Source of the DNA: Flavobacteriales bacterium
Lineage (GTDB): Bacteria; Bacteroidota; Bacteroidia; Flavobacteriales_C; GCA-002722245
Length of the DNA: 35,455 bases
Direction: 5' to 3'
Assembly: GCA_023251075.1 (NCBI GenBank)
Contig: JAHEZM010000030.1
Location: 1 to 35,455, forward strand
The notes under the pieces: generated by a model
Told to the model about the DNA's origin: nothing
The model's input: the letters and a program-made list of their open reading frames with translations, nothing else
Database searches by the model: none
Made by a program: the position numbers and the translations under genes
In this document: in pieces, positions 1 through 35,455 of the stretch
Layout: each line of letters begins with the position of its first letter
How positions within the stretch are numbered: the first letter of the stretch is position 1

Positions 1-2106
1 TCTGGTGGTGGTGTTTGTAATTACTTTGGAAAGCAATTCACCAATTATGATAAATCGGCCGGGCTCGGTGGCAATTTTATTTACAGTATTTTCAGAGATA
101 GCAAAAATCGATTGTGGATTGGTAATTCTGATAAAGGAATTAGTATTCTCGATTCCAGTATTTTCAAATCTTACAGTGCCACCAATGGATTTGGAGATTT
201 TAAAGTAAAAGCCATTGCTGAAGATAGCTGGGGAAATATTTATTTAGGTACTGATGGACAAGGATTGTATCGTTACGATTCCACCGGATTTCATGTAGTG
301 GAGGGATTGGGGAAAAAATACATTAGAGCATTGATCAAAGATAGAGACAGCAACTTGTGGGTTGCCACTGCCGGAACTGGTTTATATCAATTGAGCTTTA
401 AGCAGGAAAGATTTATTCTTAAAAATTACAATACCCGAGATGGCTTGCTGCATGATCGTCTTACTTCGTTATTTCTCGACAAACAAAATAGATTGTGGTA
501 TGGTACCGAAAACGATGGTATTGGATGTTTAAAAAACAACACCATTCTAAATATTCATATCAGTGTTCGCGAAGGATTAAGATCTAATTCTATTCGCTGC
601 TTTGCCGAAGACGAAAGTGGTTTCTTGTGGATTGGTACCGCAGGATCAGGAATTTCTTCGATGGCTTTGTATCAGGGTGATTTTAAAATCAATTCTTACA
701 ATCATGAAAACGGACTCACTTCCTCCAACGTTTATTTACTTACTGTAGATCGATTGAATCATTTGTTTGTGGGAACAGAAACCGGATTGGATTATTTGGT
801 TTTAGATAAACTAAGAAAACCTTTGCAAATTAAACATTACAGCAAAGGTGAAGGTTTTATAGGAATAGAAACTTGTCAGAATGCCGTTTTCAACGACAAC
901 GATGGAACTATTTGGTTTGGAACCATCAACTGTCTTTCCAAATTTAACCCGGCCAATAAAGTAAAAAATGAATTCGCTCCCATCATTAGTATTACCGATG
1001 TAAAATTATATTATGAAAGTATTTCCAACACTGCTTACAAATCCTTCGCGGGTGATTGGAATTCGGTAAAACATCTAGAATTACCCTACGATCAAAATCA
1101 TTTGAGTTTTGATTTTATGGCCATTAATTTCAGCAATCCTGAAGCCGTAAAATACCAATGGAAACTGGTGGGCTTCGACGAAAACTGGTCGCCACCCAGC
1201 AAAGACCACAGCATAGTGTATTCCAATTTGAGTCCGGGCAATTACAACTTCATGGTAAAAGCTTGCAATGAAGACGGCGTTTGGAATAAAGAACCGGTAA
1301 TGATCTCCTTTGTAATTTACCCGCCTTTCTGGATGAGATGGTGGTTTATTACATTAATCGTATTAATTATTGGAGGAAGTATCTTTTTTGTTTTCAAATG
1401 GAGAATCAATCGCATTGAGAAAAAAGCTTCTGAAGAAAGAAAAAAAATACAGATGGAAAAAGATATTGTGGAGCTCGAACAAAAAGCTTTGCGCTTACAA
1501 ATGAATCCACATTTTATTTTCAATGCGCTAAATTCTATTCAGTCTCAAATTGGTACTAATAACGATCAGGCTGCACGATATTATTTAGCGAAATTCTCAC
1601 GCTTAATGCGCCAGATTCTCGACAACTCGAGAAACACTTTTATTACTTTAGAAGAAGAAGCACATACCATTGAAAACTATTTGCTGATAGAAAAATTTTG
1701 TAACGGAGATCGCTTCGATTATACCGTAACTATTCAAGACAGTATTGAAAAAGATTATGTAAAAATTCCGCCCATGCTGTTGCAACCCTTCGTGGAAAAT
1801 GCCATTAAACATGGCTTAAAACATATTTCTGAAAAAAGAGGAATGATTGCAGTTGATTTTGTGGAAGTAAATAATTTGTTAGAATGTTCGGTTACCGACA
1901 ATGGAATTGGAAGAGAAAAAGCGGCTGAGTTAAATACGGTGAGTAAAGAAACCTATCACAAATCAACAGCTTTACTGGTAACACAAGAAAGGTTAGACCT
2001 CCTACAAAAAGATAAAAATGTACAATCTTTAGAAATTATAGATTTGTATGATGAAAAAGGTGTAGCATGTGGCACCAAAGTAATAGTTAGAATTCCCATA
2101 TCTTAA
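1..2106 (+). CDS. Reg_prop/Y_Y_Y LytS-type sensor histidine kinase, 5' end cut by window
   Basis: The frame is open from base 1 to the stop at 2106, so the true start lies outside the window; about 701 residues are visible. The N-terminal part is built of Reg_prop beta-propeller repeats (recurring 'RLWIG', 'FLWIGT', 'TIWFGT' strands). A Y_Y_Y domain follows ('YQWKLVGFDENWSP', about 1150-1310), then one membrane helix near 1320-1395, a short coiled coil, and a LytS/YehU-type kinase core. The phospho-acceptor His sits in 'MNPHFIFNAL' (codon 1510-1512), the ATPase N-box is 'VENAIKHG' (about 1792-1815), and the G-box is 'DNGIGR'. The propeller is expected to be periplasmic and the kinase cytoplasmic. 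It lies 9 bp ahead of a LytTR regulator, its likely partner. The ligand cannot be read from the sequence. This architecture is common in Bacteroidota and is not a full hybrid, since the regulator is a separate gene. Confidence 0.93.
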   Translation, partial: SGGGVCNYFGKQFTNYDKSAGLGGNFIYSIFRDSKNRLWIGNSDKGISILDSSIFKSYSATNGFGDFKVKAIAEDSWGNIYLGTDGQGLYRYDSTGFHVVEGLGKKYIRALIKDRDSNLWVATAGTGLYQLSFKQERFILKNYNTRDGLLHDRLTSLFLDKQNRLWYGTENDGIGCLKNNTILNIHISVREGLRSNSIRCFAEDESGFLWIGTAGSGISSMALYQGDFKINSYNHENGLTSSNVYLLTVDRLNHLFVGTETGLDYLVLDKLRKPLQIKHYSKGEGFIGIETCQNAVFNDNDGTIWFGTINCLSKFNPANKVKNEFAPIISITDVKLYYESISNTAYKSFAGDWNSVKHLELPYDQNHLSFDFMAINFSNPEAVKYQWKLVGFDENWSPPSKDHSIVYSNLSPGNYNFMVKACNEDGVWNKEPVMISFVIYPPFWMRWWFITLIVLIIGGSIFFVFKWRINRIEKKASEERKKIQMEKDIVELEQKALRLQMNPHFIFNALNSIQSQIGTNNDQAARYYLAKFSRLMRQILDNSRNTFITLEEEAHTIENYLLIEKFCNGDRFDYTVTIQDSIEKDYVKIPPMLLQPFVENAIKHGLKHISEKRGMIAVDFVEVNNLLECSVTDNGIGREKAAELNTVSKETYHKSTALLVTQERLDLLQKDKNVQSLEIIDLYDEKGVACGTKVIVRIPIS

Positions 2107-2115
2107 ATTTGAATT

Positions 2116-2859
2116 ATGATAAAGGCAATTATTATCGACGACATTGAACAAGCAAGAATAACGCTTAAAAAAGATTTAGAAACTTATAGTCCGGATATTG
2201 AAATAATCGGCGAAGCCAACGGTGTAATTGAAGGAGCAAAATTGCTCAACAAAATTCAACCCGACATTCTTTTTCTCGACATTCAAATGCAGGACGGAAG
2301 TGGTTTTGATTTACTGGATATTTTAAAAGACATTCCGTTTAAAATTATATTTATCACTGCTTCCGACGCTCATGCTATTAAAGCATTTCGCTATGCAGCT
2401 ATTGATTATTTAATGAAACCCGTTGATCCGGATGAACTGGTTACTGCGATCAATAAATACCGCAATCAGAAATTAGATGAGAATGAAAAATACAAACTCT
2501 TAAATTACTCTCTGAAAAATCACCACAAACCCAATGAACGTTTGGCTCTTCACACACAAGAGAAAATTCATATTGTAAATATTGGTGATATTTTACGTTG
2601 CGAAAGCAATGTAAATTACACCGAATTTCATTTCACTGCATCGAAAAAACTATTGGTGACCAAAACACTTAAAGATTTCGAAGATTTGTTGAGCGATCAG
2701 GGTTTTTACAGAGTACATCAATCTCACTTAGTAAATACAAAATGCATTAAAGAATTTGTAAAAACAGATGGCGGATATTTGATTATGAACGATGGTAGTA
2801 GCGTTCCTGTTTCAGTAAGAAAGCGTCCGGAAGTAATGAAAATGCTGGAGGATTTATAG
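2116..2859 (+). CDS. LytTR-family response regulator
   Basis: This is a 247-residue DNA-binding response regulator. The receiver domain (about 1-120) has the acidic pair D8-D9, the phospho-acceptor D55 in 'FLDIQMQDG', T81 in 'FITAS' and K101 in 'YLMKPVD'. The C-terminal half (about 140-245) is a LytTR DNA-binding domain: 'ILRCESNVNYTEFH', 'FYRVHQSHLVNTKCI' and 'VPVSVRKRP' are characteristic. The gene follows the kinase after 9 bp, so the two are almost certainly co-transcribed and form one two-component system. Target genes are not evident nearby. Length is normal for the family and no residue is missing. Confidence 0.96.
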   Translation: MIKAIIIDDIEQARITLKKDLETYSPDIEIIGEANGVIEGAKLLNKIQPDILFLDIQMQDGSGFDLLDILKDIPFKIIFITASDAHAIKAFRYAAIDYLMKPVDPDELVTAINKYRNQKLDENEKYKLLNYSLKNHHKPNERLALHTQEKIHIVNIGDILRCESNVNYTEFHFTASKKLLVTKTLKDFEDLLSDQGFYRVHQSHLVNTKCIKEFVKTDGGYLIMNDGSSVPVSVRKRPEVMKMLEDL

Positions 2860-2890
2860 CACTTAAAAATAACTTTTTTATCACTCTATT

Positions 2891-2931
2891 AAAACAGAAA
2901 AGGTCGTGAATTTCACGACCTTTTCTGTTTT
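2891..2931. terminator. Bidirectional intrinsic terminator, 20-bp perfect palindrome
   Basis: Arms 2891-2910 (AAAACAGAAAAGGTCGTGAA) and 2912-2931 are perfect reverse complements around a single T; in RNA the centre would open to a slightly larger loop. The A-rich outer left arm and T-rich right arm give a U-tract for both strands. It lies between the response regulator (+) and the desaturase (-), so it should end transcription from both sides. Confidence 0.9.
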
Positions 2932-2943
2932 TAATATTTTAAA

Positions 2944-4023
2944 CTAGGCAGCAGCTCCTGTTTGTTTCAAATAAATCATATGCGATTTAAATGCTTGCCA
3001 CATAGAAGGAAAGGTTCTATACGTAATCTTATATTCTTTACAGGTTTCCTGTACTATTTTACGAATCTCGGGATAGTGCACATGACTGACTTTAGGAAAT
3101 AAGTGATGAATCACCTGAAAATTTAAACCACCTAGCATCCAAGTCCAAAATCTACTATTGGGAGCAAAGTCAACTGTAGTATTCAATTGGTAAACTGCCC
3201 ACTCTGCCTCTACTACTGTTAACCCCTCCTTATTGGGAGCAAAGAAATGAGCATCTTCAACAATATGCGCTAACTGAAATACAACCGAAAGTACTACTCC
3301 ACCAGTGAAAGCCATAATAGAATAACCTATCAAAAATTTCCAGAAACCAACATAAATAATAGGAACAACAATAAACAAAGAGTAATTCACCACTTTTGAT
3401 ATCCAAAAGTTAAGATGTTCATGTGTTTTCAACTTTCTCAATGGAACGCCATCCGACACCTGTTTAGAGAAATACTTATAATAATCGGTATAAAAAACCC
3501 AGTAGAAGTACATAAACCCATACAAAAACAAACCATAAATGTGTTGAAACTTATGGAATTTCAATTTAGGTTGGTCTTTGTGTAAACGAATTAACGATCC
3601 TGCATCAATATCATCATCGTGTCCTTCAATGTTCGTATAGGTGTGGTGGGCAATATTGTGTTTTTGCTTCCACATCATTACACTTCCTCCCAATACATTG
3701 AGGGAGTGCCCCATGATTTCATTAATCCACTTAATTTTCGAATAACTGCCATGAGCACCATCGTGCATTACATTAAAACCTATAGCTGCTACATTTACTC
3801 CAAACAACATACATAAAGTAATGTTGATTAAAACGCTTTCTGGTTGAACGAAAACTAACAAAATATACATCAGCACTATGGTGCTAATTAAAACGAAGGT
3901 TTTGGAAAACAATTTAAAATTTCCTGTGGGTTCTATCTTGTTCTGTTTGAAGTATGCATCTACTCTCTCACGCAAAGCCGAAAAGAAGACCGCATCTTTA
4001 TTATTAAACTTAACTTTTGCCAT
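2944..4023 (-). CDS. Membrane fatty acid (acyl-CoA/acyl-lipid) desaturase
   Basis: This 359-residue integral membrane di-iron enzyme introduces a double bond into a fatty acyl chain using O2. The three histidine boxes are visible: HDGAH (87-91), HNIAHH (122-127) and QVIHH (303-307). Glutamine at the start of the third box is typical of 'front-end' (delta-5/delta-6-like) and linoleoyl-CoA-desaturase-annotated bacterial enzymes. Hydrophobic pairs lie near 43-60, 64-85, 160-180 and 215-250. There is no fused cytochrome b5 domain, so electrons must come from a separate donor. Regiospecificity cannot be assigned from sequence. It is a single-gene unit with its own promoter just upstream, and it ends at the palindromic terminator. 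Confidence 0.92.
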   Translation of the reverse strand: MAKVKFNNKDAVFFSALRERVDAYFKQNKIEPTGNFKLFSKTFVLISTIVLMYILLVFVQPESVLINITLCMLFGVNVAAIGFNVMHDGAHGSYSKIKWINEIMGHSLNVLGGSVMMWKQKHNIAHHTYTNIEGHDDDIDAGSLIRLHKDQPKLKFHKFQHIYGLFLYGFMYFYWVFYTDYYKYFSKQVSDGVPLRKLKTHEHLNFWISKVVNYSLFIVVPIIYVGFWKFLIGYSIMAFTGGVVLSVVFQLAHIVEDAHFFAPNKEGLTVVEAEWAVYQLNTTVDFAPNSRFWTWMLGGLNFQVIHHLFPKVSHVHYPEIRKIVQETCKEYKITYRTFPSMWQAFKSHMIYLKQTGAAA

Positions 4024-4039
4024 TTTCTGAATTTGACCA

Positions 4040-4069
4040 CAAATATAAGCATTTAACCGCTGACAACAA
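4040..4069 (-). promoter_or_regulatory. Bacteroidota-type promoter of the desaturase gene
   Basis: On the minus strand TTG (4067-4069), a 19-bp spacer and TATATTTG (4040-4047) match the Bacteroidota TTTG/TAnnTTTG promoter. The expected start near 4034 would give a short leader of about 11 bases before the ATG at 4023. Confidence 0.7.
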
Positions 4070-4134
4070 GGTAAGGCCCTCTTTAGTTATAAACGCCTGT
4101 GGATAAAACTGTTTGTTACTTTTATTGAAACAAC

Positions 4135-5112
4135 TCAACACGACCAGGAAGTTGGAACCCTATCCCATCGGTTAGCCTTTAATTGACTGAGGGTTTGAGA
4201 ACTTAGTTCTGAATTTACAAGAGCCCCCATCTTCATATTGTTTTCCACATTTCTGATTTTCCTCATACCTGGAATTACAGTGGAAACTGTAGGATGATTC
4301 AAAATAAAGCGCAAAGCCAATTGAGCCAGCGACATTTCTGCCGGAACAAGGCTTTTCAAACGTTCAACACGCTCAAGAGTATTAATCAGATTCTCTTTTC
4401 CAAAATACACATTTCTAAAATCTCCCTCATCCCATTTAGAATTAATATCCAACGCTCCGGTTAAAGAGCCTTCATCAAAAGGAACTCTGGCTATTATGGC
4501 AATTTTTTCCTTTTCACAATAAGGGAACAACTCATCTTCAGGAGACTGATCGAATATATTGTAAATCACCTGAACCACATCTATCAGTTGAGTTTCCAAA
4601 GCCTTTAGGCAATTCACCGGCTCCCATCGGTTAACACTAATACCAAAAGACCTTACCTTACCTTCTTTCTTTAATTTTTCAATCGCTTTTTTCCAATCAT
4701 CTGTTGAACTCCAGCTATCTTCCCACACATGAAATTGCATTAAATCAATAGTATCTACCTTCAAATTCTGTAAACTTTTTTCTGTAAATTGAACAATATG
4801 ATCAAAAGGAAATACCTCTTCTATTTTTGAATCTTTTATTGGAGGCCACTGATGGTTTTTGGGAGGAATTTTTGTAGCAGCATACAAGCGTTTTTCTGGA
4901 TGGCGACGAATTAGATCTGCCAAAATATTTTCGCTTTTACCAGCTCCATAGGCCCAAGCAGTATCAAAGAAATTACATCCTAACTCAACCGCTTTATCCA
5001 AAGCCATTTCTGTTTCTTTGAGATCACCTCCACTCCAACCAGCCATGCCCCACATTCCATATCCTACTTCACTAATATTCCAATTTAATCGACCAAATTT
5101 TCTGTATTGCAT
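4135..5112 (-). CDS. Aldo/keto reductase
   Basis: This is a 325-residue NAD(P)H-dependent oxidoreductase of the AKR (beta/alpha)8 superfamily. The catalytic tetrad is in place: D50 ('FFDTAWAYG'), Y55, K81 ('AATKIPP') and H128 ('LMQFHVWED'). The family N-terminal motif ('RKFGRLNWNISEVGYG') and C-terminal cofactor-binding segment ('VIPGMRKIRNVENNM') are both present. The substrate is not predictable; members reduce a wide range of aldehydes and ketones. It sits alone between the desaturase (same strand, 111 bp downstream) and the divergent serC gene, and has its own promoter, so it is probably transcribed separately. Confidence 0.93.
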   Translation of the reverse strand: MQYRKFGRLNWNISEVGYGMWGMAGWSGGDLKETEMALDKAVELGCNFFDTAWAYGAGKSENILADLIRRHPEKRLYAATKIPPKNHQWPPIKDSKIEEVFPFDHIVQFTEKSLQNLKVDTIDLMQFHVWEDSWSSTDDWKKAIEKLKKEGKVRSFGISVNRWEPVNCLKALETQLIDVVQVIYNIFDQSPEDELFPYCEKEKIAIIARVPFDEGSLTGALDINSKWDEGDFRNVYFGKENLINTLERVERLKSLVPAEMSLAQLALRFILNHPTVSTVIPGMRKIRNVENNMKMGALVNSELSSQTLSQLKANRWDRVPTSWSC

Positions 5113-5150
5113 AAATAAATTTTTAAGAGAAAAGTAGAGAGAAGTGAAAT

Positions 5151-5181
5151 CAAAAGTAAGAAAACATATTGCTCAATCCAA
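5151..5181 (-). promoter_or_regulatory. Promoter of the aldo/keto reductase gene
   Basis: The minus strand carries TTG (5179-5181), a 20-bp spacer and TACTTTTG (5151-5158), a full match to TAnnTTTG. It leaves a leader of roughly 30 bases before the ATG at 5112. It overlaps the divergent serC promoter region. Confidence 0.6.
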
Positions 5182-5199
5182 CTCAAAAAAGTAATTTCA
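5169..5199 (+). promoter_or_regulatory. Weak candidate promoter for serC-serA
   Basis: TTG (5169-5171), a 20-bp spacer and TAATTTCA (5192-5199) approximate the Bacteroidota consensus with two mismatches in the -7 box. The position, about 17 bp before the serC ATG, fits. It overlaps the opposing promoter at 5151-5181, so the two could compete. Confidence 0.4.
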
Positions 5200-5215
5200 C
5201 AGCTCAATTTTATTT

Positions 5216-6292
5216 ATGAGCAAACACATTCACAATTTCAGTTCAGGACCTTGTATCCTTCCCATAGAAGTAATGAAAAAAGCTGCCGAAGCAGTGATTG
5301 AATACAACAACAGTGGTTTATCTATTATAGAAATGTCGCACCGCAGTCCGGAATTCGAAGATGTAATGGCGCAGTCTTTCGCCATCTTCCGTGAATTGAT
5401 GAATGTTCCAGATGATTACGATGTTATGTTTTTACAAGGCGGAGCGAGTTTACAATTTACCATGATTCCTCAAAATCTTTTGCCTCAAGGTGCTAAGGCA
5501 GGCTATGTGAATACAGGTGTGTGGGCTACAAAAGCAATGAAGGAAGCTAAAATGTTTGGGGAGGTTGCAGAATTAGCTTCTTCAAAAGATGCGAATTTTA
5601 ATTTTATTCCAAAAGACTATAACATCCCAAAAGACTTAAAATACTTGCATTTAACAAGTAACAACACCATTTACGGAACGCAGTACAAATCTTTTCCAGA
5701 AACGAATATTCCATTGATTTGCGATATGTCTTCTGATATTATGAGCAAACCCGTGAATATTTCTAAATTCGACTTAATCTACGCTGGTGCGCAAAAGAAT
5801 ATTGGACCGGCAGGAGTGGTAATTGTAATTGCTAAAAAAGGAATTTTCGGCAAAACAGGCAGAGCTATTCCAACGATGATGGATTATCAAACACATATCG
5901 ATAATGCATCAATGTTCAATACTCCTCCATGTTTTTCAATTTACACCTGCTTACTAACTATGCAATGGTTAAAGAAATTGGGCGGAGTGGTCACCATTGA
6001 AAAAATGAACGAGAAAAAAGCGCAACTGCTATACGATGAAATCGATAGCAACCCTTTATTCGTAGGTACTGCCGCAGTAGAAGATCGCTCATTAATGAAT
6101 GTAACTTTTGTAATGAAAGATGCTTCTTTAGAAAAAGAATTTTTGACTTTGGCTGAAGATCGCGGATTAAGTGGAATCAAAGGCCACAGGAGTGTGGGCG
6201 GATTCCGAGCATCAATTTATAACGCAATGCCTATTGAAAGCGTACAAGCATTGGTAGATGCAATGAGAGATTTTGCAAAAGCAAAAGCTTAA
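5216..6292 (+). CDS. serC: Phosphoserine aminotransferase
   Basis: SerC (358 residues, normal length) is a PLP-dependent class V aminotransferase that converts 3-phosphohydroxypyruvate and glutamate to phosphoserine and 2-oxoglutarate; it can also serve pyridoxal-phosphate synthesis. Visible landmarks are the N-terminal 'HNFSSGPCILP', 'EMSHRSPEF', the cofactor-phosphate loop 'FLQGGASLQF' (73-81), and the PLP lysine K194 in 'YAGAQKNIGPAG'. 'IKGHRSVGGFRASIYNA' near the C-terminus carries substrate-phosphate-binding residues. serA follows after 20 bp on the same strand, giving the usual Bacteroidota serC-serA pair. No serB is present in the window. Confidence 0.97.
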   Translation: MSKHIHNFSSGPCILPIEVMKKAAEAVIEYNNSGLSIIEMSHRSPEFEDVMAQSFAIFRELMNVPDDYDVMFLQGGASLQFTMIPQNLLPQGAKAGYVNTGVWATKAMKEAKMFGEVAELASSKDANFNFIPKDYNIPKDLKYLHLTSNNTIYGTQYKSFPETNIPLICDMSSDIMSKPVNISKFDLIYAGAQKNIGPAGVVIVIAKKGIFGKTGRAIPTMMDYQTHIDNASMFNTPPCFSIYTCLLTMQWLKKLGGVVTIEKMNEKKAQLLYDEIDSNPLFVGTAAVEDRSLMNVTFVMKDASLEKEFLTLAEDRGLSGIKGHRSVGGFRASIYNAMPIESVQALVDAMRDFAKAKA

Positions 6293-6312
6293 CAAAGCGC
6301 TTCTTCTATTTT

Positions 6313-7257
6313 ATGAAAAAAACGGTTTTAATTAATGATTCTTTTCATCCTGCAGGAATGCAATTGTTGAAGGATAAAAATTTCGATTTGCATTTTGGTG
6401 CATATAAGGGCCAGGAGTTAGTCGACTTCATCAATCAACATCAAATACAATCTCTTTTAGTTAGAAGTGCTACAAAAGTTAACCGACAAATAATTGAAAA
6501 TTGCCCTTCTTTAAAACATATTGGAAGAGGTGGTGTTGGAATGGATAATATCGATGAAGAGACTTGTAAAGAAAAAGGAATCATTGCATTCAATACTCCG
6601 GGAGGTTCCACTACCGCTGTTGCAGAAATGGTATTTGCCCATCTCCTATCTTATTACCGCTATATAAGTGAGAGCAATAAACATATTTCACAAAACATTT
6701 CTGAACTGGGAAAACTAAAAAAAGAATTTTCCAAAGGCCACGAATTAAAAGGAAAAACAATTGGCGTAATTGGAACAGGACGAATTGGCTGCGAAGTGAT
6801 TCGATTGGCTTTATCTTTTGGGATGAAAGTGATCGCTTATCATCCCAGCAAAAACGAAATTATTATTCCCTTCAATATTTCTGAAAATAAATTCGATATA
6901 AAAATCGCCATCAGTTCTTTAAATGATTTACTAAAAGAAAGTGATATTATTTCTCTTCATATTCCGCATCAAAATAAACCCATTTTAACTCGGGAATTAT
7001 TCCAGGAAATGAAAAAAGGAGTAGTATTAATCAACACATCGCGCAGTAGCAATGTAGATGAAGCTGATCTGCTGGAAGCAATAAATAACGAAATTGTTAG
7101 TCATGCCTCACTCGATGTATTTAACAGCAATACAAATACAGAACTTCTTTTACATAAAAACATTTCTATTACTCCTCACTTAGGAGCCTCTACAGAAGAA
7201 GCACAAGAAAAAATATCTATTGAAATTGCACAAAAACTGATCAGCTTAACAATTTAG
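6313..7257 (+). CDS. serA: D-3-phosphoglycerate dehydrogenase (short form, no ACT domain)
   Basis: This 314-residue NAD-dependent 2-hydroxyacid dehydrogenase should oxidise 3-phosphoglycerate to 3-phosphohydroxypyruvate, the substrate of the adjacent SerC. 'GRGGVGMDNID' and the C-terminal 'PHLGASTEEAQ' are SerA-type signatures. The Rossmann motif is GVIGTGRIG (151-159). Catalytic R244 ('NTSRSSNVDE') and H289 are present. The third catalytic residue, Glu in the usual 'DVFxxEP' motif, appears to be Asn273 ('LDVFNSNTNTEL'), and the usual 'ARGG' around the Arg is 'SRSS'. The regulatory ACT domain is absent, so classical serine feedback inhibition is unlikely. The operon with serC supports the assignment despite the divergent active-site loop. 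Confidence 0.9.
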   Translation: MKKTVLINDSFHPAGMQLLKDKNFDLHFGAYKGQELVDFINQHQIQSLLVRSATKVNRQIIENCPSLKHIGRGGVGMDNIDEETCKEKGIIAFNTPGGSTTAVAEMVFAHLLSYYRYISESNKHISQNISELGKLKKEFSKGHELKGKTIGVIGTGRIGCEVIRLALSFGMKVIAYHPSKNEIIIPFNISENKFDIKIAISSLNDLLKESDIISLHIPHQNKPILTRELFQEMKKGVVLINTSRSSNVDEADLLEAINNEIVSHASLDVFNSNTNTELLLHKNISITPHLGASTEEAQEKISIEIAQKLISLTI

Positions 7258-7407
7258 TAATGATGTGATATTGTTAACGTAATCGTTTTTGAAAATTCTT
7301 TTACTTTCTTTGGTACATAAGTTCTAACAACGTATAGTTGAACACCTCAAATCAAATGTGTTAGCAGCCCATGCAACATTTAATTTATAAAGGTGTTTTA
7401 AAGAAAT

Positions 7408-7442
7408 AAAAAAGTCCTCGTTTAAAAAACGAGGACTTTTTT
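7408..7442. terminator. Bidirectional terminator between serA and the T9SS protein
   Basis: Arms 7408-7423 (AAAAAAGTCCTCGTTT) and 7427-7442 are perfect 16-bp complements with an AAA loop. Outer A/T tracts serve both strands. It closes the serC-serA unit and the convergent large secreted-protein gene. The rest of 7258-7461 shows nothing else recognisable. Confidence 0.88.
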
Positions 7443-7461
7443 ATTTTCTAATCTTTTGATT

Positions 7462-10400
7462 TTATCTAATCACCTGAACCCATCCTGTTTTCTCATAATT
7501 TTTATGAGCAGAATCTGTGTAAGTCAATATCCAATAATACACTCCGCTTGCTACTATTCCGCCATTGAATTTCACATCCCAAACAGGGAAAACATTTTGC
7601 GATTCAAACATCCTGATTCCCCAACGGTCATAAACCACAAAATGAATCTCTAAGATATTATCCATAATATCTTTATAATTCCCATCGGTTACCTTACCAA
7701 AGATATCCTTACAAATTTTAAATTCATCATTCTGACCATCACCATTAGGAGTAGTTACGTTAGGAACACACAATATGGTTGGCTTACAATATTCACCCAC
7801 ATGAATAGTATCCTTATCAATACAATTATTTGCATCGGTAACGGTTACCATGAAATCACCAATTGATTTTACAATGGCAAAGGTATCAGTACTGAAATCC
7901 GACCACAACACACTTGCAAAAGTATCCGCTACAGTTACTCTATAAGTTTCATGACCAGTAAAGCACACGGTAGTATCGATACCTAAATCAACATGAGGTA
8001 AAGCATTTACTGTTACAAAAACACTATCACTTCCAATACATCCTGCACCATCCATTACCACCACTCCATACAATCCTTGTTGATTGATAGTTCTTGATGA
8101 AAGATTACCCACTAAACCTATATCAGTATTCCAATTGTAAGTAACAGGAGCTGAAAATGGCCCGTACTGCGCTGCGTTCAATGTTACTGAAGCATCGGCA
8201 CAAATAGGACTCACTTGGAAATCCACGTGTAAAGTATCTCCCATGGCAATTTGAGCAAAAGCACTATCGGTACATCCATGAGTGTCGGTCACTTCTACCC
8301 AAACCTGGGTATTTGGAGTGTTGTAACTTATGGTAGCTGTTGTTTCTGTTGTACTCCATAAATACGCCGACCAATTTGCGGGAGAAGGAATTAAAGTGAT
8401 ACTACCACCCGGACAAACAGAAGTGTCGGCCAAACTCACCACAGGTAATGCATAAACATTCAAATCTTCTGATGCAGAGTTTACACAACCATTTGCATCG
8501 GTAAACGTGTAAGTAATAGTATGCGGACCAACACCTGCAACGAAAGGATCAAAAGTTGGAGAAACAGTAATTCCTGTTCCTGAATAAGTTCCATTAATTG
8601 GAGAACCACCCGACAAAGCAAATGCGGCATCATCAATACAAGCAATGCTATCTGTTAAAGTAAGTGTTACCACAGGGAGAGCATTCACTCTCAATGTATC
8701 TGTGGCAGTATTACTACAACCATTTCCATCTGTATAAGAATAGGTAATAATATTAGCACCTATATTCGCTTGAGAAGGATCAAAAGTAGGTGAAGCAGTT
8801 ATTCCACCGCCAGAATAAGTTCCTGGAGTTGGATTACCTCCCGTTAGAGCGAAAGGAGCTTCATCAATACAAGCAGCAGTATCAGCAAATACCAATGTTA
8901 CTATTGGTAAATCGTTTACTGTTAGCACATCTGTATTCGAATTAACACAACCATTTGCATCAGTATGAGTGTAAGTTATAGTATGCGGACCAACTCCGGC
9001 TACTCCCGGATCAAAACTTGGGGAAACACCTACTCCTGTTCCTGAATAAGTTCCTGGTGTTGGAGAACCTCCTGTTAAGTTAAATGCAGGTTCATCAACA
9101 CAAGCCGCATCATCTCCAAGAGTAAATGTAACAATAGGTAAAGCATTTACAGTTAATGTATCTATTGCCAAATCAGTACATCCATTACCATCAGTATAAG
9201 TGTAAGTAATAGCATGTTTTCCAACTCCTGCCACCGCAGGATCAAAACTTGGGGAAACACCCACTCCCGTTCCTGAATAGGTTCCCAGCGCTGGTAAGCC
9301 ACCTGTTAAATTAAATGCTACTTCATCAATACAAGCTGCAGTATCAGCCAATGTTAAAGTAACATTAGGTAAATCATTTACTGTAAGAATATCTGTTGCA
9401 GTATTGGTACAACCATTTACATCAGTATGAGAATAAGTAATTGTATGCGGACCAACTCCGGCTACGCCTGGATCAAAGCTTGGGGAAATACCCACTCCTG
9501 TTCCTGAATAGGTTCCTGGTGCTGGTAAACCACCTGTTAAATTGAAGGCGGCTTCATCAATACAAGCTGCATCATCACCCAAGGTTAAGGTTACTACAGG
9601 TAAAGCATTTACCGTAAGAACATCTGTTGCCGTTGCGGTACAACCATTCACATCAGTATGAGAATAAGTAATTGTATGTGGACCAACTCCGGCTGCTCCC
9701 GGATCAAAACTTGGAGAAACACCTACACCTGTTCCTGAATAAGTTCCTGGTGCTGGTAAACCACCTGATAAATTAAAAGCAGATTCACTTACACAAGCCG
9801 CATCATCGGCCAACGTTAAAGTTACTACCGGCAAAGCATTTACAGTTATAACATCTGTTGCAGTGGCGGTACAAGAATTTCCATCTGTATAAGAATAAGT
9901 AATAGTTTGTGGGCCAACACCTGCCACTGCAGGATCAAAATTTGGAGAAACCGCTATACCTGTTCCTGAATAAGTTCCACCACCAGGAGATCCACCTGTT
10001 AATGCAAAAGCAGCCTCATTTACACATGCCGCATCATCACCTAAAACTAAAGTAACATTAGGTTTATTGACTAAGAAAGTTCTCTCCGGATTATTTCCAC
10101 AACCACCTCCTTGAGCAGCAACAGTATATCTTACAGTGTAAGAACCTGCCACAGTGTTATTAATATTAAAAGTATTACCACCGGTAACAGAAGCTAAATT
10201 ACCTACAGGCCAACTTACCAAAGTCCATGTTCCTGCGGCGGCTGTTCCTTTATATAAGTTTAGGTTAAAAGTTAAATTTGAACTACACACATTGGGAATA
10301 GATACGGCCAACGATGTATCTTTACAAGCACCACATGCTCCTACTGTTATATCTAGCGTATCAATAACGGTACAAAGTGCACCATAGCTGTAATAAATTT

Positions 10401-11952
10401 GATGGGCACCTGCACCTGCAATCGACGGGTCAAAAACACCATTGGCAGCATCAGTAATACAAGCACCACAGGATGCCGACCAACCATTTGGATTATTTAG
10501 TGGATCTTCTGCATTCGTTCCTTTACAAAACCAGGTTGCTGCTAAATTAACCGGCGCATCATCACAATCCATTGCCGCAGGAGGAGTAATAACCAGATAA
10601 TCACTTGGCGGAATAAACATATTTGAAAGACCTCTGTTAGAGTTTTGAGTAAGTGCTTTTGTACTTGCTACTACATTAGTTCCTGCATTCAAATCAGCTC
10701 CGGTAGGAAAAGTAAAAACATTTAAATTATTATTAAAAGTTGCCTGATACAATTTACCATCACCGCCCAACTTTAAATCTCCCGAAACTACTGCCGAGTT
10801 AGAAACATTTTTAACAGAGGCATAAATTGCCGCTTTGGTTGCTAAAGAACCATCTAACCACAATAATCTCCCTGCTCCCGCTGATGCCACCACATACAAA
10901 CCTTTACTATCTGGCGCCCATTCACAATCGTAATTAGGGCTATAATCTGAAGCTCCAAAATGCGCCCACGACCATTGTCCTTCCTCATTTGCCACTGCTT
11001 TAGCGTTTGAAAGTACCCCTGTGGTGTTATTAAAATCTGAAATCATAATTGCCTCATCTTTATCCTCATTACCGTTCATGTCATTCACTGTAGCAGCATA
11101 TTTCCCATCCCATGATATTTTCAATGAACCTCTTTCATAATCATCGTTCCATGCGTCGGTTGATAGAGGTTGATTTCCAAAATCCCAACGGTGTCCAAAT
11201 TCTAAAACGTTTGCCTGAGCAATATTTGATTTAACAGGTGTTGTATTTAAGCCACTACAGGTAAGTGAATAAGAATAGAAATTATAAAAATTAGCTGTAT
11301 TGCCTTTTCCTGATTGGCGGGCAACAATCCATATATCAAATCCATTGGAATGAAAAGTAGCTTCTACCTGCTCTGTAGTACGATAATCATTTCCCAAATT
11401 ATCTTTCAAACGCACAGGAACGGTGCTGGTCATCGTAGTTAAATCGAGAATACAATAATTCAAACCAACATCAACCGCTGTTAATGCATCATCTGACGTA
11501 AAAATAAAAACTTTATTAGGGTTAAAAGGGTGACGAACCGCAACGATACCCTGAACAGCAGAACTCCTCTCACCCACAGAACCACCTTCATTACCGGCCA
11601 ATAAATTATTTGCAATCAATGTACCATCTGCTTTCCACAGAGATCTACCATTGGAGTAAGCCAACAAATTCCCTGCATTGTCGCTTATTGCAGCAGTTCC
11701 CTCATACCCCCTATTTAATTCGTTGGCACCAATTGCTTTATAACTCAGTGTTGGAGATCCAGTTCCCCCGGCAAAATTCATAAATACACCATCGCCATAA
11801 AACCAGGTGGCATTAGAACCCCACTGCCATGGATTAGCATAATTTGCAGAACATACCTGTGATTGAACATTGGAAGATATTATCACCAAGGTCAATAGAA
11901 ATAATAAAAAAAACCTCCTTAAAAAAGGAGCCCCCGTCATCGTGTTTTCCAT
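7462..11952 (-). CDS. Large secreted repeat protein with type IX secretion C-terminal domain
   Basis: This is a 1496-residue surface or extracellular protein. It begins with a Sec signal peptide (basic 'LRR' then a hydrophobic 'FFLLFLLTLVII' core, ending near 'VQSQ'). Residues about 35-460 resemble the beta-propeller-like head found in gliding-motility-associated proteins. Near 630-1170 there are seven tandem 77-residue repeats, then PKD/Ig-like modules. The last ~100 residues form a type B T9SS sorting domain: 'TPNGDGQNDEF', 'VYDRWGIRMFES', 'ASGVYYWILTY' and a terminal 'VQVIR'. The T9SS machinery should export it and process or anchor this domain. ATG 11952 begins the frame; a second ATG at 11940 ('MTGAPFLRR') is an equally good start and gives a cleaner signal peptide. 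It looks monocistronic. A role in adhesion or gliding is plausible but not shown. Confidence 0.93.
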   Translation of the reverse strand: MENTMTGAPFLRRFFLLFLLTLVIISSNVQSQVCSANYANPWQWGSNATWFYGDGVFMNFAGGTGSPTLSYKAIGANELNRGYEGTAAISDNAGNLLAYSNGRSLWKADGTLIANNLLAGNEGGSVGERSSAVQGIVAVRHPFNPNKVFIFTSDDALTAVDVGLNYCILDLTTMTSTVPVRLKDNLGNDYRTTEQVEATFHSNGFDIWIVARQSGKGNTANFYNFYSYSLTCSGLNTTPVKSNIAQANVLEFGHRWDFGNQPLSTDAWNDDYERGSLKISWDGKYAATVNDMNGNEDKDEAIMISDFNNTTGVLSNAKAVANEEGQWSWAHFGASDYSPNYDCEWAPDSKGLYVVASAGAGRLLWLDGSLATKAAIYASVKNVSNSAVVSGDLKLGGDGKLYQATFNNNLNVFTFPTGADLNAGTNVVASTKALTQNSNRGLSNMFIPPSDYLVITPPAAMDCDDAPVNLAATWFCKGTNAEDPLNNPNGWSASCGACITDAANGVFDPSIAGAGAHQIYYSYGALCTVIDTLDITVGACGACKDTSLAVSIPNVCSSNLTFNLNLYKGTAAAGTWTLVSWPVGNLASVTGGNTFNINNTVAGSYTVRYTVAAQGGGCGNNPERTFLVNKPNVTLVLGDDAACVNEAAFALTGGSPGGGTYSGTGIAVSPNFDPAVAGVGPQTITYSYTDGNSCTATATDVITVNALPVVTLTLADDAACVSESAFNLSGGLPAPGTYSGTGVGVSPSFDPGAAGVGPHTITYSHTDVNGCTATATDVLTVNALPVVTLTLGDDAACIDEAAFNLTGGLPAPGTYSGTGVGISPSFDPGVAGVGPHTITYSHTDVNGCTNTATDILTVNDLPNVTLTLADTAACIDEVAFNLTGGLPALGTYSGTGVGVSPSFDPAVAGVGKHAITYTYTDGNGCTDLAIDTLTVNALPIVTFTLGDDAACVDEPAFNLTGGSPTPGTYSGTGVGVSPSFDPGVAGVGPHTITYTHTDANGCVNSNTDVLTVNDLPIVTLVFADTAACIDEAPFALTGGNPTPGTYSGGGITASPTFDPSQANIGANIITYSYTDGNGCSNTATDTLRVNALPVVTLTLTDSIACIDDAAFALSGGSPINGTYSGTGITVSPTFDPFVAGVGPHTITYTFTDANGCVNSASEDLNVYALPVVSLADTSVCPGGSITLIPSPANWSAYLWSTTETTATISYNTPNTQVWVEVTDTHGCTDSAFAQIAMGDTLHVDFQVSPICADASVTLNAAQYGPFSAPVTYNWNTDIGLVGNLSSRTINQQGLYGVVVMDGAGCIGSDSVFVTVNALPHVDLGIDTTVCFTGHETYRVTVADTFASVLWSDFSTDTFAIVKSIGDFMVTVTDANNCIDKDTIHVGEYCKPTILCVPNVTTPNGDGQNDEFKICKDIFGKVTDGNYKDIMDNILEIHFVVYDRWGIRMFESQNVFPVWDVKFNGGIVASGVYYWILTYTDSAHKNYEKTGWVQVIR
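8449..10065 (-). repeat. Seven tandem 231-bp (77-residue) coding repeats
   Basis: The large secreted protein has seven back-to-back units with an exact period of 231 bp (for example, the ACAACC of the 'NGC' codons recurs at 8485 and 8716). Each unit runs from 'LPxVTLTL' to 'DxLTVNx'. Consensus cores are 'DDAACIDEAAF', 'TGGxPxPGTYSGTGVGVSP', 'SFDPxVAGVGPHTITY' and 'TDxNGC'. Two cysteines per unit (near positions 14 and 65) are conserved and could form a disulfide. The middle units are the most alike, suggesting expansion by recombination. Confidence 0.95.
11906..11930 (-). promoter_or_regulatory. Terminator-like hairpin inside the signal-peptide codons
   Basis: On the minus strand the first codons contain CTCCTT-TTTT-AAGGAG (11915-11930) followed by GG and a run of eight T. 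The layout is that of an intrinsic terminator or attenuator, placed about 10-30 bases downstream of the start codon. The stem is short (6 bp), so efficiency may be low or conditional on translation. Confidence 0.4.
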
Positions 11953-12086
11953 AAGATGTAGTTTATTGCGCTTTAAAAATAGGTATTTGATTCATATTAA
12001 AAAAAATAATTTTCAACGATAATTTCAATTCATTCATCTTCAGAAACAACCATAAAGACATTAAATATGTGAGTGATAAAATTTTC

Positions 12087-12094
12087 TATATTTG
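12087..12094 (+). promoter_or_regulatory. -7 box (TATATTTG) directly before the Rrf2 gene
   Basis: TATATTTG matches TAnnTTTG fully. No clear TTG lies at the expected -33 distance. If active, transcription would start at about 12100, which coincides with the ATG, implying a leaderless or nearly leaderless message. Confidence 0.4.
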
Positions 12095-12099
12095 TTTCA

Positions 12100-12543
12100 A
12101 TGATCTCCAAAAAAACCAAATACGCAATTAACGCATTAGTTCACCTCGCTAAAAAAGCGGATGAAGGCCCAATTTTAATAAGTGAAATTGCTGATGCCGA
12201 AAATATTCCTCAAAAATTTTTGGAAGCTATTCTCCTCGACCTAAAAAAAGCTGGAATTTTAGCGAGTAAAAAAGGAAAAGGGGGTGGATATTATTTACTG
12301 AAACCAACTTTTGAGATTAACATCGCTGATGTGATGAGACTACTGGAAGGGCCTATTGCATTATTACCTTGTGTTTCTTATAAATTTTACGAGCGCTGTG
12401 AGGAATGTAAAGACGAAGAAACTTGTGGAATAAGAGATACTTTTTTAGATGTTAGAAACGAAACCGTACAACTGCTTAAAATGGCAACACTAAAAAACAT
12501 TCTTGATAGAGAGGCTAAACTCAAAAAGAAAGTAAAGAAATAA
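12100..12543 (+). CDS. Rrf2-family transcriptional regulator with four clustered cysteines
   Basis: This is a 147-residue winged-helix regulator. The ATG at 12100 ('MISKKTKYAINAL') is preferred over an in-frame GTG at 12073 because Rrf2 proteins begin just this way. The helix-turn-helix is 'ILISEIADAENIPQKFLEAILLDLKKAGIL', followed by the wing 'SKKGKGGGYYL'. C91, C100, C103 and C109 (spacing C-x8-C-x2-C-x5-C) lie where IscR and relatives hold an Fe-S cluster, so a redox, iron or sulfur signal is plausible. The family includes IscR, NsrR and CymR (the cysteine-metabolism repressor of Bacillus). It is convergent with the peroxiredoxin/Pst-like operon and shares its terminator. Regulation of that operon is an inference from position only. 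Confidence 0.92.
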   Translation: MISKKTKYAINALVHLAKKADEGPILISEIADAENIPQKFLEAILLDLKKAGILASKKGKGGGYYLLKPTFEINIADVMRLLEGPIALLPCVSYKFYERCEECKDEETCGIRDTFLDVRNETVQLLKMATLKNILDREAKLKKKVKK

Positions 12544-12544
12544 A

Positions 12545-12578
12545 AAAAAACCTTCCATCAGTCGATGGAAGGTTTTTT
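12545..12578. terminator. Bidirectional terminator between Rrf2 gene and peroxiredoxin
   Basis: Arms 12545-12559 (AAAAAACCTTCCATC) and 12564-12578 are perfect 15-bp complements with an AGTC loop and A/T tracts on both sides. It should end the Rrf2 transcript and the long minus-strand transporter operon. Confidence 0.9.
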
Positions 12579-12600
12579 CTTTTTTATCAAAATAGGATTA

Positions 12601-13233
12601 CTAATTCGGTTGGGGTGTCAATCTCAAATAATTCTTAACAATCTTAAATCCTTTTGGAAATTTAGCTGCTGCATCTTCATTGTTAATGGCAGGAGCAATC
12701 ACCACATCTTCTCCCGGTTTCCAATTGGCAGGAGTTGCTACGCTAAATTTAGCCGTTAATTGTAATGAATCAATTACACGTAAAAGTTCATCGAAATTTC
12801 TTCCGGTTGAAGCTGGATAAGTGATGATTAATTTTATTTTTTTATCCGGACCAACCACAAATACTGAACGCACAGTGAATTTGTCGTTTGCATTAGGATG
12901 AATCATATCGTATAACTCAGAAACTTTTCTGTCTTCATCGGCAATGATAGGAAAGTTCACTGTAGTATTTTGTGTTTCATTGATGTCTTTAATCCACCCT
13001 TGGTGAGATTCTAAGCCATCCACACTCAAAGCAATCACTTTAGTATTTCTTTTTTCGAACTCAGCTTTGTACTTGGCAACAGTTCCTAATTCTGTAGTAC
13101 AAACCGGAGTATAATCGGCTGGATGAGAAAATAAAACTACCCATCCTTCTCCAAGATATTGGTGAAAATTAATATCACCTTCACTTGATTTTGCTGTAAA
13201 ATCGGGAGCGATGTCCCCTAAACGTAAGCTCAT
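12601..13233 (-). CDS. 1-Cys peroxiredoxin (Prx6 type)
   Basis: This 210-residue cytosolic thiol peroxidase reduces H2O2 and organic hydroperoxides. The active-site motif is 'HPADYTPVCTTELG', with T42 and peroxidatic C45; the conserved Arg is R122 ('FTVRSVFVV'). C45 is the only cysteine in the protein, so there is no resolving Cys. Length, the 'PVCTTE' motif and the long C-terminal dimerisation part ('TPANWKPGEDVVIAP') place it in the Prx6 group. It begins 28 bp after the PstB-like gene on the same strand and probably is the last gene of that operon. A peroxidase at the end of an anion-uptake operon is unusual; phosphate operons normally end in phoU. Confidence 0.94.
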   Translation of the reverse strand: MSLRLGDIAPDFTAKSSEGDINFHQYLGEGWVVLFSHPADYTPVCTTELGTVAKYKAEFEKRNTKVIALSVDGLESHQGWIKDINETQNTTVNFPIIADEDRKVSELYDMIHPNANDKFTVRSVFVVGPDKKIKLIITYPASTGRNFDELLRVIDSLQLTAKFSVATPANWKPGEDVVIAPAINNEDAAAKFPKGFKIVKNYLRLTPQPN

Positions 13234-13261
13234 GTTTTTTTAATTTAATTGGTTAATACTA

Positions 13262-14026
13262 CTAACTTAAGAAACCTCTCACATAATCCTTTGTTAATTT
13301 TTCTTTAGGATCGAGAAGCAACTGTTCTGTTGGCGCAAACTCCACTATTTCTCCCATATAAACAAAGGCACAATAGTCGGAAACCCTTCTGGCCTGACGC
13401 AAAATATGCGTTACCAAAACAATAGTATATTTTTCTTTTAACTGAAGAAAAAGCTCTTCAATTTTTTGGGTAGAGACAGGATCTAAAGCCGATGTTGGTT
13501 CGTCACCTAAAATGATTTCAGGCTCAACAGCCAATCCTCTGGCCAAACACAATCTTTGTTGTTGTCCGATCGACAAACGTGACGCCGGAGCTTTCAATCT
13601 ATCTTTCACCTCATCCCATAAAGCAACATCTTTAAGATATTGCTCTACTAAATGATCTAATTTATGACGATCACGCTCACCGTGAATTCTCGGTCCGTAA
13701 GCAATGTTATCATAAATCGACATAGGTAAGGGGAAAGGGCGTTGCGACAACAATCCCATTTTTTTTCTAATGGCTGTTACATCCACACCTTTAGCATAAA
13801 TATCTTCACCATCCAACAACACTTTACCTTCTACTTTCACTTCCAAAGAAGAATCATGTAAACGATTAAATGTTTTAAGAAGAGTAGTTTTTCCGCAGCC
13901 AGAGGGACCAATAAAAGAAGTCACTTTTTTATCAGGAATATCAATACTGATATTTTTCAACGCATGATTAGCGCCATAATACAAGTTCAAATCCTGAACG
14001 CGAATATGAGGTGTTTCAAAGGTCAT
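13262..14026 (-). CDS. pstB: PstB-like ABC transporter ATP-binding protein
   Basis: This is a 254-residue ATPase of the phosphate-type ABC importer, on the cytoplasmic face with PstA and PstC. Walker A is 'GPSGCGKTT', the Q-loop region is 'KKMGLLSQRPFPLPMSIYDN', the signature is 'LSIGQQQRLCLARGLA', Walker B is 'EIILGDEP', and the switch His lies in 'LVTHILRQARRVSD'. It follows the PstB pattern ('FNRLHD', 'YDNIAYGPRIHG'). Two small departures are Ile for Gly in the LSGGQ signature and 'ILGDEP' for the commoner 'LLMDEP'. Its start overlaps the pstA stop by 4 bases (translational coupling). It is followed by a peroxiredoxin, not by phoU. The symbol reflects family; the transported anion is uncertain. 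Confidence 0.92.
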   Translation of the reverse strand: MTFETPHIRVQDLNLYYGANHALKNISIDIPDKKVTSFIGPSGCGKTTLLKTFNRLHDSSLEVKVEGKVLLDGEDIYAKGVDVTAIRKKMGLLSQRPFPLPMSIYDNIAYGPRIHGERDRHKLDHLVEQYLKDVALWDEVKDRLKAPASRLSIGQQQRLCLARGLAVEPEIILGDEPTSALDPVSTQKIEELFLQLKEKYTIVLVTHILRQARRVSDYCAFVYMGEIVEFAPTEQLLLDPKEKLTKDYVRGFLS

Positions 14027-14874
14027 ACTTTATTTTTTGAAAATTTTTTACTTAATAATCTTGCTAAAACACTAATTATTAAAACAAAAATGGTGAGTAT
14101 TAATGCTGAGGCGTATGCTTTTGCACGAACACCTTCGTACGGACTACTCAACTGATTAAAAATAGCCAGAGGTAAAGTGGCTGTTGGGTCTTCCATCGAG
14201 GTGGGAATATTATCACTAAATCCTGCTGTAAACATCACCGATGCCACATCGCCAATACCTCTTCCGAAGGCCAATAAAATGGCCGTCATGATACCTGGAG
14301 CAACTTGTTTTAAAATTACCCAAGCTGTTTCTAAGCGTGTGGCTCCCAATGAAAAAGTAGCTTCATACAATTCGTTAGGTACCGTACGAATCACCTCATC
14401 CATCGTTCTTATCATGATAGGAATCACCAATAAAGTAACCGCAATGATACCGCCCAAAAGGGAAGCACGCATACCGAGATACATCATTAATGTGAAACCA
14501 AATGCACCATAAACGATAGATGGAATTCCAAATAAAACATCGTATCCCATTCGCGTTAAGTTACCCAACCACGAACGTTTTCTTAAATAAGTATTGATAT
14601 AAATCACCACCGGCAAACTAATCAGCAAAGCCAACAATGAAGAACCTGCTGCAATATAAAACGAACCGATAATAGCATTTAAAACACCTCCTTCTCCACC
14701 GAGGAAAAACCCACCCGACGGAACTTTAGTGATCAAATCCCAACTCATTGCCGGTGCACCTTTCACCACGATAGTTCCTACTATCAAAAAGAAGCTACCC
14801 ACCACTATTAAAGCGGAGATGATCATTAGGATCTTAAAAAAACGCTCTTCTATATTTCTGCCTTTCACCTTCAT
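14023..14874 (-). CDS. pstA: PstA-like ABC transporter permease
   Basis: This 283-residue inner-membrane permease has about six hydrophobic helices. The cytoplasmic EAA loop that docks the ATPase is 'EATFSLGATRLETAWVILKQVAPGI'. The segment after it, 'LAFGRGIGDVASVMFTAG', has Asp-Val where many phosphate PstA proteins have Glu-Thr ('AIGET'). It starts immediately after pstC (no gap) and overlaps pstB by 4 bases, as in a tightly coupled operon. It forms the channel with PstC. The family is clear; specificity is set mostly by the binding protein. Confidence 0.92.
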   Translation of the reverse strand: MKVKGRNIEERFFKILMIISALIVVGSFFLIVGTIVVKGAPAMSWDLITKVPSGGFFLGGEGGVLNAIIGSFYIAAGSSLLALLISLPVVIYINTYLRKRSWLGNLTRMGYDVLFGIPSIVYGAFGFTLMMYLGMRASLLGGIIAVTLLVIPIMIRTMDEVIRTVPNELYEATFSLGATRLETAWVILKQVAPGIMTAILLAFGRGIGDVASVMFTAGFSDNIPTSMEDPTATLPLAIFNQLSSPYEGVRAKAYASALILTIFVLIISVLARLLSKKFSKNKV

Positions 14875-15768
14875 CTATTCTATTTTGCGCTTTACCCTAG
14901 CCAAAATGATTCTGGATACAGCATTAAAAATGAAAATAATAACAAACAACAAAAGCGCTGCAAAAAGCAAAGCCGAGTCGTACAATGGTACAGAAAAAGT
15001 TTCTCCAAAATTATTGGCAATAAGCACAGGTAATGGATAACCTGAATCAAAAACAGAATGTGGAATTCCGGGAACATTACCTCCGCACACCATTAGCACT
15101 GCAATGGTTTCTCCAAAAGCCCTTGATATTGCCAATACTGTGGAAGCTATCATTCCTGGCATCGCTTTCTTAAGCAATACTTTTTTTACCGTTTGCCAAG
15201 GTGTTGCACCTAACGATAAAGAGGCGTTTAGCATATCTCGGGGTACAGTAGAAAAAACCTCTAAAAACAAAGTGATCAATAAAGGAAAGATCATAATTGC
15301 CAAAACAATTCCTCCTGCTAAAACACTATATCCCGCAGAATTATCTACAAAGCTGGGGGCGATATGATCTTGAATTAAAGGAATGATAAACAACACTCCC
15401 CACACACCAAATAATACTGGTGGAATTCCCGACAATAAATCGACTACCGGCACGATCAACTTTCTCAAACGAGGATGCGCATATTCAGATAAATAAATAG
15501 AAACCAATAAGCAAAGTGGCAAAGCAAGAATGATGGCGATCGCCGTCACCCATAAAGTTCCCATGATAAAACCCAAAAAACCAAACTCACCCTTCTCGGG
15601 TTTCCATGCAGAAGAGGTCAATAAGTCGGTGAGAGAATAATTTTCTAAAAGAGGAAGAGAACGATAAAACAAGCCCCAGGCTACCAATACCGCCAAAAGA
15701 ATCGATACTAGTGTTAACACTAACATCGTTCTTCCTGCAATTTTATCTTTCAGTATCCTAATATTCAT
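14875..15768 (-). CDS. pstC: PstC-like ABC transporter permease
   Basis: This 297-residue inner-membrane permease is the partner of PstA. It has about six transmembrane segments; the N-terminal one is 'MLVLTLVSILLAVLVAWGLF'. The EAA loop is 'LNASLSLGATPWQTVKKVLLKKAMPGM', followed by 'LAISRAFGETIAVLMVCGG', which keeps the usual Gly-Glu-Thr. 'IYLSEYAHPRLRKLIVPVVDLLSGIPPVLFG' is a strong PstC signature. It lies 20 bp after pstS and abuts pstA. Its length is normal and no defect is seen. Confidence 0.93.
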   Translation of the reverse strand: MNIRILKDKIAGRTMLVLTLVSILLAVLVAWGLFYRSLPLLENYSLTDLLTSSAWKPEKGEFGFLGFIMGTLWVTAIAIILALPLCLLVSIYLSEYAHPRLRKLIVPVVDLLSGIPPVLFGVWGVLFIIPLIQDHIAPSFVDNSAGYSVLAGGIVLAIMIFPLLITLFLEVFSTVPRDMLNASLSLGATPWQTVKKVLLKKAMPGMIASTVLAISRAFGETIAVLMVCGGNVPGIPHSVFDSGYPLPVLIANNFGETFSVPLYDSALLFAALLLFVIIFIFNAVSRIILARVKRKIE

Positions 15769-15788
15769 TGGGCGGCAAATCTACTATT

Positions 15789-16760
15789 TTACTTCAACTT
15801 TTTAAGTTCTCCTTCAAGCTTTTCTTTCGAAAAAGCAACATATCCACTTGATGCTACAAATTGCTGTCCGTCGGTTAACACCCACTTGATGAATTCCACC
15901 AACACTTTATCTGCCGGTTTACCTTTCGTAACGAAATATAGATCTCTAGCCGGAGGAGAAGGATATTTACCAGTATTGATAGCACTTAACAAACTATCCA
16001 AGTTTGAAAAATTATTTTCATCAGTATCAATCACTCCATTAGCATTTACATCAATTGGAATAATTTTCACGCCCGGTAAAGGTTGTTTAGTTTTCAAATC
16101 GAATACATAACCAATATTGTTATAGCCAACACCACTGGGGTCTTTCAAAACTGCTTGCAACAAACCAGGGTCACCAAAAACGCCTACACCTTTTAAGTCT
16201 TCTTGTTTTTTACCCAAATATTTCGCCCACGATTCGGCAGCACCTGCAGCATCAGAACGTGTGTAGATATGTGTTTGTGCTGAAGCTGAAAATCCGAGTT
16301 GTTTCCAGTCACTTGCCGAATTTTCGATGAATAATTTATAGAAAGATTCTTTAGACAAGCCTTTAGCTAAGATCTCATTGATATTCGGATTCGCCTCGTT
16401 GATGGTTGGAACCACAGCATCTTTTGTTACCGCAATAGCATAACCACCTTGTTTAACTTCCGCATCTTTCAGATCTCTGGAAACCAAAGCCAAATCGGCC
16501 AAGCCACCCAAGGCATCGGAAACACCTTTACCGGCACCACCTGCAGAAATATTGAACTTCACATCAGGATGTATTTTTTTAAATTCTTCTCCCCATTTAA
16601 CCATTAGCGGATAAAGTGCAAATGCTCCTGAGGCGGTAATTGTTCCTTCTAACTCCGCTGTATTCGGATTGTCATCAGATGAATTTGATGAGCAAGAAGT
16701 AGCGAAAGATATAAGGATAATCAAGGCGAAGAATAACGAAGATTTAAATATTGTTTTCAT
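15789..16760 (-). CDS. pstS: PstS-like anion-binding lipoprotein (substrate doubtful)
   Basis: This is a 323-residue periplasmic solute-binding lipoprotein; the lipobox cysteine is C23 ('SFATSC'), followed by a Ser/Asp-rich linker. Fold and operon match PstS. Alignment by eye to E. coli PstS places R168-D170-G173 on Arg135-Asp137-Gly140, but the phosphate-binding Ser139 and Thr141 are Ala172 and Ala174 ('TRSDAAGAAESW'), and the N-terminal 'ATFP' is 'ALYP', losing Thr10. 'LVSRDL' has Arg95 where E. coli has Asp56; that Arg is normal in the 'SRxL' PstS subfamily. The changed ligands suggest a different oxyanion or another binding geometry. It is second in the operon, after the porin. Confidence 0.85.
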   Translation of the reverse strand: MKTIFKSSLFFALIILISFATSCSSNSSDDNPNTAELEGTITASGAFALYPLMVKWGEEFKKIHPDVKFNISAGGAGKGVSDALGGLADLALVSRDLKDAEVKQGGYAIAVTKDAVVPTINEANPNINEILAKGLSKESFYKLFIENSASDWKQLGFSASAQTHIYTRSDAAGAAESWAKYLGKKQEDLKGVGVFGDPGLLQAVLKDPSGVGYNNIGYVFDLKTKQPLPGVKIIPIDVNANGVIDTDENNFSNLDSLLSAINTGKYPSPPARDLYFVTKGKPADKVLVEFIKWVLTDGQQFVASSGYVAFSKEKLEGELKKLK

Positions 16761-16790
16761 AATAATTATTTTTTAAAATTTTGAATGTTT

Positions 16791-18143
16791 TTATTTTTTA
16801 ATGCTTAATAATTGGGGAGTGAATGTTACTTGCAAATAGCTCCAGTAAGGAAGATAAGCGCTGCTTCCGCTTGAAATGAACTCAAGAGATTTTGAAGGCA
16901 ACAAAGCAGAAACTCCCAAATCTACTTTAGTATATTTATTCGGGCGATAGATCAATAACAAATCACTTTCGAATCCTAAATAATTTCCTAGTGCTTGCAG
17001 CTTTTTGCTATCAACAGCTAACCACTGAGAATAAAGCAAATGGTTTTGTAAAGAGATAGCGAACTTCTCTCCTATTTTTTGCTCAATGAATAAGTAGGGA
17101 TTGATTAAACCAACATCTTTAATAGAACCCGGATATCCAGAAGCAAAATATTCCATTGTGCCATTGAAGCGATGCGCTACACCATAAGGATATTGAAACG
17201 CATGATCATACTCGGTAGCCCATTTGTCTTTAGCCAGCGGATTGTTACCACTTTTAAATTCGGCACCCAATTTTATTTCCGTTTTCTTGCTAGTGAATTT
17301 AACTTCAGGTTGCAGATATAATGCAGCTAGTTTTTTTCCAACTTGATTGTGTCCCCACTGATAATATCCTGCAACGGTAAAATAAAATTTTCCTGAAGTG
17401 TACTCTAGACGTCCGCCATTGGTATATCTAAAATTCTGGTGTTCCGTTCTGTTAAAAGCGTTTTTTGTAAACGTTCCGCCATACTGAAAACCTTCATAAT
17501 AATTGATCGTTGTTAGAGCCAATTTCTGATTTTTAGATCTCCATTTAAGATAACTCACCAACAAAGATTTGTAATTGTTAAATCCGATAGGATTGAAATT
17601 GGTGTAGTAATTACCATCAGCTGATTGGTTCCACGCAAACAACAATTGAGATTCGAGTTTACCTGAATTGTAAATCAGATTCACCGCATCATGTGTACCA
17701 GCATTGTTTCTCCAATCGTTTTGCGCAAACAATCTTTGATTATCGAGCATGAAACGTTGCTTACCAATTCTAACAGATAGATTCTTATTGAAAAAAGGTT
17801 CTGCCCACGCTTCAAAAACCTGCACTGTACCAGTTGTAGAACGCGGATCGGCTAAGCCCCACTCTCTCACATCTTGCAAAGAAACTGCTGCTGCAAATTT
17901 GTCTTTCTTAAAATTTAAATTCAATCGTGTTCTTTGAAAAGTAGCTATTGCCGGATACGTAGTATCTGATCTTAACTGACGGAAACCATTTCTAAATTCT
18001 GTTCTACCTCTCAATTCTAGATCAATAGTGAACACTTCTGCGGGTAAGGAATCGGTTTTGGTTTGCGCAAATGACAATGCGCTCCATAAGGATATTGATA
18101 GTAATAAGCCCTTGCTTTTATCTGACTTAATATTTGTTTTCAT
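16791..18143 (-). CDS. Alginate_export-type outer-membrane porin
   Basis: This 450-residue outer-membrane beta-barrel has a signal peptide ending near 'LSFAQ' and alternating aromatic/polar strands throughout. Family hallmarks are 'LELRGRTEFRNGF', 'VRIGKQRFMLDNQRLF' and 'NDWRNNAGTHDAVNLIY'. The family name comes from AlgE; most members are narrow channels for anionic or small solutes, and nothing else here concerns alginate. It starts the structural part of the operon and is followed after 30 bp by the PstS-like gene, so it likely admits the same anion to the periplasm. A 36-codon Cys-rich ORF with a promoter lies just upstream. Confidence 0.87.
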   Translation of the reverse strand: MKTNIKSDKSKGLLLSISLWSALSFAQTKTDSLPAEVFTIDLELRGRTEFRNGFRQLRSDTTYPAIATFQRTRLNLNFKKDKFAAAVSLQDVREWGLADPRSTTGTVQVFEAWAEPFFNKNLSVRIGKQRFMLDNQRLFAQNDWRNNAGTHDAVNLIYNSGKLESQLLFAWNQSADGNYYTNFNPIGFNNYKSLLVSYLKWRSKNQKLALTTINYYEGFQYGGTFTKNAFNRTEHQNFRYTNGGRLEYTSGKFYFTVAGYYQWGHNQVGKKLAALYLQPEVKFTSKKTEIKLGAEFKSGNNPLAKDKWATEYDHAFQYPYGVAHRFNGTMEYFASGYPGSIKDVGLINPYLFIEQKIGEKFAISLQNHLLYSQWLAVDSKKLQALGNYLGFESDLLLIYRPNKYTKVDLGVSALLPSKSLEFISSGSSAYLPYWSYLQVTFTPQLLSIKK

Positions 18144-18192
18144 CTTTAGTATATAGATTTAATAGGGTAATAGATTTAAAAAATTATTTTAA

Positions 18193-18303
18193 TTAGGCAA
18201 TACAACTGCAACAACAATAAATCACTTTCTCACTATTCAAATCAATATTACTCAGCCACACCAGAGCTAAGGAGTTTAAAGTTTGTTTTTTAATCGCATT
18301 CAT
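18193..18303 (-). CDS. Cys-rich 36-residue leader peptide (small ORF)
   Basis: ATG at 18303 and TAA at 18193-18195 give a 36-residue peptide: 'MNAIKKQTLNSLALVWLSN', then 'IDLNSEKVIYCCCSCIA'. Four of the last seven residues are cysteine, encoded TGT TGT TGC AGT TGT. It sits about 17 bases after the predicted start site from the promoter at 18326-18333 and 49 bp before the porin ATG. The position, size and a run of one amino acid near the end are typical of leader peptides that sense charged tRNA. Cys-rich upstream ORFs of this kind are known in mycobacteria, where they link sulfur genes to cysteine supply. Alternatively it is a small metal-binding protein. No intrinsic terminator is evident between it and the porin. 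Confidence 0.55.
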   Translation of the reverse strand: MNAIKKQTLNSLALVWLSNIDLNSEKVIYCCCSCIA

Positions 18304-18325
18304 AATTTAATTTTTAATTGCGGAA

Positions 18326-18359
18326 CAAATATATAACAAAGTCTATATGTCTAGTATAG
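18326..18359 (-). promoter_or_regulatory. Promoter and candidate operator of the leader/porin/Pst-like operon
   Basis: The minus-strand -7 box TATATTTG (18326-18333) matches TAnnTTTG. No TTG occupies -33. Instead that region holds two direct TAGAC repeats 8 bp apart (GTCTA on the plus strand at 18341-18345 and 18349-18353), overlapping an inverted repeat CTATA (18343-18347)/TATAG (18355-18359). Lack of a good -33 box together with repeats there suggests control by a DNA-binding protein. Confidence 0.5.
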
Positions 18360-18384
18360 TAATAGGTAGGATATAATTTAAACA

Positions 18385-18397
18385 CCTGATTTTCAGG
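18385..18397 (-). terminator. Weak hairpin after the tamB operon
   Basis: CCTGA/TCAGG with a 3-base loop lies 28 bp past the S4-protein stop and is followed on the minus strand by TGTTTAAATT. It is a possible but weak terminator for the tamB-S4 operon; read-through into the leader/porin operon is conceivable. Confidence 0.3.
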
Positions 18398-18424
18398 AAG
18401 AAAAAATTTAACCAATAATAGATT

Positions 18425-18634
18425 TTAAGCTAAAATCCGAACAGATTTGCCTTGAAACAACACCTTATCCCCAGCTCTCAACTTTCTTCTTATTCTATTT
18501 TCTATCACATTATCCACTTTCACTTCACCATTCAAAATAAACATCTTAGCCATACCTCCGCTATCCACTAAACCCAATAATTTCATCAACACATTGAGTT
18601 CTATATACTCTTGTCCGTTAAGCTTAAATTCCAT
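18425..18634 (-). CDS. Small S4-domain RNA-binding protein (YbcJ-like)
   Basis: This 69-residue protein is essentially one S4 RNA-binding fold: 'EYIELNVLMKLLGLVDSGGMAKMFILNGEVKVDNVIENRIRRKL' with the closing 'LRAGDKVLF'. The family (YbcJ/YaaA type) binds structured RNA, possibly rRNA or tRNA. It begins 1 bp after the VOC gene stop and is the last gene of the tamB operon. No other domain is present and the length is normal. The RNA target is unknown. Confidence 0.85.
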   Translation of the reverse strand: MEFKLNGQEYIELNVLMKLLGLVDSGGMAKMFILNGEVKVDNVIENRIRRKLRAGDKVLFQGKSVRILA

Positions 18635-18635
18635 A

Positions 18636-19022
18636 TTATTTTTCGTAAAATTCTATAGGTAATCCATCCGGATCGGCAATAAAAGTAAAGCGTTTAGAAG
18701 TAAATTCATCTGTACGGATTTTCTCTACTTCAATATTTTTCTGCTTCAATTCTACTACTACTTTATCTAAATCACTCACTTCAAAAGCCAAGTGTCTTAA
18801 CCCTAAAGCTTCAGGATAAGATGGCCTTGCAGGAGAATCAGGAAAACTAAACAACTCAACCACATATTCTCCATTCAAAGAAAGATCCAGCTTATACGAT
18901 TTTCTGCTTTCGCGATAAACTTCACGAAGAATAGTTAAACCTAAAGCATTACAATAAAAATCTTTTGATTTTTGATAATCAGAACAAATGATAGCAATGT
19001 GATGTACTCTTGTTAAGTGCAT
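18636..19022 (-). CDS. VOC-family metalloprotein (YaeR/GloA2-like)
   Basis: This 128-residue vicinal-oxygen-chelate protein has paired beta-alpha-beta-beta-beta modules. Likely metal ligands are H8 ('VHHIAIICSD'), E56 ('VVELFSFP'), H77 ('LRHLAFEV') and E124 ('LPIEFYE'). The phrases 'SKDFYCNALGLTILREVYR' and 'RFTFIADPDGLPIEFYE' closely match the YaeR/GloA2 group. Members are annotated as glyoxalase- or dioxygenase-like, but their physiological substrate is not settled. It is 12 bp after the methyltransferase gene and 1 bp before the S4 gene, all on one strand. Confidence 0.88.
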   Translation of the reverse strand: MHLTRVHHIAIICSDYQKSKDFYCNALGLTILREVYRESRKSYKLDLSLNGEYVVELFSFPDSPARPSYPEALGLRHLAFEVSDLDKVVVELKQKNIEVEKIRTDEFTSKRFTFIADPDGLPIEFYEK

Positions 19023-19034
19023 TGCTGCTTGTAT

Positions 19035-19799
19035 TTATTTTGTTGCGATATAAAACAAATCGAAACAATCGTCTTTTGCTGCGCCCACAAAATAATCTTC
19101 CATTTTAATGTTGGCGACCAGACTGTCGTTTTGATTCAACAATTTCTTGCGATTTCTTCTATTCAAATAATCGTAAGGAGCCTGCAACATCCACCGCGGT
19201 AAGCGATACTGTAAATTAAAAATATCGAAACGGGTAATCTTGCGCACCGATTCTTTATTCTTATTGTAGTAGGTCATTATTTTTTCATTACCAAAAACAC
19301 CATTGCTGTCTACTGAAGAAAAATATTTCAATAGCATATTTTTCAGTTCATCCACAGTATATTCTCTAACATGCCATGGATTACGTGTAATCGACATTTT
19401 AATATTGGGGGTGGTAAGAATAAACTTTCCTCCTGGCTTTAATACTCTGGCAATTTCTTTAGCGTAAAGTTCATCGTTTTCAATATGTTCAATCACCTGA
19501 AAAGAAACGACAAAATCAATACTATTATCAGCAATTCCTTCCAGTGGAGGAACATTCATAATTCTCACTTTCACATTTCCAGGAAATTCTTTTTCATGGG
19601 CCGGTGAAGGATATTTATCAATGCCTAAATAACTATCTGCTTTTCCCGCTAAGTGCTTCACGCCATAACCTTCCCCATAGCCTATTTCTAAAACATTTCC
19701 GCCAATAATTTTCGCCGCTTCTACATAGGCCAAAACACTACGTTGAAAAACAAAATTATCTGATAAATCTTGAGCTGATACTCGTTCTGCTGTTTGCAT
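19035..19799 (-). CDS. Class I SAM-dependent methyltransferase
   Basis: This is a 254-residue methyltransferase of the Methyltransf_11/UbiE-like fold. Motif I is 'VLEIGYGEGYGVKHL' (36-50), the acidic motif II end is 'YLGIDKYP', and motif IV/V is 'DFVVSFQVIEHIEND' with 'ARVLKPGGKFILTTPN'. The C-terminal part (180-254) is longer than the minimal domain and may bind the substrate, which cannot be predicted. It starts 22 bp after tamB on the same strand, in an operon with the VOC and S4 genes. Confidence 0.88.
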   Translation of the reverse strand: MQTAERVSAQDLSDNFVFQRSVLAYVEAAKIIGGNVLEIGYGEGYGVKHLAGKADSYLGIDKYPSPAHEKEFPGNVKVRIMNVPPLEGIADNSIDFVVSFQVIEHIENDELYAKEIARVLKPGGKFILTTPNIKMSITRNPWHVREYTVDELKNMLLKYFSSVDSNGVFGNEKIMTYYNKNKESVRKITRFDIFNLQYRLPRWMLQAPYDYLNRRNRKKLLNQNDSLVANIKMEDYFVGAAKDDCFDLFYIATK

Positions 19800-19821
19800 T
19801 ATTTGGAATTTTGAGTCGAAG

Positions 19822-22800
19822 TTACTGTTTTTTCTCTCTGGAAAATAATTCTTTTAGGGTGTCAAATTCCTTCCTGAAAAATATACTGGCCCCTTGAGTT
19901 GAAAAAGTAGCATCCTGGTTCTTTTGCTCTTGTTGAGATTTTCGAAAAGCCTTCAAAATAATGTTGTTCGTTACCTTATATTGTATCTCCATATCGGATG
20001 CATCTTTACCCAAATCGAAAGTTCCCGATACCACCACCTTATCGTGAAATAAATTTTTGTTCACCGTCATACTTACCGTTGAGGAAGAATCTGATCTTCC
20101 ATTGTAATCAAAACCAACATTAAGCGCTTCCCCCGTTAACTGCGCCAAATAATTATTGACTTGTCCGGTTAGAAATTGCTTTGCATTAGCCAAGCCTGCA
20201 TTCAAAACATCACCACCACCAAAACCACTTTGCGGTGGTAAAAGAGAGCCTTGCATCAATAATGATAAGGCTTGTTTGGTTTTATCTGTTTCAGAAACAA
20301 TCGCTTTTGCAATCGCCTTTTTAGCATATAGATTCATATCATCTACTTCAATATCCAAAGACGTTTGTGGACTCCATAAATTTCCACTCATATACAATAC
20401 TACTTTAATAGGAATAGTGGTATTGTAATCTTTTATCTGCGATTCTGTTAAGCCGGGTTCTATCAAACTACTCAAATTAGAACGCACCACATACATCGCT
20501 TTTAAATCTACTTCTGCCTCCATTGGATCACCATTCCATTGCACTGTTCCGCCCTGACTCACCTTAAATTTCTTTCCCAGAAAATTTTTAACCGTAAAGA
20601 AATATTCTCCTTTATCCACTTCATACTTCCCATTCATAGTGAACTTTCCATTCGAATTAATTTGAAACTGCATATCGGCATTTCCCTGCGCAGTAATTTC
20701 ATCACCCACCCTGGAATCGAAAATCATTTTTACTTTGGCATCTGGAGTTACTGTAATATCTAGCGACATATCTAACCAAGGAACATCTACCACATTGGAA
20801 ACAGTTACTTTTTTAGTAGTGGTATCTTTAGGATTTACAAATTCAACGAAATCATACATAGGTAATTCCGATTGCTGATCGAGAGGTAAAACCAACAAAG
20901 TATGATCAGAAGAACTCAATCCTCTATCAAATTTTTCGGTTTTTAAATTGGCGTACATTATAATATTTGCAGGAGTTCCCCCCACCATGATATCGCCACT
21001 TACAAAAGCTCTTCCGTAATAATTGATGTTATTATCCAAATTAGTATTCAGAGCAATTAATTTTTTGGCCGTGATGCCAATATTGAATGAAATATCATGA
21101 AAGCGATTGTGTGTTATTACTCCATTAATCATCCCCACTCCTTCCTCTTTGGTAGCAGAATAATAAGGTGCTGTAGCCTTCATGGCGAAATTTTCGAAAT
21201 AAATTCCATCCTCTCTGAAATACACTTTGTCGTTTAAATCATAAGCAACATTTAAGTAATCAATAGTTGGACTAAAATCTTTGAATTGCAATTCACCAAT
21301 TACTGATGGACTTTCTAGTTCTCCTGTTACATCAAGTGTTCCGTAAACTTTTGCTTTTCCTATTCCACTCAACACTCCCTCGAAATAAGGCTGAAGCAAA
21401 GCAATTCTAAAATTTTTGAAATCAATTTCACAATCCAACTGATCCTTCTCCCTGAATGGATAATAGTCGCCATCCATTTTCAATAAATATCCTCCATCCT
21501 CTGTATTTCCCGTTACTTTTTTAACTTTTAAATCGATGGTTATTTTTTGTTCATCAGAAATATACGCAGTGGTTAAATCTGTTTGTCCAAACTTTTGATC
21601 ATTCACAAACAAATCGTTCACTACCAGCGAAGAAGTAACTTTAGGATGTTTAAGAATAGCAGCCACTTCCACTTCTCCATCAACATTACCTGTTACTTTA
21701 ACCTCAGGAAGTATCACCTTTAAAAACTCTAATGATATTCCGTTGAAGCTTAAATTTAAAACCTCTTTATCCGTTTCTCCCAGCCAACCGTTTACCAATA
21801 AACTTTTATCATCCATCGATAAACGTAAATTTTTCACCTCCCCTAAATTATTATTCCAAAACAATTGGTTATCGGCATTCAATGTCCACAACTTATCTTG
21901 CAAATAAAATTTAGTATCATTTAAAGAAGCGGCAATAGCGCCTTTAGGTTCAAAAGAAACATCAGCACCAATATGTGCATTATTCTTTAGCGAATCATCG
22001 TTGTTCCAATCACAATCCAGTTGAACAAGATTATTTTTCATATACGAAGTGAAATCGAATTTTTGCAAAGGCACCTTATTTGCCGGATAAATTTTAGTAG
22101 CCGTGGCATTAAAATAATATTGATCATTTACCGGATTGGCCATCACCATAAACTCTTTAGCACTTACCCCGGGGAAAGAACAAGTGTCGGAATACATTTG
22201 CAATTTTGCGCCTTCTTCATTGCTGAATGAAAATAATGCTTCGGTATGTTTTGATAAAAATATTTCGGGAGTAAACAAACGTTGTATCGGACGATAGTCA
22301 TCAATTTTGAAATTGAAATTAATGTTTTGATTTTTTTCTACTATATATTTTTCCGTTAATACATTGCCGAGATAATGCTGAAAATAACCAGCCATTAAAT
22401 CTGATAAATGCTCGATGCTGAAATGCCCGGAAACGGCAGCGTCGGCAATACTACTGCTCAAAGTAATTGATCGGCCACGCTTCCCTACATCGGTTAAAAA
22501 AATAATTTTTCCAATCTTCTCATCATACAATCCTTCTTTCCATCTCACAGAATCTAAAAATGCTTTTCCTTTAATTTGATCAATTGAATTTCCTTTTAAA
22601 TTAAACTTCGCAAAAGCCGAAACACACAAACTCGTATCACGATCAATTAACGACAACTTAGAAAGGTTTGCTTTTCGCACATGAGCTGTAAAATCATAGT
22701 TCAAACTATCTTTGTTGGCATTCACCTCACCATCAAATTCCATGTCTAAATTTTTATCGGCAATACTTACACTTCCTTTAAAAAGCTTATCAGAAACATT

Positions 22801-24276
22801 GGCATTCAACGTAATATTTTTATAGGTATATTCATTAAAATCCACTCGTGGAATTTGCCCGTCAAAAAATGCTGTAGTCTTCTTTTCATTAATCACCACT
22901 CGTGTATTTCCCTTCAACACTATCGATCCTAAAGTAGCATTCGAAAGCAATCGGCCCAATTCAAAATTAGGCACGTTAATATCACCATCTAGTGTTTGCG
23001 TTTTATTCGCTCCAACACTTAATTTCACATTGGCCCTAACATATCCCAAAGCTGTGTTTATTGAACCATTGGCTACAAACTCCTTTATAAATCCGGTGTA
23101 TTCGCCTCTAAATTTTATGGTTCCTAATTTCTGTACCATTTCAGGAACAGGGATGGTTTGTATGCCTTCTCCACTCGGGTAAGTTAATGTTGTTAAATCA
23201 GCATAATCACTACGCACTTCGTTTAAAGTTGCAAATACAAAAGTGTTTTCAAAATCAGGTAGGCCCTCCAATTCAATTGCTCCATTTAAAAAAGTATTAT
23301 TACCCGCTTCTACAAAAACATCTTTCAATTTAAGTGAACTTATTTTTCCGCGAATCTCTCCTTTCATAGAAATCCTTTGATTCCATTGCAATAATGAAGG
23401 AGCAAAATATCCCAAATCTTTCATCAATAAATCGGAAGATGAAATAATTGTTTTTATTCTCACCTTGTTGATCACATCCCCGAAATCACTTAAGCCATCA
23501 TATCTCAATCTCACCGTTCCTTTTATCTGACTACTGTTGAACGAAAACCAGAATTTATCGAGTAATAATTCTTTACCATTGAATTTTAATTTTGAAGAAA
23601 ATTTATTGAGTACAAATCCCGATTGTTCTTTACCTTTTGCTTCTTTTATTTCTGCCGTAAGTGTATCTCCATCATATTTCAGTTGATTGATTTCTCCCGA
23701 CATATTTCGCATTCGTATGTGCGCATAATCAATTCCCGAATCTCTCTTTGCTTCATTTTCATTATTGAAACGAAATTCAAATTTCTTCAATTCTAATTTA
23801 CGTGAAGTAATATTCCACGGAGTTTTAGGAGTGGTATCTTTTTCATTTCCCGATAACTCATCCAGAAAAAAAGCCAAAGTATTGATCGTATCCCCTTTAT
23901 ACTGTTTGATATCTAACAAACCTTGATTTACTTTTAGTAAATGAGCATCAACAAATCTTTTTTCTAATCCAAACTGATCTACATTAAAAGTAAGTTCTTT
24001 CAAATACAACAATGTATCTCCTTTGTAATCCAACACCAAAAACCCTTTTAATGCTAATGCATTATCGAAAGGTTTAACATCCACTCCTTCAATTGAAATT
24101 TTTGATTTTAAATCTTTGTTTAAATAATCGGTGAATTCCTTTACCAAATAAGTTTGAAAAGCAGGACTCTTAAACACCGCATAGGTAAAACCCACCAAAA
24201 GCAGCAAAAAAACAGAAAACCACAGCGCAAAGCGCTTCAGTCGTTTCTTCCATTTTTTTGGCTTTTTCTCTTCCAT
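19822..24276 (-). CDS. tamB: TamB-like translocation/assembly module protein (DUF490)
   Basis: This 1484-residue AsmA/TamB-superfamily protein is anchored in the inner membrane by an N-terminal helix ('FALWFSVFLLLLVGFTYAVF', about 17-36). A long beta-rich periplasmic body follows and is expected to form a groove-like bridge toward the outer membrane. The C-terminal ~350 residues are the DUF490/TamB domain: 'GTVQWNGDPMEAEVDLKAMY', 'YNTTIPIKVVLYMSGNL', 'SLLMQGSLLPPQ' and a strand-rich end. TamB-type proteins act in phospholipid transport to, or protein assembly in, the outer membrane. Bacteroidota TamB proteins are of this length. No TamA/BamA-like gene is next to it. It leads the operon with the methyltransferase, VOC and S4 genes. 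The 137-bp gap to the divergent HD gene holds no clear promoter box. Confidence 0.92.
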   Translation of the reverse strand: MEEKKPKKWKKRLKRFALWFSVFLLLLVGFTYAVFKSPAFQTYLVKEFTDYLNKDLKSKISIEGVDVKPFDNALALKGFLVLDYKGDTLLYLKELTFNVDQFGLEKRFVDAHLLKVNQGLLDIKQYKGDTINTLAFFLDELSGNEKDTTPKTPWNITSRKLELKKFEFRFNNENEAKRDSGIDYAHIRMRNMSGEINQLKYDGDTLTAEIKEAKGKEQSGFVLNKFSSKLKFNGKELLLDKFWFSFNSSQIKGTVRLRYDGLSDFGDVINKVRIKTIISSSDLLMKDLGYFAPSLLQWNQRISMKGEIRGKISSLKLKDVFVEAGNNTFLNGAIELEGLPDFENTFVFATLNEVRSDYADLTTLTYPSGEGIQTIPVPEMVQKLGTIKFRGEYTGFIKEFVANGSINTALGYVRANVKLSVGANKTQTLDGDINVPNFELGRLLSNATLGSIVLKGNTRVVINEKKTTAFFDGQIPRVDFNEYTYKNITLNANVSDKLFKGSVSIADKNLDMEFDGEVNANKDSLNYDFTAHVRKANLSKLSLIDRDTSLCVSAFAKFNLKGNSIDQIKGKAFLDSVRWKEGLYDEKIGKIIFLTDVGKRGRSITLSSSIADAAVSGHFSIEHLSDLMAGYFQHYLGNVLTEKYIVEKNQNINFNFKIDDYRPIQRLFTPEIFLSKHTEALFSFSNEEGAKLQMYSDTCSFPGVSAKEFMVMANPVNDQYYFNATATKIYPANKVPLQKFDFTSYMKNNLVQLDCDWNNDDSLKNNAHIGADVSFEPKGAIAASLNDTKFYLQDKLWTLNADNQLFWNNNLGEVKNLRLSMDDKSLLVNGWLGETDKEVLNLSFNGISLEFLKVILPEVKVTGNVDGEVEVAAILKHPKVTSSLVVNDLFVNDQKFGQTDLTTAYISDEQKITIDLKVKKVTGNTEDGGYLLKMDGDYYPFREKDQLDCEIDFKNFRIALLQPYFEGVLSGIGKAKVYGTLDVTGELESPSVIGELQFKDFSPTIDYLNVAYDLNDKVYFREDGIYFENFAMKATAPYYSATKEEGVGMINGVITHNRFHDISFNIGITAKKLIALNTNLDNNINYYGRAFVSGDIMVGGTPANIIMYANLKTEKFDRGLSSSDHTLLVLPLDQQSELPMYDFVEFVNPKDTTTKKVTVSNVVDVPWLDMSLDITVTPDAKVKMIFDSRVGDEITAQGNADMQFQINSNGKFTMNGKYEVDKGEYFFTVKNFLGKKFKVSQGGTVQWNGDPMEAEVDLKAMYVVRSNLSSLIEPGLTESQIKDYNTTIPIKVVLYMSGNLWSPQTSLDIEVDDMNLYAKKAIAKAIVSETDKTKQALSLLMQGSLLPPQSGFGGGDVLNAGLANAKQFLTGQVNNYLAQLTGEALNVGFDYNGRSDSSSTVSMTVNKNLFHDKVVVSGTFDLGKDASDMEIQYKVTNNIILKAFRKSQQEQKNQDATFSTQGASIFFRKEFDTLKELFSREKKQ

Positions 24277-24413
24277 TGCTCTAAAATAAAGGTTTTTCCC
24301 TGTGCTGTGCTAAAAAACACCCACTTATTCACATTAGCAAAACACATACGCTTACCACAACAACTCCCAACAAGAAATAATTATTTTATTATCTTGAGCA
24401 AAAATTAAAGGAA

Positions 24414-24953
24414 ATGGCCAATTTACAGTTACTTTTCAGAGCCCTGAATTATTCCGCCGAACAGCACAAAGCCCAACGCAGAAAAGGTATGGAGTCGGTA
24501 CCTTATATCAACCATCCTATTAAAGTAACGGCAATTATTTCTCAGTTTATTCCTCAAGCTAGCGACGAGCTTATAGTTGCCTCTATTTTACACGATGTAG
24601 TGGAAGATACAGATGCCACCATCGACGATATTAAAAATATGTTTGGCGACACTATCGCTGGTATTGTACAAGAAGTTACCGACGACAAATCATTACCCAA
24701 GGCAGAAAGCAAAAGAAAGCAAATTGAGAATGCTTCTAAACTTTCATTAAATGCCAAAATTATTCGCATTTGTGATAAGATTGCTAATGTTCGCGATATA
24801 TGCGGAGAAAATATTCCTGACTGGGATTACAAAACCAAAATAGAATACCTCAATTGGGCTGAAGAAGTAGTAAAAGGTTTAAGTGATTTCCACGAAGAAC
24901 TTCAATTTACCTTCAAAGATGAAGTGAGATGGGGAAGATTGAAAGTGAAGTAG
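24414..24953 (+). CDS. Small HD-domain (p)ppGpp-hydrolase-like protein (MESH1/SAH type)
   Basis: This 179-residue single-domain protein matches the N-terminal hydrolase domain of RelA/SpoT. HD metal ligands are H34 ('YINHPIKV'), H60-D61 ('SILHDVVEDTDA') and D121 ('IRICDKIANVRD'). The 'HDxxED' motif, with E64-D65, marks an active hydrolase, and 'EQHKAQRRKG' is the usual opening. The synthetase, TGS and ACT domains are absent, so it is a small alarmone hydrolase or a hydrolase for a related nucleotide (MESH1-type proteins can also act on NADPH). It is a single gene, divergent from tamB and convergent with the MORN-repeat gene with only 10 bp between stops. Confidence 0.88.
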   Translation: MANLQLLFRALNYSAEQHKAQRRKGMESVPYINHPIKVTAIISQFIPQASDELIVASILHDVVEDTDATIDDIKNMFGDTIAGIVQEVTDDKSLPKAESKRKQIENASKLSLNAKIIRICDKIANVRDICGENIPDWDYKTKIEYLNWAEEVVKGLSDFHEELQFTFKDEVRWGRLKVK

Positions 24954-24963
24954 ATTCCAATTA

Positions 24964-27900
24964 TTATTTCGTGAATTGGTGAATGTAATAATATACCACT
25001 ACATCATTTTCGTACCTTATCTCTGTAACAGATAGATTGTTTTTCACCTGAAGTTGCAATAATTTCCTTACCTCTTCTGATTCAAAACACTGATCACTCA
25101 AATAGTTAATGCCTTGTAAGTCTCCACTGAGCCAACGCCCTATTTTTTTCCCTTTTTCATAACGGCCAACCTCTACTAAATCTCCTTTTTCACCATACGC
25201 TTTATACCACCCATCATACTCACCATTAATTAGATTACACTCACTTTTCAATACATTTTCACTATCGTGAATTTTCAAATACCCATTTCCTTTATTAACA
25301 AGAGTATCTCCATTTTCTGAAAAATGAGAAGAATAATTTATATCAAAATCAAAATAATGCATTTCATCATTACATTTTAATACTTCTATCTCTGATAAAA
25401 AATATCCACTGTATTTTAATTTCCCACTGGGGTAATATTCTTTATAAGTTTCACCAACAGCAGCAGTATCATATTGAATCTCTACAGTTTTAATTCCTTG
25501 AGAATTATAATAAGTCCATAAGCCTATTTTTTCTGTATGCCAATCATGTAAATTAGGCTGCATTGAAACATCAGGATTTTTTGCAACCTCAATAAATCTA
25601 TTATACTCCAGTATTCCCTGAAAGCCTGGTTCAGAAACAATTCTCCCTTTAGCATAAGGACGACCATTGGCATGAAATAATTGCAATTCACCCGACATAA
25701 CCAACTTCCGCCAATTATTAATATTTTCCACTTCACCATTACCCGTTCCATAAGAAATTCCATCCTCAACCATTCTTAGGTTTTGAATAAAATAATCATG
25801 ATAATACAAACTATCTGGAATAGCTAAAATACGTGTTACATTAAACTCATCTTTCAAAATAAACCTTTTGAAATCACCTTTATCATAAAGCAAATAATTT
25901 TTATAAACATCTTCTAAACCATATGGATTCACCACTAAGTATTGCCTGGTTTTACTATCAAAAATATAATTACAATGAAAATTACTACTAATCAATTTCC
26001 ATCCATCAATTTTATCATCTTCCTTATAACGACAAAACGTCGTATCTCCTTGTGGGTTCAATAAAAGATACAATCCGTTAGCACCTTCTTGCAATGATTG
26101 CAAGTCGCCATTAGCATAATAAGATTTGATGGGATAAACTATTCCCGATTTGTTATACAAATATTTTTCAGTAATAGCCGATTGAATATTGTAAACTGTA
26201 ATATCTTGTTGATCTTCATTACCCGCACTAATATAAATAGGTATCCATTTTTTATTAACGTATCTATAGTCAATTCTATTCCTCACACCTCGCCCATAAA
26301 TAAAAGTACTTTCACTTTTTGTAATCTCTTTTTTCTTTTTCGAATTTTCATTCAAATCCGAATATTCATTAACCAGTCTTTCAGAATAAGAAAAAGAAGT
26401 GCCATGTAATTCATCATTCAATAAAGAATCACTACAAATTAAAGTTTCCTCAGGTGAAATATAATTCATTTTCCTGTTTGTAATTCTACCATTTTTCACA
26501 TACAAACACAATTCGCTTCTCCCTTTTCCCCTACCATAAAGGAATGGCGAATACAAATAGATTTTATTTCGTTTGATTTTATTTTTCTTAGCTGACTTTT
26601 CTTCACCAACAAAAACAACTTTGCCGTTAAAAAATTCATTTTTAAACCTAATAAATACCGAATCTGCTTCGGAAAACAAATAACTATACAACCACACTTC
26701 TCCCGCCACATGATTAGAGCTCACACCTTTGTTTTTTATTGTATAATTGCTATCTGAGGAACAATAACTTGTAATTTTTAATTCATTTGACTTGTAGATT
26801 TTTGAATAAACTAAAACACGATCAAGAGAAATCAATCTAAAATCCAAAACAGTATCTCTCTTTGTTGTGTTTCGAACAAGAGGACTCCAAATTTTCCAAA
26901 AAGTAGCGTATTCTTCAATAAGATGATCACTTTTTATTTCTCTTTTGATAAGGGCAGGTGCGTTGCTATGCTTTTCAATTTTATTTAATGCTAATATCAA
27001 TGGCGAATAAAAAACTGTATCACCTTTAACTATTTCCAAATATTTTTGCCATTGAAAATAATTTTCAACTTTAACATAATAAGAAACACAATTAAGCTTA
27101 TTCAAATCATCGTACTTTTCTATCGAAACTTTATTTTTCTTACTTGAATCACCAATAAATCTTTTAATAAAATCAACGTTACTGTTAACGGTAAAAACAG
27201 TATCAAAAACATTATCTAAGTATGATCGGGAACTATCAACAACTATATAGTTTCTAACCTTCAATTGCCCATTATCATGAAATACATTAAAGGGATGATT
27301 TAATGGTAAAGAATACAAAACATCATTTTTTTTATCGCTATGTATATTGTAAACAGAAGTATTCTCTTCAATACTATTTTCCAAATTTTCTTTAAACAAA
27401 AGTCTTCCATTAAAATCTGTTGAAACTAAGCTATCCGTTTTCATATCTATCATTACAGTACCATTTGCATAATATAGTTTATAGTATTTCTTATACTTCC
27501 ACAGTGAACTTTGAGATTTTTGAACAGAAACGCTTCTTGAATTTTTATTTTTTCTTTCAACAGGTGTGACAATATTAGGAACTCCCTCTCTTTCACACTC
27601 TAAATACAAATAAGATTTGCCCTTTTCTGTTGAATACAAATAAGACTTTATCAGACCATTCACCTCCCCTTCTTTATATATGGTTTCCGATACTAAATAA
27701 TAAACTCCAAACTCATTGCTGTACATTCGGGACAATCCATCTTGAACACCACTTTTATAATTAATTTCACTAAAAACACGACCATTCTTAAATCTTGTAA
27801 TATGGGGTCCTTCTTGTAGATTATTAACCCACATACCACTATCTGAGAGCACTCCATCGTAATAAGAGTAAGAAAGTCCATTGATTTTTCCGTCTTTATA

Positions 27901-28299
27901 TTCTGTTATATTGTAATATTTTTTGGTATTAGTAATCCATCTACCTTCACGAATCCCCTTATGGTAAAATCCATTAGATATTTCCCGACCTTTTTGATCA
28001 TACATTAGAGCAGTGTCCTCAAAAAGCCCGTTTTTAATACTAAACTTTGCGTGCAAAAATTTTTTATTTTTATTCTTCTTTAATAATAAATAATGCCCAT
28101 CGGGTAAAGAATCTAACACTGGAGGTATTTCAGCTATACTATAGTTATAATTGAAATCAAACGATTCATCTTGAGCGAGAAAGGGATATACCAAATATTT
28201 CTTTCCCTTTATAACAGTATCAACAGGAATAGTGTTTTGAGAAAAACAGAGAGAAATAACAAATATCCAAAAACAAGTGAAAAATAATTTCATATCCAT
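24964..28299 (-). CDS. Large secreted MORN-repeat protein of unknown function
   Basis: This is a 1111-residue protein with a Sec signal peptide ('MDMKLFFTCFWIFVISLCFSQN'-like start, cleavage near residue 20). It has many MORN_2-type repeats (pattern 'YxNGxxxxxGxYxxGxxxGxW'), clearest at about 90-230 ('GFYHKGIREGRWI', 'KDGKINGLSYSYYDG') and near the end ('INGEYDGWYKAYGEKG', 'GRYEKGKKIGRWLSGD'). The middle (about 240-750) is divergent, rich in Lys/Asn/Ser, with no domain I recognise. No T9SS sorting domain or C-terminal anchor is seen, so it is probably periplasmic or peripheral. MORN_2 proteins in Bacteroidota are common and poorly understood. It is a single gene with an inverted repeat over its start. 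Confidence 0.8.
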   Translation of the reverse strand: MDMKLFFTCFWIFVISLCFSQNTIPVDTVIKGKKYLVYPFLAQDESFDFNYNYSIAEIPPVLDSLPDGHYLLLKKNKNKKFLHAKFSIKNGLFEDTALMYDQKGREISNGFYHKGIREGRWITNTKKYYNITEYKDGKINGLSYSYYDGVLSDSGMWVNNLQEGPHITRFKNGRVFSEINYKSGVQDGLSRMYSNEFGVYYLVSETIYKEGEVNGLIKSYLYSTEKGKSYLYLECEREGVPNIVTPVERKNKNSRSVSVQKSQSSLWKYKKYYKLYYANGTVMIDMKTDSLVSTDFNGRLLFKENLENSIEENTSVYNIHSDKKNDVLYSLPLNHPFNVFHDNGQLKVRNYIVVDSSRSYLDNVFDTVFTVNSNVDFIKRFIGDSSKKNKVSIEKYDDLNKLNCVSYYVKVENYFQWQKYLEIVKGDTVFYSPLILALNKIEKHSNAPALIKREIKSDHLIEEYATFWKIWSPLVRNTTKRDTVLDFRLISLDRVLVYSKIYKSNELKITSYCSSDSNYTIKNKGVSSNHVAGEVWLYSYLFSEADSVFIRFKNEFFNGKVVFVGEEKSAKKNKIKRNKIYLYSPFLYGRGKGRSELCLYVKNGRITNRKMNYISPEETLICSDSLLNDELHGTSFSYSERLVNEYSDLNENSKKKKEITKSESTFIYGRGVRNRIDYRYVNKKWIPIYISAGNEDQQDITVYNIQSAITEKYLYNKSGIVYPIKSYYANGDLQSLQEGANGLYLLLNPQGDTTFCRYKEDDKIDGWKLISSNFHCNYIFDSKTRQYLVVNPYGLEDVYKNYLLYDKGDFKRFILKDEFNVTRILAIPDSLYYHDYFIQNLRMVEDGISYGTGNGEVENINNWRKLVMSGELQLFHANGRPYAKGRIVSEPGFQGILEYNRFIEVAKNPDVSMQPNLHDWHTEKIGLWTYYNSQGIKTVEIQYDTAAVGETYKEYYPSGKLKYSGYFLSEIEVLKCNDEMHYFDFDINYSSHFSENGDTLVNKGNGYLKIHDSENVLKSECNLINGEYDGWYKAYGEKGDLVEVGRYEKGKKIGRWLSGDLQGINYLSDQCFESEEVRKLLQLQVKNNLSVTEIRYENDVVVYYYIHQFTK

Positions 28300-28328
28300 T
28301 AATAGTTAAATATAACCATTAATGGATA
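28293..28328 (-). promoter_or_regulatory. 11-bp inverted repeat flanking a -7-like box at the MORN gene start
   Basis: TATCCATTAAT (28293-28303) and ATTAATGGATA (28318-28328) are perfect complements separated by 14 bp. The spacer holds TATATTTA on the minus strand (28307-28314), one mismatch from TAnnTTTG, and the left arm covers the start codon (28297-28299). It could be an operator clamping the promoter, or an RNA hairpin over the start. Confidence 0.4.
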
Positions 28329-28355
28329 AAAGCTAGAAAGGTAACCATCAAAATA

Positions 28356-28973
28356 TTATTTTATCATCCCCAACCCTTGCGTAGCCGATTTATCTCCTGG
28401 TGCCAACAACAACACTTTATTGAACAACACTTCTGCCTCACGCATTTTACCGAGTTGCATATTAGTCCATGCAAACATAATCAAGCCATCATAACTAAAA
28501 GGATAAAGATTCACCACTTTCTCAAAATATTTGAAAGCCGTTTGGTAATCTTTTTTATCGTAATAAATATACCCCATTCGATAATTCGCAGTAGAATTTT
28601 GTGGATCAATTTCCAATATTTTCTGATATTGAACAATCACTTCACTCATGTTCCCAAAAGCTGCTGCTGGATAAACATATCCTAAGCGAGCTTCAATAGA
28701 AACCGGCATTAGATTAATTGCCAGCTGGTAATAATTCATTGATTCTTTGTACAAAGCAGCACTATAATTTAACCACCCCAAGCGCAAATTTATTTCGTAG
28801 GAACTTGCATCGTAAACCTTTTTCAAAGAAGCTATTGCCGAGGAATAATTCCCTACTTTTTCATAATAATAACTTTGTGTGAATGCTGCTCCCACAGGAT
28901 TTTCCTGTGCCTTTACAATACTTGTTCCCAAAAACAATATTGCACTAATCATTAATTTAATAGTCGTTTTCAT
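28356..28973 (-). CDS. Secreted tetratricopeptide-repeat protein
   Basis: This 205-residue protein starts with a Sec signal peptide ('LMISAILFLGTSIVKAQ', cleavage near 22). Four or five TPR units follow ('GNYSSAIASLKKVYDAS', 'LYKESMNYYQLAINLMP', 'NMSEVIVQYQKILEIDP', 'KDYQTAFKYFEKVVNLYP', 'GKMREAEVLFNKVLLLAP'). It probably acts as a periplasmic scaffold. It begins 16 bp after the barrel-protein gene, whose own N-terminus is also TPR-like, and is the last gene of the three-gene unit headed by the urea-transporter/M23 fusion. A partner role for the barrel is an inference. Confidence 0.85.
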   Translation of the reverse strand: MKTTIKLMISAILFLGTSIVKAQENPVGAAFTQSYYYEKVGNYSSAIASLKKVYDASSYEINLRLGWLNYSAALYKESMNYYQLAINLMPVSIEARLGYVYPAAAFGNMSEVIVQYQKILEIDPQNSTANYRMGYIYYDKKDYQTAFKYFEKVVNLYPFSYDGLIMFAWTNMQLGKMREAEVLFNKVLLLAPGDKSATQGLGMIK

Positions 28974-28989
28974 GGTTCTGAAATTTTAG

Positions 28990-30195
28990 TTATAATTTAA
29001 ATTTTAATCCAATAAAAATGGAGTTGAAAGTGTAATCTGAAGTATATATTGATTGCTTCATTTCATATTGATAAGTAGCTGACAAATCCCAATCTTCAGT
29101 TAAACGCACAGTAGCATTCAAAGTCAACCTCCCTGTAGTTAAATCGGGAGAATTATTTACTAACAGTCCATTCCATTCAGCGATATTATTTCCTTGATTA
29201 TACAAATACGAAGCATAGAATGAAATTTTCGATGAAGGTTTAAAAGAAACGTAGGGCACTATTGCAAAATTTAACTGCGAATAACGATTCTTTGTGTGCA
29301 CATAAAACACTCCACCTAAGGCTAATTTTTTATTTGCAAAAGGATAATAAGTTGCCGACATATCGTGTTGAAACTGATACAATGAATCGAGCCACAGCAC
29401 AGTGGAACCTATAGTATAATCAAATTTCCCAACGCTTTTTCTCAAACTAAAAGATTCCACAAAATTCGATGTAGACATTGGATCATATGGCTTAGGGTAA
29501 GAATTATAGGAAATTGCATACGTCTGTAAAATTCTACCGATACCATGAAAAGAAACAGCTAAATTCCAATCGTTTTTTAATGGCATCGATGCCTTAATAA
29601 AATATTGATGTTGGTTGATCGTCCACAACCAATCCTGCATAGTACCCTGATGATAATAGGTATAAGCGTGATACACATACACTCTATTCGCAATGAAATG
29701 CCCTAATGAAGCTTGAAAATACTGGGCATTAGGCACTTCTGAAGAAGTTGTCATTTTCGTTCCTCCTTCGCCTGAAAACAGGTCTACTGCTCTCCAATTT
29801 TTGTATAATTTCTTTTTCAAATCAGGAGAGAAAGTTCTGGCCAAGGTTCTACTCTCTTCAAAATGATCAGTAAAGAAATAACAATAGAACAAATATTCTT
29901 TGGGTAAATCTTCAAAAGAATTAAACTCAATTGCTTTTTCAAAATGATTTTTCGCGATTAAATATTTCTTTTGTTCATACAAAGCAATTCCAATTCTCAT
30001 TCGCAAATAGTAATAATCAATTCCTTTTTCCAAAGCCGAATCAGTCAATAAAATTAAAGCATCCCAATCTTTTGCTTCATACAATTGATAACTCTTAACA
30101 TCCACATATGATGAACTGAATTCATCTTGAGAAAAAGAGGAAGCACAACACAAGAAAAATGTTACAATTATATAATACGTTTTGCCGAAATACAT
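28990..30195 (-). CDS. Outer-membrane beta-barrel with N-terminal TPR (YaiO-like)
   Basis: This 401-residue protein has a signal peptide ('YYIIVTFFLCCASSFSQ'). A TPR-like helical region follows at about 28-125 ('LYEAKDWDALILLTDSALEKG', split over two helices, then 'EQKKYLIAKNHFEKAIEFN'). From about 150 there is a beta-barrel of alternating strands ending in 'NSIFIGLKFKL', a typical C-terminal barrel strand with aromatic/hydrophobic last residues. TPR plus barrel resembles the YaiO family of outer-membrane proteins, with moderate confidence. Its start codon lies within the end of the upstream fusion gene (28-base overlap), so translation is likely coupled. Confidence 0.8.
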   Translation of the reverse strand: MYFGKTYYIIVTFFLCCASSFSQDEFSSSYVDVKSYQLYEAKDWDALILLTDSALEKGIDYYYLRMRIGIALYEQKKYLIAKNHFEKAIEFNSFEDLPKEYLFYCYFFTDHFEESRTLARTFSPDLKKKLYKNWRAVDLFSGEGGTKMTTSSEVPNAQYFQASLGHFIANRVYVYHAYTYYHQGTMQDWLWTINQHQYFIKASMPLKNDWNLAVSFHGIGRILQTYAISYNSYPKPYDPMSTSNFVESFSLRKSVGKFDYTIGSTVLWLDSLYQFQHDMSATYYPFANKKLALGGVFYVHTKNRYSQLNFAIVPYVSFKPSSKISFYASYLYNQGNNIAEWNGLLVNNSPDLTTGRLTLNATVRLTEDWDLSATYQYEMKQSIYTSDYTFNSIFIGLKFKL

Positions 30196-32348
30196 TTTTC
30201 TCCGTCGTTAATAGTTAGTTGTGAAATTTTATTGTTGCTCAATTCTAAAGTGAAGTTCATTTCACCATGCACTGAACCTGCAGTTTGAGCCACTGCAGAA
30301 GAAATAATTTTAATGTATTGAGGATTCATTACATCATCTATCTTTTTAAATGTAGAGGAATAATTTACTTTTTGATAAATCTTGAATGGAGCAATAAAAT
30401 CTTGAATGAATTGCGATTCCCCACTAAAAAACCCATCAACAGGTAAAATATCTTTTACTTCTAAATCTTGAAAATACCCCATTAGAATTTTGTGTGCAGC
30501 GATATAAAAATAATAGAGCAATGATTTTTTATCTCCTTTAAAATCGGTAAAGTAGTGAAGGGTATCATTATTTACAAAGTAAGCGTAAGACTGACTAGCG
30601 CCGCAATAGATGTACGATTGATTTAATGCATCAGTAAATACTTCCCATTTCACCAATGACTTCTTTGCACCATTTTCTACCTTAAATTCCATCGTCATTC
30701 CCGGAACAAAATAAAATGCCTGCGAAATTAAATTGGTGGGTGTAATTCTAAATACATTTTGATTTTCTAAAGGGTAATCGAAAGAATGAAAAGTAAATTT
30801 TCCATTTAATTTCGATACATAATAAGCAATAGGATATTTTAAAGTTTTAGCACCAACAAAAGGAGTGCTTTGTAATTGGAAATGGATATGCGGTTCGGGT
30901 GAACGCCCCGAATTACCACAGGTTGCCAGCACCTCTCCTTTCTTCACATAATCTCCCAACTTCACTTTAAATGATGCATCCTTGATGTGGGTAATTTTAC
31001 TGTATAAAAAATCACCATGCTTGATCACAATTGCATTTCCCCAGTTTTCACCTAGGTTAACATCACCAATTAAATTATCTTCCACGCCATCTACCAAAGT
31101 TACCACATAGCCTGCTGCCGGAGACAATACAGGTAAATCATAACAATAAAAATCATTCACCTCTTCTCCTGATCCTTTAAATGTTTTTTGTGTTTCATCT
31201 ACTACTACAAAATCAAAAGCAAAGCGCCAATCTTCCTTGTGCGTAATTTTTCCTTCATGACCTTGCGATACAAACCACTCTCCATAAAAAGGAAGATGAA
31301 TGTGAAAATAAGTGTCGTTTTTGTATCGCTCTAAACGATGATGATAAGCATATAAATTTTTCTCGGGGGAATACAACTGATACTGAACCAAATTCAATCC
31401 ATTGGTGTTGTAACGTTGCAACAAAGCATACAACAACAGCATCACCACTAAAGAAAACGGAAGAGAATAAATAGGTAATCCAAAATTAAAAAACAACTTA
31501 CCCAATGCACTAATACTTAAAGCAATCATTGTTGCAGAAACCATTACCATCAAATAACTTCTCCACGATGGAATCAAGAAAAATCCACCTAAAGCAATCG
31601 ACGATAAAATGTAATTAAAGCCAATATAACTGTATTCTAACTCTGTCATATTTGCTTGAAAGAAATCACAGAAATAATATCCCGTTAAAAATCCAAGGAT
31701 GGATAAGGAGAAGGCAATTCGAGAATAAATCAACAACCCTAAAGCAATGATTAAACCCACTAATAAATTGTACTGAAAAAATATCGCACCCAAAGATTTC
31801 AAGTACACATCGATGAGTAAAGGAAATTTAATGGCGTGTATGTCCGCCATGAGTTTTCCCATTTCTGGTCCCCAGAAACTATACAGTTCATTAATGGTAA
31901 AAATTCCTCTTTCACTTAATTCAACAGCATTAAATCCTCTGGCTCCCATCATTACAGCCCACACTCCCAACAAAAAAGGCAAACTTAAAAATGGTATGCG
32001 GTAGCTGGAAAAAAAAGCCGCCAACCATACAGAAATCAGCATGGTGAAAAAAGAACCCAAAATCAACAATCCAAAAAAAGCAAAATTGAATTGGTAAAAA
32101 ACACCAATAGTAAATCCAACTAAAATTGAATTGTAAGAATACAAACCACTTCTTATAGACTCATGATTGTAGCCCATCCAATCGGCAAACACTACAGATA
32201 CTGCTGCTGCTATCAATCCGCATATTCCGATATAAGGATCAACAAACGAAGCTAGCAACAACAAATACCCAAACCATTGGTGATTGGAGAAAAATATTTG
32301 TCCGTAAGAATTTACAATTCCGTTGTGATATAATTTTAGTTTGAACAT
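30168..32348 (-). CDS. Urea transporter fused to M23-like peptidase domain
   Basis: This 726-residue two-part protein has residues 1-315 as a urea-transporter (UT) channel with about ten membrane helices and the internal duplication of the family ('SGLYSYNSILVGFTIG' at 67-82 and 'YIGFNYILSSIALGGFF' at 241-257). Residues about 345-500 form an M23/LytM domain: 'GNAIVIKHG' (437-445), 'THIKDASFKVKLGDYVKKGEVLATCGNSG' and the HxH ligand pair H487/H489 in 'EPHIHFQLQ'. The first zinc-ligand motif HxxxD seems to be R375...D379 ('DWRFAFD'), so the peptidase may be inactive or use another ligand. A further 220 residues have no recognised domain. No urease genes are nearby. It is first of three coupled genes. 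Confidence 0.87.
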   Translation of the reverse strand: MFKLKLYHNGIVNSYGQIFFSNHQWFGYLLLLASFVDPYIGICGLIAAAVSVVFADWMGYNHESIRSGLYSYNSILVGFTIGVFYQFNFAFFGLLILGSFFTMLISVWLAAFFSSYRIPFLSLPFLLGVWAVMMGARGFNAVELSERGIFTINELYSFWGPEMGKLMADIHAIKFPLLIDVYLKSLGAIFFQYNLLVGLIIALGLLIYSRIAFSLSILGFLTGYYFCDFFQANMTELEYSYIGFNYILSSIALGGFFLIPSWRSYLMVMVSATMIALSISALGKLFFNFGLPIYSLPFSLVVMLLLYALLQRYNTNGLNLVQYQLYSPEKNLYAYHHRLERYKNDTYFHIHLPFYGEWFVSQGHEGKITHKEDWRFAFDFVVVDETQKTFKGSGEEVNDFYCYDLPVLSPAAGYVVTLVDGVEDNLIGDVNLGENWGNAIVIKHGDFLYSKITHIKDASFKVKLGDYVKKGEVLATCGNSGRSPEPHIHFQLQSTPFVGAKTLKYPIAYYVSKLNGKFTFHSFDYPLENQNVFRITPTNLISQAFYFVPGMTMEFKVENGAKKSLVKWEVFTDALNQSYIYCGASQSYAYFVNNDTLHYFTDFKGDKKSLLYYFYIAAHKILMGYFQDLEVKDILPVDGFFSGESQFIQDFIAPFKIYQKVNYSSTFKKIDDVMNPQYIKIISSAVAQTAGSVHGEMNFTLELSNNKISQLTINDGEKCISAKRII

Positions 32349-32370
32349 TATCCCATTTTATTACTTAGCG

Positions 32371-32451
32371 CGTCATTGCGAGATACCGCGAAGCAACCTC
32401 ATCATAAAATAAGATTGCTTCATTTTTGGGTACAAAAATATCGCAATGACG
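32371..32451. repeat. REP-like palindromic element (CGTCATTGCGA family)
   Basis: CGTCATTGCGA (32371-32381) pairs perfectly with TCGCAATGACG (32441-32451), and the inner GAAGCAA (32390-32396) pairs with TTGCTTC (32415-32421), giving a long imperfect hairpin. The core CGTCATTGCGAG...GAAGCAA is a widespread intergenic bacterial palindrome. It fills the 120-bp gap between the decarboxylase and transporter genes and may act as a terminator or mRNA stabiliser. Only one copy was seen in the window. Confidence 0.8.
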
Positions 32452-32468
32452 AACCTGTTAAATTCTCC

Positions 32469-33827
32469 TTACAACTTAAACTCCTTTAAATATTTTGGCA
32501 TTACTTCACTTCCTTCAATACTATCTAAAGTTTCTCTTGCTCTTATAACATGTGGCTTTTCATCCATATCAATAATAACTACTGCCGGACGCAAAGCAAT
32601 AAATTGCATCCACTGCGTCATGTTGTACGCACCTACTGTATGCACCACCACATGATCATCTTTTTTTAACGGAGGCAAAGTTATATTTTCTCTGATAACA
32701 TCGATGTTCATACACAAAGGACCGTATAGTACTGCATCTTCTGTATACTGAGAAAACTCTTGTGCTGGCGAAATTTTGTGATCGTACCAAAAAGAAGTAA
32801 ATAAAATATTCACTCCAAAATCCATGATAGTAGCCCTTCTTCCATCCGATAATCTCTTGTTTGAAATAACAGAGCCCAACAATGAACCTGCTTCATCAAT
32901 CAATGACCTTCCTGATTCCAGAATTAAAAGAGGCAATTCATTTTCTACGAATCCTGCATTTAAAATTGCGGTTGAAATTGCTTCTGCATACTGATCAAAA
33001 GTAGGTGATGTATCTACTCCTTGAAGGTAAGATCCTTTCAACGTGTTCTTAGATGCAAAACCTCCACCCAAATCTAAATACTGAATATTTTTCTTGTATT
33101 TCTTTTTAATCTCCAAAGCCAACGCAGATAATTTAGATGCTGCAATTGCGTATGCATTTGGCGACAACATGAATGTTCCTATGTGTGCATGCAAGCCCAC
33201 CAATTCCATTTTATCATTCAACAGAATTTTATTGATAGCATCCCAGGCTTGTCCGTTTTCGTAATTGAAACCGAATCTATCCCAAATTGGGTAAACCCCT
33301 GTATCCATATTCACACGAATAGCTACGCGGGGTTTTAAATTTAACTCCACAGCCAATTCTTTAATGAGATACAACTCATCCAAATGATCAATATGAATTA
33401 ATGAATTATTTTTAATAGCTGATCTTAAATCTGCTTCACTTTTATCAGGTCCGTTAAAAATAATTTTGCTTCCAGGCACTTTATTTTTAAGTGCTTTGTT
33501 GTATTCAAAGCCTGATACCACCTCAGCCCACGATCCTTCCTGATGAAATACATTGCACACTGCATTAATGTAATTGGTTTTATACGACCAGGCGAATTGT
33601 ACTTTCGGATACCTTGTGGTAAAGGCACGCATGGCATCTTTAAAAGTTTTACGAATTGTTTTTTCAGAGATCACAAAAAGTGGTGAACCAAATTGTTCAA
33701 TCAAACTTTTTACCGATACGCCATCGATGTGTGTAACGGGTGCGTACTCAGTTCTTGTTCCAAATTTATTGGTAACCCCAGTGTTTAAACGAGTGATTAC
33801 CGGACGTTCATATTGTTGCTTTTTCAT
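32469..33827 (-). CDS. PLP-dependent decarboxylase, DAP/Orn/Arg fold-III family
   Basis: This 452-residue enzyme has a PLP-binding alanine-racemase-like barrel followed by a beta domain. The PLP lysine is K83 ('AWSYKTNYINAV'). 'HIGTF' (215-219), the phosphate-binding 'LDLGGGFA' (251-258), 'ESGR' (304-307, normally EPGR), the active-site cysteine C372 in 'YGPLCMNID' and Y401 in 'GAYNMTQ' are all present. It resembles diaminopimelate decarboxylase but is longer at the N-terminus and has altered substrate-side motifs. It is last in an operon behind a PqqD-like and an ATP-grasp gene (19-bp gap), which is not a lysine-synthesis context. The substrate is therefore left open: a basic or diamino acid, or a peptide-linked residue. 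Confidence 0.88.
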   Translation of the reverse strand: MKKQQYERPVITRLNTGVTNKFGTRTEYAPVTHIDGVSVKSLIEQFGSPLFVISEKTIRKTFKDAMRAFTTRYPKVQFAWSYKTNYINAVCNVFHQEGSWAEVVSGFEYNKALKNKVPGSKIIFNGPDKSEADLRSAIKNNSLIHIDHLDELYLIKELAVELNLKPRVAIRVNMDTGVYPIWDRFGFNYENGQAWDAINKILLNDKMELVGLHAHIGTFMLSPNAYAIAASKLSALALEIKKKYKKNIQYLDLGGGFASKNTLKGSYLQGVDTSPTFDQYAEAISTAILNAGFVENELPLLILESGRSLIDEAGSLLGSVISNKRLSDGRRATIMDFGVNILFTSFWYDHKISPAQEFSQYTEDAVLYGPLCMNIDVIRENITLPPLKKDDHVVVHTVGAYNMTQWMQFIALRPAVVIIDMDEKPHVIRARETLDSIEGSEVMPKYLKEFKL

Positions 33828-33846
33828 GTTAGTAGTATTTAGTTTT

Positions 33847-34902
33847 TTAAAGTTCTCCTAGTGTGCTTATTTTTTCGAATTCGTCTAAACCAACAATCAT
33901 ATCGTAGGCATAGCGAATAAACATTTTTCCTACATCGTATTTTTTGAATGGTTTTACATCTTCACCCATAGCCATTCGCATTAATGCCTCCGGATGATTT
34001 TGTCCGCAACCCACCGCCAAATAAACCCAAGCCGGAAAACGCGGATTGATTTCCAATAAATAATAATCATCTTCCGAAGTTTTAATTATTTCTAATTCTA
34101 AACCGCCACGCCATTTACTCGACTTAATCATTTTGCGTGTCATCTTCATTAATTTATCATCGGAGATAGAAATACCCGCCCATGCTTTTCCTTTATCAGT
34201 GATATAGGTTTTGCGCATAGCCACAGCTCCAATCGTAGTTCCCTTACCATCACCCAGCGCCGTTACGTTTACCTCTTGTCCGTGAACAAATTGTTGAATG
34301 ATAATGGGCAATCCCCACTTGGCAGAAATCTTATTGAAATAATTTGCTGCTTGTTCAGGAGTATAAGCAATCGATGCATCGTAAAATTTCCCTTTCACTA
34401 CCAAGGGATAAGTGAATTTATCTTTCAGCATAGGAATTTCAGCAGTACTGAAAATCATTTTGCTGTAGGGAACTTTAATGCCGTGTTTTTTTCCGAATTC
34501 ATCGAGATTGGCTTTGTGTCTTTCTTCAAACTGATGTTCTGTGGGCACAAAAACCTTTATTCCCATTACCTTATCGAAATGATCGGCCAACTTAATGAAG
34601 CTAAATAACTCAGCATCGAAATTGGGAATGATTAAATCTATTTTTTCAATAGAATGAATGTATTGCAAACGAGTGAGCAAGCTATCCATTCCAGAGGAAG
34701 GAAAAGGAATCTGATAAGTTTTATCTACCAAATTATGCATGTAAATTCCCGGTTCTAAAGCTTCATAAGAAAGTCCGATGATTCTTACATCATACTCTTT
34801 ACTCTCTCTCAATCCTCTTATCACAGGTACTCCAGGTCCCGGACTGTCAATGGCATTCAAGCCGGTTACAGCCACGGTGATTGTTTTTTTCTTCTTTGTC
34901 AT
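33847..34902 (-). CDS. ATP-grasp ligase (CarB/PylC-like)
   Basis: This 351-residue stand-alone ATP-grasp enzyme is expected to activate a carboxylate as an acyl phosphate and join it to an amine. It has an N-terminal Rossmann-like part ('TITVAVTGLNAIDSPGPG', 'DLIIPNFDAELF'), ATP-binding K170 ('YPLVVKGKF'), E210 ('QQFVHGQEVNV') and the metal-binding 'YLLEINPRFPAW' (E284, N286, R288). The layout resembles the CarB ATP-binding half and PylC-type amino-acid ligases. It lies between the PqqD-like gene and the decarboxylase with 19-bp gaps. It may use the decarboxylase product or substrate, or act on a peptide presented by the PqqD-like protein; neither is proven. Confidence 0.88.
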   Translation of the reverse strand: MTKKKKTITVAVTGLNAIDSPGPGVPVIRGLRESKEYDVRIIGLSYEALEPGIYMHNLVDKTYQIPFPSSGMDSLLTRLQYIHSIEKIDLIIPNFDAELFSFIKLADHFDKVMGIKVFVPTEHQFEERHKANLDEFGKKHGIKVPYSKMIFSTAEIPMLKDKFTYPLVVKGKFYDASIAYTPEQAANYFNKISAKWGLPIIIQQFVHGQEVNVTALGDGKGTTIGAVAMRKTYITDKGKAWAGISISDDKLMKMTRKMIKSSKWRGGLELEIIKTSEDDYYLLEINPRFPAWVYLAVGCGQNHPEALMRMAMGEDVKPFKKYDVGKMFIRYAYDMIVGLDEFEKISTLGEL

Positions 34903-34921
34903 GAGTTAAGTTTTTAATCCC

Positions 34922-35173
34922 TTACTTCTTTTCTTCTTCAGCTACTTTGAGCTTTACCAATACATTTACAAAATCATAGAAGTCCTTTTCAAACGACGCC
35001 TCATCAGTCATATAATCTTCAACGATGTGCTTTTTGATTTCCTCTGCTGATTTTCCACTTTTAAGCATTTTAATAATTTCCAATCCAATTGGATTGGTAG
35101 AGAATGAATCTCCCGATGAAGGATCGAATACGAATCCGGAATCGCTAATGGCTAAGTTTTTTTTAATATTCAT
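34922..35173 (-). CDS. PqqD-like small protein (peptide-chaperone/RRE type)
   Basis: This 83-residue protein resembles PqqD: a beta-hairpin start ('NLAISDSGFVFDPSSGDSF'), then 'STNPIGLEIIKMLKSGKSAEEI' and a helical end. PqqD folds are the precursor-peptide recognition elements of many RiPP pathways, but also occur in non-RiPP gene sets. It heads a three-gene operon with the ATP-grasp and decarboxylase genes. No precursor peptide is obvious in the window; it could lie beyond 35455 or elsewhere. Confidence 0.78.
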   Translation of the reverse strand: MNIKKNLAISDSGFVFDPSSGDSFSTNPIGLEIIKMLKSGKSAEEIKKHIVEDYMTDEASFEKDFYDFVNVLVKLKVAEEEKK

Positions 35174-35455
35174 ATGAAAGAGTTTTAAATGTTCCCGTTT
35201 ACCAAAGAAACCATCTTTACGAAAAGTTATTGTAATGGTTTAACGACTATTTGTTATAAAATTCGGACGAAAAAAATAAGTTTTCGGAGGGGAGGCAACC
35301 AATGGAAAAGACTTGCGTTTGGGCCGAAAATCCTACTTCTCCCTTTTTTAAAGGCGATGACCCATATTAAGGCAAAACAGCAACTATCATTCTTTTTAAC
35401 AGGATATCAAAGCCTTTATCTTGAAGCTTTCTGTGATTGTATTTGTAAGCCATTT
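35174..35455. other. Gene-poor right edge with possible structured element
   Basis: No convincing coding region is seen on either strand. TTTTCGG (35281-35287) and CCGAAAA (35324-35330) can pair, with an inner GCAA/TTGC helix (35295-35298/35313-35316), enclosing a G-rich stretch unlike its surroundings. A 28-codon frame on the minus strand (35367-35453) is too short to support. The region may be the upstream control region of the PqqD operon. Confidence 0.4.

Follow-up and report, generated by a model that had tools for sequence, protein, structure and literature searches.

A recurrent cysteine-rich leader ORF upstream of a Pst-type, most likely sulfate-uptake, operon in Bacteroidota

Results

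Organization of the locus

The window, by which we mean the whole stretch of 35,455 nucleotides analysed here, from a Flavobacteriales bacterium, contains an operon for an outer-membrane porin and a Pst-type ABC transporter, preceded by a putative operator, a promoter and a short Cys-rich ORF. The features, in the order of transcription of the operon, are the following:

18343..18354, minus strand: putative Rrf2-type operator CTAGACATATAG (CTA-N6-TAG), part of a composite conserved upstream of orthologous operons
18326..18333, minus strand: -7 box TATATTTG (TAnnTTTG, Bacteroidota type), whose position after the operator is conserved in orthologous loci
18193..18303, minus strand: Cys-rich leader ORF of 36 codons, MNAIKKQTLNSLALVWLSNIDLNSEKVIYCCCSCIA, supported by the ORF listing, the leaders of relatives and a shuffle test
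18202..18216, minus strand: Cys codon cluster TGT TGT TGC AGT TGT, the proposed stall site, seen in the sequence and with a CC-x-C-like counterpart in six other lineages
18144..18192, minus strand: AU-rich spacer of 49 nt between leader and porin, without terminator or significant structure
16791..18143, minus strand: outer-membrane porin of the Alginate_exp family (PF13372), with congener orthologues 56-60% identical
15789..16760, minus strand: PstS-like substrate-binding protein (SBP; PF12849), probably sulfate-binding, below the curated PstS cut-offs
14875..15768, minus strand: PstC-like permease (TIGR02138, 263 bits)
14023..14874, minus strand: PstA-like permease (TIGR00974, 203 bits)
13262..14026, minus strand: PstB-like ATPase (TIGR00972, 351 bits)
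12601..13233, minus strand: 1-Cys peroxiredoxin, found between SBP and PstC of the orthologous operon in loci L015, L016, L017 and L018
12073..12543, plus strand: Rrf2-family regulator with a CEECxxxxxC motif (likely of the Fe-S type), linked to the operon in many relatives

The leader ORF starts with ATG and encodes 36 amino acids ending in ...YCCCSCIA, with Cys codons at 18208-18216 and 18202-18204, and it lies 49 nt upstream of the porin ORF, which starts at 18143; the ORF listing thus agrees with the earlier note, which had described a 36-codon ORF ending in a Cys run at this distance from the porin gene. Transcription is expected to start a few nucleotides downstream of the -7 box, and with a predicted start about 5-7 nt after the box the 5' leader would measure roughly 15-17 nt. 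With its ATG 22 nt after the -7 box, the leader comes first among the ORFs of the expected transcript. Also near the operon, beyond the gene of a large type IX-secreted protein, are a class-V aminotransferase gene and a 2-hydroxyacid dehydrogenase gene (5216-7257; SerC/SerA-like, serine pathway).

The composite formed by operator and promoter, CTA-N6-TAG-N4-11-TANNTTTG, occurs 20 times in the 1.38 Mb of DNA that were fetched, the number of independent sites being lower since the loci overlap, and all annotated matches are found upstream of a porin/TonB/OprP/SBP operon or of a YeeE gene adjoining it. A scan of the leader strand for sigma70-type consensus sites gave only weak sites at chance level. 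The Rrf2 gene sits at the far end of the operon and is convergent to it, and its product probably regulates the operon, for which it may bind the CTA-N6-TAG operator. In one congener the same composite is also present 5' of a YeeE/YedE pair (L015:4393-4423), which suggests that the Rrf2 protein has a small sulfur regulon.

The operon most likely serves sulfate uptake

The transporter has the ABC architecture and the protein families of the PstSCAB phosphate transporter, and its PstC and PstB proteins exceed the curated cut-offs of the phosphate equivalogs. The SBP, on the other hand, reaches 107 bits where the TIGR02136 cut-off is 207 and 59 bits where that of TIGR00975 is 205, and the operon lacks PhoU, so that it does not qualify as a PstSCAB phosphate transporter; window-type operons also differ from PstSCAB in their outer-membrane porin/TonB component, their Rrf2 regulator and their sulfur gene neighbourhood. 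A separate and complete phosphate system is encoded elsewhere in the same genome (G000:C45), comprising PhoR, PhoB, PstS, PstC, PstA, PstB, PhoU and a Na/Pi cotransporter.

We gathered homologous SBP-PstCAB sets from public genomes and compared these loci with reference proteins. The operonic tie to sulfate assimilation that would mark a sulfate uptake system is present in these homologues, which are operonic with or adjacent to genes for CysD, CysN, CysH, sulfite reductase or SUMT in six loci (L020, L027, L039, L208, L209 and L210). YeeE/YedE sulfur transporters adjoin the homologous operon in L015 and L016, a CitMHS/TrkA_C (SLC13-like) transporter adjoins the homologous set in L022 and L029, and an Rrf2 gene is found next to the sets in many loci, while no PhoU, PhoB or PhoR gene was found beside any of the homologues. 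In the window's genus all five genomes have the operon and lack a CitMHS-type transporter of ~600 aa; in the sister genus the five genomes all have this transporter and lack the operon. SulP proteins are encoded in both genera, and the presence of a SulP transporter in the window's own genome counts against the model proposed below. As the gene context of the homologues is one of sulfate assimilation and sulfur transport, sulfate is the likely substrate, and by this context the Pst-like operon most likely serves sulfate uptake. The earlier note had read it as a phosphate transporter, which in view of the sulfate-assimilation neighbours and the separate phosphate Pst system it very probably is not.

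A Ser-Arg pair in the SBP, in place of the Asp of E. coli PstS, was considered as a mark of sulfate binding and dropped, because the true PstS of the same genome has the same Ser-Arg. In Chitinophagales, one locus (L022:5813-13647) brings together two SBP copies, an OprP-type porin, Pst-like genes and the SLC13-like transporter. SBPs 48-53% identical to that of the window are present in Aminicenantes, Fraserbacteria, Acidobacteria and Syntrophorhabdus MAGs (L023, L024, L028, L034, L038 and L039), and the family thus spans several phyla.

Cys-cluster leaders recur in related operons

In six lineages besides that of the window, making seven in all, diverged leader ORFs with a Cys cluster stand between the operator-promoter and this operon:

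G006 and G007 (congeners): MNTLNFKHSRFAKDSGLSYCCCCSLLAR, at the same place as in the window
G395 (other family): MANNTSITFFILTACTYCCICLLAY
G413 (other family): MLSLFLLKNCCNCLMALVVN
G196 (other family): MSNSKYILKRVFRAIRSMCCYMCL
G342 (other family): MTTTGHFLFETRFRSATEGVLKHATTRFSSPKMCCMRCCPPMC, a looser fit to the pattern
G096 (other family): MKSVTQSDRVFRRKLFSLTELCLCGYNNEYSVRCCQCMCVIINVPAKGSLLPDQRNKNIYKS, 5' of a TonB-type receptor, also a looser fit

Their ends read YCCCCSLLAR-stop (the two congeners), YCCICLLAY-stop, NCCNCLMALVVN-stop, MCCYMCL-stop, MCCMRCCPPMC-stop and RCCQCMCV... What they share is a CC core with more Cys close behind; the remainder is hardly alignable and the lengths range from 20 to 62 aa. 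The leaders of G196, G395 and G413 have a common end, ...TGY-TGY...TGC-CTT..., which indicates that at least these are homologous. Between G006 and G007 leader and spacer are identical at 118 of 118 nt, the flanking genes being 93.5-93.8% identical. No such ORF was found in the relatives with a short 5' leader of 23-66 nt (G009, G014, G158, G133 and G388); in G009, a congener, the 5' leader is 48 nt long, and many relatives likewise have no Cys-rich leader, suggesting that the element was gained or lost repeatedly. By the earlier note's own account, its reading would be contradicted if the ORF or its Cys run were not conserved among related genomes; when this was looked for, the seven lineages were found to carry Cys-cluster leaders, and some relatives, such as G009, to lack them.

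Each leader region was compared with 5000 dinucleotide shuffles, using as statistic the maximum number of Cys codons per 8 codons of any ATG ORF, and with 96 other intergenic regions of comparable length drawn from these loci. With the reservation that the shuffle, combined and background figures come from a small sample of leaders and are somewhat optimistic, because some leaders had been noticed before the statistic was fixed, the window's leader region held 4 Cys in 8 codons (p = 0.0026), the other leader regions gave p = 0.0002-0.01 each, the Fisher-combined p was 7e-14 over the eight lineages whose leader region is long and 4e-10 when the window's genus was left out, and 7 of the 8 long leader regions, versus 2 of the 96 controls, had 3 or more Cys within 8 codons. 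A comparison of long with short leader regions was set aside, being confounded by length and affected by a miscount of the short cases.

Wider searches yielded little beyond these leaders. A peptide search in the family returned the window copy and noise, no leader was found before the cysDN or sulfite-reductase operons of the same genus, and none of the leaders scanned matched NCBIfam, Pfam or Rfam. A class-wide DNA pattern for Y-C-C-C-x-x matched in 148 of 395 genomes, and nearly all inspected matches were antisense or out of frame within coding genes. The only clear intergenic match besides the known leaders, a Cys5-containing ORF (MRNLSFISFLNILSRIFYSAGNYCCCCCPCLGEKVF; L049:1419-1584) located 58 nt 5' of an ATP-grasp gene, was judged unrelated and is possibly due to chance.

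Discussion

Possible mechanism

The leader of the window presents clustered Cys codons, conserved as a cluster in relatives, first place on the expected transcript and a position 5' of probable sulfur genes, as would be expected of a cysteine-responsive upstream ORF (uORF). The 49-nt spacer contains no intrinsic terminator such as a trp-type transcription attenuator requires; the single terminator-like site (18397-18385) is upstream of the promoter. The RNA of the window folds no better than its shuffles (z -0.2 and +0.7), and z values of -1.5 to +0.1 for the other leader regions gave no sign of a conserved RNA switch. The lack of a terminator and of a conserved RNA switch makes a translational effect, through occupancy, coupling or mRNA protection, likelier than classical terminator attenuation. 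Calculations that placed a stalled ribosome on the Cys codons gave no consistent change in the energy needed to open the porin start. Bacteroidota initiate translation largely without Shine-Dalgarno sites, so that pausing must be read out differently.

We propose that an Rrf2-family repressor acting at CTA-N6-TAG would gate transcription, and that translation of the leader, the first ORF, beginning some 20 nt past the -7 box, would then be required. With ample cysteine, ribosomes would pass the Cys cluster and terminate, and the porin would be poorly initiated, whereas in cysteine scarcity, with low levels of charged tRNA-Cys, they would pause at the Cys codons and expression of porin, SBP, PstC, PstA and PstB would rise. 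Pausing would alter the translation or the stability of the downstream message. We consider it likely that the leader is a uORF through which the supply of charged tRNA-Cys governs expression of the Pst-type sulfate-uptake operon.

Of the other explanations, an arrest or metal-sensing nascent peptide, whose Cys cluster would sense redox state, or bind a metal (copper or zinc) or an Fe-S precursor, in place of reporting Cys-tRNA supply, appears unlikely. Clustered Cys could indeed bind metal, the adjoining Rrf2 protein has a CxxC...C motif of the Fe-S type, the operon includes a peroxiredoxin, and there is a parallel in outline in a nascent exported protein through which copper controls translation (PMC9973294). 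However, the operon would take up sulfate and not metal, the length and spacing of the leaders vary outside the CC core, and the cluster is C-terminal in most of them, which implies that much of it would still be within the ribosome tunnel. It is quite improbable that the ORF arose by chance from an AT-rich leader that happens to hold TGT/TGC repeats: its occurrence at this position in each of seven lineages, the shuffle and background tests and the perfect identity between G006 and G007 all disagree with this, even though TGY-repeat stretches are common by chance antisense to coding regions and the ORF is absent in some relatives.

We see about as little room for a second phosphate transporter with a leader answering another signal, since the PstC and PstB scores that would favour it are opposed by the SBP falling far under the PstS cut-offs, by the homologues found, which adjoin sulfate-assimilation genes and none of which adjoins PhoU, PhoB or PhoR, and by the dedicated phosphate system elsewhere in the genome. 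Least probable of all is a small peptide acting in trans as a protein, either chaperone or regulator. If translated at all, the leader would use the first AUG of the transcript, as such a peptide might, yet there is almost no conservation beyond the Cys cluster, lengths differ between 20 and 62 aa and the location is always in cis.

The cysteine-responsive uORF is therefore the best explanation of the recurrent Cys-rich leader ORF, and in this the cysteine-leader reading of the earlier note stands, without its phosphate substrate. That note regarded cysteine sensing as unexpected at such an operon; with homologues operonic with sulfate-assimilation genes and a separate phosphate Pst system, cysteine control is to be expected.

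Relation to known systems and significance

Control of mycobacterial sulfur genes by polycysteine uORFs was first proposed in PMC4633059, and these uORFs, in which cysteine-dependent elongation speed attenuates the downstream genes (PMC9031893), have been described as translation attenuation (PMC13236596); the CysR-type uORFs are those of Canestrari et al. (2020), as cited in PMC9031893, PMC13236596 and PMC9094748. They share with the window a short ORF that is first in the transcript, has contiguous Cys codons near its end, stands upstream of sulfur-acquisition genes and needs no classical terminator. They differ in phylum and probably in the place of the AUG, which for them is the RNA 5' end and in the window lies some 20 nt past the -7 box, with a short predicted 5' leader before it. 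The present leader also has a CC-x-C peptide core, is paired with an Rrf2-type operator and precedes an outer-membrane porin and a Pst-type transporter. The cysS uORF of Rhodobacterales (uORFC-8-2 motif), for which cysteinyl-tRNA sensing was proposed (PMC8632094), also has tandem Cys codons in a short leader, together with two stems and an intrinsic terminator, unlike the window leader, where we found no terminator or conserved structure. No report of cysteine-sensing uORFs in Bacteroidota was found in the literature searched.

More tentatively, at somewhat less than even odds, a widespread and so far undescribed class of CC-x-C leaders in Bacteroidota, together with an Fe-S-type Rrf2 repressor, may control a Pst-derived sulfate importer, sensing charged tRNA-Cys without Shine-Dalgarno sites, terminators or RNA switches, which would amount to cysteine attenuation by a new translational mechanism. 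A family whose members now carry phosphate-transport annotations very probably imports sulfate, and these annotations would then have to be corrected in Bacteroidota and several other phyla.
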